DNA of 64,000 bases, taken from assembly GCF_009649845.1 (NCBI RefSeq), contig NZ_WJIE01000001.1, positions 372,001 to 436,000 on the forward strand. Reading direction: 5' to 3'. Shown in pieces: positions 1-64,000 of the stretch (position 1 is the first letter of the stretch; each line of letters starts with the position of its first letter). A program made the position numbers and the translations under genes. The notes under the pieces are model-generated. The model worked only from the letters and a program-made list of their open reading frames with translations. It was not told the origin of the DNA and did not search any database. This stretch comes from Polyangium spumosum. GTDB taxonomy: Bacteria > Myxococcota_A > Polyangia > Polyangiales > Polyangiaceae.

Positions 1-613
1 TCTGCTCGGCGATCTCGTTGACGCTGCTGATGATCTCGCCGATCTGCTGCGTGCGCTCGGTCAGATCGAGGATCTTGGCCGCGATGAGCTCGACCTGCTG
101 GCGCAGGCGATCGATGCCCTCGATCGCGGCGACGACGTCGCGCTGGCCATCCTGGGAGATCTGCTCCGATTGCTCGGCGATCTGGATGATCCCTTCGGCC
201 TTCTCGACGTTCTGGATCCCGACCTCGTTGAGCTCCTCGATGGTCGTCGTGATGTCGTTGACCATCGCGGCTTGCTGGCTGCCGCTCGCGGCCTGCTGGC
301 GCGTGCTCGCGAGCAGCTCCGCCAAGGTGCCCGCGACCTGATGGCCGATCGTGCGCATCCGCGTCGCGGCGGTGACCCCGCGTCCGGCCTTCCGGTTCGA
401 CTCGACGAGCGTGGAGAGCGCCGCGTGCAGGCGCGCCGCGCGGGGCTCGTCGGACGGCGGGGCCGCGAGGTCGCGCCCGTCGTCGCCGCGCGCGATGGCC
501 TCGACGTCCGCGACGATGCGATCGAGGTAGACGTCGATCTTGCGCCGCGTGACCGCGCGGCGGGCCGCAGGATCGCGCTCTTTTTGCTCGTTCGATTCCG
601 TCTTGTCAGCCAC
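1..613 (-). CDS. Methyl-accepting chemotaxis-like signalling protein, soluble (3' end outside window)
   Basis: At least 204 residues are visible; the C-terminus lies beyond base 1. The GTG at 613 is preceded by GGAG at good spacing. The N-terminus is charged and hydrophilic, with no signal peptide or membrane segment. From about residue 85 the chain becomes a long heptad-like helix rich in Gln, Glu and Ile, and ends in the window with LTERTQQIGEIISSVNEIAE, typical of an MCP signalling domain approaching its CheA/CheW-contacting hairpin. It is therefore likely a cytoplasmic chemoreceptor-like transducer. It lies 62 bases downstream of the FIST protein on the same strand, which may supply the sensory input it lacks. 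The truncated end means that a further output domain cannot be excluded. Confidence 0.85.
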   Translation of the reverse strand, partial: MADKTESNEQKERDPAARRAVTRRKIDVYLDRIVADVEAIARGDDGRDLAAPPSDEPRAARLHAALSTLVESNRKAGRGVTAATRMRTIGHQVAGTLAELLASTRQQAASGSQQAAMVNDITTTIEELNEVGIQNVEKAEGIIQIAEQSEQISQDGQRDVVAAIEGIDRLRQQVELIAAKILDLTERTQQIGEIISSVNEIAEQ

Positions 614-675
614 TTGCTCTCCGCTTCTCAGCTTCGGATCGGTCGCCCCGTTTTTCAACCCGGAAAGTCGAACCG

Positions 676-1863
676 TCAATCGGGCAGGATCGCGACGACG
701 GAGGTCGAGTTGTGCCACCCGGACTGCTGTCCCGGCGTGAGCGCGATTTCGCCGTACGTCTCCCAGCCGATCAGCGGCACGTCCTGGCCCACCACCGAGC
801 GGAACGCGTCGACCTGACGTTTGTACTGCTCGCCGAGGAAGATCCGGCGGCAAATGCAGTCGAAGACCAGGACCGCGCCCGGCTTGCCGCCCGCGAGGTT
901 CGCGAGCGCGCTGCGCGCCGCGTGCTCCGCCGCCGAGACGAGCTTCTCCTCGCTGCCCCGCATGATCGTGACGCTCGCGCCCACCGGCACCTCGGAGGCC
1001 ATCACGATCGAGCCGTCCTCGTTCGCGGTGAGCGGCGCCCGGATCTTGTACTCGCCGCTCGACGTGAGCATGCCGAGCTCGTGCGTGATCATGAACGCGT
1101 CGCGGGTCGCCGGCGTGATCGGCTCGCCGATCCCCGCCGCGAACCGCTCGTAGGCCAAGAGCGCCGGGCGGCCGTCGATCTCGTGGATCACGTTCCCCGC
1201 GGCGCGCGTCACGATCATGCTCGGGCACGCGGGCGAGAGGCCGTGGCGCACGCCGATGCCGATCGGCGTCCTCGAGAACGCGTACACCACGACGAGCGCG
1301 TCCGTGTGGTGCCGATCGTCGAGGAACACGTCGGTCCGCGCGAACTTCGCGTCGTCCGCCGCGGCGCCGCCGACGACCTGCGCGAGCATGCCCGCGGACG
1401 CGTGCACGCCCTCCACGATGTCCTCGCCCTGCCCGGCGAGCCCGTCGCTCAGCACGATACACGTCGCGTGCGGGAAGCCGGCCGCGCGCGCGGCGCGGTG
1501 CTCCGCCGCGAACGCCTTGAGCGCCTCGAGGGTCGCGCCGTGCCGCTGGCCCTTGAGGTTCCGGCCGAAGCCCACGCGGAAGCGGATCGCGTCGCTCTTG
1601 ATCGCCATCACGGCGACCGAGCCGTGCCCGACGTGCGCGCTCGTGAACTCGCCCGCGGTCGAGCAGCCGACGAGCGGCACCGGGCCCGTGATCTTCCGGA
1701 TCGCGGGCAGGAGCTTGCCGTAGTCGTGGTTCGTCGACGCGAACACGAAGACGATGTCCGCCTCGCCTCCGCCGAGCGCGCGCAGCGCCTCTTGCGCGGC
1801 CGCGGTCCCCGCGTCTGTGGAGGACGATTCGTTCGAGAAACCGACACCCGCCCTTGTCGCCAT
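676..1863 (-). CDS. FIST domain sensory protein
   Basis: 395 residues from the ATG at 1863. An N-terminal FIST_N-like half contains VPLVGCSTAGEFTS and alternating hydrophobic strands. The C-terminal half ends with the FIST_C signature VPLIGWETYGEIALTPGQQ followed by a short strand. FIST domains are intracellular small-ligand sensors (amino acids are the proposed ligands) that usually feed chemoreceptors, kinases or cyclases. Here there is no fused output domain, and the next gene on the strand is a soluble MCP-like protein, so the two probably form a split receptor. An upstream in-frame extension exists, but its composition is unlike the family, so the ATG is preferred. Confidence 0.88.
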   Translation of the reverse strand: MATRAGVGFSNESSSTDAGTAAAQEALRALGGGEADIVFVFASTNHDYGKLLPAIRKITGPVPLVGCSTAGEFTSAHVGHGSVAVMAIKSDAIRFRVGFGRNLKGQRHGATLEALKAFAAEHRAARAAGFPHATCIVLSDGLAGQGEDIVEGVHASAGMLAQVVGGAAADDAKFARTDVFLDDRHHTDALVVVYAFSRTPIGIGVRHGLSPACPSMIVTRAAGNVIHEIDGRPALLAYERFAAGIGEPITPATRDAFMITHELGMLTSSGEYKIRAPLTANEDGSIVMASEVPVGASVTIMRGSEEKLVSAAEHAARSALANLAGGKPGAVLVFDCICRRIFLGEQYKRQVDAFRSVVGQDVPLIGWETYGEIALTPGQQSGWHNSTSVVAILPD

Positions 1864-2201
1864 GTGCGCCTCCCGTCGATCGACGAGCGCCCACGGTGCC
1901 CGACCTCGGGCCCCTCCGTCAACCGCCGCCCGGGCGGTCGTCGGGATGCGAGCCACGCCTCGCGAGCACCTACCTATCGGTCTTCGCGCGGGGCGCATGG
2001 ATGATCGATGTACCCTGCGCCACCGGCTCGATGCGAGCCTGGATCCACGCTTCGGGCTCGAACGGTGTGCCCGTTTTTTTTTGCGTACCAAAAACTCGCA
2101 TCGATTGCGATCCAGGGGCAATCTTCGGTAGCATGCTTTGCAGTGGGGGTGCGTACTGGAGCACGCACGCCCTCATCCGATCCGGCTCTCCAGCGAGGTG
2201 A
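1864..2201. promoter_or_regulatory. Divergent intergenic region between FIST gene and kinase gene
   Basis: A 338-base gap separates divergent genes. It holds a nine-T tract near 2074-2082 and an A-rich stretch near 2090-2096, both rare in this GC-rich sequence. A possible promoter for the kinase is TTGCGA (2105-2110), an 18-base spacer, then TAGCAT (2129-2134). No convincing ORF lies in the gap. The promoter call is weak because the -10 box is a poor match. Confidence 0.35.
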
Positions 2202-3926
2202 ATGTCGACCATGGAGGGGTCCAGCGTCACGAAGGGGCCCGAGGCCAATACCCTCGGCAAATACAGGCTCATCGCCGAGCTCGGCCATGGCGGTATGGCC
2301 GAGGTCTACCTGGCCGTCGTGCAGGGACCTGCAGGGTTCAACAAGCTCTGCGTGATCAAGCAGATCCGCCCGCAGCTCGCGACGGATCCCGAGTTCCTCG
2401 GCATGTTCCTCGATGAAGCGCGGCTCGCGGCGCGGCTGTCCCACCCGAACGTCGTGCAGACGAACGAGGTCGGTCAGGAGGGCGATCGGTACTTCATCGC
2501 GATGGAGTACCTCGAAGGCCAGCCGCTCAACCGCATCCTGCACCGGATCGGCCGCGACGGCGGGCTCACGCTCGCGATGCACCTGCGCATCATCGTCGAC
2601 ATGCTCTCCGGCCTGCACCACGCGCACGAGCTGACCGATTTCGATGGCACGCCGCTCAACGTCGTGCATCGCGACGTCACGCCGCACAACGTGTTCGTCA
2701 CGTACGACGGGCAGGTCAAGGTCGTCGACTTCGGCATCGCGAAGGCGATGAACTCGTCGGCCGAGACGCGCCTCGGCGTGGTGAAGGGCAAAGTCGCGTA
2801 CATGGCGCCCGAGCAGGCGCGCGGCGAGCGCGTCGACAGGCGCGCGGACATCTTCTCCGCGGGCGTGATGCTCTGGGAGGCCGCGACGGGCCGGCGCCTC
2901 TGGAAGGGCATCCCCGATCTCACGGTCCTGCATCGCCTCATCAACGGCGACATCCCCGCGCCGAGTTCGGTCGATCCGAACGTGCCCGAGGGCCTCGAGA
3001 AGATCGTGATGAAGGCGCTCGCGCTGCGCCGCGAGGACAGGTACGCGACCTCGACGGATCTCGCGACCGCGCTCGAGGAGCTGCTCGATGAGATGGGCGA
3101 CAAGAGCTCGCTGCGCGAGGTCGGCAAGCTCGTCGCGAAGCACTTCGACGAGAACCGCTCGAAGATCAGGCAGATCGTCGAGGCGCAGCTCAAGGCCGCG
3201 AAGTCGCTGGCGACGACGGAGTTCCAGTCGATCAACCTGCCGCACCTCGACGGCAGCGCGGCGTCGGGCCCGATGTCGGTCGATCGGACGGGCGCGCGCG
3301 AGGCGATGTCGAGCCAGGATCTCTCCTCGCCCGGCACGCGGCGCACGAACGGCGTCTCGTCGCCCACCTCGCTCACGGCCTCGACGGCGGCCGCGACGAA
3401 CACGGGCTCGCAGGCCGCCGCGGGATCGAAGCGCGGGCTGTTCGGCGCGGTCGCGCTCATCGGCGTGGCCGCGGTAGGCGTGGGCGTCTGGTTCATGACG
3501 CAAAAGCCCCCGCCCGCGCCGCCGCCCCAGGCGACGGTCGCGCCGGTCTCGAGCGAAGTCGAAGTCACGATCACCGTCACGCCACCCTCCGCGAAGATCT
3601 TCCTCGACGGCAAGGAGCTCGCGACGAACCCGTACGCCGGCAAGTTTCCCCGCGAGGACAAGACGCATATCATCAAGGCAGAGGCCACCGGTTTCACCGC
3701 GCGCAGCCGCGACGTGACGTTCGACAAGAACCGCACGATCGAGATGGTCCTCGAGCAGCAAGCCGCGACGCCCCTGGCGACGACGACGCCCCCCGCGGAC
3801 ACCGCGAAGGAAAAAACCAAGGTCATCTTCGTTCCGCAGCCGCCCCCGACCGCCGAAGATCCGATGAAGGCCGGCGGCACCAAGAAGACGAACCGCACCG
3901 TCGACCCGAACAACCCGTACCAGTGA
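2202..3926 (+). CDS. Serine/threonine protein kinase with C-terminal TM and PEGA domain
   Basis: 574 residues. The start is ATG 2202, with GAGGTGA just upstream; a second ATG lies 9 bases on. The kinase domain (about 20-285) has the Gly loop ELGHGGMAEVYLA, the ATP-binding Lys in VIKQI, the catalytic loop HRDVTPHNVF, the DFG in VVDFGIAKAMN and the APEQ motif. The HRD loop has Thr where most kinases have Lys, a variant often seen in myxobacterial kinases. A Ser/Thr/Ala-rich linker leads to one membrane segment near 405-427 (ALIGVAAVGVGVWFM). After it comes an extracytoplasmic PEGA domain (VTPPSAKIFLDGKEL), so a periplasmic binding module may control the cytoplasmic kinase. The stop overlaps the next start, implying coupled translation. 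Confidence 0.95.
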   Translation: MSTMEGSSVTKGPEANTLGKYRLIAELGHGGMAEVYLAVVQGPAGFNKLCVIKQIRPQLATDPEFLGMFLDEARLAARLSHPNVVQTNEVGQEGDRYFIAMEYLEGQPLNRILHRIGRDGGLTLAMHLRIIVDMLSGLHHAHELTDFDGTPLNVVHRDVTPHNVFVTYDGQVKVVDFGIAKAMNSSAETRLGVVKGKVAYMAPEQARGERVDRRADIFSAGVMLWEAATGRRLWKGIPDLTVLHRLINGDIPAPSSVDPNVPEGLEKIVMKALALRREDRYATSTDLATALEELLDEMGDKSSLREVGKLVAKHFDENRSKIRQIVEAQLKAAKSLATTEFQSINLPHLDGSAASGPMSVDRTGAREAMSSQDLSSPGTRRTNGVSSPTSLTASTAAATNTGSQAAAGSKRGLFGAVALIGVAAVGVGVWFMTQKPPPAPPPQATVAPVSSEVEVTITVTPPSAKIFLDGKELATNPYAGKFPREDKTHIIKAEATGFTARSRDVTFDKNRTIEMVLEQQAATPLATTTPPADTAKEKTKVIFVPQPPPTAEDPMKAGGTKKTNRTVDPNNPYQ

Positions 3927-5011
3927 TGAAGAAATCCCGACGCATCGCCCTCGCGGTCGCCCTCTCGCTCCCCGTCATCCCCCTCGTCGTGTCGGCCCAG
4001 CAGCCCGCAGGCGGGGCCCCCACCCCGGCCCCCGCAGAGAAGCAGGCCGAGCCCACGAAGGAAGCCAAGGAAGAAGCGTCGCGGCGCTTCAAGCGTGGCA
4101 TCGAGCTCTTCGGCGAAGGCGACTACCGCGCCGCGCTCGTCGAGTTCCGCCGCGCCAACGAGCTCGCCCCGAATTACAACGTCCTCTACAACATCGGGAA
4201 CGTCTACTTCCAGCTTCAGGACTACGCGAACGCGCTCATCTCGTTCGAGAAGTACCTGGCCGCGGGCGGCGCCAACATCGATCCGAAGCGCCGCGCCGAC
4301 GTGGAGAAGGACATCGAGAAGCTGCGCACCCGCGTCGCGCGCGTGGAGATCACGACGAGCGTCCCGGACGCCGACGTGACGATCGACGACGTGCCCGTCG
4401 GCAAGACGCCCTTCGCGAAGCCGATCCTCGTCAACCCCGGTCGCCACCGGATCGTGGCGACGAAAGAAGGGCGCACGAGCGCGTCGAAGCTCATCGAGGT
4501 CGCGAGCTTCGACTCCGAGCGGGTGACGCTCGACCTCGCCGAGATCACGAAGCCGACCGAGACCGGGACCGCCCCCACGGCGCTGCCCACGGCCACGGCG
4601 ACGACGCCCGCGACGACGAGCACGGGGCCCGTGACCCCGCCGCCCCCGCCGCCCAAGTCGATCCCGTGGGCGGGATGGGGCGTGACGGGCGCGCTCGCGG
4701 TCGGCGCGATCGCCACGGGCGCGCTCGCGCTCTCGAAGAACAGCGAGCTCGCGGATCTGCGCACGCTCGAGGCCGGCGAGACGCCGCCGACGAAACAAGC
4801 GCTCGAGGACGCCGCGAGCTCGACGGGGACGATGGCGCTCGTGAGCGACATCTTCACGGGCGCAGCCGTCGTGGCCGGCGTCGTGACGCTGGTCTTCACC
4901 TTGCGTGATCCGGCGCCACCCGCGGGCACGGCGCCCGCGAAGACGGGCTTCGTCAAGCGCCTCGATCTCGGCGTGTCGCCGACGGGCGTGAACATCTCCG
5001 GCAGCTTCTGA
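3926..5011 (+). CDS. Secreted TPR and PEGA domain protein
   Basis: 361 residues from the ATG at 3926, sharing a TGATG junction with the kinase stop; a GTG one codon earlier is also possible. A signal peptide is clear (MKKSRRIALAVALSLPVIPL, ending near SAQQ). About two TPR units follow at 50-125 (FKRGIELFGEGDYRAALVEF). A PEGA domain spans about 140-205 (VTIDDVPVGKTPFAKPI). Then come a Thr/Pro-rich linker and a hydrophobic segment near 250-270 (VTGALAVGAIATGALALS). It is probably an envelope-attached adaptor that works with the kinase, which also carries a PEGA domain. No catalytic motif is visible. Confidence 0.88.
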   Translation: MKKSRRIALAVALSLPVIPLVVSAQQPAGGAPTPAPAEKQAEPTKEAKEEASRRFKRGIELFGEGDYRAALVEFRRANELAPNYNVLYNIGNVYFQLQDYANALISFEKYLAAGGANIDPKRRADVEKDIEKLRTRVARVEITTSVPDADVTIDDVPVGKTPFAKPILVNPGRHRIVATKEGRTSASKLIEVASFDSERVTLDLAEITKPTETGTAPTALPTATATTPATTSTGPVTPPPPPPKSIPWAGWGVTGALAVGAIATGALALSKNSELADLRTLEAGETPPTKQALEDAASSTGTMALVSDIFTGAAVVAGVVTLVFTLRDPAPPAGTAPAKTGFVKRLDLGVSPTGVNISGSF

Positions 5012-5033
5012 GCGTCGCTCGCTGAAACACGAG

Positions 5034-5067
5034 AGGCCGCGGCGCCGCAGGGCATCGCGGCCTTTTT
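5034..5067 (+). terminator. Rho-independent terminator after kinase/TPR-PEGA operon
   Basis: An 8-bp perfect stem, AGGCCGCG (5034-5041) with CGCGGCCT (5056-5063), has a 14-base loop and is followed at once by a run of T. It sits 23 bases after the stop of the TPR/PEGA gene. Confidence 0.75.
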
Positions 5068-5084
5068 CGTGCCCGCTCGTCCGC

Positions 5085-5129
5085 GCGCGCGCCTTCGAAA
5101 CGAAGACGCCGCCCCGGAGGACGGCGTCT
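5085..5129 (-). terminator. Probable terminator of the binding-protein gene
   Basis: A perfect 8-bp stem (AGACGCCG at 5104-5111, CGGCGTCT at 5122-5129) lies 23 bases past the minus-strand stop at 5152. Read on the minus strand it is followed by TCGTTTCG, only moderately U-rich, so termination is likely but not certain. Confidence 0.45.
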
Positions 5130-5151
5130 CGTGCGCTTCAACGAGCTTCGT

Positions 5152-6894
5152 TCACTGACAGGCGGCGGCCGGCGTGCCCGCGAGCGCCTTCGTGTCGGCG
5201 TCGTAGTACTCGCCCGAGAGCTGATGCGCGGCCTTCCCGGTGCCGTCGTCCGCGAGGCAGAAGATCTGCACGTTCGCGGCGGGCTCACCCGTCGCCGAAT
5301 CGAAGTTCAGCGGGCCGAAGGCGCCGCTGTAGTCGATCGACTCGTACGTCCCGTCGCTGAGCGCGTTCAGGGTCTTGCCGAGCGCACTCGAACCCGCGGG
5401 GATTTCGGCCTCCTCGGTAGCCGCGGACGACATCTTGGTCATGCCGACGGCGAGGTTCTGCCCGGAGAGCACCCCGTTCTTCACCGTGGCCGCGGCGTAA
5501 AAGAGCAGGTACGCCGCGTCGTACGCGCTGGCCGCGCCGAAGATCGAGGGATCCCCCTGCCCTTGCCCGAAGATCGAGCTGTACGAGAACCGGAACGATT
5601 TGTAGAGCGGATCGTCGTCCTGCGGCCCGGGGACGACGCCCGTCGTGCGCCTTCGCCAATCGGCGCGCGCCGTCGCGTTGCTCTCGGCGTTGACGGTGTC
5701 CGCAAGGGCGCCGGAGAAGTTCGCGTCGGAGAAGACGTAGCGGGGACGATAGGCCGCCGTGTTCCAACCGACCTCGATCGGCGCGAAGATCTCGGTGATC
5801 GCCTCGCCGGTCCCGAAGAGCAGGACGATGTGCGCGCCGGCCGTGATCGCGGCGCTCGTGGCCTCCCCGTATTTCGTCGGGTTGCCCATCACGTCGTCCG
5901 GATTGCCGTAATCGGACAGGATGTAATTGGCGCCGTTGTCGATCGCGGGCACGCCGTTGAAGACGAGGTTCTGCTGCAGCGCGTCCTTGAGGCCGGTCCC
6001 GTACGCGTCGCCCTTGTGGAGCACCGCGACCTTGATCTTGTCGCTCGCCTGCAAGGCGAGCTCGGCGCGGATCTCGTTTTCGAGCTGCGTCACGTATTTC
6101 GCGATGGCCTCGGCCTGGAAGTTGTCCGAGGGGACCGTGCGCCACACGAGGCCCGCGGGGGCGCCGGCGGGTTTGTCGGCGAGCTGGGTGATGGAGGGGC
6201 TCGTGCCCGAGGCGCTGATGAAGAGCACGCCCTTCGGGATGGTCACCTCCGTGGCCGTCTTGATGGCGATGCCGCTGAAGGCACCGCCGATGATCGCTTG
6301 CACGCCGACGTTGTCGATGAGGTGGTTGGCCGCCTCGACGCTCTTCTCCTCGAGGCCCTCGTCGCTGCAGCCGACCATCACGACTTCACGGACGCCCGTC
6401 TGGCCGGCCGGGTTCGGCAGGCCGTTCGCGGTCTTCTCGAGATCGTTGATGGCCAGCTTGATGCTGTTCTCCATCGAGATGCCGATCACGTCGTCGGGCG
6501 CGGGCGCCGTCGTCGGGTGGATCGAGCCGATCACGAAGGCGTTGTCGACGCGGTAATCTCCCTCGACGACCTGGCAGAGCGGCGAACGGATGGGCTTGCA
6601 GAGGCCGCTCTGCGCGCCGGGATCCTTGCGGCAGATGTCGGTCTCGTTCGCGCAATCGCTCGTCTTGGCGCACGTCACGCCGCTGCTCGCCACGCAGACG
6701 TTGCTCGCGTCGCACGTGTAGCCGCTCGGGCACGCCGTCTGCTCGTCGCATTGCTTCGTGCTCGTGTCGACGATGACGGAGCAGGAGGGCGTGGCCGCGA
6801 CGATGCCGGACGCGAGCGCGAGCACGCCGAGGATGCCCCGTCGAAAAGAGTTCCGCTTCTGCACGTCACCGCTCCCGCCAAACAAGGAATCCAT
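5152..6894 (-). CDS. ABC transporter substrate-binding lipoprotein, branched-chain amino acid type
   Basis: 580 residues from the ATG at 6894, which has GAGG 7 bases upstream. A GTG at 6864 with GGGAG would give a shorter, more typical lipoprotein signal (MQKRNSFRRGILGVLALASG); a third ATG at 6918 has no good ribosome site. The signal ends at a Cys in ATPSC. Next comes a Cys-rich stretch (CPSGYTCDASNVCV and similar) that may form small disulfide knots. The rest is a type I periplasmic binding fold of the LivJ/receptor kind: VMVGCSDEGLEEKSVEAAN, a central strand IKVAVLHKGDAYGTG, and a hinge region. No permease or ATPase gene is adjacent, so it may act as a free-standing sensor or serve a distant transporter. 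Confidence 0.85.
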   Translation of the reverse strand: MDSLFGGSGDVQKRNSFRRGILGVLALASGIVAATPSCSVIVDTSTKQCDEQTACPSGYTCDASNVCVASSGVTCAKTSDCANETDICRKDPGAQSGLCKPIRSPLCQVVEGDYRVDNAFVIGSIHPTTAPAPDDVIGISMENSIKLAINDLEKTANGLPNPAGQTGVREVVMVGCSDEGLEEKSVEAANHLIDNVGVQAIIGGAFSGIAIKTATEVTIPKGVLFISASGTSPSITQLADKPAGAPAGLVWRTVPSDNFQAEAIAKYVTQLENEIRAELALQASDKIKVAVLHKGDAYGTGLKDALQQNLVFNGVPAIDNGANYILSDYGNPDDVMGNPTKYGEATSAAITAGAHIVLLFGTGEAITEIFAPIEVGWNTAAYRPRYVFSDANFSGALADTVNAESNATARADWRRRTTGVVPGPQDDDPLYKSFRFSYSSIFGQGQGDPSIFGAASAYDAAYLLFYAAATVKNGVLSGQNLAVGMTKMSSAATEEAEIPAGSSALGKTLNALSDGTYESIDYSGAFGPLNFDSATGEPAANVQIFCLADDGTGKAAHQLSGEYYDADTKALAGTPAAACQ

Positions 6895-7012
6895 GATCTT
6901 GCCTCGATCCTGCAACATTCCAGAGGCGGGATGATACCCGGACGGACGCGGGCGATGGGTACGAAATACGCGGCGGCCGAGCCTCCAGAGCGTTTTTCCT
7001 GGGCCGGCTGGC

Positions 7013-9604
7013 TCACGCCTTCGCGGCGAGCGCGCTCTCGATCATCGCCGCGCGTTGCGAGAGGAGCGCGAAGGGCGCCGCGGGCAAGCCGACCTCCGCC
7101 GCGGCCACGAGCGCGGCCGCGAAGGCCACGATCGCAGCCTCGAGGACGCGCCCGAGCGGACGATCGACACGCTCGGCAGGCGCCGGGAGCGCCGCCACCG
7201 CGCCCATGAGCGCCGCGCGCACCGAAGCCCCGGCCGCAGGCGGCGCGGCGACGCCGGCGTGACGCGCGATCTCCTGCACGAGAGGGTCCGTGAGCCTGGC
7301 AACGAAGCGCTCTTCGACGTACGCCTCGAGCCCGGGATCGGTGCGCTTTCGTTCGTCGGTGAGATCGCCGAGCGGGCGCAGATCCGCGACGAGCGCGCGC
7401 CGCGCAGGCTCGAGGGCGTTCTCGATCGAGGCAGCGATCGTGCGGCGATCGTGGCGAAGCTTGGCCGCGGCCGCGCGGAGCGCCTCGTGCGTCGCCCGCG
7501 TCTCCTCGATCTTCGTGCGATCCTCCGCGGCGCGCGCGGCCGCGACCGTCGCGAGCTCGCGCGCGATGCGCAGCGCCCTGCGGCGGAGGGCGCGCTCGCG
7601 TAGCTGCGCGGAGCGATCGACGATCCGCTCGGCGAAGAGCGCCTCGACGCCCGCCCACCCCGAAGCCTCGAGCGCGGCGGCGTCGCCGAGCTTTCCCTTC
7701 AAGGAGAGCCGCGCGGAGAACGCGAGCGGCGGCGCGTACGAGCCGATCCCCGTCTCCTCGAGGCTCTTCTGCACGTGCACGAGGACGTGCGCGAGCTCCG
7801 CGGGCGAGAGGCGATCGGCCTTGTTGACGAGGATCTGCACGGGCACGCCGAGGCCCTCGATCTCGGAGAGCACGCGCCGCTCGCTCTCCTTCATCGGGCC
7901 GCTCGCGTCGAGGAGCCAGACGGCGACGTGCGCCTCGTCGAAGGCCTGCCTCGCCGCGGCGATGTGATCCGGATCGGGCGCGTTGAAGCCCGGCGTGTCG
8001 AGGATCTCCACGCGCTTGAGCCGCTCGATCGGCGCGTAGATGAAGACCCGCTCGACCCGCGCGCCATCGGCGGCGAGGCTCTTCAAAGCAGACTTCAAGC
8101 CGGCATGCGGTACGACGCGATCGGGCGCCCCACGCACCACGATGCGCGCGAACGGATCCGGCGCCCACGCGACCCAGTGCAGCGTCGCGGTCGTCGGCAA
8201 GACGCCCGTCGGCGCGACGTCCTCGCCGAGCAGCGCGTTCAGGAAGGTGCTCTTGCCGGCGTTGAACTCGCCCACGACGGCGACGCGCAGCGGTCGCTCG
8301 CGCTCGACGGCGATCGCCTCCACGCTCGTGACGAGGTCGAGCCGCTCGAGCGCGCGCGCGGAGCGGCCGAGCTCGTCGAGCAGATCGGGCCAGGCGGCGA
8401 TCCCCTCCCCCGGGACCCAGCTCGTGATGACGCCGCTCGCGATCTCGGCGGCCCACGCGGCGGCCTCGCCCGAGACGCGCTCGAGCTTGGCGAGCGCCGC
8501 GCGATGACGGCCCTCGGCCGCGAGCACGGCGCCCTCGCGGAGCGTGCGCAGATCCTCGGGCAGGCGGCCCGGATCCCGCGCCGCGAGCGCGTGCAGAGCG
8601 TCGAGGTCTCGCGTCTCGGTGGCGAGCCTGAGCAGCGCGGCCGCGGCGCCTGCGTGCCCGGCAGAGAGGCCACGCGAGAGGGCCGCGCGCGCGTCGGCCC
8701 GGCGGCCCTCGGCGAACGCGAACGCCGCGGCCCACGCAGGCTCCTCGAGGAGCCCGGCTGCCGTCACGACGCGGCGCGCTCGATCGACGAGCACGACGTC
8801 GCGGCAGCTCGCGATGAGCGCGGTCAAGAGCTCCGCGGAGCCCGGCGCGTCGAGGATGCAGGCGCGCAGGCCGAGGTCGAGCGCGCTCGACCATTGCCCC
8901 TCCGCGAACGCGAGCCGCGCGAGGACGAGCGCGCCGCGACCGTCGATCCGCTCGGGATCGAGGACCGGCGCATACCGCGCAGCCGCGGCCACGTCGCCGA
9001 GCGCGAGCGCGCACTCGGCCCGCCGCAGCGCGACTTCGCGGTCCACGCTCGAGGGCTCCGCTCGGACGAGCCGAGCTGCGCCCCCGGCCCCCCCGGGCGC
9101 CGCAGGCAGCTCCGTCCCGCTCGCCATGATGACCGCGAGCGGCGTACCGATCCGATCGAGCCAGCGACCGGCCCGCGCCGGATCGCCGGCCCAGAGGTCA
9201 CGATCACACAGGTCGAGCAGCGCGAGCCGCGCGGCTTCACGCTCTTCAGGCGCGTCGGCCGCGCGCTCGAGCGCCTCTGCGGCGCGCATGTCGCCCATGC
9301 GCGCCCGCGCCTGACCGAGCCTGAGCCACACGTCGGCGCGCCATGGCACGAGCGTCGCGAGCTCGGCGAGCGCCTCGGCGGCCTCGTGATCGAGGCCCGC
9401 GTCCTCGGCGGCGTCTGCCCAGAGCGCGAGTCCGAGCGGCGATCCAGGCACGCTCGCGAGGATCGTCCTCGCGAGGTCCCGCGCTTCGAGCGGACGGTCC
9501 CGCTGGAGCGCGAGCTCCGCGGCGCGGCGCTCGTTCTCGAGGCCACGCGCCAGGATTTCGACCCGCCCGAAGAAGTTCGATAGGCTTTCGACGAGCCGCG
9601 CCAT
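7013..9604 (-). CDS. Dynamin-like GTPase with N-terminal helical repeats
   Basis: 863 residues from the ATG at 9604. Residues 1-420 are Ala/Leu/Arg-rich helices resembling TPR or HEAT-like repeats. A dynamin-type GTPase follows: G1 GEFNAGKST near 445, G3 DTPGF near 535 and G4 NKAD near 593. The last 200 residues are long helices, as in bacterial dynamin-like proteins that bind or remodel membranes. The chain ends with a hydrophobic stretch suited to membrane contact. Codons near 9041-9085 encode GAARLVRAEPSSVDRE, a piece related by DNA sequence to the 51-bp repeat just upstream at 9642-9794 but in the opposite orientation. The gene lies 31 bases downstream of the membrane-protein gene and may be cotranscribed with it. 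Confidence 0.88.
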   Translation of the reverse strand: MARLVESLSNFFGRVEILARGLENERRAAELALQRDRPLEARDLARTILASVPGSPLGLALWADAAEDAGLDHEAAEALAELATLVPWRADVWLRLGQARARMGDMRAAEALERAADAPEEREAARLALLDLCDRDLWAGDPARAGRWLDRIGTPLAVIMASGTELPAAPGGAGGAARLVRAEPSSVDREVALRRAECALALGDVAAAARYAPVLDPERIDGRGALVLARLAFAEGQWSSALDLGLRACILDAPGSAELLTALIASCRDVVLVDRARRVVTAAGLLEEPAWAAAFAFAEGRRADARAALSRGLSAGHAGAAAALLRLATETRDLDALHALAARDPGRLPEDLRTLREGAVLAAEGRHRAALAKLERVSGEAAAWAAEIASGVITSWVPGEGIAAWPDLLDELGRSARALERLDLVTSVEAIAVERERPLRVAVVGEFNAGKSTFLNALLGEDVAPTGVLPTTATLHWVAWAPDPFARIVVRGAPDRVVPHAGLKSALKSLAADGARVERVFIYAPIERLKRVEILDTPGFNAPDPDHIAAARQAFDEAHVAVWLLDASGPMKESERRVLSEIEGLGVPVQILVNKADRLSPAELAHVLVHVQKSLEETGIGSYAPPLAFSARLSLKGKLGDAAALEASGWAGVEALFAERIVDRSAQLRERALRRRALRIARELATVAAARAAEDRTKIEETRATHEALRAAAAKLRHDRRTIAASIENALEPARRALVADLRPLGDLTDERKRTDPGLEAYVEERFVARLTDPLVQEIARHAGVAAPPAAGASVRAALMGAVAALPAPAERVDRPLGRVLEAAIVAFAAALVAAAEVGLPAAPFALLSQRAAMIESALAAKA
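9041..9085 (-). repeat. Diverged inverted copy of the 51-bp repeat inside the GTPase gene
   Basis: Read on the minus strand, these 45 bases align without gaps to a plus-strand unit at 9642-9794 with 38 matches by hand count. Both contain GGCTCGTCCG followed by GCGGAGCCC. It is inserted in frame and translated. Confidence 0.6.
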
Positions 9605-9635
9605 GGCCGCATCAAAGGCCGGGTGTGGCTTCGGA

Positions 9636-11222
9636 TCAAGGGGGTTCGGGGGCAGAGCGCGGCTCGTCCGCGCGGAGCCCCCGAGTGTTGACGGGTTCGG
9701 GGGCAGAGCGAGGCTCGTCCGCGCGGAGCCCCCGAGTGTTGACGGGTTCGGGGGCAGAGCGAGGCTCGTCCACGCGGAGCCCCCGAGCGTTGACGGGTTC
9801 GCCCCTGACGTCGCGCCTTCGCAGCACCACGTACGGCAAGCCGGGCACGCGGCTCTCCGCGGTCACCACGAAGCTCTCCGCCATTGCCGGAAAGCTCGCG
9901 ATCCGCGCCTCGACGCCGCGATCGAACCTCGACGCCGTCCACGGCGCCTCGACGCGCGCGCCCCGCGCGAGCAGGAGGACGAGCGAGTCCACGCCACGCG
10001 CGTCGAGCATCGCCGGCGCGATCCGCTTCGTGGTGTGCCCGCCCGGCAAGGCGGCGATCGCCGGATCCGTGAGCCCCGCGAGATCGACGATGTTCGCCTC
10101 GGTCGCCGCGCCGACCCAGCCAGCATCGAGCGTCGCGACGACGCGAGCGCCCTCGAGCGCGGGGCCGATCTCCCGCACCAGGGCGGCCCGATCCCTGCCG
10201 ACACGCGCGGCCGCGGGGCCGATCTTCACCATGACGAAGAGCTCGCCCGCAACCACGAGCGTGATCCGCAGCGCCGTCATGCGCGCGTCCGCGACGGCGG
10301 CGATGTGCGCAGCCGCGAGGATCACCGCGGGGAGCACGGGGACGACGAGGCGCGAGAGCGGCATCCAGTCGCCCCCCGCGACCGCCACCGCGGCGAAATG
10401 GACGGCGACGGCGAGCACGAGCCCACGCACGAACGCCGTCGATCGAAGGAACACACGCGGCGCGACGAGCGCGAGCGGGCCCGTGAGCAAGAAGCAGGCG
10501 AGCGCATACTTCGCCCCGAGCCACGGATCCGAGGGCTTGGCGAGCACGGCGAGAGGCGTCGGACGACCAAACACGGCGAGGCGGATGGCGACGACGCAAA
10601 AAAAGGGCGCCGCGGCGAGGGCTACGCGGACCATCTGCGCGCGCCCGAGGCGCATCGACTCCCCCGGCGGCGGCGTGATCGCGACGAGGAGCGCGAAGGG
10701 CAAGAGCTCCGGCCGCAGCGCAGCCGCGAGCCCCACGGGAAACGCGCCGAGCGTGGGGCGACCGAGCGCGACGAGGCACACCGCGAGCGAGACGAGCGCC
10801 GCGGCGAGGCCCGTCTCGAGCCCCGCGACGCTCCACGCTGCGAGCGGCGCCGAAGCAGGCAGAAGCACGAGCGCGGACCAGCGCAGGCGCGACGAGGAGG
10901 CGCGATCGACGGTGACGGCGAGCAGCCCCGCCGCCGCTGTCCATGCGAGCAGCCCGAGGACCTTCGCCGCTGCGAGCGCGTGCAGGGGTCCACGCGCGGC
11001 GAAGGGCGCGAGCAGGTACGGAAAGCCGAGCGGCGTGACGGCGTCGGTGATCGGGCCGTGCGCGTTCCAGCGGTATCCGAGGCCACGCGCGAGGTGGGTC
11101 GCGTAACGCGCGGGGATGAGCGCGTCGTCGACCGTGAAGTCGAAAAGCACGAGCGCCGGTGCGAGCGCGAGCGCGGCGCCGAGCGCGGCGATCGAAAGGG
11201 CGCGCGGCCAAGAAACCGGCAC
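9636..11222 (-). CDS. Polytopic membrane protein, glycosyltransferase-like topology
   Basis: 528 residues. The GTG at 11222 is preferred because AGGAG lies 8 bases upstream; a GTG at 11279 would add 19 unconserved-looking residues and leave little promoter space. There are about nine to ten hydrophobic segments, beginning at the N-terminus (ALSIAALGAALALAPALVLF). An early acidic pair after the first segment (DFTVDDALIPARYA) resembles GT-C-type mannosyl/arabinosyltransferases, which transfer sugars from polyprenyl phosphates; this is suggestive only. The C-terminal soluble part has strand-like segments (GARVVATLDAGWVG). The protein ends in three 17-residue repeats encoded by the 51-bp direct repeats. 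Confidence 0.75.
   Translation of the reverse strand: MPVSWPRALSIAALGAALALAPALVLFDFTVDDALIPARYATHLARGLGYRWNAHGPITDAVTPLGFPYLLAPFAARGPLHALAAAKVLGLLAWTAAAGLLAVTVDRASSSRLRWSALVLLPASAPLAAWSVAGLETGLAAALVSLAVCLVALGRPTLGAFPVGLAAALRPELLPFALLVAITPPPGESMRLGRAQMVRVALAAAPFFCVVAIRLAVFGRPTPLAVLAKPSDPWLGAKYALACFLLTGPLALVAPRVFLRSTAFVRGLVLAVAVHFAAVAVAGGDWMPLSRLVVPVLPAVILAAAHIAAVADARMTALRITLVVAGELFVMVKIGPAAARVGRDRAALVREIGPALEGARVVATLDAGWVGAATEANIVDLAGLTDPAIAALPGGHTTKRIAPAMLDARGVDSLVLLLARGARVEAPWTASRFDRGVEARIASFPAMAESFVVTAESRVPGLPYVVLRRRDVRGEPVNARGLRVDEPRSAPEPVNTRGLRADEPRSAPEPVNTRGLRADEPRSAPEPP
9642..9794. repeat. Three tandem 51-bp repeats
   Basis: Units lie at 9642-9692, 9693-9743 and 9744-9794, nearly identical, with a partial fourth start (GGGTTCG) at 9795. 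Each contains the dyad GGCTC...GAGCC. The length is a multiple of three, so the units are read as 17-residue repeats at the C-terminus of the minus-strand membrane protein (PVNTRGLRADEPRSAPE). Confidence 0.92.
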
Positions 11223-11323
11223 GGCAGGGGCTCCTAGCGACACTCCATCGGTTTGTCCACTCCGCGACGATCGACGCACAAAACTTAGGAAGCGCCGGAA
11301 GCCTCTTTAGCATTCGGCCACGG

Positions 11324-13684
11324 ATGACCGGCCTCACTCTCGTTGCCCGACGCCCCGAGATCCAGCCTGCCTCGACCTCCTCGGTCGACAGCCCGGCGCT
11401 GCGCGCGCTCTTCGACCTCGTGCTCGATCGCGCGCCAGACGCCACCGTCCTTCCCGAGCGTGACGCGACCTCGCTCGTGATCGACCTCGCCTATACCGTA
11501 GCCGACCTCTGCGCGTGCCGCAGGCGCCGCGCCGCCGTGCGCGTGAGCCTCGGCGGTGAACCCTGGGAGCTCGGCCTCGAGCGCGCAGGGCGAGACGCGC
11601 TCGTCTCCCTCGTGCAAACGAGCGCGAGGCCCGAGGTGGCGCTCCACGAGCGGCGCGTCGACGGTGACGCCCTCTGCGCCCGCGTCCTCGGCGCGCTCGA
11701 CGCCCTCGCGGGCCGCCCTTCGGAGCAGAGCGCCATCGCCTCGCTCGCCGCGCTCGACGGCGACGCGCCGAGGTCCGTGCTCTACGGAGAGGCCGCGCGT
11801 ATCGCCGCGGCGCGCGAGCACCTCGCCGCGAGCGCGCCGTTCGGCGCAGGCGAAGGGCTCGCCGAGCCTGCCGTCGTCGCGGTCGAGCCCACGGGCGACG
11901 TGCCCATCACCATCGCCGCCGACATCCTCATGCGCACGCCCGCGCCCTCGGCGTCGGCGGAGACGGCCGTACAACGCGCCGACCTCTTCGCGCTCCTCTT
12001 CCGCGGCAAGCTGCGCGTCATCGTCGCCGAGCACGCGCGCGAGCTGCCCGACGTGTTCGTCTTCCTCTTCGCCGAGCAGCTCGTGGAGATCACGATCGAA
12101 GCGCTCTCGGCGTGGGCCCTCGGCCGGCCTTACTACCGTCGCCTCACCGTCGGCGGCGCCGTCTGCGCCGTGCGTATCCAGGGCGAGGGGCACGCCTCGC
12201 TCACGATCGGCATGCCGCGCCGCGGCGCCGACGAGCGCGGCCACGTGTGGACGTTCCCCGCCGTCGACGTGGGCGCGCTCGTGCAGAGCGTCGTCGCCTT
12301 CGGCCGCGCCCTCGCGCGGAGCGTCGTCCGCCGCGACCGCGCGCAGGCGCAGAACCTCCGCCTCTCCGCGTTCCGCACGAAGGTGCGCGAGCTCGGCGAG
12401 CGCATGCGCGACCTCACGCGTGACGACTCCAAGATCAACGACGCGCCCGAGGGCTACCGCGCCTTCGCCGCATCCCTGCTCCGGCCGCCGCAGCCGCCCG
12501 AGGACGAGACCCTCGCGTCGAGCCGCCTGCGCTACACCCCGCGCTGGTTCGCCGCGATCCCCTCGATCGATCTGCGCGCCACCTTCCTCTGCGGCGACGC
12601 GCTCGTCGTCGGCGCCACGCGCGAGCTCTCGTGTATCGATCGGCGCACGGGCGAGCTCGCGTGGACGCGGCCCGTGCCTCGCGCCGCGAGCGTGATGACG
12701 CCCCTCGGCCTCGCCCGCATGGAGGCCGAAGGCGCCCTCCACCTGCACGACCTGCAGACGGGCGACGTCCTCTGGACCACGCAGCTCACGCCACGCGCCG
12801 GCGCGAGCACCTCCGGCGTCGTCGTGAGCACGCACGGCCTGCCGCGTATGCTCGTCGTGAGCGAAGGCGCGCGCCACCTCGCCGCCATCGACCTGCACGG
12901 CGGCGAGGTGCGATGGCGCTACGCGTCGCGGCGCAGCGGCATGTTCCGGCTGCGGCGCGCCGGCAAGCTGCTCGTCGTCGCGTCGGGCGAGTCCGCCCTC
13001 GTCGCCCTCGACGTGCTCACGGGTGAGGTCGTCTGGCGCTTCTGCGATCGCCGCCGCTTCGCCTCGCACGTGACCGTCGACCACGACGCGCTCTTCGCCG
13101 TCAGCGGCGACGGCGCCTTCGTGGATCGCGGCAGCGCGCGCCTGCATCACATCGACCCCTGGTCCGGCGCGGCGCGCTGGAGCATCGATCTCCCCGCGGA
13201 GACGCGCCCCCTCGGCGCGCCCCTGCTCGCGCCGGACACCGTCGTCATCCAGACCCACGGCCGCCGCGGCACCGGCCTCGTCGGCTTCGATCGCGCCACC
13301 GGCGCCCCGCGCTTCGACATCGTCGCCTGCGCCTCGGCCGCCTCGTGCCTCGTCGTCGACGGCACCGTCATCCTCAACAGCGAAGGCGGCGAGCTCGTCG
13401 CCATCGACGCAAAGGACGGCGCGACGCGTTACCGTCACGTCTTCGGCGGCGCCGAAGGCGACCGGCCGCGACGGCTCGAACCCATGCTCCGCTCGGGTGC
13501 CCTCTTCGTCCCGCAGAGCGAGCTCTTCGTCGTTCGCCCCCGCGACGGAAAGCTCCTCGGCCGCGTCCCCGCCGACCTCGTGCCCGACCTCTTCCGCGTG
13601 GACGAGCGTTGCGATGTCTACGTCGTCGAGGAGAGCGGACACATCGCCGCGTTCTCCACCGGTCCGCGGCTCCGCCTGGTGTGA
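11324..13684 (+). CDS. PQQ/WD40-like beta-propeller repeat protein
   Basis: 786 residues from the ATG at 11324. Residues 1-400 are an uncharacterised mixed alpha/beta region without signal peptide. From about 405 the chain shows repeated propeller blades of the PQQ_2 type, each a small-residue strand, a Gly turn and a Trp strand: RRTGELAWTRPV, LQTGDVLWTTQL, LHGGEVRWRYAS, VLTGEVVWRFCD, WSGAARWSIDL. There is no lipobox, unlike BamB. It is probably cytoplasmic and may scaffold protein contacts. It is divergent from the membrane-protein gene, with about 100 bases between starts. A hairpin directly follows the stop. Confidence 0.82.
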   Translation: MTGLTLVARRPEIQPASTSSVDSPALRALFDLVLDRAPDATVLPERDATSLVIDLAYTVADLCACRRRRAAVRVSLGGEPWELGLERAGRDALVSLVQTSARPEVALHERRVDGDALCARVLGALDALAGRPSEQSAIASLAALDGDAPRSVLYGEAARIAAAREHLAASAPFGAGEGLAEPAVVAVEPTGDVPITIAADILMRTPAPSASAETAVQRADLFALLFRGKLRVIVAEHARELPDVFVFLFAEQLVEITIEALSAWALGRPYYRRLTVGGAVCAVRIQGEGHASLTIGMPRRGADERGHVWTFPAVDVGALVQSVVAFGRALARSVVRRDRAQAQNLRLSAFRTKVRELGERMRDLTRDDSKINDAPEGYRAFAASLLRPPQPPEDETLASSRLRYTPRWFAAIPSIDLRATFLCGDALVVGATRELSCIDRRTGELAWTRPVPRAASVMTPLGLARMEAEGALHLHDLQTGDVLWTTQLTPRAGASTSGVVVSTHGLPRMLVVSEGARHLAAIDLHGGEVRWRYASRRSGMFRLRRAGKLLVVASGESALVALDVLTGEVVWRFCDRRRFASHVTVDHDALFAVSGDGAFVDRGSARLHHIDPWSGAARWSIDLPAETRPLGAPLLAPDTVVIQTHGRRGTGLVGFDRATGAPRFDIVACASAASCLVVDGTVILNSEGGELVAIDAKDGATRYRHVFGGAEGDRPRRLEPMLRSGALFVPQSELFVVRPRDGKLLGRVPADLVPDLFRVDERCDVYVVEESGHIAAFSTGPRLRLV

Positions 13685-13686
13685 AA

Positions 13687-13717
13687 GGAGGCGCCGCGAT
13701 CGGCGCCTCCCCTTCCT
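13687..13717 (+). terminator. Terminator-like hairpin between convergent genes
   Basis: A perfect 9-bp stem, GGAGGCGCC (13687-13695) with GGCGCCTCC (13702-13710) and a 6-base loop, starts two bases after the propeller-gene stop and is followed by CCTTCCTTC. The pyrimidine tail is only partly U. Confidence 0.5.
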
Positions 13718-14236
13718 TCACCGACGTTTCTTCGCCGACTTCTTCTTCTTTTTTGGCTTCGGCGGCGGCATCGACACGATACGCAGCACGACGTCGGCGA
13801 CGCCCGCCCGCACGATGCCCAGCGCCTCGGCCGCGCGCCGCGACAGATCGACGATCCGCCCTCGCACGTGCGGGCCCCGATCGTTGATCCGCACCTCGAT
13901 CCAACGACCGTCGCTCACCCGCTCGACCAGCACCACGGTCCCGAACGGGAGCGTCTTGTGCGCGGCCGTCATCAACGTCGGCTCGTAGAGCTCACCACTC
14001 GCCGTGGGCCGACCCTTGAACTTGTCCGCGTAATAACTCGCCCCGCCGCGCTCCTCGCGACCCGTCGTCGCGGGCTTGTCCGCGGGCTTGTCCGCGGGCT
14101 TGTCCGCGGGCTTGCCCGCGGGCGCCGCTTCCGGCGTGACCGCCCCTCGCCCCGTCGCCTCTGCGCCGCCACCACAACCCGCGAGGCCGAGCAACGTCGC
14201 GAGGGCGATCCCTGAAAAGAGTCGTCGAGCCAGCAT
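13718..14236 (-). CDS. rlpA: RlpA-like septal/peptidoglycan lytic transglycosylase lipoprotein
   Basis: 172 residues. The signal peptide ends in a lipobox (LLGLAGCGGG). A linker with four-residue KPAD repeats follows. The double-psi beta-barrel of RlpA runs from ASYYADKFKGRPTASGE to the end and includes GTVVLVERV, the active-site segment RINDRGPHVRGRIVDLS and AAEALG. RlpA cleaves denuded glycan strands and acts at the septum in other bacteria. There is no C-terminal SPOR domain; instead the tail is very basic (PKPKKKKKSAKKRR), which may bind envelope polymers. A separate SPOR protein is encoded at 32906-33736. Confidence 0.9.
   Translation of the reverse strand: MLARRLFSGIALATLLGLAGCGGGAEATGRGAVTPEAAPAGKPADKPADKPADKPATTGREERGGASYYADKFKGRPTASGELYEPTLMTAAHKTLPFGTVVLVERVSDGRWIEVRINDRGPHVRGRIVDLSRRAAEALGIVRAGVADVVLRIVSMPPPKPKKKKKSAKKRR
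14073..14125. repeat. 12-bp tandem repeat in rlpA
   Basis: Four near-identical copies of GCGGGCTTGTCC encode the KPAD linker of the RlpA lipoprotein. It is a likely site of length variation between strains. Confidence 0.75.
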
Positions 14237-14326
14237 GATCGAGAGGCACGCGGCAGGCGCGCGTACGCCTCCCGTCTATCCCGATATGCTGGGAGCTCCA
14301 AGCAAATTTGCCGGACGCGACGCGGC

Positions 14327-14845
14327 CTACGTGGGTGCCGTCGCCGGAGGATGCTCACGCCCTTCGGAGGCCTCCGTCGTCGGCGCCTCCACGCCCGCGG
14401 CGACGGCGCTCATCGCGGCGAGCGGCTTCGCGCCCGCCTTTGATCTCACGAAGCGGGCGAGCTCGACGAACGGCACGCGCGTCGGGCAGATCTCCTCTTT
14501 CTGCGCGAGCACCTCCATCGGCACGTGCGCGAGGGACCGCGCCGCGGCGTCGTAGTCCGGCATGCTGCGCGACGACGAGAGCACGATCGTCATGAGCCCG
14601 GGGTACTCCCCGCCCGAGGCCGCGATCCGATCCGCCTCCCCCACGTCGCAGCGCCCGCACGCGATGCAGCGCGAGAAACTCGCGACACGCTCGCGCTCCG
14701 CGGGCTCGAGGGCCGGCAGGCCGTCGGCGTCGTAATTCTCGTGGAACAGCGGGAGGCCCGTCTTCCGCCCGAACATCCTCCCGACGAGGACCTTGAGCAA
14801 CGACCAGGCAAGCACCACGAGAGCGAGCGCGCGTCCGGAGAGCAC
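14327..14845 (-). CDS. Membrane-anchored protein with Fe-S-type cysteine motif, function unknown
   Basis: 172 residues. The N-terminal segment is hydrophobic (RALALVVLAWSLLKVLVG). The middle holds SRCIACGRCDVGE, the first three cysteines of a 4Fe-4S ferredoxin-type motif, and about 50 residues on ICPTRVPF supplies a Cys-Pro. Together they could bind one 4Fe-4S cluster with unusual spacing, as in parts of HdrC/GlpC-type proteins. The C-terminus is Ala/Glu/Thr-rich and disordered-looking. The usual second cluster motif is missing, and no redox partner gene is adjacent. It lies 91 bases upstream of rlpA on the same strand. Confidence 0.65.
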   Translation of the reverse strand: MLSGRALALVVLAWSLLKVLVGRMFGRKTGLPLFHENYDADGLPALEPAERERVASFSRCIACGRCDVGEADRIAASGGEYPGLMTIVLSSSRSMPDYDAAARSLAHVPMEVLAQKEEICPTRVPFVELARFVRSKAGAKPLAAMSAVAAGVEAPTTEASEGREHPPATAPT

Positions 14846-14967
14846 GTTCTCCCTATAGCAACGCGCGCGCCTCGGAGCACAGGCGTGGTTTCACCGAGCA
14901 CACGAACGGGCCACCCGGGCCTTTGCGTCCAAGCGGCGCCCGAGACGTGGTAAGAGCCCGCCAGGAG

Positions 14968-15849
14968 ATGCGCCTCTTTCGCGACCGCTTCGCCCTCTGT
15001 GCCCCGCTCCGCGCCGCCGCGCGGCCTCACGTCTTCGCGCTCCTCGCCGCCCTGGCCGCCTCGGCCTGCAGCGGCACGGGCGACGGCGGCACGGGCGATC
15101 CGCCCAGCAAACCGGCCGCCGATCCGTGCGGCGGCGGCGCCCGATTGCCCGACGTCGTCGGCGAGCCGACCTGGGTCGATCCCGACCAGGCGATGAGCAA
15201 TTCCTGCAGCTACCCGCCCGATCGGGCCGTCAAGCTCGCCGGCCTGCGCATCGTCGCCATCGATCGCTACGACGAGACCGGGGACGGCGCGTCGGGCAAC
15301 TACTACGTACAAGACGGCTGCGCCGATCCGATCGGCCCCTACGCGGGCATGACGGTCTACGCGCCCTCGTTCAGCCCGCCGGACTTGCGCCTCGCCGAGG
15401 GAGACGTCGTCGACGTGCTCGGCAACCTGATGGAGTTCCCCGGCCCCACGGCAGGCCCCTTCCCCCAGTGCCGCACGCTCCCCGAGATCGGCGGCACCAT
15501 GACCTTCCGCTTCGAGCTCGGCTCCGACCTCACGCCGAAGACGATCCCCACGACCGATCTCAAGACGTACGAGGGCGCGCGCCAGTGGCTCGGCATGCTC
15601 GTGCGGATCGAGAACGTCGCGATCGCCGACCAGGCCTACGAGAGCAACGGCCGCTACTCCGCGCCCATCGACGTCGGCGGCGGCATCAGCCAGATCGACG
15701 TGCCCAGCATCTCGAACGAGCTCTTCGACCTGAAAAACGAGGGCCCGCTTCTCGCCGAGGGCGTCAAGTTCAAGGCCGTCACCGGCGTCGTCACCTACTT
15801 CTACGGCTTCAAGATCGCGCCTCGCTCCGCGGCCGACTTCGAGCTCTGA
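14968..15849 (+). CDS. Lipoprotein with possible OB-fold nuclease-associated domain
   Basis: 293 residues from the ATG at 14968. The signal peptide ends in LAASACSG. The mature part contains AGLRIVAIDRYDETGDGAS, YYVQDGC and LAEGDVVDVLGNLMEFPG, resembling the OB-fold domains found next to extracellular nucleases (YhcR type); no nuclease motif is present here. A related second half (WLGMLVRIENVAI) suggests a tandem fold. An AGGAG abuts the ATG with no spacing, so the exact start is uncertain; an upstream in-frame ATG at 14923 lengthens the N-terminus without a typical signal. The next gene on the strand follows after 22 bases. Confidence 0.75.
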   Translation: MRLFRDRFALCAPLRAAARPHVFALLAALAASACSGTGDGGTGDPPSKPAADPCGGGARLPDVVGEPTWVDPDQAMSNSCSYPPDRAVKLAGLRIVAIDRYDETGDGASGNYYVQDGCADPIGPYAGMTVYAPSFSPPDLRLAEGDVVDVLGNLMEFPGPTAGPFPQCRTLPEIGGTMTFRFELGSDLTPKTIPTTDLKTYEGARQWLGMLVRIENVAIADQAYESNGRYSAPIDVGGGISQIDVPSISNELFDLKNEGPLLAEGVKFKAVTGVVTYFYGFKIAPRSAADFEL

Positions 15850-15871
15850 TCCTCGATCTCTCGCATCGGAC

Positions 15872-18346
15872 ATGAAGACGACGCCCGAGACCCCGCCCGA
15901 ACCCACCCCGCGGCGGCTCCCCTCGAGAACGTTCGTGCGCCTCGCCGCGCTCGTCGCGCCCCTCGCGCTCGCCTCTTGCAGCGGCGCGAACCGCCCCGCC
16001 ACGCGGGTCGGTCCTTCGGTGCTCGCCTCACCGTCCGGCGCGCCCGTCGCAGGGATCGAGGTCCACGCCCTCGACGAGCGGCCGCGCCTCACCGTCGTGA
16101 ACCGAGACGGCGATCCCGCGCCCGCGATCGCCGTCGCCTTCGCCACGGACCCGGGCCCAGCCACGGCCGCGATGCTCTCGGCGCTCGTCGAGGCGCGCCT
16201 CGCCGCCGCGGGGTTCGAAACACGCGTGCGCGCCGATCGCACGGGCTTCCGCGTCGAGTGGCTCGTCGAGAACGCAGCCCGCGTCTCGCCCTTCCTCGCG
16301 GCGCTCGTCCGCGCGATGCGTGACCCCGTGGTCGCGAACGGCCCCGAATCTCCGCTCGTCACGCGCCGCCTCGCGGCCCTCCGAAAGACGCCGCTCGACG
16401 CGCCGGAGCTCGCGCCGATCGCCGCATGCACCGGACGCCTCGGCCACTCGCCGAGCGAGGCCGTCCCCGATCCCGCCTCGCCCACGTTCGCCGGCGAGCT
16501 CGAAGGGCAACGCCGCGAAGGCCTCCACGCGGGCCGCGCCGCCATCGCGTCCGTCGGCCCCGCTTCGTTCAGCGCGCTCGTCGCGAAGGCGCTCGAAGCG
16601 AGCGAAGGCTGGCCCGTCGGCGAGCCGGCCGCCGATCCCTTCCCCGCCGCAGACGCCGTCGCGAGTTACGTCGCGCCGTCGCAGAGCGCGCCGCGCGGCC
16701 AGGTGACCCTCGCCCTCCGGATCGGTGATGCCCTCGGCGCGGTCGCCGCCGCCGAGCGCCTCGCCGCACCCGATTCACCGCTGCATGCGCGCCTCGGGAG
16801 CCTGCCCGAAGCCTTCCACGCCGTGCAGGTCGTGGGCGTCGCGAGGGCTCGTGGTGGCTGCGTGAGCGTGACGATCGAGCCCGCGTCCCGCGTCGACGCC
16901 GCAGACCTCGAGCGCGCCGCCGCGCGCGCCGCCGCCGTCACGCGTCACGAGCTCCGCCTCGAGGGCGCCGTTCCCGGGACCGCCGCCGTCGCGATGCGCC
17001 AGATCCTCGCCGCCGCCGATCCGCGCGACGCAGCCTCGCGCGCCGCCTGGTGGGATCTCACCACGCCCGTCCCCTCCGCGCCTCCACGTCTCGCCGTCGC
17101 CCTCGCGTTGCCACCTCGCTCGACCCCGGCGCCTGGTTCGTCGGGACGCACCTTCGCCGCCGAGCTCGATCGCGCCTCGGCCGCCACGAGCGAGCCCATC
17201 GTCGAGCGTCGCGCCGCGGTCGAGCGTGGGCAAGGTGAGCTCTGGGCCCTCGTCGCGAGCCCTTGCGGCGTCGTGGACGAGGGCGTCGTCGACGCAGGCA
17301 CGACGGCCCTCGCGATGCTCGCGGCAGCAGCCTCGCGCGAGCCGAGCTCCGGCGTCTCCCTCGAACCCTGGGTCGGACCGGATGGCATGGGCCTCGTCGC
17401 GCATGCCGCGCCGCGTGACGACGAGACCCCCGTCGAGCTCGCGCGACGCGTCGGCGACGCAGCCGCGCGCGCCTTGTCCCCCGCAGCGCTCACGCCCGCG
17501 TCCCTCACCGAGGCACGGACCTCGGCGCTCGCGCACATCGAACGCACGACCGGCCGCGGCGGCGTCGCCTTCCAGGCGCTCGCATCCGCGCTCGTGCCCG
17601 AACATCCCTCGTGGCTCGATCCGCTCGGCATCTACACGCGTGTCTCCGGCGCGAGCCTCGAAGGCACGCGCCTGCGCCTGCGTACGCTCCACGAAGGACC
17701 ACTTCGCCTCGCCGTGCTGGCGAACGCCGACGCCGCGCAAGCCGCCGAGGTCGCGCGAGCCGTCGATCGATGGCTCGTCCCGCGCCCACCCGCTCGCGCA
17801 TGCCCGACGGCCACGCGTGGCCCCTCGCGCGCCGGCCCCCTCACGGCGCGACTCGCGCGTGACGCAGGCCTCGCGCAGGCGCTCGTCGCAGCGCCGATGC
17901 CCGCAGCCGGCGCCCCCGGGCACGACCTCGCGCTCTTCGTGACACTCGCGCTCAGCGGCGAGGGAGGTCTACTCGAAGCAACACTCCCGCCCGCAGGCGG
18001 CGTCCGCGCAGCCGCGCGGATCGTCGGCACGAACCAGGCCGCCGCGCTCGTCGTCGACGTGCGCGCGCCATCCGATCTCCTCGCGTCCGCCGTCAACGAC
18101 GTCCGCACGCTGCTCGGAAAAATCTCGCGCTCGGGCCTCGCGACGCCAGAGTTCAGCCGCGCCGCATCCCTCGCGCTCCGCCGCGAAACCGAGTCCCGCG
18201 CCGACCCACGCCGCCGCCTCATCCAGCTCTGGTCAGGCCGCAGCCAGGCGCGCGAGACGCCCACGCAGCAGGCCGTCGCCGCATTCCTCGCGACGTCGCT
18301 CGCCGAGAACATGCTGCTCGTCGTCGAGGCGCATCCAGATCCGTGA
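15872..18346 (+). CDS. Lipoprotein resembling M16 (insulinase-type) peptidases, zinc motif absent
   Basis: 824 residues. A signal peptide ends with the lipobox-like LALASCSGAN. The mature chain has the long repeated alpha/beta halves and spacing of M16 proteins: a strand with PAIAVAFATDPGPATAAML, then ALVEARLAAAGFETRV, and a similar pair in the C-terminal half. The M16 zinc site HXXEH is not found at the expected place or elsewhere, and the C-terminal Arg/Tyr pair could not be identified. It may therefore be the non-catalytic partner subunit of an M16 heterodimer, or a structural envelope protein. Assignment rests on pattern only and is moderate. It is followed by the multi-hairpin element. 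Confidence 0.6.
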   Translation: MKTTPETPPEPTPRRLPSRTFVRLAALVAPLALASCSGANRPATRVGPSVLASPSGAPVAGIEVHALDERPRLTVVNRDGDPAPAIAVAFATDPGPATAAMLSALVEARLAAAGFETRVRADRTGFRVEWLVENAARVSPFLAALVRAMRDPVVANGPESPLVTRRLAALRKTPLDAPELAPIAACTGRLGHSPSEAVPDPASPTFAGELEGQRREGLHAGRAAIASVGPASFSALVAKALEASEGWPVGEPAADPFPAADAVASYVAPSQSAPRGQVTLALRIGDALGAVAAAERLAAPDSPLHARLGSLPEAFHAVQVVGVARARGGCVSVTIEPASRVDAADLERAAARAAAVTRHELRLEGAVPGTAAVAMRQILAAADPRDAASRAAWWDLTTPVPSAPPRLAVALALPPRSTPAPGSSGRTFAAELDRASAATSEPIVERRAAVERGQGELWALVASPCGVVDEGVVDAGTTALAMLAAAASREPSSGVSLEPWVGPDGMGLVAHAAPRDDETPVELARRVGDAAARALSPAALTPASLTEARTSALAHIERTTGRGGVAFQALASALVPEHPSWLDPLGIYTRVSGASLEGTRLRLRTLHEGPLRLAVLANADAAQAAEVARAVDRWLVPRPPARACPTATRGPSRAGPLTARLARDAGLAQALVAAPMPAAGAPGHDLALFVTLALSGEGGLLEATLPPAGGVRAAARIVGTNQAAALVVDVRAPSDLLASAVNDVRTLLGKISRSGLATPEFSRAASLALRRETESRADPRRRLIQLWSGRSQARETPTQQAVAAFLATSLAENMLLVVEAHPDP

Positions 18347-18353
18347 GAGAGAT

Positions 18354-18454
18354 GCGGGGCGTTGCCCCGCGCCCCAGAAGGGGGCTGTCCGCCCCCTTCA
18401 CCCCGGACCAGGCACGGCCTGGACCGAGGGCGACAGCGCGCAAGCGCGCTGTCG
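18354..18454. repeat. Multi-hairpin dispersed element, copy 1
   Basis: It fills the gap between convergent stops at 18346 and 18465. Four hairpins stand in a row: GCGGGGC/GCCCCGC (18354-18370), GGGGGC/GCCCCC (around 18380-18396), CCAGGC/GCCTGG (around 18408-18422) and CGACAGCGCGC/GCGCGCTGTCG (18431-18454). The middle part (GGGGGCTGTCCGCCCCC, then CCCCGGACCAGGCACGGCC) recurs inverted at 47921-47998. Confidence 0.85.
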
Positions 18455-18464
18455 ACGGAGTTTG

Positions 18465-19235
18465 TCAGAAGAGGTCGTCCGACTCCTCGAGGAGCTGCGG
18501 CTCTTCCGCGTCCGCCTTCGCCTCGACCTCGGCCTCGTCGTCCTCGAAGTCGTCGTCGTCGTCCTCGTCGCGCTCTTCCTCGTCGATGTCCTCGTCGTCG
18601 GTCTGCGCGAGCACCGGCAAGCGGCGCTTGCCGACAGGACCCTCGTCGACGTAGTCACGCAGCGCCGACATGTCGCGCAGCGCCTGCAGCTTCGCGAGCG
18701 CCTTCACCTCGACCTGACGGATACGCTCACGCGTCAGGTTCATGATCGCCCCCACGTCCTCGAGCGTCGTGCCGCCACGATCGGCCACGTCGAGCGCGCA
18801 GCTCTCGCTCATCTCCCACGCCTCGAGGTCCGGGAAATTCAGCTTGATCGCGCCCGTCCTCGCCGACACGTCGAGGAAGAGGTGATGCTTGCACGACACG
18901 TACGGACAAGGCCGCGGGCCGTCGAGGCACTCCGCCCGCGTGCGCGGCTTCCAGTAGTCGACCTCGGGATACAACATCCGGCCGATCTCGAGCTCCCGCT
19001 TGGTCATGCGCTTGACGCTGATCGTGCGGGCGCGGACCTCACGCTTGCGACGCGAGCGCCGCTGCTCGCGCGTGATCGCCGTCGCGGATGTCGCGGGGGC
19101 TGCCTTTCGAGCGAGCGCGCCCTCGACGAGGTTCTCGTCCCCGGTCTGCCTCGTCTGCGCGTCGTTCATGCCGCCGTCCACGTCTGCCTCGAGCTCGCCG
19201 AAACCCCCGAGCTCGCCATCTGCCATCGTTGCCAT
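18465..19235 (-). CDS. Sigma-70 region 4-like DNA-binding protein with Cys/His motif
   Basis: 256 residues. The ATG at 19235 is chosen because GGGAGG lies 6 bases upstream. A basic stretch ([18 protein letters not shown]) precedes a Cys cluster, [18 protein letters not shown], that could bind a metal. Then comes a helix-turn-helix like sigma region 4 ([20 protein letters not shown]), which in sigma factors reads the -35 box. Regions 2 and 3 are absent, so it cannot open promoters alone and is more likely a regulator or anti/co-sigma factor. The C-terminal 60 residues are strongly acidic ([20 protein letters not shown]). Upstream lies a MerR gene on the same strand and a 14-bp perfect inverted repeat. 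Confidence 0.82.
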
Positions 19236-19350
19236 GCGCTGCCTCCCGCTGGTCCTTCCGTACTGCGCGCGCACGTCCCCCTGCCCGTTCGGAGACCGGT
19301 CCGGACGAGTGCAAGGGTCCTGCTCCCTGGAACTACAATTTTCGTCGTCA

Positions 19351-19383
19351 CCGATGGAGGACGGTCCAGCCGTCCTCCATCGG
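19351..19383. repeat. Perfect 14-bp inverted repeat
   Basis: CCGATGGAGGACGG (19351-19364), a 5-base loop, then its exact reverse complement (19370-19383). It sits between the MerR stop and the sigma-region-4-like start, both minus strand. No T run follows on either strand, so it may be an operator or an RNA hairpin more than a simple terminator. Confidence 0.85.
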
Positions 19384-19443
19384 CATGAAATCAGCCCCGA
19401 GGCGTCAACCGCGACGCCGCGGAAAATCTTCTTTGTCGACCCC

Positions 19444-19968
19444 TCAGGAGCCTGCCGCCGCTGCCCTCCGCGAGAGCCGAGCCTGGGCCATCAAGCGCTC
19501 TTCGATCGACGAGAGCTTGGCCACGAGGTCGGTGGCGAGCCTCTCCGCCATGGAGAGCTCCTGATGTATGGCGCGGTCGCTCGTCTCGCTTCGTCGCTCC
19601 TTGGCTGCGTCACGAAGCGCGTCGAAGACCTTGCCGATCGTCCGCTCGAGCTCCTCGATGTCACCCCGCACGAAGAGGAACTCCCGCTGGATCTCCTCGA
19701 TCGTGTAGTCCTGCGCCATCATCTCTTTGATGCGCTGGATCTGCCTGACCACCGTCGCCGGGTAGAGCCCTTGCGAGCCCTGGTGCTTGCCCTTCTTGCC
19801 CACCCGGACGCTCCGGGGCAGCAGGCCGAGCTGCACGTACTTCCGCAGCGTGGCCTCGCTGAATTTGATCCCGTGAGCGGCGAAGATGTCGAGGATCTCG
19901 GCCGACGTGATGCCCTGTCCGTGTTCGCGTTCGAGACGTTCGAGCGCGTCGTCCGAGATCCGCTGCAA
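19444..19968 (-). CDS. MerR family transcriptional regulator
   Basis: 174 residues. The winged helix-turn-helix spans about 20-75 ([20 protein letters not shown], then a GLYP wing), and a long coiled helix covers 80-165 ([19 protein letters not shown]). MerR proteins bind as dimers between over-spaced -35 and -10 boxes and twist the promoter. No Cys cluster is present at the C-terminus, so a metal ligand is unlikely. The 7-bp dyad 48 bases upstream is a plausible site for autoregulation. The gene lies upstream of the sigma-region-4-like gene, with the 14-bp hairpin between them. Confidence 0.9.
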
Positions 19969-20015
19969 GGTGCCCTCCGCCCCGTCCGGGGCAGCTCCCT
20001 AACGACGCTCGTGAA

Positions 20016-20038
20016 TGTATTCCACTCAGTAGAATACA
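20016..20038. promoter_or_regulatory. Candidate MerR operator
   Basis: TGTATTC, 9 bases, GAATACA: a perfect 7-bp dyad in an AT-rich patch 48 bases upstream of the MerR gene start. The spacing fits a MerR dimer on an elongated promoter. The same intergenic region (19969-20250) also holds CCGGGT/ACCCGG at about 20068-20087 and a T6 run near 20142; no ORF is seen there. Confidence 0.55.
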
Positions 20039-20250
20039 GTCAATCTAACGGACGATGATTATTTCCGGGTGCACGAAGACCCGGCACATCCCGCATTTTC
20101 CGATGCTCGCTAGGACATTGTTGGTCCGCCCGTAGATCGTTTTTTCTTGATCATTTTGTGCATCTGAGGATCCCCCCCGAACCCGTCAATTGGTGCATCT
20201 CCCTACACAGCCTGCCCCTTTCCGGACGACTGATAGGCTTGCTCCCTCTC

Positions 20251-21102
20251 ATGGCAGACAAAAACCCCGACCCTCCCACGCGGGTCCTGCGGGACGTGAA
20301 CGCGCGCGGCGTGCGCATGCGCGTCCTCGAGGCGGGCTCGGGGCCCGCGCTCCTGCTCGTGCACGGCTTCCTCGTGAGCCACCGCTCGTTCGACGACATC
20401 ATCGACACGCTCGCGATGCGCTTCCACGTCATCGCGCCGGACCTGCCCGGCTTCGGCGAGAGCGAGAAGCCGAGCCCGACGCGTTATCCGTACGGGATCG
20501 AAGCATTCGCCGAGTCGATGGCCGACCTCATCGCCGCCTTCGGCGTCGGTCGCGCCTCCGTCGTCGGCCACGCGATGGGCGCGGCCGTCGCGCTCACGCT
20601 CGCAGCCGAGCACCCCGAGCTCGTGACGCGCCTCGTCGTGGAGGACGCGCTCTGTTACCCGTTCCCGCTGAGCTTCCGCGCCCGCTTGCCCCTCATGCCC
20701 GTGCTCGGCGGCGCGATCTTCAAGCAGCTCTACGGCCGCGGCACCTTCCGCGCCTACTTCCGCGACGAGTTCTTCCGCTCCGGAGCCGCGCTGCCCACCG
20801 AGCGCATCGACCAGCACTACGACTTCTTCAACGGCCCCTCGGCCCGCGAAAGCGCGTACGCGGTCCTCCGCTCCATCCTCGACACGCGCCCGATCGTCGC
20901 GCGTATCACGCGCATCACGACGCCCACGCTCGTCGTGTGGGGCCGCGACGATCGCATCTTCCCCGCAGCCTCCGCGTTGCGCCTCGCCCGCGAGCTCCCC
21001 TCGGCGAAGCTCGCGATCCTCGACGCCGCGCACGCGCCACACGAGGAGCGCCCGCGCGAGTTCGCCGAGCTCGCCCTGCAATTCTTGGAGGGCAAACGGT
21101 GA
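20251..21102 (+). CDS. Alpha/beta-hydrolase fold protein, nucleophile Ser replaced by Ala
   Basis: 283 residues from the ATG at 20251. It has the full fold: oxyanion segment LLLVHGFLVSHRS, DLPGFGES, nucleophile elbow, cap domain, WGRDDRIFP with the acid Asp, and DAAHAPHEERP with the catalytic His. The elbow reads VVGHAMGAAV: residue 108 is Ala (GCG, 20572-20574) where active relatives have Ser (GHSMG). The protein is therefore probably inactive as an esterase/peptidase, or has a sequencing or recent point mutation (TCG to GCG is one base). Its stop overlaps the start of the transporter gene. It could bind the transported substrate without hydrolysing it. Confidence 0.9.
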   Translation: MADKNPDPPTRVLRDVNARGVRMRVLEAGSGPALLLVHGFLVSHRSFDDIIDTLAMRFHVIAPDLPGFGESEKPSPTRYPYGIEAFAESMADLIAAFGVGRASVVGHAMGAAVALTLAAEHPELVTRLVVEDALCYPFPLSFRARLPLMPVLGGAIFKQLYGRGTFRAYFRDEFFRSGAALPTERIDQHYDFFNGPSARESAYAVLRSILDTRPIVARITRITTPTLVVWGRDDRIFPAASALRLARELPSAKLAILDAAHAPHEERPREFAELALQFLEGKR

Positions 21103-23708
21103 AGCTCCGCGAGGCCGCGCGGACGTTGCTTCGGAGCCCCGCACCACGCTCGGGTCTCATCCTCGTGCTCGGCCTCGTCGGCTTCTCGATCCTCGGCCCC
21201 CTCGTCATCCCCCACGATCCCAACACGAGCGACTTCTCCCTCACGCGTGACGCGCTCGGCGCGCCCCCCGGCCCTTCACGCGCCCACCTCCTCGGCACCG
21301 ACGCGCTCTACCGCGACGTGCTCGCGCGCCTCGCCCACGGCGGAAGGCTCTCGCTCGGCATCGCGGCGCTCGCCACGTTGATCGCCACGCTCGTCGGCAC
21401 GCTCGTCGGCGTGACGGCCGGTTACGCCGCGCGCACGCGCGCCGCGGCGCTCGACGTCGCGCTCATGCGGATCGTCGACGTCCTGCTCGCGCTCCCGTTC
21501 CTGCTCGTCGTCACCGCCATCGGCGCGTTCGTCGGCCGCTCCGACACGCTCACCGTGCTCTGCGTGCTCGGCCTCTCGGGCTGGGGCGGCTTCGCGCGTG
21601 TCCTCCGCGCGAAGACGATGCAGATCCGCGGCCTCTCCTTCATCACGGCCGCGCGCGCGCTCGGCGCGGGACACGTGCGTATCGTCCTTCGCCACGTCCT
21701 GCCGAACGCCGCGAGCTCCATCGCCGTGCTCGCCACGACGAGCATCGGGCAGATGATGCTCGCCGAGGCCGTGCTCGGTTACCTCTCGCTCGGCGTGCCG
21801 CCGCCCGAGGCCACCTGGGGCCGCATGTTGCACGAGGCCGAGCCCTTCGTCGGCACGCGCCTCGGCCTCGTCGCCGCCCCCGCGATCGCCATCCTGCTCT
21901 CGGTGCTCGCCTTCGGCCGCGTCGGCGAGGCTCTCCGTGAAGCGCTCGAAGCTCCGTCGGGACAACCCCTCTCGAAGTCGCGTTTGCCGGCCGACCTCCT
22001 GCTCGTCGCCGCCGCGCTCCTGCTCGTCGCGGTCATCCGCCCCGCGCCCGTCGCGCCGCCGCTCGCCGCGTCACCTCCGCCCGATCGCCTGCCGATACGC
22101 GGCGGCACGCTCCGCATCGCCACCCTCGTCAACGTGCGCACGCTCGATCCCGCGCTCGCCTACGACGAGGCCGCGACGGCGCTCACCGACCTCGTCTTCG
22201 CGCGCCTCGTGACCTTCGCGGAAGACGGCCGCGTCGTCCCCGAGCTCGCGCGTGACATCCAGATCTCGAGCGATGGCCGCACCTACACCTTCTTCCTCCG
22301 CGACAACGTCGTCTTCCACGACGGCGCGCCTCTCCGCGCCGCCGACGTCGCGCGCTCGCTCGAGCGCACGCTCCACCCGCGCACGCCCTGCCCCGCCGCG
22401 AGCCACTACGCCTCCATCCTCGGTTTCTCCGCCTTTCACGCGGGGAAAACGCCCCGCCTCGAAGGCGTACGCGTCACGGGTGACCTCACCGTGGAGATCA
22501 CGCTCGAGCGCTCCGACCCGACGTTCCTCCCGCTGCTCACGCTCGCCTTCGCCGCGCCCGTGTGCCCATCGTCCGGCACCACCGTCGACGCCGCTCGCCC
22601 TCCTCCGCCTTGCGGCGCCGGACCTTTTCGCCTCGCGTCATGGGAGCCCGAGGGGCCGATCCGCCTCGCGCGACACGCCGCGTACTTCGAGCCCGGCAAG
22701 CCGTACCTCGACGCGATCGAGTGGCACACGAGCGAGCGCTCCACGACGCAACGCTTCAAGTTCGAACGCGGCGCGCTCGACTACACGCGTGATCTCGGCA
22801 GCCAGGACGCCGCCCTCTACCGCGCGAGCCCCGCATGGGCCGGGCAACACGCGTTCTCGCCTTCCCGCGCGACGAACGCGATCTTCATGAACACCGAGCT
22901 CCCGCCCTTCGACGTGCGCGCGGTGCGCCGCGCCGTCGCGCTCGCGATCGATCCGAGCGTGCTCGAGAAGGTCCGCGGCGAAGCGCGCGCCACCTCGCGT
23001 GTGCTGCCCGAAGGCATCCCCGGCGCCGAAGGTCTCCCCTCGATGCGCCGCCACGACCTCGCCGCGGCGCTCGAAGAGATGCGACACGCGGGCTACCCCT
23101 TCGATCCGGCGACGGGACGCGGCGGCTACCCGCACCCCGTCGACTACCTCGCGCCCGCCGACACCTTCGAGCAACAGGCCGCCGAGATCTTCGCGCAGCA
23201 GCTCGCGCGGATCGGCATCCGCGTTCGCCTCCGGCTCACGAGTTACGCGACGTACCTCGCCGAAGCTTCCCGCAGGCGCACGACCCCCATGGGATGGGCC
23301 GGCTGGAAGGCCGACTTCCCCGATCCCGGAAACTTCTTCGAACCCACGCTCTCCTCGCGCGCGATCGACGACGAGCACTCGCAGAACTACGCCTTCTTCG
23401 CGCACGAAGAGCTCGACCGCGTGCTCGCCGCGGCCTCGAGCGAGCGTGATCCCGAGGCGCGTCGTCGCCTCTTCTTGCGCGCCGAAGAGATCGTCCGCGA
23501 CGAGGCCCCGTGGGCGCCGACGTACTCCCCGCGTGTCTTCGAGATCTGGCAGCCCTACCTGCGTGGCTACGCGCCGCACCCGATCGTCCCGCAGCGCTTC
23601 CGCGACGCATGGATCGACGCGACCGCCCTCGCCGAGAGGCACGCGCGCGTGAAGCTCGGGCCCGCGTCCCTCTTGCTCCCGTTCGCCTCGCGACGAGGTC
23701 GCCCATGA
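21099..23708 (+). CDS. Fusion of DppC-type ABC permease and family 5 solute-binding protein
   Basis: 869 residues from a GTG at 21099 (GGAGGG 6 bases upstream; GTGA overlap with the hydrolase stop). Residues 1-285 are a DppC/OppC permease: six membrane segments, LLGTDALYRDVLARLAHGG and the coupling-loop region with ARALGAGHVRIVLRHVLPN. An added hydrophobic segment near 297-314 (LLLVAAALLLVAVI) crosses the membrane once more. From about 334 a peptide-binding (SBP_bac_5) domain follows: GGTLRIATLVNVRTLDPAL, FLRDNVVFHDGAPLRAADV and GWAGWKADFPDPGNFFEP. The extra segment places the binding domain in the periplasm, tethered to its permease. Usually these are separate proteins. No frameshift is needed. 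Confidence 0.92.
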   Translation: MKLREAARTLLRSPAPRSGLILVLGLVGFSILGPLVIPHDPNTSDFSLTRDALGAPPGPSRAHLLGTDALYRDVLARLAHGGRLSLGIAALATLIATLVGTLVGVTAGYAARTRAAALDVALMRIVDVLLALPFLLVVTAIGAFVGRSDTLTVLCVLGLSGWGGFARVLRAKTMQIRGLSFITAARALGAGHVRIVLRHVLPNAASSIAVLATTSIGQMMLAEAVLGYLSLGVPPPEATWGRMLHEAEPFVGTRLGLVAAPAIAILLSVLAFGRVGEALREALEAPSGQPLSKSRLPADLLLVAAALLLVAVIRPAPVAPPLAASPPPDRLPIRGGTLRIATLVNVRTLDPALAYDEAATALTDLVFARLVTFAEDGRVVPELARDIQISSDGRTYTFFLRDNVVFHDGAPLRAADVARSLERTLHPRTPCPAASHYASILGFSAFHAGKTPRLEGVRVTGDLTVEITLERSDPTFLPLLTLAFAAPVCPSSGTTVDAARPPPPCGAGPFRLASWEPEGPIRLARHAAYFEPGKPYLDAIEWHTSERSTTQRFKFERGALDYTRDLGSQDAALYRASPAWAGQHAFSPSRATNAIFMNTELPPFDVRAVRRAVALAIDPSVLEKVRGEARATSRVLPEGIPGAEGLPSMRRHDLAAALEEMRHAGYPFDPATGRGGYPHPVDYLAPADTFEQQAAEIFAQQLARIGIRVRLRLTSYATYLAEASRRRTTPMGWAGWKADFPDPGNFFEPTLSSRAIDDEHSQNYAFFAHEELDRVLAAASSERDPEARRRLFLRAEEIVRDEAPWAPTYSPRVFEIWQPYLRGYAPHPIVPQRFRDAWIDATALAERHARVKLGPASLLLPFASRRGRP

Positions 23709-24739
23709 GGAAAAACCTCGCGCGTGTGGCGCAACGCGTCGGCTGGGCGCTCGTGGTCGTGTACGGCGTGACGCTGGTGTCGTTCGCCCTCGTCCACGTG
23801 CTGCCCGGCGACCCGGTGCGTTTGCTCGTCGGACCGCAGGCCTCCGCGCGAGACGTCGCGCGCGCGCGCGAGGTCTACGGGCATGGAGGCCCGCTCGGCG
23901 TGCAGTACCTGCGCTTCCTGCGAAGGCTCGTGCACACCGGCGCGGGCCCCACCGCCGAAGCACGCAAGGACCTGGAGCACCGGAGCTGCGCGGCGCTCGG
24001 GCCCGTGCATTTCGACCTCGGGCACAGCTTCCATTACCGGCGGCCCGTCGTGGACCTCGTGGCGGCGAAGCTCCCTCGATCCCTCGAGCTCGCGCTCGCC
24101 GCGCTCCTCGTGCAGCTCACCGTGGGCCTCGGCCTCGGCATCACCACGGCCGCGCGGCGAGGCACGCGCTGGGACGAGCTCGGCGCGGGCCTGTCCTTGC
24201 TCGGCATCAGCGCGCCCACGTTCCTCACCGGGCTCGCGCTTCAGTACTTGCTCGCGCATCGCCTCGGCCTGCTCCCCTACGACGGGATCGGAAAAACCCC
24301 CGGCGAGCACCTGCGTTCGCTCGTGCTCCCGGCCCTCACGCTCGGCATCTACGGGAGCGCGCTCTACGCGCGCCTCGTGCGCGCCGAGCTCGGCGCCGCG
24401 CTCGCCGAGGACCACGTGCGCATGGCCCTCGCCAAGGGCGCCTCGCGCGCGCGGGCCCTCGTCGTGCACGGCCTGCGCACCGCGCTCGTCCCGGTCACGA
24501 CGCTCGCCGTGCTCGATCTCGGCGCGCTCGTCGGCGGCGCCGTCGTGACCGAGCGCCTCTTCCGCTGGCCCGGCATGGGACAGATGGCCGTCGAGTCGCT
24601 CCTGAACCGCGACGGCCCCGTCATCGTCGCGACGGTCCTCGTGGCCTCGATCGCCGTCGTGCTCTCGACCTTGCTCGTCGACCTGCTCGCGCCGCTCCTC
24701 GATCCGCGAATCGATCGCGACACGAAGAACGGCGGCTGA
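23705..24739 (+). CDS. DppB-type peptide ABC transporter permease
   Basis: 344 residues; ATGA overlap with the fusion gene. Six membrane segments start with WALVVVYGVTLVSFALVHVL, followed by the family signature PGDPVRLLVGPQAS. The ATPase-contacting loop contains HVRMALAKGASRARALVVHG and the end has TERLFRWPGMGQM. It would pair with the permease half of the fusion to form the channel for oligopeptides or similar solutes. No ATP-binding subunit (DppD/DppF) lies in the operon, so one must come from elsewhere. The next gene is convergent with no gap. Confidence 0.92.
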   Translation: MRKNLARVAQRVGWALVVVYGVTLVSFALVHVLPGDPVRLLVGPQASARDVARAREVYGHGGPLGVQYLRFLRRLVHTGAGPTAEARKDLEHRSCAALGPVHFDLGHSFHYRRPVVDLVAAKLPRSLELALAALLVQLTVGLGLGITTAARRGTRWDELGAGLSLLGISAPTFLTGLALQYLLAHRLGLLPYDGIGKTPGEHLRSLVLPALTLGIYGSALYARLVRAELGAALAEDHVRMALAKGASRARALVVHGLRTALVPVTTLAVLDLGALVGGAVVTERLFRWPGMGQMAVESLLNRDGPVIVATVLVASIAVVLSTLLVDLLAPLLDPRIDRDTKNGG

Positions 24740-27274
24740 TCACATCCCCGCGAGCGCGCGACACTCGGCGCCGCGGGCCGACTCGCCGGCGATCTCGGCG
24801 CACTTGCGGAACGCCGAAGCGCCGCCGCCCGCCGCGCCGAGCAGGTACCAGGCCTCCGCGCTGCCCGGCGACTGCTGCGTGTACTGCTTCGCGAGCTGCC
24901 GCGCCTTGCCCATGTTGCCGGCCTCCATCGCCTTCTGGATCCGCACCGGCAGCGGGCCCGAGTCGTCGACGGGCGCGGGCGCAGGCTCCGTCGGCGCGGG
25001 AGCGTCCCCGCCCGAGGGTTTGCCCGTAGAGACCGGCGCCGCCGACGGGCTCGCCGTGGGCTCTGCCGTCGGCGCGGCCGTGGGCTCCGCTGTCGGCGTG
25101 GTCGTCGGCGTCGGCGCGGGCGGAGGGGCCTGCGTCGTCGCCGCGGGCACGGCCGCCTTCTGCGTGTTCGTCGCCGGCGCGGGGGGCGTGGGCAGCGGCT
25201 GCGTGGCCGCCGTCTTCGCGTCGGTTTTTCCCGACAGATTCTGCTTCACCACCCCGATCACCACGAGCACGGCGAGCACGGCGAGCACGCCGACGACGAT
25301 CTTCATCATCCGCGCCTGACGCGCGCGTTGCTCCGGCGACGGGCCGATCGGCAGCACGTCGCTCGACGGAGGTGGCTCGCTGAAGCGCGCCATCTCCGTG
25401 CTCGCCGCATCCTCTTGCAGCTCGCCCGCCCCTTCCGCGTCGGCCCCCTCCACGAACGCCGCCGCGCCCTCCTCGCTCGTGTTCTCCTCCGCCGGCGCCG
25501 CCTCTGCCTCTGCGGGCGCCGCCTCTTGCTCCGGCGCGGCCTCTTCCGCGGCAGGCGCCGCGCCCTCGTTCGTCGCCGGCGCCTCGGCTGGCGCCTCTTC
25601 CCGCGTCGCCTCGGCCGTCGCCTCTTCCTGCGTCGCCTCCGCTTCCGCCGGCGCGGCCTCGGGCTCGGGCAGCCGCACGGCTTCGCGTTCGGTCGGTTGT
25701 GTCGTCTCCGCAGCCGGGAGCGGCGCGGGCGCTTCTTCTTGCGTCGGCTCTGCTGCGTTCGCCGCGGGCGCCTGCGGCTCTGCCGTGACGGCCGGCGCGC
25801 CGGGCGCTCGACCCGACGCTGTCGTCGGCGGCGCGGTCTCCTCGCCCTCGTCGGCGCCGTCTCGGTCCGACGCGTCGAGCGCTCCTCTTCCGCCTGCGCG
25901 CCGCGTGTGTGGTGGCCGCTCCTCGATCTCGACCGCGCGCCCGATCGCCACGGCGCTCGCGCCGGGCGTCCCTTGCCGGATCGTCTCGGGCCCGCGCGGC
26001 GGGTTCAGCCGGCTCTCCGGCGCGGGCGCGATCCCGATCGACCGGATCGGGCTCGTCACGCCGCCCCACGCGCTCGATCCGCGGCCCTTCGAGCTCATGG
26101 GCGCCGACGACAACATCATCGACGACGCGGCCGGCACGACCGGATCCTCGAAGAGCAGATCGCCCGGCATTGGCGCGATCGGCTCGCCGGGCACGACCGC
26201 GCGCGACGACGACGTCGCGCCGAGGAGCGAGCGCGCCACGGCCGTATGCGGCGCCAGCTCGTCGTGCGCGCCCTCGCCCACGACCGCGTCCTCCGGCGGC
26301 GCAGGCGGCTCGGAGGGCTCCATGCGTGGCACGAGCAGGCCTTCGAAGTAGAGCTTCGAAATCGTCGACAGCGTCGAGAGATCTTCGAACGGCGACGCGT
26401 CGACGACGCCCATCAGATCACGACGACCATCGAACAGCCGCAAGATCCCGTTCAGCTCGTCGGGGATCTCGTTCAGCCGATCGACGAGCTCCTCGGCGTT
26501 CACCTCGAACACCGTCGTGAGCGGCGGCAGCGCCTCGAGCAGGCGCCCCCACTCGTCGACGCGCCGCATGCCCTCCATCAAGAGGCCCTGCGTGGAGGCG
26601 CCGATCACGTCGACATTGTCGACCTTGCAGAACTCGACCTCGAACGACCCCTCGTTCCAGAGCAACGCGCGGTAGACCGCCTCCTCGCCCATGAGGCGCC
26701 CGAGCGTCGCGTCGACGACCTTGCCTTCGCGGAAGTAGATGTGCGCCTCGTGCCGCTCGAAGCGGATGTGCACGATGCCGCTCTTCCGGCTGACCTCGAA
26801 GGTCTGCAAGAGATCGACCACGCCCATGTCCGAGACGAGGCCGCTGAAGCGCGTGCGACCGCCGGTCTGGTTCTGCTGCTTCGTGGCGATGCCCTCGCGC
26901 GTACGCCGCGCGATGAGCAGGTTCACGCGGGCGATGAGCTCGCGGACGAAGATGGGCTTCGTCAGGTAGTCCTCGACGCCGAGCTCGAGGCCCCGGATCT
27001 TGTCCTCGATCGACTTCTGGCTCGTGAGAAAGACGACCGGGATCGTGGCCCAGTCGCGATTCTCCTTCAGCCGCCGCACGAGCGCGTAGCCGTCCATGTT
27101 CGGCAGGCGCGTGTCCGTGAGGATCAGGTCCGGCGAGGAGAGCTCGATCTTCGCGAGGGCATCCGCTCCGTCTTGCGCCGTCGTGACGCTGAAACCGGCC
27201 TTTTTGAGGCTTACTTCGAGCACCCGCAGGCTGCGGGCGTCAGCGTCGACCAGGAGGAGCTGTTGTTTTGCCAC
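24740..27274 (-). CDS. Response regulator with receiver, PATAN (DUF4388) and TM/TPR-like C-terminus
   Basis: 844 residues from a GTG at 27274. The receiver (1-125) has the phospho-acceptor Asp in [15 protein letters not shown], the Thr/Ser in VVFLTS and Lys in DYLTKPI. A PATAN domain (140-235; [35 protein letters not shown]) follows, then a helical region to 330. Residues 330-680 are Ala/Glu/Pro low-complexity. A membrane segment ([17 protein letters not shown]) leads to a Pro/Thr-rich linker and a short TPR-like end. The topology puts the receiver inside and the C-terminus outside. The kinase gene upstream (80 bases) may act in the same pathway. Confidence 0.87.
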
Positions 27275-27354
27275 GAGGGTTTTCCGCCCAGGAAGGATGG
27301 CGAGGGCGCGCGTCCGGTGTCAAGTCGGGCAGTCCCGCCAGCAAGGGCTCGTCG

Positions 27355-28992
27355 TCAGCCCCACGGATCCACGACATCTCCACCACCGCCCGGCTTCTTC
27401 TTCGTCGTCGTGGTGGGCGGCGGCGTCGGCGTGGTCGCAGGCGCGGTCGCTGTGGGCGGCGAGCTCGTGCTCTTCAACGTGCCGCCGGTCGTCCACGGGC
27501 GCACCACCGCGGTCTGCGCGCCCGTCGGAGGCGCCGTGGCCTGCGTCGCGGTCGGCGCCGGATCCTCCGTCGCGACCGCGGGCGGCGTCGTCGGCGTCGG
27601 CGTCGGCGCGGGCGTCGCGACGACGGCCGGCGTGGTCGGCGTCGCGGGCGCCGTGACCGTGGGCGTCGTGGGCGCGTTGGGGGAGGCGTTCGTCGCCGTC
27701 GTCCCTGCCGCGTTTGGCGCGGGCGGCGGCTGGATCGCGAGATACGCGACGACGCCGAGCGCGATCACCGTCGCCGCGGCGAGCACCACGACGAGCGGCC
27801 CACGCGCCCCGGCCGCGGCGGGCGCCTCTTGTTTCGCCACGCGCGGCGGTCCGATCGCCTGGCCTTCCTCGCCGAACGTGAGGTCGCCGGACTGCGGGAT
27901 GAGCCCCATCGCCTCTTCGAGCGCCGCCGCGAGCTCCGCCATCGTGGCGAACCGCTCGGCCGGGTTCTTCGCGAGGCAACGGTTGATGATGTCGCCGAGC
28001 GGCCCGATCTGCGTGGGATCGGGGACACGTTGCTCGACAGGCACGGCGGCGCCGTGGATGTGCTGATCGAGCACGCCCTTGAAGCTGTCGGCCTCGAAGG
28101 GCACGCGCCCGGTCAAGCACTCGTACATGATCACGCCGAGCGCGTAGATGTCGGTGCGGTGATCGACGGGTTGCCCCATCGCTTGCTCGGGGCTCATGTA
28201 GTGCGGCGTGCCGAAGATGATGCCCTGGCGCGTGACGCGGCTCGTCCCCGCGATCTTCGCGAGGCCGAAATCGAGCAGCTTCACGAACTCGCGATCACCG
28301 CTGCGGACCAGGAAGACGTTGTCCGGCTTGAGGTCGCGATGAATGACGCCCGCCTCGTGCGCGGACGCGAGCCCGAGCGCGCACTGGAGCCCGATCGCCG
28401 CCGTGCGATCCGCCGGCAGGATCCGCTCGCTGCGCAGCACGCTCGCGAGCGAGCTGCCCGTGAGCAGCTCCATCACGAAATACGGCACCTTCGAGCTGAG
28501 CGGCGCGCTCTTGTCCGGCACGACCTCGCCGAAGTCGCTCACCGCCACGATGTTCGGATGGCCGATCGCCGCGGCCGCCTTCGCTTCCTGGATGAACCGC
28601 GTGACGATCTGCGCGTCACGCGCGATATCGGCGCGTAATACTTTGAGCGCAAACCTTCGACCGAGCGTGGTGTGCCGGACCTCGTACACCGAGCCCGTGC
28701 CGCCCTCGCCGAGCACCGACACCACCTCGTAACGCGCGTCGATGATCTGGCCGATCAGCGGGTCGGCGTTCGGGTTCCAGTCCGGCGCGTCGATGAGCGC
28801 GTCGCCGTCGTACGGGCAGAAGCGCACCTCGCCGGAGAAGCACTTGTCGCACGCCGGACAGCGCCGGGCGCGCGCCCGCTTTTGCTTGCTGTCCGTCACG
28901 AGCGATGCGTCCACGGCGGCTCCGTTCGAGTCGCGGGGGGGCAAAGGCGAAGGCGCCTGAGCTTCGTTCCCTATACGGATGGTTCGCGCCAC
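27355..28992 (-). CDS. Serine/threonine protein kinase with N-terminal zinc ribbon
   Basis: 545 residues from a GTG at 28992. Residues 44-63 form a zinc-ribbon-like motif ([19 protein letters not shown]). The kinase domain (about 88-350) has [12 protein letters not shown], the Lys in [26 protein letters not shown] and a SPEQ motif, all expected active residues. One membrane segment ([20 protein letters not shown]) near 400 precedes a Pro/Thr/Ala-rich tail with DPWG at the end. A second in-frame GTG before the zinc ribbon is possible. It is probably cotranscribed with the receiver/PATAN gene. Zinc ribbons before myxobacterial kinases are common, but their role is unknown. Confidence 0.93.
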
Positions 28993-29172
28993 TGAACAAC
29001 TCTAACCGAGGAACCGGCAGGCCGCGTCCTCAAAATGGTCGAATACCCCGGGGACAAACCGTGGAGTGGAGTGGAGCGGCTCGACACCTGCCCCCCCGCC
29101 GCCCGGCCCCGAGATCCACGGTATCAACCCGCAGCCGTGTCGGGCAACCTTCTCGAAGCGCCTCGACCCTTT

Positions 29173-29215
29173 CGAAAAATGAAACACGAGCGCCCGCGGA
29201 TCCACGGGCGCTCGT
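29173..29215 (-). terminator. Rho-independent terminator of the SPFH gene
   Basis: A perfect 11-bp stem (ACGAGCGCCCG 29186-29196, CGGGCGCTCGT 29205-29215) with an 8-base loop. On the minus strand it is followed by GTTTCATTTTTC. The remainder of the gap 28993-29172 shows no ORF. Confidence 0.75.
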
Positions 29216-29240
29216 ATCTCCGTCGAGGCCGGCAGGCCGC

Positions 29241-30389
29241 TCAGATCTCTTCGAGGATCTTCGCCTTGCGGGCGTTGAAATCCTCGTCGCTGATGAGGCC
29301 CTGCTGCTTGAGCGACGCGAGCTTCTGCAGCCGCGCCTCCACGCTCTGCGCGCCGGCCGCCTGCTGCGGCTGCTGCGGCTGCTGCGGTTGCTGTGGCTGG
29401 GCGTACGGCTGCTGGAACTGCGGCTGCATCATGTTGTGCGCCATGCCCATGCCGATCGCGGCCTGCGCGCCGAGCTGCGCGACGCCCGTGCTCCCGCCGC
29501 CCTTCGCCATGCCCTCGCCAGCGCCCATCATCGCCTGCCCCGCCGCGTAGTTGTTCCACGCCGGCGAGCCCGCGAGGTTCTGCACGTACCGCGCGTCCTG
29601 CTGGAACTTCTGATCGAGCTGGAACTGCTGCGCCCGCGCCGTGTCCGCCGCGATGCCCACGCCGCGACGCGCCTCGGCCCGCGCCTTGTTCGCCTCCGTC
29701 AGGCGCTTCTGGTCGTCGGCCGCGAAGTTGATGTTGAAGTTGCCGATCTGCAGGATCTTGACGCCGATCTCGTCGAGGTTCGGCGCGGACTGCTGGATGC
29801 GCCCCGAGATCTCCATGCTCATGCCGCCGAGGTTGAGCAGGCTCTTGCCCGTCTGCGCGCACATCTGGCCGATGACCGTCTTCACGCTCATGAAGAACAG
29901 GCCCTTGATCCAGTTCAGGATCAGGTCGTTGTCCTGCGCGCCGGCCGCCTGGCCGTGGTAGCCGATGACGAACCTCACCGGGTCCGTCACGACGAGCGAG
30001 AACTCGCCGAAGATGCGCGGCGTGACGAACTCGTAGAGGATCGGATCCTCCATCGACTCGAGCGGGCCGCCGAACGGGACGCTCCGGATCGGCTGCATCT
30101 TCACGAAGTAGATCTCCGCGATGAAGACGTCGCCGCCCGTGAAGCTGTTGATGAGGTTGTTCAGGAACGGGATGTTCTGCGTCTGCAGCGTGTGACGCCC
30201 AGGCGGCAGGTAACCCACGTACTTGCCGTCCTTGAAGAACAACGCGCACTCGTCGCTGTCGACGGTGAGCTGCGACCAGAACGGGACGTTCTGATCCGGG
30301 TGCTTGTAGACGATGAGGTTTTTGAACCTATCGGGGCGCGCGATCATCATCTCGCGCACGCCACCCTTCACGAAATCCATGATCCCCAT
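29241..30389 (-). CDS. SPFH domain protein with C-terminal SHOCT domain
   Basis: 382 residues. The ATG at 30389 has GGGAG 6 bases upstream. Residues 1-240 are an SPFH/band-7-like domain of the YdjI (virion-core-like) type: YKHPDQNVPFWSQLTV, ALFFKDGKYVGYLPPGRHTL and IQIGNF-like strands (GVKILQIGNFNINFA). A helical region follows, then a Gly/Met/Gln-rich part with QQP repeats. The end is a SHOCT helix pair (LQKLASLKQQGLISDEDFNA). There is no membrane segment, so it is likely a cytosolic, membrane-associated scaffold that forms oligomers. Its role in myxobacteria is unknown; relatives are linked to membrane stress. Confidence 0.88.
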   Translation of the reverse strand: MGIMDFVKGGVREMMIARPDRFKNLIVYKHPDQNVPFWSQLTVDSDECALFFKDGKYVGYLPPGRHTLQTQNIPFLNNLINSFTGGDVFIAEIYFVKMQPIRSVPFGGPLESMEDPILYEFVTPRIFGEFSLVVTDPVRFVIGYHGQAAGAQDNDLILNWIKGLFFMSVKTVIGQMCAQTGKSLLNLGGMSMEISGRIQQSAPNLDEIGVKILQIGNFNINFAADDQKRLTEANKARAEARRGVGIAADTARAQQFQLDQKFQQDARYVQNLAGSPAWNNYAAGQAMMGAGEGMAKGGGSTGVAQLGAQAAIGMGMAHNMMQPQFQQPYAQPQQPQQPQQPQQAAGAQSVEARLQKLASLKQQGLISDEDFNARKAKILEEI

Positions 30390-30579
30390 GTCGAGCTCCC
30401 TGCTCTCCGCCCGCGAGAGCGGGACGGACGCCTTGCCATGTCGCGCGAGAACCCGCTCGTGGCAGGCCCGCTTCCCATGGCTCGAACTTTTCGCCGCGAC
30501 GGACCGCGGCGCCTCAGAGAATAATGCCGAGCACGGTCTGCAGCAATGACAAGCCGGCCGGAAGTGCCCGAGGTCCCTC

Positions 30580-31698
30580 ATGGTTGCCCCGATCGACACA
30601 AGCTCCCTCCCGGGCCCGGCGCAAAAGCTCGTCGACCCGAGCGCGCCGCCGAAGCTGCAAGAGCTCGCCGCGCGCGGCGTCGCCCCGGGCCTGAGACCCG
30701 CCGACGCCCTCGCCGTCGTGGTGCTGCTCGCGAAGAGCGAGCGCCCCGAGGTCGCCACGACCGCCCGCGCCACGCTCGCCGCCCTGCCCCCGCCCCTGCT
30801 CGCCGGCGCGCTCGGCAGTGAGCTCCACCCCGCCGTGATCGACGCCCTCGCGAGGGCCTACGTCGCTCGGGTCGACGTGCTCGAGAAGCTCGTCACGATG
30901 CCGCGCGTCGATCTGGAGACGATCGAGCACCTCGCGCGCGCAGGCAGCGAGCTCGTCACCGAGCTCGTGGCCACCAACGAGGCGCGCCTGCTCGCCCACC
31001 CGCGGCTGATCGAGCAGCTCTACATGAACCGGGCGACGCGCATGTCCACGGCCGATCGCATCGTGGACCTCGCGCGGCGAAACGGCCTCGAGCTCAGCGG
31101 GATCCCCGCCTTCCGCGAGGCCGCCGCGGCGCTCGAGGGCGAGCTCATCCCCGAGCCCTCCGACGAGCCCACGCCCGACGACATCCTCTTCGCCGAGACC
31201 GCCGCCCTCGCCGACACCCTCGCCGCGCCCACGCCCGAGGACACGCACGAGGCGAGCGACGAGGGCGCCGAGACCGTAAAGCCCAAGTTCAAGCCGCTCT
31301 ACAAGCTCATCGCCGACATGAGCATCAGCCAGAAGGTGCGGCGCGCGCAGCTCGGTTCGAAGGAGGAGCGGCTCCTGCTCGTGCGGGATCGGAGCCGGCT
31401 CGTGGCGAGCGCGGTCGCGAGGAGCCCGATGCTGCAGGAGGACGACGTCAACCTCATCACGAAGAACAGGAACGTCTCCGAGGAGGTGCTGCGTATCCTC
31501 GGCGCGAACGCCGAGTGGCTGAAGAGCTACACGATCAAGCGCAACCTCGTGGAGAACCCGAAGACGCCGCTCTCCGTGTCGACGCGCCTGATCCCGCTCC
31601 TGCGCGACGCCGACGTCCGCCAGCTCGCCAAGAGCAAGAACGTCACCGCGGCCATCCAGGAGGCCGCGCGAAGGCACCTCGACCGGAAGAAGCATTGA
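30580..31698 (+). CDS. Helical protein of unknown function (HEAT/DUF2336-like)
   Basis: 372 residues from the ATG at 30580. No signal peptide or membrane segment. Two blocks of paired helices (about 20-180 and 225-372) are separated by an acidic linker (PSDEPTPDDILFAE). The C-terminal block contains regular short units such as ARSPMLQEDDVNLITKNRNV and NPKTPLSVSTRLIPLLRDAD, which resemble HEAT-like repeats. No catalytic motif was recognised. It is divergent from the SPFH gene with 190 bases between, and lies 20 bases upstream of the NikR-like gene, so the three genes to 32905 may be one operon. Confidence 0.72.
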   Translation: MVAPIDTSSLPGPAQKLVDPSAPPKLQELAARGVAPGLRPADALAVVVLLAKSERPEVATTARATLAALPPPLLAGALGSELHPAVIDALARAYVARVDVLEKLVTMPRVDLETIEHLARAGSELVTELVATNEARLLAHPRLIEQLYMNRATRMSTADRIVDLARRNGLELSGIPAFREAAAALEGELIPEPSDEPTPDDILFAETAALADTLAAPTPEDTHEASDEGAETVKPKFKPLYKLIADMSISQKVRRAQLGSKEERLLLVRDRSRLVASAVARSPMLQEDDVNLITKNRNVSEEVLRILGANAEWLKSYTIKRNLVENPKTPLSVSTRLIPLLRDADVRQLAKSKNVTAAIQEAARRHLDRKKH

Positions 31699-31718
31699 GC
31701 TGATACGGTGTGCGAACG

Positions 31719-32189
31719 ATGAGCGACCTCGTCCGCTTCGGCGTGGCCATGGACCGCGCGCTGCTCACCGAGTTCGATCGGCGCATCGCGGCGCTCGGCT
31801 ACGAGAACCGCTCCGAGGCCATCCGCGACCTCGTCCGCGCCGACCTCACCCGCGCCGCCTGGGACCGCGGCGCCGCCGTCGTCGCCACGCTCTCCGTCGT
31901 CTACAAACCCCACGTCCGCGCCGAGGTCCTGCGCCTCGCCGAGCCCGAGCCCGGCGAAGCCGAGCTGCTCGTCGCGAGCCAGCACGTGCGGATCGACCAC
32001 GATCGGTGCCTCGACACGATGATCCTGCGCGGCCACGCCGAGAGCCTCGCGAGCCTCGCCGGCAAGATCGCCGGCACGAAAGGCGTGCTCGCCTGCGAGC
32101 TCAACGTCACCGCCTCCGTGGCGGACGACACGAACGAGGCCCGCGTTTCCCCCTCACGAGACAGAGATCGAGACCAGGAGCAGGGATGA
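31719..32189 (+). CDS. NikR-like ribbon-helix-helix regulator with altered metal site
   Basis: 156 residues from the ATG at 31719. The N-terminus is a ribbon-helix-helix (LVRFGVAMDRALLTEFDRR, then YENRSEAIRDLVR). The C-terminal ACT-like domain has SVVYKPH and HVRIDHDRCLDTMILRGH. In E. coli NikR, as recalled, high-affinity nickel is held by His76, His87, His89 and Cys95. Here His89 and Cys97 align with His87 and Cys95, but the second His of the HXH is Arg91 and the residue aligned to His76 is not His. Nickel binding in the standard square-planar way thus looks unlikely. The C-terminal 20 residues are charged and unlike NikR. ATGA overlap with the next gene. Confidence 0.85.
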   Translation: MSDLVRFGVAMDRALLTEFDRRIAALGYENRSEAIRDLVRADLTRAAWDRGAAVVATLSVVYKPHVRAEVLRLAEPEPGEAELLVASQHVRIDHDRCLDTMILRGHAESLASLAGKIAGTKGVLACELNVTASVADDTNEARVSPSRDRDRDQEQG

Positions 32190-32905
32190 CGATCCCCCAC
32201 GATCCGAAGCGTATCCTCGTCGTCGGCGCCACCGGCAGGCTCGGCGTCGCCATCGCCAAGGCCCTCGTCCAGCGCGGCGACCGCGTCGCCATCACGGCCC
32301 GCAGCCAGCCGCGCCTCGACGCCCTCGCCGACGAGCTCACGCGCGAGCCCGGGAGTCGACCCACCATCGTCTGCGCCGACCTGCGCGACCGCGACGCGCC
32401 CGAGCGGATCGCGAGGGGCGTGCTCGAAGGAGGCCGCCTCGACGGCGTCATCCTCGCCTGCGGCCCCTTCCCGCACACGCCGCTCGAAAAGCTCTCGCGC
32501 GAGGACCTCGAGAACACGCTCACCGTGCACGCGGTCGCGCCGCTCTTGCTCGTGAACGCGCTCTCCGAGGAGCTCACGCGCGCCGAGGGCGCGGTCGTCG
32601 CGCTCGTCGACGCCGGCGTCACGCGCCCGTACCCGAACCACGTCGCCTACCTGACCGCGAAGGGCGCGCTGCAGACGGGCCTGCGCGCGCTCGCCGTCGA
32701 GCTCGCCCCGCAGGTGCGCGTCAACCTGCTCGCCCTCGGCATCGTCGCCGATCCCGAGGCCGACGCCGATCCGACGCGCCTGCATCGCCTCGCCGCCCGC
32801 TCGCCCCTCGGCCGATTCGGCACGCCCGCGGAGGTCGTGCACGCGGCGCTCGCGCTGCTCGACGCGACGTGGGCGACGGGCGAGATCTGGGGCGTCGGTC
32901 GGTGA
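32186..32905 (+). CDS. Short-chain dehydrogenase/reductase, pteridine-reductase-like
   Basis: 239 residues; ATG overlaps the NikR-like stop and is preceded by AGGAG. The NAD(P) motif is VVGATGRLGVAIAKAL. The active-site Tyr-X3-Lys is YLTAK. The usual Ser before it is replaced in LVDAGVTRPYP; this VDA arrangement and the following KGALQTGLRALAVELAP resemble pteridine reductases (PTR1/FolM), which lack the SDR Ser and use Asp-Tyr-Lys. It therefore may reduce dihydropteridines, supplying tetrahydrofolate or tetrahydromonapterin. Coupling to a metal-type regulator is unexplained. It is convergent with the SPOR gene with no gap. Confidence 0.82.
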   Translation: MTIPHDPKRILVVGATGRLGVAIAKALVQRGDRVAITARSQPRLDALADELTREPGSRPTIVCADLRDRDAPERIARGVLEGGRLDGVILACGPFPHTPLEKLSREDLENTLTVHAVAPLLLVNALSEELTRAEGAVVALVDAGVTRPYPNHVAYLTAKGALQTGLRALAVELAPQVRVNLLALGIVADPEADADPTRLHRLAARSPLGRFGTPAEVVHAALALLDATWATGEIWGVGR

Positions 32906-33736
32906 TTACGGCGTGGCGCTCTCGTCCTGGAGCTTCTGCGCCGCGTCCTTCTTCGGCGGCTCGACGATGAAGGTCACGAGGCGCTCCTTCGCCTCGAAGT
33001 CCTGCCGGTAGATCGTGGCCGAGTGCTTGTACTTGAAGGGCCCGATGCGCACGCGGTACCAGAGGCCGCGGCCCTTCACCATCGCGGGCTCGACGTAGGC
33101 GCGGTGGCCCCTCCGGCGGAGCGCGGCGGCGAACTTGTCGGCCTCCTGCTGCGTCTTGAACGAGCTCACCTGGAGCTGGTACTGCCCCGGCCCGCCGGCC
33201 TCCGCCGCCTCGGCTCCATCTTCCCGCGCGACGTGCTTCGCCATCTGCGTGAGCGTGTCGCGACCCGCGGCCGTCTCCGGCGGCGCCTGCAGGATGTGCT
33301 GCGCCGGCAGCGGCGAAGGCGGCAGCCTGTCGGCGACCGTCTCCGGCGGCGGCAGCGGCGCGAGCATCGCGGCGGCGTTCTCCGGCGGCGGTTGCTTCTG
33401 CGGGGAACGCACGGCCTCGAGCGCCGTCGTGTTCTTCGTGTCGGAGAGCATGCCCGGGAAGGTGATCTCGTGGCCGGAGAGGTCCGGCTTCTTGTCCACC
33501 TTCACGCCTGCTGGATGCGCCTTCGCCACGAGATCGCCGAGCGGATCCACGTTCGTCGGCTTCTCCTTCACGGGCGCGCGCAGCAGCGCCACGGCCGCGA
33601 ACATGATGCACGCGCCGCCGAGCGAGGCGAGCACCAGCGCCGAGGCGCGCGACGGGCGCGAGGCCGGATCGGCCTCCTGGATGTCCTCCAGGTCCTTGAT
33701 GGCCCCGCCGTCCCCGATGTCCGAACGTACGGTCAT
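32906..33736 (-). CDS. SPOR domain membrane protein
   Basis: 276 residues from the ATG at 33736. A short cytoplasmic N-terminus precedes one membrane segment at 33-52 (ALVLASLGGACIMFAAVALL). A Pro-rich periplasmic linker follows, then a SPOR domain at about 188-265 (YQLQVSSFKTQQEADKFAAA, GLWYRVRIGPFKYK). SPOR domains bind denuded peptidoglycan and bring proteins to the division septum, as in FtsN and DedD. Its ATG overlaps the argS stop by four bases, so it is translated with argS. A much longer open frame upstream on the same strand overlaps argS out of frame and is not used. Confidence 0.9.
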   Translation of the reverse strand: MTVRSDIGDGGAIKDLEDIQEADPASRPSRASALVLASLGGACIMFAAVALLRAPVKEKPTNVDPLGDLVAKAHPAGVKVDKKPDLSGHEITFPGMLSDTKNTTALEAVRSPQKQPPPENAAAMLAPLPPPETVADRLPPSPLPAQHILQAPPETAAGRDTLTQMAKHVAREDGAEAAEAGGPGQYQLQVSSFKTQQEADKFAAALRRRGHRAYVEPAMVKGRGLWYRVRIGPFKYKHSATIYRQDFEAKERLVTFIVEPPKKDAAQKLQDESATP

Positions 33737-35541
33737 GACGCTTCCTCTTCTTGCTCCGTTGCGGCGCTCTCGCCTTCGAGCTTGTGCATGCGCTCGAGCG
33801 CGGTGATCCCCGCGAGCTCGAGCCCCGCGGCGTACACCGTGCGGATCGCCTCGATCCAGAGCAGCCGCGCCTCGCTCTTCTGCCGATCCCACCTCTCCTG
33901 CCAGCCCGCCTCCGCCATCTGCGCGTCGAGCGGCAGGATGGTGTCGCCGTCCTTCTTGAGCCGCGTGAAGTAGCTCTGGAAGTCCTGCGAGAGCTCCTGC
34001 AGGTAAAACAGGATCCGGTGCGGCTCGCGCAGCGCCGCGGCCTCCGCCACGACGGCCGGGAAGCGCCCGAGGCGGCCGAGCATCGCGAGCTCGTCGGGGT
34101 GCTCGAGGCGCGCGGCGAGCGCGGGCGAGTGCCGAGGTACTTGGAGCCCAAACTTCTCCTGGGCGCGGCGCAGGATCGAGCAGAGGCGCGCGTAGCCGTA
34201 CTGCAGGTAGAAGACGGGGTTGTCCATCGAGGCCTTCTTGGCGAGCTCGATGTCGAGGTCGATCGTCGTGTCGCTGCGCCGCGCCAGGTAGAAGTAGCGC
34301 AACGCGTCGGCGCCGGCGCCCTTGCGCCGCGCGGCCTCGTCGATCTCGTCGACGATCTCCTCGATCGTCACGAGGTTGCCGAGCCGCTTGCCCATCCGGT
34401 AGGGCTTGCCGTCGCGCATGAGGTTCACGAGCTGGTAGAGCAGCACCTCGAAGCGCTCCTTCGGCAAGCCGAGCGCCGCGAGCGCGCCGCGCACCCGCGC
34501 CGTGTAGCCGTGGTGATCGGCGCCGAGCACGTTGATCAGCCGGTCGTAGCCGCGCGCGATCTTGTCCGCGTGGTACGCGATGTCGCTCGCGAAGTACGTG
34601 AAGTAGCCGTCGCTCTTCTTGACGACGCGGTCCTTGTCGTCGCCCTCGTCGGTGCTCTTGAAGAAGAGCGCGCCTTCGCGCTCCTCGAGGTAGCCCTTCG
34701 CGCCGAGCTCCGCGAGCGCCGCGCTCACCCGGCCCCAGCGGTGCAGGCTCTCCTCCGAGTACCAGCCGTCGAACTGGATCCTGAGCGACGCGAGCGTCTT
34801 CTTGATGCCCGGCAGCGCCTTCGAACCCGGCACGCCGTCGAGCATACGCGTCACGCACACGCGCGCGAGCTCGTCGACCTTGTCGTCCACGAGCAGCTCG
34901 GGGTGCACCTTCTGCAGCCAGGTGACGAGATCCACGAGGTAATCGTTTTTCCCGTAGCCCCCCTCGGGCGGCTCGCGGCCGAGCGCCACGGCGAGCACGC
35001 TCGCCGCGAGCAGCCGGATCTGGTTGCCGAAGTCGTTGATGTAGTACTCGCGCGTGACCCGGTGCCCCGCCGCCTCCAGGAGCGTCGCCACCGCGTCGCC
35101 GAGGATCGCGCCGCGCCCGTGCGAGATGAGCAGCGGGCCCGTCGGGTTCGCGCTGACGAACTCCACGAGCACCCGCTCGCCGAGCCCCGCCGGACCGCGC
35201 CCGAACGCCCGGCCCGCGGCCGACACGTCGCCGAGCACGCGCTGGTAGATCGCGGGCGAGAGCCGGAGGTTCAGGAAGCCCGGCCCGGCGATCTCCACCG
35301 CGCGGACGTCCGGCTCTTTGCCGAGGCGCTCGGCGAGCAACGTGGCGATCTCCCGAGGTGGCTTCTTCGCTGCCTTCTGGATCGCGAGGGCCGCGTTCGT
35401 CGCCAGGTCTCCGTGCTCGGGGCGCTTCGGGCGCTCCACCGAGAACGCCATCGACGTCACTTCCGCCGGCAGGACCCCACTGCCCGCCAGATCGGTGAGT
35501 GCACCCACCACGAGATTCCGAACTTGCTCTTCGACGCCCAT
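33733..35541 (-). CDS. argS: Arginine--tRNA ligase
   Basis: 602 residues. N-terminal Arg-tRNA additional domain (1-100), then the class I site: FVSANPTGPLLISHGRGAI carries the HIGH-like HGRG. YYINDFGNQIRLLA, GADHHGYTARV and the KMSKS-like MGKRLGNLVTIEEI follow in order. The C-terminal anticodon-binding DALR domain closes the protein (GYARLCSILRR). It charges tRNA(Arg) and is essential. It leads a two-gene unit with the SPOR protein. The final 15 residues are Glu-rich (ATEQEEEAS), a small extension beyond the usual Met/tail end. Confidence 0.97.
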   Translation of the reverse strand: MGVEEQVRNLVVGALTDLAGSGVLPAEVTSMAFSVERPKRPEHGDLATNAALAIQKAAKKPPREIATLLAERLGKEPDVRAVEIAGPGFLNLRLSPAIYQRVLGDVSAAGRAFGRGPAGLGERVLVEFVSANPTGPLLISHGRGAILGDAVATLLEAAGHRVTREYYINDFGNQIRLLAASVLAVALGREPPEGGYGKNDYLVDLVTWLQKVHPELLVDDKVDELARVCVTRMLDGVPGSKALPGIKKTLASLRIQFDGWYSEESLHRWGRVSAALAELGAKGYLEEREGALFFKSTDEGDDKDRVVKKSDGYFTYFASDIAYHADKIARGYDRLINVLGADHHGYTARVRGALAALGLPKERFEVLLYQLVNLMRDGKPYRMGKRLGNLVTIEEIVDEIDEAARRKGAGADALRYFYLARRSDTTIDLDIELAKKASMDNPVFYLQYGYARLCSILRRAQEKFGLQVPRHSPALAARLEHPDELAMLGRLGRFPAVVAEAAALREPHRILFYLQELSQDFQSYFTRLKKDGDTILPLDAQMAEAGWQERWDRQKSEARLLWIEAIRTVYAAGLELAGITALERMHKLEGESAATEQEEEAS

Positions 35542-35624
35542 CGTACGGGCGGATTAGTACCCCGAGGCCGCTCGGACCACCAACTTTCTGTCAACACATA
35601 CGCCTACATCGTGAGCCACGTACA

Positions 35625-37088
35625 TCACGATCCCACGAAGGCCCGGTTTGCGGCTTTTTCGAGTTGCAGGGCCTTCCAGCGTGTCTCTTCGAGCTCGCGG
35701 GCGGGGTCGGAGTCGGCGACGATGCCGCCGCCGGTGAAGTATTCACCCTCACGGCCCTGGAGGACGACGGTGCGGATGGCCATGGCGAGGGTGACGCTGC
35801 CGTCGTGGGCCACGTGGCCAAGACCGCCGGTGTAGAGGCCGCGGCGGGCGCTCTCGAGGCGGGCGATGACCTCCATGGCGCGAACTTTCGGCGCGCCGGT
35901 GACGCTGCCGCTCGGGACCATGGCAGAGAGGACGTCGTGCCGGGTCGCGCCGGGCCGCGCAAAGGCGCCGAGCAAGGCCTCGCGGTGGTGGACGGTTCTG
36001 TGCGTCACCACACCGGGTCCGTGCAACACCCGGACCGATCCCACGGCCGCGACCTTGCCGAGGTCGTTACGTTCCACATCCACGATCATCGTGAGCTCGG
36101 CGTTTTCCTTGGGATCTTGGTCGAGCTCCCGGACGAGCGCGGCGTCCTCCCGGGCGTCCTCTCCGCGCGGCCGCGTGCCCTTGATCGGACATGTCAACAG
36201 TCGGCCCCAAGGCACCGAATTCAGGACGGATTTTCTCGATGGATCCCCCCCCGGATCGGGCCGATTCCGGCCGTCTCTCACGTTCCACGTGAAGGCTCGT
36301 ATGTCATCTCCTGGAAAAAGCGACCCTTCCGGCAAATCTCTCGTTCGGGCATCGAGGAGCAACTCCGGCGAGGTCGACACGACGGCCAGCTCACGATCGA
36401 GGTGCAGACACGCGGCGAAGGGGGACGGCGCGGCGGCGCTCAGGCGGCGGTGCAGATCGAGCGGCTCGCCCCGGACGAGCGACACGACGAGCCGCCGCGC
36501 CAGGTTGACCTGATAAAGCTCCCCCCGGGCGATGAGCTCCTTGGCCACGAGGATCCGCTCGAGGTGGAGCCGCGTCGGCTCGGCATCCGCGACCTCGACG
36601 GCAAACGCCCCCCGCCCCGCAGGCGCGGGCGCCCGGAGCAGGCGGCGCGAGAGGGCGTCGACATGGTCCCGCGTGACGCCGACGACGAACACGCGCCCCT
36701 CCGCATGATCCACGACGACGACAGCCGGGTACCGCAGCCAGAGCGGCCGTTCGAGTCTCACCCGCGGTCGCCGATCCCCCTCGCGAGGCGACCAGCCGGG
36801 ACGTTCGAGGTTGCGCTGTCCTTCGTACGGCAACACGCCGATCCAGCGGGGGACCGAACGAAACGCGCCGACGGCGCCGCCCAAGGGAAAGTCGGGGTCG
36901 TCGGCGAGCGGATCGAGCTCGTGCGATTGGCGGTCGGGATCACACGCGACGTAGGAGAAACGCGCGTAAGGGCCGGGGGTGCGGTCGGCCGCGTGGAGCA
37001 AGGCGAGCCGGTCCGCGGCATCCGCGCGGAGGCGCTCGGCGAGGGTGATCGGATCGGGCGCGAGGGGGAGCTGTCGACCGACGAGCAC
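35625..37088 (-). CDS. pabB: Aminodeoxychorismate synthase component I
   Basis: 487 residues from a GTG at 37088, with AGGA 8 bases upstream. The chorismate-binding domain has LYQVNLARR, PIKGTRPRG, ELTMIVDVERNDLGKV, SGSVTGAPKVRAMEVI, GLYTGGLGHVA and GEYFTGGGIVADSDPA. The Lys in PIKGT marks aminodeoxychorismate synthases, as opposed to PIAGT in anthranilate synthase. It would make 4-amino-4-deoxychorismate for folate, needing a PabA amidotransferase encoded elsewhere. About 43 extra residues (near 251-297, bases 36192-36335) lie between SPELLL and PIKGT, of different composition from the rest. Much longer upstream frames are artefacts of GC bias. Confidence 0.93.
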   Translation of the reverse strand: MLVGRQLPLAPDPITLAERLRADAADRLALLHAADRTPGPYARFSYVACDPDRQSHELDPLADDPDFPLGGAVGAFRSVPRWIGVLPYEGQRNLERPGWSPREGDRRPRVRLERPLWLRYPAVVVVDHAEGRVFVVGVTRDHVDALSRRLLRAPAPAGRGAFAVEVADAEPTRLHLERILVAKELIARGELYQVNLARRLVVSLVRGEPLDLHRRLSAAAPSPFAACLHLDRELAVVSTSPELLLDARTRDLPEGSLFPGDDIRAFTWNVRDGRNRPDPGGDPSRKSVLNSVPWGRLLTCPIKGTRPRGEDAREDAALVRELDQDPKENAELTMIVDVERNDLGKVAAVGSVRVLHGPGVVTHRTVHHREALLGAFARPGATRHDVLSAMVPSGSVTGAPKVRAMEVIARLESARRGLYTGGLGHVAHDGSVTLAMAIRTVVLQGREGEYFTGGGIVADSDPARELEETRWKALQLEKAANRAFVGS

Positions 37089-37169
37089 GACGACGTTCCT
37101 GCTAGCACGGTGCCCCGGCGGCAGGCGGCGAGATGAAAAGCGGCCGGGCTCGGGGTACGCTCGCGCCGC

Positions 37170-38549
37170 GTGAGCTCTCGAAGGGACAGGCGCTCCGGCT
37201 GGCTCGTGATGGCGGCGCTCCTCGGGAGCGGATGCAGCGAGGAGCCGATCGAGCGGACGCTGCAGATCGTGACGGGCCATGAGACGGACACGTTCTCGGC
37301 CTCCCCGGCCGTGACGAAGATCCGCATCGAAGCCAGGACGGCCACCGGGACGACGTTCGCCGCCGAGACGACGCCCGGCGGGGCGTTCGACCTCGGCGAG
37401 GTGCCAGAGGACGAGCCACTCGGGGTCGAGGTGACGGGGACCACGGCGGAGGGGGCGACGGTCGTGCGAGGCCGGTCGCTCACGGGGATCGTGCCCGGCG
37501 CGTTCGCGACCGTGGACATCCCGGTCTTCGTGCAGCGGGTGGGGACATGGGCGCGTCCGCCCGGCGAGCTCGCGCGAGCGCACGTGGACGCGCCGGGCGC
37601 GGTGCTCGGCGAGCGGTTCCTGGTGACGACGGGCGGGAGCGCAGCGGCAGGCGCGGACGGCGCGGCGGACGTGCGGCTCGGCGATTTTTACGATCTGCTC
37701 GGCTGGGGCCCGGCCGTGACGTCGGCGATGCCGCGGGAAGCGAGGTCGATCGTGGGGCGGATCGGCGGGATGCTCCTCGTGGGGGACGCGGGGGCGAGCG
37801 CGGTCGACACGAGCGGGGCGTCGTACGAGGTGGCGTGGCCGGAGAGCGCGGGATCGTTCGCCGAGGTGGCGGGAGGCCTCGTGGTGGAGTCGCCGTCGGG
37901 GACGAGCTTCGTCGTGGGGGCGACGCGCGCAGGCGCGGCGACGGAGGAGGTGCTCGCCGTGGACACGAGCGGCGCGCTCTCGGTGCGGAAGCTCTCGGCG
38001 GCGCGCACAGGCGCGGCCGCCGCGTGGGCGCCGGGCGTGGGGCTCGTGGTGGCCGGGGGGAGCGCGACGGCGGCGGGGTTCGAGGTGCTGCCGGAGAACG
38101 GGACAGCCTTCGTGGCGCGGGACATGCCCGCGGATGTGACCGAAGGCGCGGCGGCGGTGGTCGCGGGGGACGGGAAGATGGCGCTCGTCGGCGGGATCGA
38201 CGCGGGTGGAGCGCCCGCGGCGACGCGCCGGTGGAGCGCGAGCTGCACGTCGGGGTGCACGATGGAGGAGGTCGCGGGCGCGACGCTGCCGGTGGGGCTC
38301 ACGCGAACGCAGGCGTTTTCGCTCGGCGGATCCCGGGTGTTCGTGGTCGGCCACGAGGCGACGGCGCAGAAGCTCGTGCGGGCGTTCGTGATCGATCTCA
38401 GCGGGCCCGTGGTGGAAGAGCGCCCGCTGCGGGAGCCTCGCTCGGGCGCGACGGTGGTGGCCGCGCCGAACGGGACGCTCGTGCTCCTGGGCGGCGCGCT
38501 CGAGGACGGCTCGCCGGCGCGACGCGTGGAGACGTTTTTCCCGGACTGA
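37170..38549 (+). CDS. Secreted lipoprotein with kelch/propeller-like repeats
   Basis: 459 residues from a GTG at 37170. The signal ends in LLGSGCSEE (lipobox). Residues 30-120 look like a small beta-sandwich (TKIRIEARTATGTTFAAETT). From 130 onward repeated strand units with Gly-Gly pairs, such as GERFLVTTGGSAAAG, GVGLVVAGGSATAAG, GKMALVGGIDAGGAP and GTLVLLGGALEDG, suggest a kelch-type propeller. One disulfide is likely (CTSGC). No enzyme motif. It is divergent from pabB with 81 bases between starts. Confidence 0.78.
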   Translation: MSSRRDRRSGWLVMAALLGSGCSEEPIERTLQIVTGHETDTFSASPAVTKIRIEARTATGTTFAAETTPGGAFDLGEVPEDEPLGVEVTGTTAEGATVVRGRSLTGIVPGAFATVDIPVFVQRVGTWARPPGELARAHVDAPGAVLGERFLVTTGGSAAAGADGAADVRLGDFYDLLGWGPAVTSAMPREARSIVGRIGGMLLVGDAGASAVDTSGASYEVAWPESAGSFAEVAGGLVVESPSGTSFVVGATRAGAATEEVLAVDTSGALSVRKLSAARTGAAAAWAPGVGLVVAGGSATAAGFEVLPENGTAFVARDMPADVTEGAAAVVAGDGKMALVGGIDAGGAPAATRRWSASCTSGCTMEEVAGATLPVGLTRTQAFSLGGSRVFVVGHEATAQKLVRAFVIDLSGPVVEERPLREPRSGATVVAAPNGTLVLLGGALEDGSPARRVETFFPD

Positions 38550-38558
38550 TCGACTCTT

Positions 38559-39461
38559 TCAGATCCGTACGATCTCGCCGCTCCCGAGGACGATCGCTTG
38601 TTCGAGCGGCGCCTCGAAGGTCGCGCCGGGACAGGCGACGACCTCACGAACCTCGCCGCGACCTCGCACGGTCACGCCGTCAGCGAGGATGCAGCTCTCG
38701 AGGGAGACCTCGGGATCGACACGCACGTCCTCGCCGCGCCACGCTCCGAACTCGGCGAGCCAGTGCATGCTCTCCTCGAAATAAGCCTTGGGCGTGCCGA
38801 GGTCGCAGAAGCTCGACACGACCGCGCTCGCCGCGACCCGCTCGCCCGCGCGGAGCGCCGGCAGGTACACGTCGCCGACGAGGCAACCCTCCGCGGGCAG
38901 CCGCGCGCGCGCCGCTTCGCCGAGGATCTGCACGCCCGCGAAGTCCGCGCCCCGCACCTCACGACCAAACGTCTCGCCGCGTAGCCGCACGACCGAACCA
39001 TCCTCCCCGAGGCCCACGGTCCCCTCCCCGACCCGCACCTCCGTCGGATCCACGAACGCGACGGCCAGCGTCGCGATCGCGCCCTTCGCCTTCGCGCGCG
39101 CGTGGGCCCCCTCGAGCGCGGTGACGGAGAACGTCGCCAGGATGTCGCCGTTCCACACGAGCACGTCCCCTGGCCCGAGCGTGTCCCGAGCGGCCGCCAC
39201 GCCACCCGCCGTGCCGAGGATCTTAGGCTCGTGCACGAGGGTCACCGCGACCGGGAGCTCCCGGAGCAGGCGCCGCTCGAAGCGCTCGGCGAGGTGGTGC
39301 GTGTTCAGCACGACCCGCTCGACCCCCACGGGGACGAGGCGATCGACGATGTGAAACAGCAGCGGCTTGTTGCCGAACCACACGAGCGGCTTGGGCACCT
39401 CGTCGGTGATCGGACGCAAGCGCGTGCCGAGGCCGGCGCAGAGGATCATCGCAGTCTTCAT
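38559..39461 (-). CDS. Sugar-phosphate nucleotidyltransferase
   Basis: 300 residues from the ATG at 39461. The N-terminal signature AMILCAGLGTRLRPITDEVP is that of NDP-sugar pyrophosphorylases, with the PK of VPKPLVWFGNKPLLFH. LGTAGGVAAARDTLG and the metal Asp in VWNGDILA are present. Later CDLGTPKAYFE is family-like. A short C-terminal strand region (ESCILADGVTVRGRGEVREV) is the start of a left-handed helix and much shorter than in GlmU. The substrate is most likely mannose-1-P, N-acetylmuramate-1-P or a similar sugar; sequence alone does not decide. It is convergent with the propeller lipoprotein. Confidence 0.88.
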   Translation of the reverse strand: MKTAMILCAGLGTRLRPITDEVPKPLVWFGNKPLLFHIVDRLVPVGVERVVLNTHHLAERFERRLLRELPVAVTLVHEPKILGTAGGVAAARDTLGPGDVLVWNGDILATFSVTALEGAHARAKAKGAIATLAVAFVDPTEVRVGEGTVGLGEDGSVVRLRGETFGREVRGADFAGVQILGEAARARLPAEGCLVGDVYLPALRAGERVAASAVVSSFCDLGTPKAYFEESMHWLAEFGAWRGEDVRVDPEVSLESCILADGVTVRGRGEVREVVACPGATFEAPLEQAIVLGSGEIVRI

Positions 39462-39568
39462 GATCGAACGGATCGAGCACGCGCCCCGGACGGCCGGGGC
39501 GCCTTCGCCTCGCGTGTAGCTTCGTCGAAAGCTCGACGCATGGCCAAGAGCCGTGCTACCGGACCGCC

Positions 39569-40063
39569 GTGCGCGTGCGCCCCGACCCCCGCCACCTCCT
39601 CGCCGCGACCCTCGGCCTGCTCCTCGGCAACGCCACCGGCGCCTGCAGCACCGACGCCGTGGGGATCGAGGCATGCCGGGAGATCGAGACCGCGCGGTGC
39701 GAGGCGCTCCCGGCGTGTGGCGCCACCGAGGCCGAGGCGGCGTACTGCATCGACCTCTACCGCGATCAATGCCTGCACGGCATCCGCAGCGGCCAGGAGC
39801 CCGGCTCCGACGCGACGGCCCGCTGCGTCGAGGCCGTCGGCGCCGTCGCCGCCTGCGCGCGCGCCGGCGCCGCGAGCATGGCCGACTGCCCCGCGGAGCC
39901 GCTCATCACAGGCGCCGATCCCGTGGGGATCACCCCCTGCGCGATCATCACGCGTTCGCCCGAGCGCCTCGCCGACTGCGCGTTCGTCGCGCCGCCCGAA
40001 GACGCAGGCACGACGCCGCCCGACACGAGCGACGCGGGCGACGCGGGCGACGCGACGGACTGA
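39569..40063 (+). CDS. Small Cys-rich lipoprotein, unknown function
   Basis: 164 residues from a GTG at 39569. A signal peptide (HLLAATLGLLLGNATGAC) ends at a Cys, though the -1/-3 residues fit a lipobox only loosely. The mature part has eight further Cys in a helical region (CREIETARCEALPACGATE), suggesting a disulfide-bonded helical bundle. The end is Asp/Ala-rich (DTSDAGDAGDATD). Similar Cys-spaced lipoproteins are common in myxobacteria. A further member in this window is at 55085-55471. No function is known. Confidence 0.7.
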   Translation: MRVRPDPRHLLAATLGLLLGNATGACSTDAVGIEACREIETARCEALPACGATEAEAAYCIDLYRDQCLHGIRSGQEPGSDATARCVEAVGAVAACARAGAASMADCPAEPLITGADPVGITPCAIITRSPERLADCAFVAPPEDAGTTPPDTSDAGDAGDATD

Positions 40064-40080
40064 GCGGCGCGCGCCCGTCT

Positions 40081-41211
40081 TCAGGGCATCGGCATCGGCT
40101 TCGTGCAGCCCATCGTCATGAACGCCGCGACCGGATCGAACTCGGGCGCGCACCCCGGCGAGTCCGCGGCGGGCGGCGTGGGCGCGCCGAGCATCGCGGG
40201 ATCGGCGTCGAAGCCTGCGGCGAACGAGACGGCGTTGCACGGCTTGTTCTGCTCGGGTGGTCCGGTCTGGATGTCGAGGCCGCGGCAGAACAGGTCCTGC
40301 GTCACGCCCCAGAAGGGATTGTTGGTGCAGAAAGAATTGCCGTCGTCGTCGCGGTAACTCGCGATCATCGCGAAGAGCTCGGGCTGCGGGATACGCCCCG
40401 CGATGAGGCCGTCACGCAGCACGTACCGCCCCTGATCGTCCTTCTCGATACGCGCGGAGATCGTGCCCGTCTCGAGGGCGATCCGGAGCCGCGTCTTGCC
40501 GCCCGCGATCTCGATCCCGCCCGCCGGCGCCGAGAGGACGAGCGTGCCGTTCGCCACGTAGGCGAAGTCGTCCACGTACCTCGGCGTGCTCACGTTCGTG
40601 GGATCGAGGAGCGCGCTCGTGGCGATGGGCCACGCGTCGGAGCCCTGCCACGCCGGGACGAAGGCCGTCCCGGGGCTGCCGTACCAGGCGACGCGCACCT
40701 TCGCGTCGTTCGGCTGGCCGTTGTAGCCGCTCACGTGGAAGAGGACGCTCCAGTTCCCGACCTCGGCGAACCCCGTGTAGTACTTCGAGAGGTCGCCCTT
40801 CTGCAAAGCGAGCTCGACGTAGTTGAAGAGCGCGGGGATCTGGTTGTCCCGGCCTTGGGACTTGTCGCAGGAGATCTCCTCCGGCTGCCCCTCGGGCGGG
40901 ACACACGAGCGCCCCTCCCCCTGGCAGCTACAGAACCGGTCGAGATCGAGCCCGAGATCCACGCCCTGCGAGTCCGTCTTCAACCGCAAGACGCGCAGCG
41001 CCACGACGAACTCCTCGCCCGGATCGGCGTCGTTCTCCGGCGTCGGCGACGGCGGCTCCGGGACCGAGGCATGGCCACACGCCTCCCCCGCGTCGGGCGT
41101 CGGCTCGACCTTCTCGAAGCTGTCGAGGGCACAACTCGACGCCAGCCCCACGGTTGGCGCGAGCACGAACAAACAAGCCAACCAAGCGCGCACGAAGGCA
41201 GCGTAACGCAA
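40081..41211 (-). CDS. Secreted protein of unknown function
   Basis: 376 residues. A signal peptide (FVRAWLACLFVLAPTVGLAS) is followed closely by Cys in SSCALDS, so it may be a lipoprotein. The mature region starts with a Pro/Asp/Glu-rich linker, then a beta-rich domain with VVALRVLRLKTDSQGVDLGL, VRVAWYGSPGTAFVP and IEIAGGKTRLRIALET. Paired Cys (DRFCSCQGEGRSCVPP, SFCTNNPFWGVTQDLFCRGL) suggest disulfides. No catalytic residues could be assigned. Convergent with the Cys-rich lipoprotein gene, 17 bases between stops. Confidence 0.7.
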   Translation of the reverse strand: MRYAAFVRAWLACLFVLAPTVGLASSCALDSFEKVEPTPDAGEACGHASVPEPPSPTPENDADPGEEFVVALRVLRLKTDSQGVDLGLDLDRFCSCQGEGRSCVPPEGQPEEISCDKSQGRDNQIPALFNYVELALQKGDLSKYYTGFAEVGNWSVLFHVSGYNGQPNDAKVRVAWYGSPGTAFVPAWQGSDAWPIATSALLDPTNVSTPRYVDDFAYVANGTLVLSAPAGGIEIAGGKTRLRIALETGTISARIEKDDQGRYVLRDGLIAGRIPQPELFAMIASYRDDDGNSFCTNNPFWGVTQDLFCRGLDIQTGPPEQNKPCNAVSFAAGFDADPAMLGAPTPPAADSPGCAPEFDPVAAFMTMGCTKPMPMP

Positions 41212-41254
41212 GCCCTCGCCCGCGAGAAGCGCGCGGGTCGGCGACGCTCGAACC

Positions 41255-41908
41255 TTACAACTTCAAAGCTTTTTTGAAGCGCTTGGCGTCCGCGAACATG
41301 TCCACGTTGGTGAACACGTAGGTCGCATCCTTGTGGTGCTTGCCGCCACGCGCGATGTCGGCGAGCTTCTCGATCGCCGGATCCTCGTAACGCGACTTGT
41401 GCCCCGCGGGCCCATGCAGCCGGTAGTAACCCGTCGGCAACCTCGACAGGCCCGAGACGAGCGGATCACGCGCGGCGAGCGCGCCGACCTCCTGCGTGAG
41501 CTCGTCACACTCGTCGGGATCCCAGCCGGGCGCAGGTTCGTACACGACGCGATCGAAGCGCGTACGCACGGCCTGGAGGAAGTCACGGAGCATGCCCTTG
41601 TTCGTCTTGCTGGGCGCAAACTCGGGCGGAGCGACGAAGACCGCGGTCTTCGCCTCGAGCTCCTCCGCCACACTCTCGAGACCCTTCAGCGCGGTCTCGA
41701 TGACCTTTCCATCCCGGAACCCCTCCTGACCCACCTCACGCGGGCCGAGCAGCGCGAACCGGAACCCCTCGGGCGCCTCACGCCGCCACCGCCGGATCGT
41801 GCCGGGGCCAGGCATGGACATGTGGGTTTCCTGCACCTCCACGAACATGAATTCGCGGAAATACCGCGTCGCTGGGACGGGAAAGCCGGCGCAGCCAACG
41901 GTAATCAT
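41255..41908 (-). CDS. DUF72 (YecE-like) TIM-barrel protein
   Basis: 217 residues from the ATG at 41908. It has the DUF72 pattern: ITVGCAGFP at the start, FVEVQET with the strand-1 acidic residue, RRWRREAPEGFRFALLGPRE, VFVAPPEFAPS, YYRLHGP and YVFTNVDMFADAKRF at the end. The family adopts a TIM barrel and is linked by genome context to radical or Fe-S enzymes; its reaction is unknown. It is at the short end for the family. The 44-base gap to the next stop-start on the strand would allow cotranscription with the secreted protein. Confidence 0.88.
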   Translation of the reverse strand: MITVGCAGFPVPATRYFREFMFVEVQETHMSMPGPGTIRRWRREAPEGFRFALLGPREVGQEGFRDGKVIETALKGLESVAEELEAKTAVFVAPPEFAPSKTNKGMLRDFLQAVRTRFDRVVYEPAPGWDPDECDELTQEVGALAARDPLVSGLSRLPTGYYRLHGPAGHKSRYEDPAIEKLADIARGGKHHKDATYVFTNVDMFADAKRFKKALKL

Positions 41909-42011
41909 CGAGTCCCACGGTAGCCTACGTGTCGCTGTTTGTCATTGCTGGAGAAGGCCCTGCGCCAACGAGCAGGCCCACGGGGCCAGCCCAGTGGGCA
42001 AACTCGCTCTC

Positions 42012-42518
42012 TCACTCCAGGGCCCGTCGCACGAGCAGCGCGCCCAGGCGCTTCGCCGCGCGGCGCAGGGACTCCTCCCGGGTCGCATGAAACGAGGTGG
42101 GATCGTCCTCGCGCGCGGCGAACTCACGCACGGTGACGTCGGACCCCACCCGCTCGGGAGGCGCCCCCTCGGCCCGACGCACGAACGCTCGCCCGCGCAG
42201 CGTCCACGTCACGGCCTGCGCGAGCGGCGCGCCCTCCCGCGTCGCGACCCCCGGCGCCGCGCCCCCCTCCTCGACACGGACGAGCTCGACGACGAGCGCC
42301 GGACATCGCCCTTCGCCGCGAGGATCACACGACGCGAGGCGCCCCGCGGCGGCGAGCTCGGCGCGCGCCCCCTCGACGACCGCCTCCTCGGCGAGCGCGG
42401 AGGCGACCACGCCCGCCGGCACGACGGCGAGCGGCTCGCCCGCCGCGGGGCCCACGATCCGATACCCGCACCCGGGCGCCACGAAGAGCCCCACGAGCCC
42501 GACGACGAACCACCTCAC
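42012..42518 (-). CDS. Lipoprotein, LptE-like N-terminus
   Basis: 168 residues from a GTG at 42518 that overlaps the exonuclease stop (GTGA). A signal peptide (WFVVGLVGLFVAPGCGYRIV) ends in a lipobox-like Cys followed by GYRI, as in LptE proteins that plug the LptD pore and help deliver lipopolysaccharide. Beyond this, the mature part (VVELVRVEEGG, AVTWTLRGRAFVRRAEG) fits an alpha/beta outer-membrane lipoprotein but not LptE specifically. LptE assignment is tentative. Cotranslated with the preceding exonuclease. Confidence 0.65.
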   Translation of the reverse strand: MRWFVVGLVGLFVAPGCGYRIVGPAAGEPLAVVPAGVVASALAEEAVVEGARAELAAAGRLASCDPRGEGRCPALVVELVRVEEGGAAPGVATREGAPLAQAVTWTLRGRAFVRRAEGAPPERVGSDVTVREFAAREDDPTSFHATREESLRRAAKRLGALLVRRALE

Positions 42519-43810
42519 GGCCGCTTCTCGAGCTTGCGCCGCAGCCGCGCGCGCCTCTTCTCGGCGGCCGGCTCCGCTTCCCCGGTCCCGCGCTCGACGA
42601 GCGCGAGCGCCGCAGCGAACGATTTCACGTGGTGCTCGTAGAGCTTCGCGAGCTCGAGCCGCACGGAGGGGTCGTCGATTTCCTCGGCGAGCGCCTCGTA
42701 ATCGAGCAACGCGCGCGCCTTGTCCCCGCGCGCCTTGGCGATGTCGCCCCGCGTCCGCTTGGCGAGCGCGCCGCCGCCCCGCACGACGGCCGCCTCCGCC
42801 GTCTCCGCCGCGCGATCGAGCTCGCCCGCGCGCCGGAGCGTCTTCGCCACGCCCGCGAGGTCCGCGCCGGGCAACCCGCCATGCATCGGCTCGCCGTAGA
42901 GACCGACGAGCGCGACCATCGAGAGCACGTCGTGCTCGTTGTGGGTGACGACGCCGGAGAGCGCGCCTTCGTCCGCGGTGCGCAGATAGTGCATGTAACA
43001 AGCGACGACGTCCGCGCCGCCGACGTCGCCCACGCGCTCACGCCCGAGGACCTCGCTCTCGATCGCGGCGAGGGTGCGGCTCTTCAAGCGATGGCCGTGG
43101 ATGCGACGCGCGACGTGGACGAGGTCGAGGTGCGGCAACTCGCGTGGCGCCGGCATGCGGTTCATGACGCAACGCGCGCGGAGCAAGGGCATGTCGAAGG
43201 CCTTGCCGTTGTACGTGACGATCATCGAGGCCTCGTCGAGCCTTCGCGCGAGCAGCTCGAGGATCGGCGCCTCCTCGCCGAGCCGTCGGAGGAGGGCCTG
43301 CTCCAGGACGAACGCGCCTTCTGCCTCGTCGTAGAACGACATGCCGAGCAGAAACGCGACCGTGCCCGTGCCGCCTTGCAGGCCCGTGGTCTCGGTGTCG
43401 ATGAAGAGCGCGCGCCGCGCGTCGCAGGTCGCGAGCCTGGGATCGAGCGCGAGGAGCGAGAGCAGGGCGGGCTCCGCGTCCCGCGCAGCGACGAGCGGCG
43501 CCCGGCCGACCCGCGCCGCCGGCGGCGCGCGATGCCGGCGCACGTACAGCGGGCCGCGCGAGGTGTGCTCGACGAAAAAAGGAAGCTCGGTCCGCGTGGG
43601 ATCGGGGCGCGGCGCGGAAGGCGCGGCCTTGCCGAGGATCCGGGCGATACGATCACGGAGATCGTCGAGCGTGGGCTTCGACGCGAGCGCGGCCGCGGCG
43701 TTCTCGGGGACGGGCGCGGGCGCGGGAGCAGCGGCGGGCGCGGGCGCGGGTGCGGGCGCGCCCCCGGGCATGGGCGGCAAGCGGGCGAGCTTGGATGCAA
43801 ACGAGGCCAT
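42515..43810 (-). CDS. YprB-like ribonuclease H-fold exonuclease
   Basis: 431 residues. The first 60 residues are Ala/Pro repeats. The DEDD exonuclease site has FIDTETTGLQGGTGTVAFLL (first Asp and Glu), YNGKAFDMPLLRAR (second Asp) and HNEHDVLSMVALVGLY (last Asp with His), the order of YprB/RNase_H_2 proteins. HLDLVHVARRIHGHRLKS is between. The C-terminal 120 residues are TPR-like helices (AKTLRRAGELDRAAETAEAA). Substrate is unknown; relatives are predicted to trim DNA or RNA. It lies just downstream of the 21-bp tandem array and overlaps the lipoprotein gene. Confidence 0.87.
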   Translation of the reverse strand: MASFASKLARLPPMPGGAPAPAPAPAAAPAPAPVPENAAAALASKPTLDDLRDRIARILGKAAPSAPRPDPTRTELPFFVEHTSRGPLYVRRHRAPPAARVGRAPLVAARDAEPALLSLLALDPRLATCDARRALFIDTETTGLQGGTGTVAFLLGMSFYDEAEGAFVLEQALLRRLGEEAPILELLARRLDEASMIVTYNGKAFDMPLLRARCVMNRMPAPRELPHLDLVHVARRIHGHRLKSRTLAAIESEVLGRERVGDVGGADVVACYMHYLRTADEGALSGVVTHNEHDVLSMVALVGLYGEPMHGGLPGADLAGVAKTLRRAGELDRAAETAEAAVVRGGGALAKRTRGDIAKARGDKARALLDYEALAEEIDDPSVRLELAKLYEHHVKSFAAALALVERGTGEAEPAAEKRRARLRRKLEKRP

Positions 43811-43865
43811 GCGCTGCCGAGCTCAGGCTGCCACGACGAACACTGAACATCAAGACAGGGATCAC

Positions 43866-44327
43866 GAGGGCCGGGTGGCGTTCCGCGAGGGCCGGGTGGC
43901 GTTCCGCGAGGGCCGGGTCGTGTTCCACGAGGGCCGGGTGGCGTTCCGCGAGGGCCGGGTCGTGTTCCGCGAGGGCCGGGTGGCGTTCCGCGAGGGCCGG
44001 GTCGTGTTTCGCGAGGGCCGGGGCGTGTTCCGCGAGGGCCGGGGCGTGTTCCACAAGGGCCGGGTCGTGTTCCACAAGGGCCGGGTCGCTTCCCGCAAGG
44101 GCGGAGTCGTTCCCCGCAAGGGCGGAGTCGTTCCCCGCAAGGGCGGGGTCGTTCCCCGCAAGGGCGGAGTCGTTCCCCGCAAGGGCGGGGTCGCTCGCAA
44201 CAAGGGCGGGGTCGCTCGCAACAAGGGCGGAGTCGCTCGCGACAAGGGCGGGGTCGCTCGCGACAAGGGCGGGGTCGCTCGCAACAAGGGCGGAGTCGCT
44301 CGCAACATGGGCGGGGTCGCTTCCCGC
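43866..44327. repeat. 21-bp tandem array, about 22 units
   Basis: Contiguous 21-bp units in related sub-blocks: first GAGGGCCGGGTGGCGTTCCG type, then AAGGGCCGGGTCGTGTTCCA, then AAGGGCGGAGTCGTTCCCCG, then AAGGGCGGGGTCGCTCGCAA. Neighbouring units are most alike, as expected from stepwise duplication. The unit contains no stop in any frame and is a multiple of three, so several frames remain open, but none continues a recognisable gene. It fills nearly all of the gap between the exonuclease start (43810) and the TPR gene stop (44332). Confidence 0.95.
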
Positions 44328-44331
44328 GAGG

Positions 44332-45906
44332 TCACGTGGGCGGGATGGCGAGGGCGTCGATCTTCCGAAGGATGGCGCGGGCGGCCTCGGCTTGGCCTGA
44401 GCCAAGGGCGGTAAGGGTCTCGACGGCTTGCTGAACGAGCCGGCGGCCGTCTTCGTATCGGCCCACGCCGACTTCGAGCTGACCAAGCAAGAGTTGCGAA
44501 GAGGCGCGGCCGGCGGCATCGCCGATCTCCTGCTGAATGGTGATGGCCTCCCGGATCGCGGCCTGCGCCTCGATGAGCCGGCCCTGCAACGCATGCACGT
44601 TCGCAAGCTGCCCCAAGGACGCGGCGACGCCTTGACGAAAGCCGGTGCGCTCGTTGAGCGCAAGGGAACGTTCGAGCAGCCCACGAGCCTCCTCATACTG
44701 CTCCTGCAATATCTCCACCTTCGCAAGCGCGTAGAGGGTCGCAGCCATGCCGCTCCGGTCACCGAGCTCGGAAAGGATGGCAATCGCCTCCAGCAGGAGC
44801 GCCCTGGCCTCTACGTACCGCTCCTGCGCAGCCTCGACCCCAGCAAGCACCTGCAGGGATGCAGCTCTACTCACGCCGTCTCCGCTCTCCGTGTAGAGGG
44901 CCGTCGCCTCCTGGAGGTAAGTCCTGGCCTCGGCGTGCTGCCCTCGGAGCGAAGAAATGAGACCGAGCGCGTTGAGGCAATTGGCCCGACCGTACGAATC
45001 CGACGGGTGCTCGAACGCGACGAGGCACTCCTGGAACAAGGCCTCTGCGGACGAGTAGTGCCCCTGGTGTAACTCGACGCCGGCGAGCGCGTACAGCGCC
45101 CTTGCCAAGTTGCGTTGATCGTTGCGCGCTGCAGATGCGGCCCTCGCGCTCTCCGCCCGCGCCTGCGCTTCAGCATACCGCCCCTGAGCGAGGAGGAGCT
45201 TGGCTTCGAGCAGCACACGCTCCGGCACCTCGCGTGCGTGTGCGTTCTTCATGTCGAACTGCGCGAGCAGATCCGCCGCTTCGTCGGGGTACCCGAGCTC
45301 GATCGCATGCGCGGCTGCGTCGAGCAACTCCCTCCCCGGCGCCCCCTCCCCCATCGGCGCCGGCCCCACCGCGATCGACCGCGCCTCGATCGCCGACAGC
45401 ATCTCCTTCAGCTCCGGCGGATGCTCCTCCCAGAGCCACGTCCGCGCGATGTCGCAGAAGTCCGGCGCTTTCATGCGCATCTCCATCGCCGCCGCGCGAT
45501 GCACGAGCACGATCCACATCACCGGGAAGTCGCGTACGAGCTCGTCCCGCTTGATGTTGAGCTCCCCCATCAGATACTGCCGCTCCTCGGCCTCTTCGAG
45601 CCGCTCCAGGATCAGCACCTTCGTCCCCGCCTCGGGCGCGCACGTCTCCTCCAGCGTGCGCCACAGGCTCTTCTTCCGAGGCCCCACCTCATCGAGCCGC
45701 AGCGTCCGCACCCCCGCGTACTTCGCCGACGTCCACGCGATGAGCGCGTCGCGCTTCCACGGCGTCGAGACCTCCACGACCGCCAGGCAAAAGCGCGCGT
45801 CGTACATCCACTCGACGAAGCGGCGATACGCGCGCCCCATGTCCTCGCCGAGCAGCGCCTCCGGCTCCCACGTCCGCGGAGGGATCGCCGCCGCGTCGTC
45901 CGTCAC
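44332..45906 (-). CDS. TPR protein with degenerate NTPase-like N-terminal domain
   Basis: 524 residues. The first 190 resemble the alpha/beta core of a STAND/AAA protein without a P-loop: FCLAVVEVSTPWKRDALIAW, TKVLILERLEEAEERQYLMG, RDFPVMWIVLVHRAAAM and APDFCDIARTWLW. From about 200 there are at least seven TPR-type repeats (ARALYALAGVELHQGHYSSA, NCLNALGLISSLRGQHAEAR and others). Such tails recognise protein partners. It starts four bases inside the ATPase gene (ATGA), so the two are made together. It may be a sensor or effector arm of the ATPase. The 21-bp array begins right after its stop. Confidence 0.85.
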   Translation of the reverse strand: MTDDAAAIPPRTWEPEALLGEDMGRAYRRFVEWMYDARFCLAVVEVSTPWKRDALIAWTSAKYAGVRTLRLDEVGPRKKSLWRTLEETCAPEAGTKVLILERLEEAEERQYLMGELNIKRDELVRDFPVMWIVLVHRAAAMEMRMKAPDFCDIARTWLWEEHPPELKEMLSAIEARSIAVGPAPMGEGAPGRELLDAAAHAIELGYPDEAADLLAQFDMKNAHAREVPERVLLEAKLLLAQGRYAEAQARAESARAASAARNDQRNLARALYALAGVELHQGHYSSAEALFQECLVAFEHPSDSYGRANCLNALGLISSLRGQHAEARTYLQEATALYTESGDGVSRAASLQVLAGVEAAQERYVEARALLLEAIAILSELGDRSGMAATLYALAKVEILQEQYEEARGLLERSLALNERTGFRQGVAASLGQLANVHALQGRLIEAQAAIREAITIQQEIGDAAGRASSQLLLGQLEVGVGRYEDGRRLVQQAVETLTALGSGQAEAARAILRKIDALAIPPT

Positions 45907-47216
45907 CGCCGGAGCTCCTTCAGCTCCGCGATCAGCGGGTGGATGTCGTACCAGCCCTCGCCGTTGTACTTGAAGACGAACCGGTAAAAGAGGAGGTTCA
46001 AGGACCGCGGATCCGCCGTCACCTGCTTCGTCTCCGCGATGTCACGCAGCGCCGGCCACCAGTCGTTGACGTTGATCTGGTCCCGCATCCGCTGCTTCTT
46101 GTAGGCGAGCGCCTTCTCGACGTCCGCCTCCAGGATCACGTCTCCACGCGCGAACTCTGCCGAGAGCGACGTCAATTCGAGCAGCTCCCGGATCGCGCCA
46201 CCGCTCGCCGCGATCAGCCGATCACGCGCCTCCTTCTCGGGGATCATCACCCCCACGTCGATCCGCTTCCCGAGCGCCTGCTCCAGCAAATCGCGGCCCG
46301 GCGCGCCCGCGTCGAACTCGTCGTACCGCTGCTCGGGCTTCCGCAAGCGCACCGTGAAGAGGTCGAAGCACGCGTACCGATCATCGAGCCGCGCCGACTT
46401 CGGCTGGAGCAAGAGGCTCACCGGCGGTGTGAGGAGGAGACAGCAACGCAAGCGCCGGATCCGATCGGAGGTCGCCACGAGCAGCTCGTCGATGACCGTG
46501 GGCTCGTACCGATCGAGGTTGTCGATGACCACCAGGAGAGAACGCCCATCGAGGCGCTCGTGCGCGGCGTCCAGGATGTCGTTGACGCTCTGGAGCAAGG
46601 TCCCGGGGTACTGCTTGAGGACCTGCTTCACCTCGGTCCGGTATTCACTCTCGTACTTCAGGAGCGTCCTCGCCTGCGCGAAGAGGCTCGCCACGAACGG
46701 CGCCGCGAGCTTGCCCTCGGCGCCCGTGACGACGTCCGCGCCGAGGCCATGCGCCCACCTGGTCGTCCGGACCTTCTCGGCGAACCACCCCTCGACACGC
46801 TCCAGCAGTTCTTGCGGCAGTTCCTTGCCGATCCGGCGCATCTCGGCCTCGACCGCGATGGCGATGTTGAGCAGGAGATCCTCGACCTCGATACGGATCG
46901 AGTCCATCTCCAGCGTGGCCTCGATGTAGACGGGCAGATAGAGGTCCGCGACGTCGCGGAGGACCCGCTGGATCTCCGTCGTCTTCCCCGCGCCGCGGTG
47001 GCCCACGAAGGCGGCATGGAGGAGCTCGCCTCGCTCCGTCTTGCGGAGCCGCCTGATCAGCCTCTCCGTCGCGTGATCACCTCGCCCCTCGGCCAGGTCC
47101 AGGAAGCGCGGGTCGTCGCCTTGCAGGGGGGACTCCGTGTTGCACGCGCGCATGACCGCGCCGAGCGTCCGCGCGAGCTCGACGGTCGGCTTCGTGGGGG
47201 CGACGAGGTTCGACAT
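45903..47216 (-). CDS. AAA/STAND-type P-loop ATPase
   Basis: 437 residues. Walker A FVGHRGAGKTTEIQRVL near 70, Walker B LLVVIDNLDRYEPTVIDELL near 215-235, then a sensor-like RRLRCCLLLTPPV and a C-terminal helical/winged region with ASGGAIRELLELTSLS, as in Cdc6-like and STAND ATPases. There is no membrane segment and no fused effector domain. Coupled by ATGA to the TPR protein. It is divergent from the J-domain gene. It could be the switch of a signalling or defence module, but no nuclease, protease or pore domain is visible next to it. Confidence 0.88.
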   Translation of the reverse strand: MSNLVAPTKPTVELARTLGAVMRACNTESPLQGDDPRFLDLAEGRGDHATERLIRRLRKTERGELLHAAFVGHRGAGKTTEIQRVLRDVADLYLPVYIEATLEMDSIRIEVEDLLLNIAIAVEAEMRRIGKELPQELLERVEGWFAEKVRTTRWAHGLGADVVTGAEGKLAAPFVASLFAQARTLLKYESEYRTEVKQVLKQYPGTLLQSVNDILDAAHERLDGRSLLVVIDNLDRYEPTVIDELLVATSDRIRRLRCCLLLTPPVSLLLQPKSARLDDRYACFDLFTVRLRKPEQRYDEFDAGAPGRDLLEQALGKRIDVGVMIPEKEARDRLIAASGGAIRELLELTSLSAEFARGDVILEADVEKALAYKKQRMRDQINVNDWWPALRDIAETKQVTADPRSLNLLFYRFVFKYNGEGWYDIHPLIAELKELRR

Positions 47217-47349
47217 GAGGGATCGGCCGAGAGGCTAGCAGCCCCCCACGGAGGCCGCGAGAAAGCTGCCGGGCCGCTCCTCGCGCCCTGTCAAGGGCGG
47301 ATCGGCCTCGCTCCTGGCCCGCCTCCCGGCCATCCTTCTCCCCGAACCC

Positions 47350-47856
47350 ATGCCCGGCGTCGTCTCCATCACCACCACCAAGCGTCGCCGCTACCTCTGG
47401 TGTGCGTGGTGGACGGGCGAGCCCACGCGCGCGCCCTTCCGCAAGCCCGATGCCTTCTCCGGCGGCGCCAGGACCCTCGAAGAGGCGCGCAAACAAGCCG
47501 AGCGTGCCGCGGGCCAGCCGCTCCGCGAGGTCGAGGCGATCTGGGCGCGCGCCTTCATCCGCGTGCAGGCGGGGCAGCCGCCCTTCGTCGACAAGAAAGA
47601 ACGCTCCCGCCGCGAAGAACCACCCCCCGACGACAAACGACAAAAACGTCGCCGCTTCGTCCCCTCGGTCGCCGAGCCTGACACTTGCCCCTTCGTGGTC
47701 CTCGGGCTCCCGCGAACTGCCTCTCCGGACGACATCCGCCGTGCGTTCCGCCGCCTCGCGCTCGAAACCCACCCTGATCACGGCGGCGACGCGGCCTCCT
47801 TCATCCGCGTCACCTGGGCCCGCGACGAGGCCACGCTCCGCGCCAAACGCGCCTAG
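47350..47856 (+). CDS. Small protein with C-terminal J domain
   Basis: 168 residues from the ATG at 47350. The first 100 residues are basic with no recognised fold (TTKRRRYLWCAWWTGEPTR, then KKERSRREEPPPDDKRQKRR). Residues 112-160 form a J domain: CPFVVLGLPRTASPDDIRRA, FRRLALETHPDHGGD with the HPD motif that stimulates DnaK ATPase. The order (J domain last) is the reverse of DnaJ; there is no zinc or client-binding domain. It may direct DnaK to a specific partner bound by its N-terminus. Divergent from the ATPase gene by 133 bases. Confidence 0.85.
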   Translation: MPGVVSITTTKRRRYLWCAWWTGEPTRAPFRKPDAFSGGARTLEEARKQAERAAGQPLREVEAIWARAFIRVQAGQPPFVDKKERSRREEPPPDDKRQKRRRFVPSVAEPDTCPFVVLGLPRTASPDDIRRAFRRLALETHPDHGGDAASFIRVTWARDEATLRAKRA

Positions 47857-47872
47857 CAGCCCCCTCACCGCT

Positions 47873-47917
47873 CTTCCCACGGGCCCGTGGGAAGAACTGC
47901 GCATCGCGCAGTTCTTC
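47873..47917. terminator. Palindrome and hairpin after J-domain gene
   Basis: A perfect 22-bp palindrome, CTTCCCACGGGCCCGTGGGAAG (47873-47894; shown as halves CTTCCCACGGG and CCCGTGGGAAG), overlaps a second perfect 12-bp hairpin, GAAGAACTGCGC/GCGCAGTTCTTC (47891-47902, 47906-47917). Both lie in the convergent gap after 47856. They could stop transcription from both sides, but no clear T run follows. Confidence 0.5.
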
Positions 47918-47920
47918 CCC

Positions 47921-47998
47921 CCTCGGTCCAGGCCGTGCCTGGTCCGGGGTCGAGGGGGCGGACAGCCCCCCGCGGGGTCTGGGGCGGCGCCCCAGTCC
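47921..47998. repeat. Multi-hairpin dispersed element, copy 2 (inverted)
   Basis: Between convergent stops at 47856 and 48008. Hairpins CCAGGC/GCCTGG, GGGGGC/GCCCCC and CTGGGGC/GCCCCAG follow one another. The reverse complement matches copy 1 at 18354-18454, including the exact stretch ACCCCGGACCAGGCACGGCC and the GGGGGCTGTCCGCCCCC hairpin. Confidence 0.85.
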
Positions 47999-48007
47999 GG
48001 CTCTCCC

Positions 48008-48622
48008 CTATCCCTCCGCCGCCTTCGCGCGGATCGCTGCGAGCACCTCGTCGGCGCGCTGGATCGTCTCCTCCATCGTGCCGCTCGTGTCGATCACGTG
48101 GTCGGCCACCTTCACCTTCTCGGCGACGGGCATCTGCGCGTGGATCCTCGCGAGGGCTGCTTTCTCGTCGATGCCGTCGCGCTCCATCGTGCGCTTCATC
48201 TGGAGCTCCTCGGGGGCGCTCACCACGACGAGGGGGCGGAAGGCGTCCTGCATTCCGTTCTCCACGAGCAGCGCGGCCTCGTAACATGCGAGGGGCTCGC
48301 CGCGTTGCGCGAGCTCCTGCGCGAGGACCATCGTCCTCGTCGCGATGCGCGGGAGCAGGATGCGGTTCAGGGCGCGGCGCTTGTCCTCGTCGCCGAACAC
48401 GATCGCGCCGAGCTTGGCTCGATCGAGGGTGCCGTCGGGCCGGAGCACGGCTTCGCCGAAGAGCTTTACGATCTCGGTGAGGCCACTCGTCCCGGGCGCG
48501 ACGGCTTGCCGGGCGACCTGGTCTGCGTCGATCACTTGCACGCCTTGCTCGCGGAAGCGCGCGGCGACTGTGCTCTTGCCGCAGGCGATTCCGCCGGTCA
48601 GGCCGAAGAAGACGAAGGGCAT
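48008..48622 (-). CDS. coaE: Dephospho-CoA kinase
   Basis: 204 residues. P-loop GLTGGIACGKSTVA at the start, then VIDADQVARQAVAPG, the family signature LLPRIATRTM and YEAALLVENGMQ. It phosphorylates the ribose 3'-OH of dephospho-CoA, the last step of CoA synthesis. A final Ala-rich helix completes it at normal length. It begins one base after the Nudix stop on the same strand and appears to be the last gene of the GH15-to-coaE run. Confidence 0.95.
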   Translation of the reverse strand: MPFVFFGLTGGIACGKSTVAARFREQGVQVIDADQVARQAVAPGTSGLTEIVKLFGEAVLRPDGTLDRAKLGAIVFGDEDKRRALNRILLPRIATRTMVLAQELAQRGEPLACYEAALLVENGMQDAFRPLVVVSAPEELQMKRTMERDGIDEKAALARIHAQMPVAEKVKVADHVIDTSGTMEETIQRADEVLAAIRAKAAEG

Positions 48623-48623
48623 T

Positions 48624-49193
48624 TCATCCTCGCGCGAGGGCCGCCGCGATCGCCTTGCATGCTTCGTCCTTCTCCATCGTGCGACCGAAGAGGAGCGGGG
48701 CCAGGCGGTCTGCGTGCGTCTGGAGGTGGCCGAGGGCGCGGCGGAGGATCTCGTCGTGATCGAAGGCGAGTGAGCCTGCCTGTTCGCCGTCGGCTCTCAG
48801 GAAGGGGTGCCCGTTCGGGTCGATGCGTATCGAGAAGAACTTCGCTGCGCTCGCGTCGTCGCCGCCCACGGCTTCGTGGCGACGATGTGCCGGGAGGATC
48901 GCGACGTGGGCGACGCTCACTACCCAGCCGCGGGGATCACGGCCGGGGCGTGAGAAGACGCCGACCTCTTCGATGGGTAGCCCCCGCACGCCTGTCTCCT
49001 CGACGAGCTCGCGGGCTGCGCTCTCGAGCACCGTCTCGGAGGGCTCGCAGAACCCGCCCGGGATGGCCCATCGCCCTGCGAAGGGGTCCTTGCCGCGCTG
49101 GATCAAGAGCACGGAGATGTGGCCCGCGTCGTCGAGGGAGAACGTCACGACGTCCGCGGTCAGGCTCGGCTTCGGGTAGTCCTTGTCGCTCAT
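48624..49193 (-). CDS. Nudix hydrolase, ADP-ribose pyrophosphatase-like
   Basis: 189 residues from the ATG at 49193, which overlaps the pncA stop (ATGA). LTADVVTFSLDDAGHISVLL opens the fold. The Nudix box is complete: GFCEPSETVLESAARELVEE followed by TGV, with the metal-binding Glu residues. FDHDEILRRALGHLQ near the end is like ADP-ribose hydrolases and the Nudix half of NrtR, the NAD-biosynthesis repressor. The winged-helix half of NrtR is absent. Given neighbours pncA and pncB, it may recycle ADP-ribose or NAD fragments. Confidence 0.9.
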   Translation of the reverse strand: MSDKDYPKPSLTADVVTFSLDDAGHISVLLIQRGKDPFAGRWAIPGGFCEPSETVLESAARELVEETGVRGLPIEEVGVFSRPGRDPRGWVVSVAHVAILPAHRRHEAVGGDDASAAKFFSIRIDPNGHPFLRADGEQAGSLAFDHDEILRRALGHLQTHADRLAPLLFGRTMEKDEACKAIAAALARG

Positions 49194-49840
49194 GAGATCA
49201 CCTCCGCCGAGGTCGAGAGCTTCACGCCTGCGCGCTTCATCTCGTCGAATGCGCGCGTGACGCCTTCCTCGGTGATGCCCGCGATCGCGTCCGTGACGAG
49301 CGTCGTCGTGTAGCCGCGCTCCGCGAGGCCGAGGGCCGCGGCGCGCACGCAGTAGTCCGTGGCCACGCCGAAGACGACGAATGACAACGGCTCGCCGATG
49401 CGGGCTTCGAGGGCCTTCAGGAAGGGCTCGGCGAGCGGGTTCGCGAAGAGGCTGTAGACCTCCTTCTCGAAGTACAGGCCCTGCGTGTCGCCGCGGACGA
49501 CCTCCTCGACGATCGGGCTGATGGGCGCATCCGGCACGTTCGGCACGAAGCGGAAGCGCGGCGGGAGCGTGCCCTCGACCTTCAGCCAGCCCGGCGTGCC
49601 CTTCACGCAATGGTCCGGGAAGTCGGGCTTCTCTCCGCTCGGACCGGCGCGACCGCTGGAGGCGAACTCCCACGCGTCCCACGCGTGCGAGTCGACCGAG
49701 CCGAGGATCGGGATCCGGTGCTCGACCGCGTGCGCCACGAGCTTGCGCATCACGTCGTTCGGCGATCCTGGCACGTACAGGGCGCCCGTCGGCTCGCAGA
49801 AGTCTCGCTGCACGTCCACGTCGACGAAGATCGTTCGCAT
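49190..49840 (-). CDS. pncA: Nicotinamidase
   Basis: 216 residues. It has the isochorismatase-fold triad: Asp in DVDVQRDFCEPTGALYVPG, Lys in DHCVKGTPG and nucleophile Cys in VFGVATDYCVRAAALG. DSHAWDAWEF carries the metal-site residues region. It converts nicotinamide to nicotinate for the Preiss-Handler route. The 16-base gap from pncB and overlap with the Nudix gene show an operon. Length is normal for the family. Confidence 0.92.
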   Translation of the reverse strand: MRTIFVDVDVQRDFCEPTGALYVPGSPNDVMRKLVAHAVEHRIPILGSVDSHAWDAWEFASSGRAGPSGEKPDFPDHCVKGTPGWLKVEGTLPPRFRFVPNVPDAPISPIVEEVVRGDTQGLYFEKEVYSLFANPLAEPFLKALEARIGEPLSFVVFGVATDYCVRAAALGLAERGYTTTLVTDAIAGITEEGVTRAFDEMKRAGVKLSTSAEVIS

Positions 49841-49856
49841 GCTCCTCCCCCCTTTC

Positions 49857-51242
49857 CTACGTCGCAGCTCCGACGACGCGCGCGCGGACGTCCTCCACGA
49901 GCTCGAGCAGCCGCGTGGAGGGCACGGCGCGGAACGGCTCGTCCGTGCGCTCCGTGGGCGACGGCGCCTCGTCGAACACGTGGAGCGCCTCCGGCAAACG
50001 CGCTAGCTCCCGCGCGACTCGCGCTCGCACGGCGTCGAGGCTTTCGGCCGGCGCCGTGCGCGCGCCATTTTTCATGCGCGGCACGAGGAGCGCCTCGGCC
50101 TCCCCTTCCCCGAGCGCGCGCGGGTCTTCGTCCTCCAGGGCGATCACGTCCCGCGCGAGCACGCCCGCCTCGCCCGTGAAGCGGTAGACCTGATGCGGCC
50201 CGGGGAACGTGGCCTTGCCCTCGGAGAACTTGCAGATGGGGACGACCCTGCCGTCCTGCTCGATCTCGACCAGCTTGTAGACGCCGCCGAGCGCGGGCGA
50301 GTCGATGCTCGCCACGAGGTCCGTGCCCACGCCGTAGAGATCGATCGGCGCGCCGGCGCGGCGAAGCGCCTCGATCTTGTACTCGTTGAGATCTCCCGAC
50401 GCGACGATCTTGGCCGACGTGCAACCGGCCGCGTCGAGGATCGGGCGCACCGCGCGCGAGAGCGCGAGCAGATCACCCGAGTCGAGACGCACGCCCTTGA
50501 GCTTGTCCTTCGCGATCCGCGCGGCGCGCTCGGCGCCGCGGAGCGTGTCGTACGTGTCGATGAGCAGGATCGTCGCGCTCGGGAACGTCGAGACGTAGCC
50601 CTCGAACGCCGCCTCCTCCGTGTCGTGCGCCATGGTCCACATGTGCGCGGCCGTGCCCATCACCGGGATGCCGAAGCGCTTGCCCGCCTCCACGTTCGAG
50701 GTGCCCACGAAGCCCGACGCGTACGCGCTGCGCGCCGCGTCGACGGCCGCGTCCGGGTGCGTGCGGCGCGCGCCGAACTCGATCACGCCCGCGCTGCCCG
50801 CCGCCCGCACCACGCGCGCCGCCTTCGAGGCGATCATCGTCGCGTGGTTCAAGGCCGAGAGCAGGAACGTCTCGACGATCTGCGCCTCGATGATCGGCGC
50901 CGAGATCCGCACGAGCGGCTCGTTCGCGAAGACCACCGTGCCCTCGCGGACGGCCGAGACGTCGCCCCGGAACCGGAAGCGCCGCAGGTACTCGACGAAC
51001 GGCTCGGTCATCGCGTCGCGTAGCGCCGGGACCTCGCGGAGGTAGCGGATCTCGTCCTCCGTGAAGCTCAGGTTCTCGAGGTAACCGAGCAGCCGCTCGA
51101 TCCCCATCGCGACGAGGTAACGCCGGCGGCGCGGCAGGCGGCGCACGAACATCTCGCACGTCGCGCGCCTGTCTTTCATGCCGCGGTGGAAGTACCCCGC
51201 GGCCATCGTGAGCTGGTAGAGGTCGGTGCGAAGCGCGTCCAC
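49857..51242 (-). CDS. pncB: Nicotinate phosphoribosyltransferase
   Basis: 461 residues from the GTG at 51242; the family starts at once with LRTDLYQLTMAAGYFHRGM. No ribosome site is obvious. Later motifs are EFGARRTHPDAA, GTSNVEAGKRFGIPVMGTAA, HMWTMAHDTEEAAFEG and the phosphate-binding KLKGVRLDSGDLLALS and IVASGDLNEYKI. It joins nicotinate to PRPP to make nicotinate mononucleotide. It lies 32 bases after the antiporter stop. A long frame further upstream runs over the antiporter gene and is rejected. Confidence 0.95.
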   Translation of the reverse strand: MDALRTDLYQLTMAAGYFHRGMKDRRATCEMFVRRLPRRRRYLVAMGIERLLGYLENLSFTEDEIRYLREVPALRDAMTEPFVEYLRRFRFRGDVSAVREGTVVFANEPLVRISAPIIEAQIVETFLLSALNHATMIASKAARVVRAAGSAGVIEFGARRTHPDAAVDAARSAYASGFVGTSNVEAGKRFGIPVMGTAAHMWTMAHDTEEAAFEGYVSTFPSATILLIDTYDTLRGAERAARIAKDKLKGVRLDSGDLLALSRAVRPILDAAGCTSAKIVASGDLNEYKIEALRRAGAPIDLYGVGTDLVASIDSPALGGVYKLVEIEQDGRVVPICKFSEGKATFPGPHQVYRFTGEAGVLARDVIALEDEDPRALGEGEAEALLVPRMKNGARTAPAESLDAVRARVARELARLPEALHVFDEAPSPTERTDEPFRAVPSTRLLELVEDVRARVVGAAT

Positions 51243-51274
51243 GAGATCGGTGTTACGAGCACCGCCTCGTGGGG

Positions 51275-52624
51275 TCAATGTGCGTCGGGGCTCGGCGCCT
51301 TCGGCAGCTTCGACGCGCGCCGGGCGAGGCTCCACTTGAGCGCGGGCGGCGTGACCATCGTGGTGACGATGACCATCGCCACGACGGCCGAGAAGACCGA
51401 GCCCGAGATCACGGGCTTGCCGCCCACCGTGAGCGACTGGCCGATGTTGGCGAAGATGAGCCCGACCTCGCCACGCGGGACCATGCCGATGCCGACCGTC
51501 AGCCGATCGACCCCCTTGCCGACGCCGAACGAGCAGACCTGCTTGCCGACGATGGCCGCGAACGTGAGGCCCAGCGCGAGCAGCGGCACGCCCGGCTGCG
51601 CGAAGGCGCGGAGGTCGGTGCGCATGCCCATGAGCACGAAGAAGACCGGCACGAGGAAGGCCGAGATCGGCTGGATGAGGTGCTCGAGCGTCGACTCGCC
51701 GCGCGTGACGAAGTCGCGGAAATGCAGGTCCTCGAGCACGAGGCCGGCCGCGAACGCGCCCACGATCGGCGCGAGCCCGATGACGCCCGCGAGCCACGAG
51801 AGGAGGAAGCAAAACGCGAGGCCGAGCGCGAGCAAGACGCCGCGGGCGCGGAGGCGCGAGGCGATGGGGAAGAGGCGCCGCGAGACCTTCGCGCCGATCA
51901 CGAGCGACCCGACGAGGAAGACGAGCGCCTTGCCGAGGATGATCGCGATCGCGCCGTAGCTCATCGCTCCGCCACGATCCGCCGCGCCGATGATGCCCGT
52001 GACGACCGCGAGGATCACGAGGCCGAGCACGTCGTCGATGACGGCGGCGCCGAGGATGACGCGCGCCTCCGGGCTCTGCGATTCCTTCAGGTCCTGCAAG
52101 ACACGCGCGGTGATGCCCACGCTCGTCGCGGTGAGCGTGGCGCCGAGGAAGGCGTGCACGTACGGCCCCGCCTCGGGCAAGAGCCACGCGCCGAAGAGCC
52201 AGCCGAGACCAAAAGGCGCGACCACGCCGAGCGTCGCGACGATGAAGCTCGTGACGCCCACCTTGATCATCTGCGCGACGGTCGACTCGAGCCCGACCTC
52301 GAAGAGGAGCACGAGCACGCCGAGCCGCGAGAGCATGTCGATGCTCGCGTCGGTCTTGATCGGCTCGAGCGCCGAGACGCCGAACGCCCCGAGGTTGCCG
52401 AGCACGACACCCGCGACGAGCTCGCCGAGCACCGCAGGTTGACCGACGCGCACGGCGAGGTCGCCGCCGAGCTTGGCCGCGGCGAGGATCACCGCGAGGT
52501 AGAGGACGACCGCGCCGACGGGATCGGCGTGCGCGCCACCCTCGGAGCCGAAGGCGATCGAAGGCGCGAGCGCGGCGACGAGCAGCGCGAGGAGCGTGAC
52601 TGTTTTCAGAGGATGTCGGACCAC
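51275..52624 (-). CDS. Monovalent cation:proton antiporter, CPA2 family
   Basis: 449 residues from a GTG at 52624, overlapping the GH15 stop by 19 bases. Twelve or so hydrophobic segments. Conserved CPA2 features include GQPAVLGELVAGVVLGNLGA, LLFEVGLESTV, TATSVGITARVLQDL, ILGAAVIDDVLGLVILAVVT (the tandem Asp ion site) and VPRGEVGLIFANIG. An N-terminal signal-like region precedes it. It probably exchanges Na+ or K+ for protons at the inner membrane. Presence in a cofactor-synthesis run is unexplained. No C-terminal TrkA domain. Confidence 0.92.
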   Translation of the reverse strand: MVRHPLKTVTLLALLVAALAPSIAFGSEGGAHADPVGAVVLYLAVILAAAKLGGDLAVRVGQPAVLGELVAGVVLGNLGAFGVSALEPIKTDASIDMLSRLGVLVLLFEVGLESTVAQMIKVGVTSFIVATLGVVAPFGLGWLFGAWLLPEAGPYVHAFLGATLTATSVGITARVLQDLKESQSPEARVILGAAVIDDVLGLVILAVVTGIIGAADRGGAMSYGAIAIILGKALVFLVGSLVIGAKVSRRLFPIASRLRARGVLLALGLAFCFLLSWLAGVIGLAPIVGAFAAGLVLEDLHFRDFVTRGESTLEHLIQPISAFLVPVFFVLMGMRTDLRAFAQPGVPLLALGLTFAAIVGKQVCSFGVGKGVDRLTVGIGMVPRGEVGLIFANIGQSLTVGGKPVISGSVFSAVVAMVIVTTMVTPPALKWSLARRASKLPKAPSPDAH

Positions 52625-54477
52625 GGGGGAGAAGACGCGAAGGCTGCGTGGATGAGGCCCACGTGCGAGTAGGCCTGCGGGAAATTACCCCACATCCGCA
52701 GGTTCCGGGTCTCGTAATCCTCCGAGAGCAAGCCGAGCGGCGAGAGCGCGGATCGGGCGCGCTCGAGCACCTCGCGCGCCTCGGACTTCCGTCCCACGGT
52801 CGCGAGCGCCTCGCACAACCAGAACGTACAGATGATGAACGCCACGCTCGTCTCGCCGAACTCGTCCCCGCGGTAACGCATGAGCCAGCCTCCGTGGGAG
52901 AGGCGCTCGCGGATCGCGTCGATGGTGCCGTGCAGGCGCGGATCGTTCGGGGGCAAGAAGCGCAAGGGCGCCATCTGCAGGAGCGCCGCGTCGAGCTCCT
53001 CGCCACCATAACTCGACACGAACGAGTTCAGGTCCGGGCGCCAGGCCTTCTCGAGGATCTCGGCGCGGATCCGATCGGCCGCGGCGCGGTAATGGCTCGC
53101 GCGCTCGGGCCTGTGGCGCGCGGCGACGCTCGCCATGCGGTCGGCGGCGCACCAGCACATGAGGCTCGAGAACGTCTGCGGGCCCGCGTCCGAGCGGAAC
53201 TCCCAGATCCCCGCGTCGGGCGTGCCCGCCACCTCGATCGCCTTCTGCGCGAGCCGCTCCAGCAGATCGAGCCCGTGCTGCGATCGTTCGGCGACGAAAC
53301 GATCGTCGAGGAAGACCGGCGCGAGCGCGAGGACCATCTCGCCGAAGACGTCGTGCTGGAGCTGCGTCGCCGCGGCATTGCCCACGCGCACCGGGCGGTT
53401 GCCCTCGTAACCAGGCCAGTCGTCGAGGATGAACTCCTCGAGGTCGGGCGCGCCGTCGACGCGGTAAAGCGGGCCGAGCGAGAGCGAGGGCGCCGCGGAG
53501 GCGGCGATGTTGAAGAGGTACTGGATGAACTGCTCGCGCTCCTCGAAATGGCCGAGCAGCCGGAAGGCCGCGAGCGCGTAGTAGGCGTCGCGCAGCCAGC
53601 AGTAGCGGTAGTCCCAGTTGCGCCCGCTGCCGGGCGCCTCGGGCAGGCTCGTCGTCATGGCCGCGACGATCGCGCCCGTGTCCTCGAAGCAATGCAGCTT
53701 CAAGGCGAGCGCCGAGCGGATGACCTCCTGCTGGAAGAGCGGCGGGATGTCGCAGTGCATGACCCAGCGCTCCCAGTACCGCTTCGTTTGCCCGAGGAAC
53801 TGCTCGCAGACCGCGGGCAGCGAGTCCTCGAGGGGCGGGCCCCAGGCGAGCACGAGGTGCTTCTTGCCCGTGAGCGCGAAGGGGACGTCGGTGACGTACG
53901 AGAGCGGAATGTCGGTCGTCAAGCGGAGCGGCGCGGCGAAGCCGTCGTAGCGGATGTGGTTCGATCCGACGAGCCTGCCAGGCGTGCCCTTGCTCCAGCC
54001 GAGGCGCGGCTCGCAGCGGACGCGCACGCGGGGCGTGCCCTCGAGCGGCTCGATGATGCGCACGATCATGGTCGGCCGGAAGAACCGATCGTTCTGGAAG
54101 TACCGGGGCGCGAAGTCGATCACCCGGAAGGAGCCCGAGGACGAGCGGAACGTCGTCTCCAGGATGTTGGTGTTCGGGAGGTATCGCTGGACACCCGGCT
54201 CACCACCCGCCGGCCCCACCGTGAAGACCCCCCCGCCCTTCTCGTCGAGCAGCGTGGAGAAGACCGGCTCGGCGTCGAAGCGCGGCAGGCAACACCACAC
54301 GATCGACCCATTTCGGTCTATCAGCGCGGAATACTGGCAGTTTCCGATGACGCCCAGATCTTCGAGTCGCACGCCCGAGAGGATGGCCCGTTCGTCGTTT
54401 TCCCTCAAAAGGAAAACCGTCGGAGGCAAAAATATCCCTCTCGGGAACCTCCCGATGGGTCGTTCCGACACGTCCAC
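52606..54477 (-). CDS. Glycoside hydrolase family 15 (glucoamylase/trehalase-like)
   Basis: 623 residues if the GTG at 54477 is used; GTG 54372 gives 588 residues and starts close to the family (RLEDLGVIGNCQYSALIDR). An AT-rich dyad at 54399-54420 lies between the two starts, which favours the later one. N-terminal beta-sandwich (1-260), then the (alpha/alpha)6 barrel: GRNWDYRYCWLRDAYYALAA, general acid region AGIWEFRSDAG and GDEFGETSVAF with the second Glu. It hydrolyses alpha-1,4 glucans or trehalose; no secretion signal is present, so the substrate is likely intracellular. It leads the six-gene run and is divergent from the MarR gene. Confidence 0.92.
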   Translation of the reverse strand: MDVSERPIGRFPRGIFLPPTVFLLRENDERAILSGVRLEDLGVIGNCQYSALIDRNGSIVWCCLPRFDAEPVFSTLLDEKGGGVFTVGPAGGEPGVQRYLPNTNILETTFRSSSGSFRVIDFAPRYFQNDRFFRPTMIVRIIEPLEGTPRVRVRCEPRLGWSKGTPGRLVGSNHIRYDGFAAPLRLTTDIPLSYVTDVPFALTGKKHLVLAWGPPLEDSLPAVCEQFLGQTKRYWERWVMHCDIPPLFQQEVIRSALALKLHCFEDTGAIVAAMTTSLPEAPGSGRNWDYRYCWLRDAYYALAAFRLLGHFEEREQFIQYLFNIAASAAPSLSLGPLYRVDGAPDLEEFILDDWPGYEGNRPVRVGNAAATQLQHDVFGEMVLALAPVFLDDRFVAERSQHGLDLLERLAQKAIEVAGTPDAGIWEFRSDAGPQTFSSLMCWCAADRMASVAARHRPERASHYRAAADRIRAEILEKAWRPDLNSFVSSYGGEELDAALLQMAPLRFLPPNDPRLHGTIDAIRERLSHGGWLMRYRGDEFGETSVAFIICTFWLCEALATVGRKSEAREVLERARSALSPLGLLSEDYETRNLRMWGNFPQAYSHVGLIHAAFASSPPWSDIL

Positions 54478-54584
54478 CGTCGCCGCCGCGTTTGGAATGT
54501 GCGGTCGACCCTTCGACGGTCTCGATCGTCGGGGCGAGGTGGGCTAGCGTGGCTCGCTCGGCGGAAAGGGAATCGGCTCGGTTT

Positions 54585-55079
54585 ATGGGCGCTGCACCCA
54601 GCGATAAGAGCGAAAAGAAGAAACAGAAGGCGGACAAGGCCGAGAAGCTCGGCGAGGTCCTGGATTTCATGCGGCTGCTCTGGGCCGTGGACCATGCGCT
54701 ACAGTCGATGTCGAAGCGCATGGAAGCGTCGCTCGGCGTCACCGGCCCGCAACGCCTGGTGATCCGGATCGTCGGACGCTTCCCGGGGATCTCGGCGGGC
54801 GAGCTCGCGAGCGTGCTGCACATCCACCCGAGCACGCTGACGGGGATCCTGAAGCGGCTCGAGGCACGCAACATCATCGGCCGCAAGCCGGATCCGGACG
54901 ACGCGCGGCGCGCGCTCTTCGAGTTGACGGCGAAGGGGCGGGACGTCGACGGCCTGAAGATCGGCACGGTCGAGGCCATCGTGCGGCGCTCGCTCGCGAG
55001 GATGCCGCCGCGAAAGGTGGCCTCGGCGCGCGACGTGCTCAGCTCGCTGGCCGTGTCGCTCCTCAACGAGAAAGAGTGA
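54585..55079 (+). CDS. MarR family transcriptional regulator
   Basis: 164 residues from the ATG at 54585. A Lys-rich start (SDKSEKKKQKADKAEK) precedes the domain. The winged helix-turn-helix is clear: ISAGELASVLHIHPSTLTGI, LKRLEARNIIGRKPDPDDAR with the wing DPDDARRALFELTAKG. The flanking helices for dimerisation are present. It is divergent from the GH15 gene with 107 bases between, so it may regulate the cofactor run. It is followed five bases later by a lipoprotein gene. Confidence 0.9.
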   Translation: MGAAPSDKSEKKKQKADKAEKLGEVLDFMRLLWAVDHALQSMSKRMEASLGVTGPQRLVIRIVGRFPGISAGELASVLHIHPSTLTGILKRLEARNIIGRKPDPDDARRALFELTAKGRDVDGLKIGTVEAIVRRSLARMPPRKVASARDVLSSLAVSLLNEKE

Positions 55080-55084
55080 CGGGC

Positions 55085-55471
55085 ATGCGAGAGCTCCGCG
55101 CCGCGATCCTCCTCGCGATGCTGCTCGGCGCGTGCGGCGGGGGTGATCCGGAGCCCACGCCCCTGCCCGACGACGGGCGGTACCGCCCGCCGGCGAGCGG
55201 GGAACGCACGACCGAGGCGATCGCGTGCGATACGCTCGTCGACGCCCACGCCGACCGCATGCTGAAGCTCGGCTGCGCCGGCACGTCACGCACGTGTCCA
55301 GGCTTCTTGCGCGCGGAGTTCGGCGCGGAGTGCCTCGAGTACGACAAGGGCAGCGTCGACGGCTGCCTCGCGTTCTACGCCTCGAAGACGACGTGCCAGG
55401 AGCTCAATGACGCGCTCGGCGCGTGCGTGATCACCGCCTACGAGGGATCGACGCCGGCCGGCTGTCCGTGA
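55085..55471 (+). CDS. Small Cys-rich lipoprotein, unknown function
   Basis: 128 residues from the ATG at 55085, five bases after the MarR stop; a GTG at 55076 overlaps it. The lipobox is LLGACGGG. The mature domain has eight Cys (ACDTLVDAHADRMLKLGC, TCPGFLRAEFGAECLEY, GCLAFYASKTTCQE, ACVI, GCP) arranged as paired helices, similar in style to the lipoprotein at 39569-40063. No function is known. Likely translated with the MarR gene. It is convergent with the START-like gene, with 4 bases between stops. Confidence 0.78.
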   Translation: MRELRAAILLAMLLGACGGGDPEPTPLPDDGRYRPPASGERTTEAIACDTLVDAHADRMLKLGCAGTSRTCPGFLRAEFGAECLEYDKGSVDGCLAFYASKTTCQELNDALGACVITAYEGSTPAGCP

Positions 55472-55475
55472 GGCG

Positions 55476-56084
55476 TCATCTCTTCCCCTCCACGAACGAT
55501 CGCATCGCGACCACGCCCTTGCTCGCGCCTTTCAGGTTCTCGGCGTTGAGCAGGCTCGCTGGCAGCGGCAGGCGCGGCAGCAGGAAGACCTCGAGCTCGA
55601 GCTCCGTGTGGCCCGCGTCGATCGACCGCAGGCGCCACACGGCGCGGAAGTCCTTCACGTTGCCCTCGAGCATCGCGACGTCGTAGGTCTCCACGCCCGC
55701 CGCGTCTCGCGCCTTCTTCACGGCCATCCGCGCCCAGAAGCGCGCCGCGCCGTGCAGCGCGGTGACCTCCATGTAGACCTCGCGCTCGCCGCTCTTCGTG
55801 CGCCCGAGGACCTTCGATCGGCTGTAGTGCGGCATGAACCGCGCGTACTCGCCGAACGCGAGCACCCGCGCGCGCACCGCGTCGATCGGCGCGGACACGA
55901 TCACCTTCGCGCGCCCTCGCACGAGGCTCGATCCCGGGATCGGCACCGCCACCGGCGTCGGATCCGCGCGAAGCTGTGGCCTCGCCAGAGGCTCCGCGCG
56001 CGCCTCCCCGGCCCCGAGGACGGCCACGAGCCCAAGCGCCCCGAGCCACCTCGCGCGCCCCCCACCCCGCGTTTGATGCTGCAT
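55476..56084 (-). CDS. Secreted START/SRPBCC-like lipid-binding protein
   Basis: 202 residues from the ATG at 56084; an upstream ATG at 56189 runs through AT-rich promoter-like DNA and is rejected. Signal peptide ARWLGALGLVAVLGAGEARA. The mature domain opens with RGRAKVIVSAPIDAVRARVL, FGEYARFMPHYSRSKVLGRT and ends with VWRLRSIDAGHTELELEVFL, the curved sheet and long helix of the SRPBCC fold, which holds hydrophobic ligands in a cavity. No catalytic motif. Divergent from the lipoprotein at 56213. Confidence 0.83.
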   Translation of the reverse strand: MQHQTRGGGRARWLGALGLVAVLGAGEARAEPLARPQLRADPTPVAVPIPGSSLVRGRAKVIVSAPIDAVRARVLAFGEYARFMPHYSRSKVLGRTKSGEREVYMEVTALHGAARFWARMAVKKARDAAGVETYDVAMLEGNVKDFRAVWRLRSIDAGHTELELEVFLLPRLPLPASLLNAENLKGASKGVVAMRSFVEGKR

Positions 56085-56212
56085 GCGATCGATTGTGGTC
56101 CAATAAACACATTCGCGCACTTCTGTGGTGTGAGGGCGGAGCAATCCGTTGCCAGCGTGTGTCGTGGCCGAGGTTGAGTAACACGGCATACTGATTCTGA
56201 GGGGGAAAACCG

Positions 56213-57394
56213 ATGAATCGTATGTCTTGGATGTTCTCGTGGGGGCTCGGGGCGGCGCTCGGGGTGATGGGCTGCGGGGGCGAGGAGGCGCCGCCGCAGG
56301 CCTCCGGGACGACGGAGCCCGAGGTCCCGGCCACGACGGACGCAGGCCCCGACGCAGACGCGGGTCCGGGGGGCGAGGAGGCCGCGTGCGCCCCGGTCAG
56401 CGGGACGATCGTGGTGAGCCAGGAAGACGGGCTGACACCTGCAATCCTGTGGGCAAACGGGAGCTACCTGATCGCGTGGCAGACGCGCACGGGCGGGACG
56501 GAAGAGGTGCGCGTGGCGCGCATCGGCACGGACGGCAGTGTGTCGCCCGCGCACGTGGTGGCGACGCTCGCAGGCACGCAGGCGCTCCCCTCGTTACACG
56601 CGACGAGCAGCGGGCCGATGGTGACGTGGCAGGACACAGGGCTGTCGGGGCTCGTGATCCAGGCGCGCACGCTCAGCGCCGACGGCACGCCGACGGGCGC
56701 CACGATCCAGCTCGGGACGAGCGACGCGACCGAGGCGCGCCCCAAGGCCGCGCCCTTGTCGAGCGGGCTCGCAGTCACATGGATGGAGACCCCCGGCGCG
56801 CGTCTCGGGCTCGTCAGCGGCGGGGGGATGGGCTCGATGACGTCGCTGCCCGGCGCGCGTTTCCCGGCGCTCGCGAGCCGCGGCAGCGAGCTCGCCGTCG
56901 CCTGGAGCACGGGCGCCGAGCTCTCCGTCGCGCGGACGACGGGGATGCCCGGCGGATCGATCGCGGGGGCGATCGTGCGGACGGGCGCCGGCGAGGCGCG
57001 CCTGCCGAGCGTGGCGATCGACGGGAGCGGCGCGACGCTCGTCGCCTGGGAAGACACGCGCGCGGCGGAGGAGCGTATCTACCTCTCGCGCGTGAACGCC
57101 GGCGGCACGAAGGAAGGCGAGGTGCGCGTGGAGGACACGGACGGCAGCGCGAACTGGCCCGTCGTGACCGTCATGGGCGAGCGTACGGCGGTCACCTACT
57201 ACCAGTTCCAGGGGGGGCCCTCGTCGATCTACATGGCCGTCTTCGGGCCGGGCCTCACGCGTGATCGCGGCATCCTCCGCGTCTCGGGCAAAAACGCGAG
57301 GTTCCCGGCCGTCGCCTTCACGGGCAGCGAGCTCGGCGTCGCCTGGTCGGAGAAAGACGCAGGCGTCCGGATGCGTCGGGTCGCCTGCGACTGA
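56213..57394 (+). CDS. Lipoprotein with propeller-like repeats
   Basis: 393 residues from the ATG at 56213, with GAGGGGG upstream. Signal peptide and lipobox GVMGCGGEE. After an acidic Ala/Gly linker, repeated units with Trp: GSYLIAWQTRTGGTEEVRVA, GPMVTWQDTGLSGLVIQA, LAVTWMETPGAR, ELAVAWSTGAELSVARTTG, TLVAWEDTRAAEERIYLS and LGVAWSEKDAG. These fit the BNR/sialidase-like or WD-type propeller blades of secreted proteins in this group. No sialidase catalytic residues were recognised. Confidence 0.8.
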   Translation: MNRMSWMFSWGLGAALGVMGCGGEEAPPQASGTTEPEVPATTDAGPDADAGPGGEEAACAPVSGTIVVSQEDGLTPAILWANGSYLIAWQTRTGGTEEVRVARIGTDGSVSPAHVVATLAGTQALPSLHATSSGPMVTWQDTGLSGLVIQARTLSADGTPTGATIQLGTSDATEARPKAAPLSSGLAVTWMETPGARLGLVSGGGMGSMTSLPGARFPALASRGSELAVAWSTGAELSVARTTGMPGGSIAGAIVRTGAGEARLPSVAIDGSGATLVAWEDTRAAEERIYLSRVNAGGTKEGEVRVEDTDGSANWPVVTVMGERTAVTYYQFQGGPSSIYMAVFGPGLTRDRGILRVSGKNARFPAVAFTGSELGVAWSEKDAGVRMRRVACD

Positions 57395-57425
57395 GCCCCC
57401 GGAGCGAGCGAACGAGCGAGCAAAC

Positions 57426-57477
57426 CATGCAGCGCGCCCGCCCGAAAAGGGCGCATCTTCGGCGGGCGCGCCGCATG
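57426..57477. repeat. Long near-perfect hairpin
   Basis: CATGC plus GCGCGCCCGCC (57426-57442) pairs with GGCGGGCGCGC plus GCATG (57461-57477), 16 of 17 positions, one A/C mismatch, loop 18 bases. It is between the propeller lipoprotein stop and the CDP-alcohol phosphotransferase start. No T run follows. Confidence 0.7.
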
Positions 57478-57497
57478 CACCAGCCGCCGTCGTGACC

Positions 57498-58319
57498 ATG
57501 GTCATCACGCTCGCGGCGCTTCTCCTGTGCACGGTGGTGGTCGCGTCCTACGCGACCCGTGTGGCCCGCTCTGGACGGGCGGCGCATCCGCGCCTCGGTC
57601 CCTCGCCCGGCAGCGCGCTCTTGCCCGGCTGGCTCGTCGAGGCCTTCTACTGGGCGTTTCACGCGCCAGGCCGGGCGCTCGTCGCGCTGCACGTCTCGCC
57701 GGACGCGTGTACGTACGCCTCGCTCGTGTTCTGCTGCGCGAGCCTGCCGCTCGCGGCGACCGGGCGCTTCGCCGAGGCCGCGGCGGTCATCATCGTGGGC
57801 GCGATCCTCGACGCCCTGGACGGCATGGTGGCGCGCGCGCGTGGCATCGCGTCGCCTTCGGGCGCGGTGCTCGACTCGTTCGTCGACCGCATCGCCGACG
57901 CGGCGCCCTTCATCGGCCTCGCGATCTACTACCGGCACAACGTCGTCTCGCTCGTCATCCCGCTCGCGGCGATGGTGGCCTCGTCCCTCGTGAGTTACGC
58001 GCGGGCCAAGGCGGATCAGCACGGCCTCGTGCTCCCGAACGGCCTCATGCGTCGCCACGAGCGCGTCGTGTACCTCTCGGCGTCGCTCTTCCTCGGGCCG
58101 GTCATCCCCTACACGCAGGCGCTCGGCGGCATCCCGCGCCCGCTCACGCTGCTCGGCGTCGGCCTCGTGGCGGTCGTGGGTACGGTCGCGTCGTTCGTGC
58201 TCGTCGCGAGGACACGCGCGGCGCTGCGAGATCCTCGGCTCGTGACGGCGAAGAGCCCCCGCCCCGAGTTCGCGCCGAAGAGCGCCGAGCCGCGCGGGCC
58301 GCTCCCCGTCGAGCATTGA
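57498..58319 (+). CDS. CDP-alcohol phosphatidyltransferase
   Basis: 273 residues from the ATG at 57498 (a GTG two codons earlier is possible). The family signature is complete: ALDGMVARARGIASPSGAVL, then DSFVDR, giving D-G-x2-A-R-x8-G-x3-D-x3-D. Several membrane segments surround it (AAAVIIVGAILDAL, VSLVIPLAAMVASSLVSY). These enzymes join an alcohol such as inositol phosphate, glycerol phosphate or choline to a CDP-lipid. The polar head is not predicted by the motif. The following Aur1/PAP2-like gene makes inositol phosphate plausible. Nine bases separate the two genes. Confidence 0.92.
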   Translation: MVITLAALLLCTVVVASYATRVARSGRAAHPRLGPSPGSALLPGWLVEAFYWAFHAPGRALVALHVSPDACTYASLVFCCASLPLAATGRFAEAAAVIIVGAILDALDGMVARARGIASPSGAVLDSFVDRIADAAPFIGLAIYYRHNVVSLVIPLAAMVASSLVSYARAKADQHGLVLPNGLMRRHERVVYLSASLFLGPVIPYTQALGGIPRPLTLLGVGLVAVVGTVASFVLVARTRAALRDPRLVTAKSPRPEFAPKSAEPRGPLPVEH

Positions 58320-58327
58320 GGCGACGT

Positions 58328-59320
58328 ATGGTGGCGCGAGCGCGCGCGCTGTTTTTCCTGCCGGCGCTGTACGCGGCGCTCGTCACGGCCGTCGACCGGC
58401 CGCGCTGGGACCTCTTCTTCGTCGCGGCCCTCGCCACGACGACGGCCCTCGGGGGCGAGCGCGCGCGCCGCTTCTACCTCGGCGCGATCCCTCCGCTCAC
58501 GCTCTTCGTGCTCTACGACGCGCTCCGGTACCTGTGGCCCGCCAGCGTCTCGGCCTCGCGTGTGCTCGGCTGCGAGTTACGCGACGTGGAGCTCGCCTTC
58601 TTCGGTATCGGCATGCACGGCGCGATCGTCACGCCGAACGAGTGGCTCGCTCGCCTCGCCCACCCCGCGCTCGATCTGCTCTGCGCCCTGCCCTACGGCG
58701 CCTACCTCTACGTCATGGCGCTGCACTACGGCTACCTCTGCGTGAAGAAGCCCGACGAGGCGCGCACGTTCACGAGGCTCGCGATCGGCACGCACGTCCT
58801 CGGCTTCGCCACGTACCTGCTCCTGCCCGCGGCGCCGCCCTGGTACGTCGCGACGCACGGCTGCGCGATCGACCTCGCGGCGCAAGGCTCGCCGGCCGCG
58901 CTCACGCGTGTCGATGCGCTGATCGGGTACGGCTACTTCGCGTCGATCTACGGGCACGGCGCCGTCGTCTTCGGCGCGCTCCCCTCGCTCCACGTGACCT
59001 ACCCGCTGTACGGATTGATCGCCACGTGGCGCACGGCGAGCCTACCCTCGCGCGTGCTGCAGATCGCCTACACGATCGTGATGCCGTTCGCCGCGATCTA
59101 CCTCGGGCACCACTACGTGATCGACGTGGTCCTCGGGCTCGCGTACGTGGGGATCGTGTACGGCCTCGTCCTCGTGGTGGGAGACGCGCCCCCTCGTCAG
59201 CGGGCCTTCGACTGGCCCGTCGCCGACTTGTCCGGCTCCCAGAGCACCTCGCCCGTGCCGAGGTGGAGCGCGACGAAGCGGCTCCAGACGAAGAGCGCGT
59301 CGCTCAGGCGGTTCAGGTAG
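58328..59320 (+). CDS. PAP2/Aur1-like membrane phosphotransferase, possible inositol phosphorylceramide synthase
   Basis: 330 residues from the ATG at 58328. Six or more membrane segments. The PAP2 active site has VFGALPSLHVTYPLYGL and AIYLGHHYVIDVVLGLAYVG, matching the two His and Asp of Aur1/IPC synthases, where phosphoinositol is moved from phosphatidylinositol to ceramide. AAPPWYVATHG is also Aur1-like. The C-terminal 41 residues are read antisense to the cobalamin adenosyltransferase gene (overlap 59197-59320) and look unfolded. The neighbour CDP-alcohol transferase could supply the inositol lipid. Myxobacteria are known to contain inositol sphingolipids; the assignment is an inference. 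Confidence 0.82.
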   Translation: MVARARALFFLPALYAALVTAVDRPRWDLFFVAALATTTALGGERARRFYLGAIPPLTLFVLYDALRYLWPASVSASRVLGCELRDVELAFFGIGMHGAIVTPNEWLARLAHPALDLLCALPYGAYLYVMALHYGYLCVKKPDEARTFTRLAIGTHVLGFATYLLLPAAPPWYVATHGCAIDLAAQGSPAALTRVDALIGYGYFASIYGHGAVVFGALPSLHVTYPLYGLIATWRTASLPSRVLQIAYTIVMPFAAIYLGHHYVIDVVLGLAYVGIVYGLVLVVGDAPPRQRAFDWPVADLSGSQSTSPVPRWSATKRLQTKSASLRRFR

Positions 59321-59895
59321 GTCACGGCCATCGGATCGACCTCGACCTCGCGCGCCAGCGACACGCACAGCCGCTCGGCGCGCCGACACACCGTCCGGCA
59401 CACGTGGAGATCCGTGTTCGCGCGTGAGCCGCCCGGGAGCACGAACGAGCGCAGCGCGGGCAGCACCTCCTGGCACCGATCCATCTCCTCCTCGAGCCGC
59501 TCGACGTCCGCGGCCGTGACCCGGGGCTGCTTCGGGTGCACGTCCTCGGGCAGCGTGGCCAGGATCGAGCCCAGGTTGAACAGCTCGTGCTGCACGCGGC
59601 AGAGCGAGTCGGCGAGCTCGTTCAAGGGCGCCCGGCTCTCGGCGCGGGCGCTGCCTGCGGCGAGCCCTTCGAGGATCGACTGCCGGGCCGAGCCCATGAA
59701 GGCGTTCAGCTCGTCGACCGTGCCGTATGCCTCGATCCGCGCGTCGTCCTTGGGGACGCGCTGCCCGCCCACGAGGCCCGTGTCGCCGGAGTCCCCCTTC
59801 TTCGTGTAGACGCGGTTGATGGTGATCCGCGGCTTGTTGAACGTGCGGGTGCCCTCCGCCGGACCCGGCTCCCCCTGCTTCGACTCGTCCGCCAT
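59197..59895 (-). CDS. Cob(I)yrinic acid a,c-diamide adenosyltransferase, PduO type
   Basis: 232 residues. Signature motifs in order: RVYTKKGDSGDTGLVGGQRV, RIEAYGTVDELNAFMGSA, a helical bundle, FVLPGGSRANTDLHVCRTVC and RRAERLCVSLA, then YLNRLSDALFVWSRFVA. It adenosylates cob(I)alamin to coenzyme B12. The C-terminal 41 codons overlap the PAP2-like gene end to end on the other strand. The N-terminal 20 residues are an extra polar extension. Confidence 0.95.
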   Translation of the reverse strand: MADESKQGEPGPAEGTRTFNKPRITINRVYTKKGDSGDTGLVGGQRVPKDDARIEAYGTVDELNAFMGSARQSILEGLAAGSARAESRAPLNELADSLCRVQHELFNLGSILATLPEDVHPKQPRVTAADVERLEEEMDRCQEVLPALRSFVLPGGSRANTDLHVCRTVCRRAERLCVSLAREVEVDPMAVTYLNRLSDALFVWSRFVALHLGTGEVLWEPDKSATGQSKAR

Positions 59896-59997
59896 GGTCC
59901 GGGCGTCCTAGGACGCCGGCCGAGATCGGTCAAGCCGAGAGGGAAAACCGGCTCGCGCGAGTTGACGATCGACGAGGCGCAATGGGAGAGTCCGCCC

Positions 59998-61578
59998 ATG
60001 CGAACGAGCCTCCGCCATTTCACGAGCCCCTCGCGCCGCGTCGCGACGATCCTCGCGCGTTTCGCGGCCGTGGCCGCCATGGCCACGACCTTCGTCGCGT
60101 GCGGGCCTCCGCCCGCGCCCGCGAAGCCGCCCGAGAGCGCCGAGGAGCGCGCGGAGAAGGCCAAGATCGCCAGCGCCAAGCAGCTCATGGAGAAGGCCGA
60201 CGAGGCCTACAACGCGAAGGACTTCGACGAGGCGCGCAAGCTCCTCGGCCAGGCCAACGACCTCCAGGTCGAGTCGCTGAGCTACCAGATCTCCGAGCAG
60301 CGCGAGAAGGTCGACAAGCGCCACGCCAAGCTCTGGGCGAACGAGGTCGAGCCCTCGCTGAAGGACGGCGACTGCAAGGGCGCGTTCAGCGAGATGGCGA
60401 CGCCGATGCGGGACCTCGACAGCGAGGTCTTCGTCCGCGAGCTCCGGCGCCTCGTCGGCGCAGAGGCCCTCGCGTGCGTGCAGATGCGGGTCGACGAGGC
60501 CACGACGTCGGGCCAGTTCGCCAAGGCGCGCGCGCTCGTCGGCGCCGAGGACACGCAGACGGTGCTCGGCCCGGCGCAGCAGAAGAAGCTCCTGACCGAG
60601 GTCGACACGACGATCTTCGAGGCGAAGAAGGCCCAGCTCGACGAGCCGCTCAAGGCCGAGCGCTGGGCCGACGCCCTCGCGAAGATCGACGAGGCCGAGA
60701 AGGCGGGCGAGATCGGCGCGGAGGGCGCGAGGGGCCTGCTCGGCGTGGTGCGCGCGGCGATCACGCCCGAGATCGCGGGCATGGCGGCGCGGGCCGTGGG
60801 TCAGGGCCGCGAGGCGCCGAAGGCGCTCGAGGAGGTCGATCGGCTCATCAAGCTCGTGCGCTGGGAGATCATGGGCCCGGACGGGGCGCCCGTCGCCAAG
60901 GACAAGGCGGCGCCGGAGGTCGTGGCGAAGAAGCGCCAGGCCCTCGCGGTCTGGGTCGAGGCCCAGCGCGTGAAGATGAAGCCCGGCAAGAAGGCCGAGA
61001 AGCGCTGGGCGCACGGCAAGGTCGCGGTCCTGCCCCCGGCGAAGGCCGACGCCCCGTCGAAGCGGGATCTCGCGCCCGCGACCGAGGTATGGGTCCTCGG
61101 ACAAACCAAGGACCTCGCGCTCGTCACGGACGTCGATCCGGCCGGGGCCTCGCTCGACGTGCAGCTCGAGCGTACCGTGGGCTGGGCGCCTCTCGCGCGG
61201 CTCGCCCCGAAGAACACGACCGAGTGGATCCCGCCGGACGATCAGCTCGTCGGCACGCGCGTCTGGGCCCCGCTCCGCCCGGGCGAGAAGAACCTCGAGC
61301 TCGGCACGGTCTCGGCCGTGAAGGGGCAGGACGTCACGGTCAAGCGCCTCGCCGACGACAAGGAGATCGTCGTCAAGCGCCCGACCTTGCGGCTCGGCCG
61401 CCTCGTGCCCGGCGCGAAGCTCGTGGCGTTCTGCCAGGCCAAGACGCAGATCGTCACGCTGGAGGAGGTCCTGCCCGATCAGCGCACGGTGAAGCTCGTC
61501 TGCGAGGGCGGCCTGCGCAAGGACGAGGTCCTGCCTGGCCTGCGCGCGCGCCCCGAGGACCTGCCCGCTCCCAAGTGA
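59998..61578 (+). CDS. Lipoprotein with coiled-coil/TPR-like and SH3-like regions, unknown function
   Basis: 526 residues from the ATG at 59998. Signal peptide with lipobox TTFVACGPPP. Residues 45-330 are charged helices (KIASAKQLMEKADEAYNAKD, KVDKRHAKLWANEVEPSLKD) like TPR units. Residues 340-526 look beta-rich with repeated SH3/Tudor-like strands (KVAVLPPAK, ERTVGWAPLARLAPKNTTEW, GTVSAVKGQDVTVKRLADDK). A scaffold or envelope-contacting role is possible; no enzyme motif. Divergent from the cobalamin enzyme by 102 bases. Confidence 0.75.
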   Translation: MRTSLRHFTSPSRRVATILARFAAVAAMATTFVACGPPPAPAKPPESAEERAEKAKIASAKQLMEKADEAYNAKDFDEARKLLGQANDLQVESLSYQISEQREKVDKRHAKLWANEVEPSLKDGDCKGAFSEMATPMRDLDSEVFVRELRRLVGAEALACVQMRVDEATTSGQFAKARALVGAEDTQTVLGPAQQKKLLTEVDTTIFEAKKAQLDEPLKAERWADALAKIDEAEKAGEIGAEGARGLLGVVRAAITPEIAGMAARAVGQGREAPKALEEVDRLIKLVRWEIMGPDGAPVAKDKAAPEVVAKKRQALAVWVEAQRVKMKPGKKAEKRWAHGKVAVLPPAKADAPSKRDLAPATEVWVLGQTKDLALVTDVDPAGASLDVQLERTVGWAPLARLAPKNTTEWIPPDDQLVGTRVWAPLRPGEKNLELGTVSAVKGQDVTVKRLADDKEIVVKRPTLRLGRLVPGAKLVAFCQAKTQIVTLEEVLPDQRTVKLVCEGGLRKDEVLPGLRARPEDLPAPK

Positions 61579-61657
61579 GAGGCCTCCCGGTCGGCATGCG
61601 TTATCCTTGACGACGCGACGCGTCCGAACGACGAACACGTCGCCAGCGAGGAGCCGC

Positions 61658-62824
61658 ATGCCGACGACCTACACCGACCTGATCGCCGAGATCCGCAAGA
61701 CCGTCACGATCGTGTCTCTCGAGGAGATCAAGCGCCGCATCGAGGCGCGCGAGCCGATGGTGCTCGTCGACGTGCGCGAGAAGGAAGAGCACCGCGCCGG
61801 CTACATCCCGGGCGCGCTCAGCGTCCCGCGTGGCTTCCTCGAGATGCAGATCGAGCAGAAGGTCCCCGACAAGAGCGCGACCGTCGTCCTCTACTGCGCC
61901 GGCGGCACGCGCTCGGCGCTCGCCGCGAAGACCCTGCTCGAGCTCGGCTACACGCGCGTCGAGAGCGCGAACCCCGGCTTCGTGCGCTGGAAGGATCTCG
62001 GTTATCCGATGGAGACCCCGCCCCAGCTCACGGAGGCGCAGCGGGATCGGTACTCGCGCCACCTGCTGCTCCCCGAGGTCGGCGAGGCGGGGCAAGCCAA
62101 GCTGCTCGGCTCGAAGATCCTCCTCCTCGGCGCCGGCGGCCTCGGCAGCCCCGCCGCGCTCTACCTCGCCGCCGCGGGTGTCGGCACGATCGGCCTCGTC
62201 GACGCCGACGTCGTCGACGCCTCGAACCTGCAGCGGCAGATCATGCACGCCACCTCGCGCGTCGGCATGCCGAAGGTCGACAGCGGCGAGCAGACGATCC
62301 GCGATCTCAACCCCGACGTGCGTGTCGTGAAGTTCGAGGAGCGGCTCACGAGCCACAACGTCGAGCGTATCTTCCGCGACTTCGACGTCATCGTGGACGG
62401 CTGCGACAACTTCCCCACGCGTTACCTCGTGAACGACGCCTCCGTGTGGATGAAGAAGCCCGTCGTGCACGGCTCGATCTTCCGCTTCGAGGGTCAGGTC
62501 ACGACCTTCCACCCCGCGGCCGGCGGCCCTTGTTATCGTTGCCTCTACCCCGAGCCGCCTCCGCCGCACCTCGCGCCGAGCTGCCAGGAGGCCGGCGTCC
62601 TCGGCGTGCTGCCGGGCCTCGTGGGTACGATCCAGGCGACCGAGGCGATCAAGATCCTGCTCGGCCAGGGCAGCCCCCTCGTGGGTCGCCTGCTCACCTA
62701 CGACTCGCTGCGCATGAAGTTCGGCGAGCTCAAGCTCCGCAAGGACAAGACCTGCCCCGTCTGCGGCCCCGAGCCGACGATCACGAGCTACATCGACTAC
62801 GAAGGTTTCTGCAACCTGGGCTAG
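61658..62824 (+). CDS. moeB: MoeB/ThiF-type E1-like enzyme with N-terminal rhodanese domain
   Basis: 388 residues from the ATG at 61658. Residues 15-120 are a rhodanese domain with active Cys in VVLYCAGGTRSALA. The ThiF/MoeB domain follows: YSRHLLLPEVGEAGQAKLLG, ATP motif LLLGAGGLGSPAALYLA, Arg and Asp in SNLQRQIMHAT, DGCDNFPTRYLVND, and the zinc ligands CYRC and CPVC. It adenylates the C-terminal Gly of a sulfur carrier (MoaD or ThiS type) and moves sulfur to it. Usual MoeBR/MOCS3 proteins have the rhodanese at the C-terminus; here it is first. Convergent with the next gene, no gap. Confidence 0.93.
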   Translation: MPTTYTDLIAEIRKTVTIVSLEEIKRRIEAREPMVLVDVREKEEHRAGYIPGALSVPRGFLEMQIEQKVPDKSATVVLYCAGGTRSALAAKTLLELGYTRVESANPGFVRWKDLGYPMETPPQLTEAQRDRYSRHLLLPEVGEAGQAKLLGSKILLLGAGGLGSPAALYLAAAGVGTIGLVDADVVDASNLQRQIMHATSRVGMPKVDSGEQTIRDLNPDVRVVKFEERLTSHNVERIFRDFDVIVDGCDNFPTRYLVNDASVWMKKPVVHGSIFRFEGQVTTFHPAAGGPCYRCLYPEPPPPHLAPSCQEAGVLGVLPGLVGTIQATEAIKILLGQGSPLVGRLLTYDSLRMKFGELKLRKDKTCPVCGPEPTITSYIDYEGFCNLG

Positions 62825-63154
62825 TCACGACGACCCGTACGAGGCGACGACGTCCCTCGGCGGACGCTCGATCGCCTCGATCCGGCTCGTCACGATCTGC
62901 CGGCTCGCGTCGGCGCTCGTCGCGAACCAGATCGCGTCTCCCACCGCGGGCCTGTCGATCCGCGGGATCACCCCGCCGTTCGCGAACAGCCGCACCCCAC
63001 CCTCCATCTTCAGCGAGACCGCCACGTGCGCCGGGACGAACCTCCCCGTCCGCCGGTCCCGCACCGCCACGCAGACTCCGTCGCACAGGTGGTACTCCGT
63101 GTTGCGCGTGACGTAGACGCGGTGCTTGCGACGATCGACGCCCGGGTATTCCAT
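62825..63154 (-). CDS. Small protein of unknown function
   Basis: 109 residues from the ATG at 63154, with a strong GAGGAGGGAG 5 bases upstream; a longer upstream frame is discarded for lack of such a site. It starts with YPGVDRRKHRVYVTRNTEYH, has two Cys (LCDGVCVAVRDRRTGRFVP) and short strands, and ends SRQIVTSRIEAIERP. It may be a compact beta-barrel similar to PilZ-like or cold-shock-size proteins, but no family was recognised. Confidence 0.72.
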   Translation of the reverse strand: MEYPGVDRRKHRVYVTRNTEYHLCDGVCVAVRDRRTGRFVPAHVAVSLKMEGGVRLFANGGVIPRIDRPAVGDAIWFATSADASRQIVTSRIEAIERPPRDVVASYGSS

Positions 63155-63326
63155 CTCGGCTCCCTCCTCGTCCCGGCAACCTCGCATCCCTCGCGCCGGA
63201 CGGCCAAATTCGTGGGGGTTCGCGCACGATCCTGCCGAGGCACGGATCACCCCGGGCGCGCAAGTAACCTCGCGATCGCTCCAGGTTTTTCGATCCCGAA
63301 CCGCTTGATCTCTACGATCGCGGACG

Positions 63327-63779
63327 ATGACTCGCCCACCCCTTCCGCGCCCCGGCCTCGTCAAGGCGGGCCCGGGGCCCCTCGTCCGGCGCCGCAACCT
63401 CGAGCTCGTCGCCGCCGAGGACGGCCCGGTCCGCGCCATGGTCGAGGCCGCGGACATCGTGAGCGAGGGCATGCCCCTCGCCGAGGGGGACGGCGTCGTC
63501 TACTACGGCTCGACGAGCGTGCTTTTGCTCGCGCGGTCCCGCGGTGGCACGCTGCCCGATCCCGACCTCGCGCAGATGGCCGCGCTGCTCGCGTGTGATC
63601 CGCACCTCCGCCTCCGCGCGCTCCGCATCGCGCGGCGGGAGGCGTGTACACGCGTGCAGGGGGAGCTCGGCCCTTTGCGCGCCGAGATCGACGTCCGCGC
63701 CTCCACGGCCGGCGTCGTCGTGCTGGTCGACGTCGTCGCCGTCGTACATGCCTCCGCCGCGAGCGGCGCGTCGCGCTAA
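63327..63779 (+). CDS. Hypothetical protein
   Basis: 150 residues from the ATG at 63327. LVRRRNLELVAAEDGPVRAM, GMPLAEGDGVVYYGSTSVL and LRLRALRIARREACTRVQGE suggest an alpha/beta fold; the end is hydrophobic (VVVLVDVVAVVHASAASG). No known motif. Coding likelihood rests on a consistent frame and on the position 35 bases upstream of another short ORF. Confidence 0.6.
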   Translation: MTRPPLPRPGLVKAGPGPLVRRRNLELVAAEDGPVRAMVEAADIVSEGMPLAEGDGVVYYGSTSVLLLARSRGGTLPDPDLAQMAALLACDPHLRLRALRIARREACTRVQGELGPLRAEIDVRASTAGVVVLVDVVAVVHASAASGASR

Positions 63780-63813
63780 GCTCGCACCTCGCTCCTCGCG
63801 ACCTCGAAGCACC

Positions 63814-64000
63814 ATGAACAACAAAGAACGCCGCGACCCTGACGAGAGCAAGGTCATCCACGTGATCTTCGGTCCCGGCGGTGGGCGCGTGGCCGAGCCG
63901 CCGAAGCGCCTACCCGAGCCTCCCGAGCCGCGCCTGACCGCGGCGCTGCCCGGCGCGTGTGAACCCGTGAGCGACATGTTCACCGGCACCGAGGTGATTC
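63814..64000 (+). CDS. Hypothetical protein, C-terminus outside window
   Basis: At least 62 residues from the ATG at 63814 (MNNKERRDPDESKVIHVIFG). The start is polar, then a Gly/Pro/Arg stretch and GACEPVSDMFTGTEV. It continues past the window edge. No family recognised. Confidence 0.5.
   Translation, partial: MNNKERRDPDESKVIHVIFGPGGGRVAEPPKRLPEPPEPRLTAALPGACEPVSDMFTGTEVI

Follow-up and report, generated by a model that had tools for sequence, protein, structure and literature searches.

A family 5 binding protein probably joined to half of its import channel by an export signal turned membrane anchor

Permease-fused binding domains are a feature of the importers OpuA and GlnPQ. Together with OpuF and EgtUBC, these fused importers occur in Gram-positive hosts and carry other classes of binding protein than the peptide importers, namely those for glycine-betaine and amino acids. 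Their fused permease is homodimeric, giving two receptors per transporter, and such receptor-permeases have served as tools for studying the number of receptors required per importer and how docking limits transport. For OpuF and EgtUBC, the covalent tie between binding domain and transmembrane domain is described in the accessible part of PMC9732360. The accessible part of PMC12136057 presents the peptide receptors of Gram-negative bacteria as soluble, separate proteins and those of Mycobacterium tuberculosis and Gram-positive bacteria as lipoprotein-anchored. In the Dpp/Opp importers the binding protein is a separate polypeptide, which is usual among the described members and not strictly defining; here we describe, from a group of soil bacteria, a gene in which it is fused to DppC in one frame of 869 amino acids. 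Among the open-licence papers listed in literature searches, titles and the first lines of abstracts report no fusion of permease and binding protein in this class, and the portion of PMC6450668 that could be consulted contains nothing on fusions. The statement in the initial annotation that no standard Dpp/Opp fusion is known agrees with these searches, which took in open-licence papers and a portion of the tree of life only.

The gene lies in a window of 64,000 nucleotides from Polyangium spumosum, by which we mean the whole stretch of DNA analysed (Table 1). The single uninterrupted frame announced by the initial annotation is borne out: it is open on the forward strand from the GTG at 21099 to the TGA at 23706-23708, with no in-frame stop between residues 285 and 335, where a stop or frameshift would, by that annotation, have refuted the fusion. 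Pfam confirms the order of a DppC-type permease followed by a complete family 5 binding domain, with matches to OppC_N (residues 4-49, 26.5 bits against a cut-off of 23.9), BPD_transp_1 (residues 100-278, 86.5 bits) and SBP_bac_5 (residues 379-755, 239 bits, E 1e-70), the last being the sole binding-protein family matched. In the permease part, the coupling-helix region falls at about residues 181-203, the C terminus of E. coli DppC is level with residue 289 in the alignment, and the best NCBIfam match is Opp4C, at 221.9 bits and thus below the equivalog cut-off of 350. The binding domain matches 8upi, YliB/GsiB and DppA in phmmer and Foldseek searches.

Table 1. Positions within the window of the fused gene, its parts and its neighbours
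Feature	Position	Strand	Basis and remarks
Alpha/beta hydrolase	20248..21102	+	Pfam Abhydrolase_1
Fused DppC-type permease / family 5 solute-binding protein	21099..23708	+	869 aa, GTG start, TGA stop; open frame, Pfam
DppC/OppC permease part, residues 1-284	21099..21950	+	Pfam; six TM helices by homology
Extra hydrophobic segment (putative TM7), residues 296-313	21984..22037	+	AlphaFold2 helix, alignment, hydropathy
Pro/Ala-rich flexible tether, residues 314-336	22038..22106	+	pLDDT <50 at 308-333; length varies among relatives
Family 5 (cluster C) solute-binding domain, residues 337-845	22107..23633	+	Pfam; phmmer, Foldseek
DppB/OppB-type permease, 344 aa	23705..24739	+	Pfam BPD_transp_1_N + BPD_transp_1

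In the order surveyed, which we take to be Polyangiales, 183 genomes were searched, and the 130 that were read as DNA supply the 130 loci counted here, the other 53 lying outside the counts. Homologues with the same fused order, which the initial annotation named as support to be sought with BPD_transp_1 and SBP_bac_5, do exist: the joint frame is found in 28 of the 130 loci. Six of these represent the window's genus group in full, 20 are spread over nine further genus groups of the same family and two come from another family. The homologues are thus not all split at this point; in 96 loci the genes for DppC and the binding protein are split yet adjacent, in unchanged order, and in six no DppC adjoins the binding protein. 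Both domains were matched in 27/27 fused homologues scanned (the 28th was outside the scan) and OppC_N in 19 of them.

Within the genus group, the homologues are full-length and in frame in 6/6 genomes, with 87-100% identity, and two genomes with the fusion have contigs of chromosome size (16,040,666 and 14,782,125 bases). The recurrence of the same joint frame in independent genomes excludes a sequencing slip. Linker codons within the genus vary at positions 1, 2 and 3 in 15, 6 and 21 of 50 codons, a pattern as in coding DNA. Together, these observations rule out an artefact or frameshift, and the probability that the joint frame reflects faulty sequencing or assembly, or gene decay, is negligible: no point in favour was found, and both its presence in 28 genomes, including contigs of chromosome size, and the coding pattern of the linker substitutions speak against it.

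A tree was built from 124 rows, fused and split, with the linker excluded and the six loci lacking an adjacent DppC omitted (G113 and G046, at a contig start, and G010, G012, G013 and G014, of genus group g54). On this tree the fused state needs two changes, compared with an average of 25.5 in shuffles. One clade holds 26 fused rows (SH-aLRT 100), and the remaining two form a separate, less certain pair, in which translation may start at an internal ATG. A single clade of all 28 fusions was rejected by the tree and by the AU test (p 4e-54 on the quick tree). Among the matches listed from 377 phylum-wide genomes, with two candidates scored per genome, those spanning both domains came from 10 genomes, all of this order, a weak negative for fusion elsewhere. 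In a plasmid collection, the best 15 of 3562 records with a match all consisted of two separate pieces, with no fusion.

The extra membrane segment recognized in the initial annotation holds up as a hydrophobic stretch at about residues 296-313. Both ends of DppC are cytoplasmic. With the six transmembrane helices of E. coli DppC described in the accessible text of PMC12136057, a seventh would send the binding domain out to the periplasm, the topology that had been claimed. For the family, 26 fused and 53 split rows were aligned. Every split relative has the lipobox cysteine (53/53), and no row of the fused clade has a cysteine in that column (0/26), a distribution which indicates that the ancestral receptor was a lipoprotein, as the split relatives are by motif. 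In the window's protein this column is occupied by R314, and K293 and R295 precede TM7. A loose lipobox pattern is matched in two of the 26 fused rows, with the cysteine within the helix and off the aligned column. The segment is more hydrophobic in fused rows, with a mean best 19-residue Kyte-Doolittle value of 2.07 versus 1.56 in split ones, although the rows are related and no significance is claimed. In the AlphaFold2 model residues 296-312 are helical, at low confidence (block means of 52-53), residues 308-333 being below 50, and TM7 is short, with about 14-17 strongly hydrophobic residues. Going by these alignments, transmembrane helix 7 most likely derives from a lipoprotein signal peptide, and the fusion would have replaced the receptor's lipid anchor, in the fused clade, with a protein link to the permease.

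The short length of TM7, its low-confidence model and its signal-peptide origin also leave room for cleavage. The fused chain would then be a precursor that signal peptidase cuts after TM7, freeing the periplasmic binding domain, and the mature transporter would have ordinary separate parts. TM7 shares its ancestry with a signal peptide and extends over only about 14-17 residues, and small residues close it in some rows, such as SAVAS in G069. We nevertheless consider such processing unlikely, given that the lipobox cysteine kept throughout the split relatives is absent from all fused rows, that a proline often stands just after the old cleavage site, that fusion goes with greater hydrophobicity of the segment, and that no conserved A-x-A site is evident by eye.

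Even with the frame open, the binding protein might be made separately from an internal start. The window has a TTG three codons ahead of the segment, an ATG stands five codons ahead of it in both G174 and G175, and a GTG or ATG at residue 269, within the last permease helix, is common to 20 of 25 clade rows. These start-codon counts use the 25 family fused rows of alignment A1, from which the fused row G156 was omitted, as its fetched stretch overran its stop. Five linkers without a start codon had been taken as proof of one chain, an argument which failed because the 34-codon span inspected ended short of residue 269. The region from the end of the permease to TM7 (residues 280-300), however, holds an in-frame ATG, GTG or TTG in only nine of the 25 rows. 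Residue 269 is a conserved valine column in a GC-rich gene, and a protein begun there would carry half of a permease helix in front of its anchor. The missing cysteine would, moreover, be hard to reconcile with a still separate lipoprotein, and we regard internal initiation as improbable.

As to the substrate, D739 (23313-23315) aligns with D436 of E. coli DppA and is aspartate in 124/124 rows; the available text of PMC12136057 gives D436 as the amine-binding residue. At the column of DppA R383, which binds the dipeptide carboxylate, all 124 rows have I, V, L or H, although the alignment is gappy here. With no equivalent of R383 conserved, a dipeptide is not supported as the substrate. SBP_bac_5 proteins among the phmmer and Foldseek matches also bind nickel chelates, opines and glutathione. 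The substrate would have a free amino group and would most likely be a peptide.

The fused gene is tightly packed between its neighbours. Upstream, the stop of the hydrolase gene overlaps the fusion's GTG (the ATG at 20248 is a chosen start, the mechanical ORF beginning at 20158), and a relative of the hydrolase occupies this place in 25/26 fused and 51/53 split loci of the family. Downstream, the ATG of DppB overlaps the fusion's stop (ATGA); DppB follows the fusion in 28/28 fused loci, and its best NCBIfam match is Opp2B, at 252.5 bits against a cut-off of 350. A longer DppB loop coupled to the fusion was considered and rejected, since the family's split members have a loop of equal length (measured in 22 fused and 35 split rows, of which one per group was a false long read-out). 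The 10.76-Mb genome has one above-cut-off match each to SBP_bac_5 and OppC_N, both in the fused gene, which fits the claim that the permease carries its own binding protein.

The genome has one adjacent pair of ATPases with ABC_tran and oligo_HPY domains, of the DppD/DppF type, at G000:C3, a contig other than that of the operon. As the sole such pair, it would be the partner of the fusion. An operon together with exactly one adjacent pair, away from it, was found in 20 of 39 genomes searched, including this one. Across 44 loci from the family and the order (L035-L039 and L048-L086; 8.9-18.6 kb), no DppD/DppF-like match was found beside the operon, except for weak ABC matches of 32-33% on the opposite strand in L053, and G103, a relative with the operon whose genome is 91% complete, has no oligo_HPY match. 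Both observations would suit a fusion that acts as a sensor or regulator and not as an importer, a role that would explain the absence of a nearby ATPase gene. The distant pair here and in the 20 genomes, and the conservation of both the coupling-helix region and the binding-pocket aspartate, make this role very improbable.

The reading we prefer, with a probability of about 0.72, is that one gene encodes the DppC half of a Dpp/Opp-type peptide importer with a built-in, tethered receptor. The DppC part would cross the membrane six times and finish in the cytoplasm; the signal peptide, minus its cysteine, would persist as a seventh helix carrying the chain into the periplasm, with a flexible tether of about 20-25 residues holding the binding domain there. 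Together with DppB and the sole DppD/DppF-type pair, the fusion would assemble as a DppBCDF-like heterotetramer. Since DppB is separate and without a receptor, each transporter would bear exactly one attached receptor. This receptor would capture a substrate with a free amino group, dock at the external surface of its own DppB/DppC and release the substrate into the cavity, import being powered by ATP. Somewhat less firmly, we favour an origin in which the signal peptide was exapted to an internal transmembrane helix on loss of the inter-gene stop and the lipid-bearing cysteine, leaving an importer with a single permanently tethered receptor. The order would then hold three ways of anchoring the same receptor in the membrane, by a lipid anchor, an N-terminal helix or permease fusion, with the fusion arising at least twice.

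Such an origin would document the conversion of an export signal, once cleavable and lipidated, into a membrane helix inside a protein chain, and the fusion would contradict the usual view, as given in the accessible part of PMC12136057, of soluble Gram-negative peptide receptors. A heterodimeric importer with one tethered receptor and its close lipid-anchored relatives, with the same neighbours, would also form a natural pair for the question of receptor number and docking. Compared with DppABCDF of E. coli, a type I dipeptide importer with a cluster C binding protein, the system has in common the DppC and DppB permeases, a family 5 domain with the amine-binding aspartate and two oligo_HPY ATPases in the genome. 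It differs in gene order, which is A-B-C-D-F in E. coli and C-SBP-B here, with the ATPases elsewhere, and in the lack of conservation of the R383 found in E. coli DppA. With the lipoprotein receptors of M. tuberculosis and Gram-positive bacteria it would share a receptor held at the membrane, as would the split relatives by motif; unlike them, it belongs to a Gram-negative order, and in the fused clade the lipid anchor appears to have been swapped for a link to the permease. OpuA, GlnPQ, OpuF and EgtUBC share with it a fused binding domain and differ in the class of that domain, which here is SBP_bac_5 only. By analogy, the fusion would work as these systems do, yet it is not one of them.

The fusion of a DppC/OppC-type permease to a family 5 solute-binding protein (SBP) in the window is real and conserved. 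Each of its Pfam matches (OppC_N at residues 4-49, BPD_transp_1 at 100-278 and SBP_bac_5 at 379-755) exceeds the curated cut-off. Because of the gene overlaps, the hydrolase, the fusion and the DppB-type permease look like a single translationally coupled operon (window 20248-24739). Here and at loci L048-L086 the order (alpha/beta hydrolase)-DppC-SBP-DppB, without ATPase genes, is conserved, and in the window's family the hydrolase lies upstream in 25 of 26 fused loci and 51 of 53 split ones, in which DppC and the binding protein are separate genes. The periplasmic TM1-TM2 loop of the window's DppB is ~25 residues longer than that of E. coli DppB and carries a recurring SCA..G..H.DLG stretch; fused members of the family share this, as do many of the split ones. 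Upstream, window 15872-18346 encodes an 824-residue protein that matches no Pfam family at E 0.001.

Features of the fused operon and its surroundings (window positions), and the second pair of fused loci (positions within each locus)
Feature	Position	Strand	Remarks
DppC-SBP fusion	21099-23708	+	single unbroken frame, 869 codons, GTG start, TGA stop
Alpha/beta hydrolase	5' of fusion, end at 21102		overlaps the fusion's GTG
DppB-type permease	23705-24739		3' of fusion; start within the fusion's stop
Sigma-70 region 4 protein	18465-19274	-	regulator-like; adjoins operon on opposite strand
MerR-type protein	19444-19968	-	regulator-like; adjoins operon on opposite strand
Second fused pair	L060 2302-4857; L061 3481-5994	-	DppC and binding protein joined in an open frame

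With the fusion protein as query, some match was found in 181 of the 183 genomes of the order, and 130 loci, one per genome, were read as DNA: 28 are fused, 96 are split but neighbouring in the same gene order, and 6 have no DppC adjoining the binding protein. Twenty-six of the fused loci belong to the window's family (10 genus codes) and two to another, and the window's genus is fused in 6/6 genomes. The fusion protein is matched over its length at 87-90% identity in four genomes named Polyangium, one of them P. fumosum DSM 14668, and two fused genomes have contigs of 16,040,666 and 14,782,125 bases. The initial annotation had proposed that a permease is joined in frame to its own binding protein, and a domain search among homologues bears this out, with BPD_transp_1 and SBP_bac_5 together in 27/27 fused proteins scanned and OppC_N in 19. 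Two genomes, G116 and G022, gave an end-to-end protein match but were counted as split, since a stop separates the permease from the binding protein. At four loci of one genus group (L075, L135, L162 and L163, in 4 genomes of g54), no DppC was found beside the binding protein; DppB adjoins it in three.

In the stretch that leads from the permease to the joining hydrophobic segment, TM7 (window residues 280-300), 9/25 rows of the main fused clade have an in-frame ATG, GTG or TTG; the window itself has a TTG 3 codons 5' of the segment. At residue 269, where the last permease helix has a valine, 20/25 of these rows share a GTG or ATG that could serve to make the binding domain separately; this seems unlikely, as the product would carry half a permease helix ahead of its anchor. 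Within the genus, the linker of the continuous fused frame varies at codon positions 1, 2 and 3 in 15, 6 and 21 of 50 codons, a pattern that reads as the mark of coding sequence. Proteolysis after export may still separate the binding domain from the permease.

In the split relatives of the window's family the joint corresponds to a lipoprotein signal at the start of the binding protein, and 53/53 of them have the aligned cysteine. The 26 fused rows retain the hydrophobic stretch and the block downstream of it, and the cysteine column holds R in 9, S in 8, P in 3, T in 2 and E, G, I and Q in one each. Using our own simple pattern anywhere in the last 48 residues, together with hydropathy readings, rather than a signal-peptide predictor, we found a lipobox in split rows of families f3 (7/7), f5 (4/4), f11 (2/2), f6 (1/1), f9 (1/1) and f4 (3/19), and in 2/26 fused rows, on a cysteine within the helix. 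Split rows without the cysteine, with apparently plain N-terminal helices, make up 12/19 in f4, 7/7 in f12 and 1/1 in f2. The segment is more hydrophobic in fused rows, with a mean best 19-residue Kyte-Doolittle window of 2.07 against 1.56 in split rows, the rows being related and no significance claimed. An AlphaFold2 model (mean pLDDT 76.7, pTM 0.57, 21-row alignment) has a helix at 296-312 followed by a disordered stretch.

In a tree of 124 rows, built on the permease and binding domains with the linker excluded, the main fused clade of 26 rows (SH-aLRT 100) stands beside split members of its own family, and the two remaining fused rows form a separate clade within another family. Two changes are enough for the fused/split pattern, shuffled labels needing 25.5 on average, and a grouping of all fused rows as one is rejected (AU p 4e-54). 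No reversal from fused to split was seen within the clade of 26. The second pair, whose relatives have an N-terminal helix without a lipobox, is less secure, because each of its rows carries an in-frame ATG immediately 5' of the hydrophobic segment, and the binding protein may start separately from this codon.

The window's genome (10.76 Mb, 99.7% complete), in which the window spans G000:C1:372001-436000, has a single recognisable Dpp set, split over two places, since the fusion is its sole above-cut-off SBP_bac_5 and sole OppC_N match and its only two oligo_HPY (DppD/DppF-type) matches are adjacent ABC_tran + oligo_HPY genes on contig 3. A second, weak and partial SBP_bac_5 match within a long open frame (L002, G000:C14:55872-56318) scores 25.5 bits, below the cut-off. 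The operon has no DppD/DppF-like neighbour at any of 44 loci in the order (L035-L039, L048-L086), save for weak ABC matches (32-33%) on the opposite strand in L053. A located operon, and exactly one pair of oligo_HPY genes adjacent to each other, were found in 20 of the 39 genomes searched, the window's own included; operon and pair occupy different contigs in 18 of them and share a contig, at least 0.2 Mb apart, in 2 (G145, G180). The remaining 19 comprise 14 with more than two oligo_HPY matches, 4 with two non-adjacent matches or no located operon, and G103 (split operon at L067, genome 91% complete), with no oligo_HPY match, perhaps because sequence is missing or the partner is a different one. 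Split and fused members alike have their ATPases apart from the operon, an arrangement that probably predates the fusion.

According to PMC12136057, the E. coli permeases DppB and DppC, with six TM helices apiece, both contact DppD and DppF, and the DppBCDF complex stays inactive until it is bound by DppA and ATP together. In DppA, D436 holds the peptide amino group and R383 the dipeptide carboxylate. By homology, the fused protein would supply DppC, and helix 7 would take the receptor out into the periplasm, where a tether of about 20-25 residues should allow the receptor to dock on its own channel. D739 aligns with DppA D436 and is kept in 124/124 rows; R383, in a region where the alignment is gappy, is not conserved. 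Among solved binding proteins, the nearest are 8upi (from Mesorhizobium, a peptide-binding protein with aminoserine), H. pylori DppA, YliB/GsiB and E. coli DppA. From these neighbours and the two residues, we expect an amine-bearing substrate, probably a peptide and not necessarily a dipeptide.

OpuA and GlnPQ are receptor-permease fusions of other importer classes in Gram-positive bacteria. So are OpuF and EgtUBC, according to PMC9732360. PMC12136057 describes peptide-importer receptors as soluble in Gram-negative bacteria, those of M. tuberculosis and Gram-positive bacteria being lipoproteins. In the mainly open-licence literature searched, we found nothing describing a Dpp/Opp receptor fused to its permease. 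What is new for such a fusion, as far as we could see, is the Dpp/Opp importer class, the Gram-negative host and the probable conversion of a lipoprotein signal to a helix. The principle of receptor-permease fusion is already known and the surprise is moderate; the fusion resembles OpuF, EgtUBC, OpuA and GlnPQ in its fused receptor but differs from them in importer class and in its Gram-negative host.
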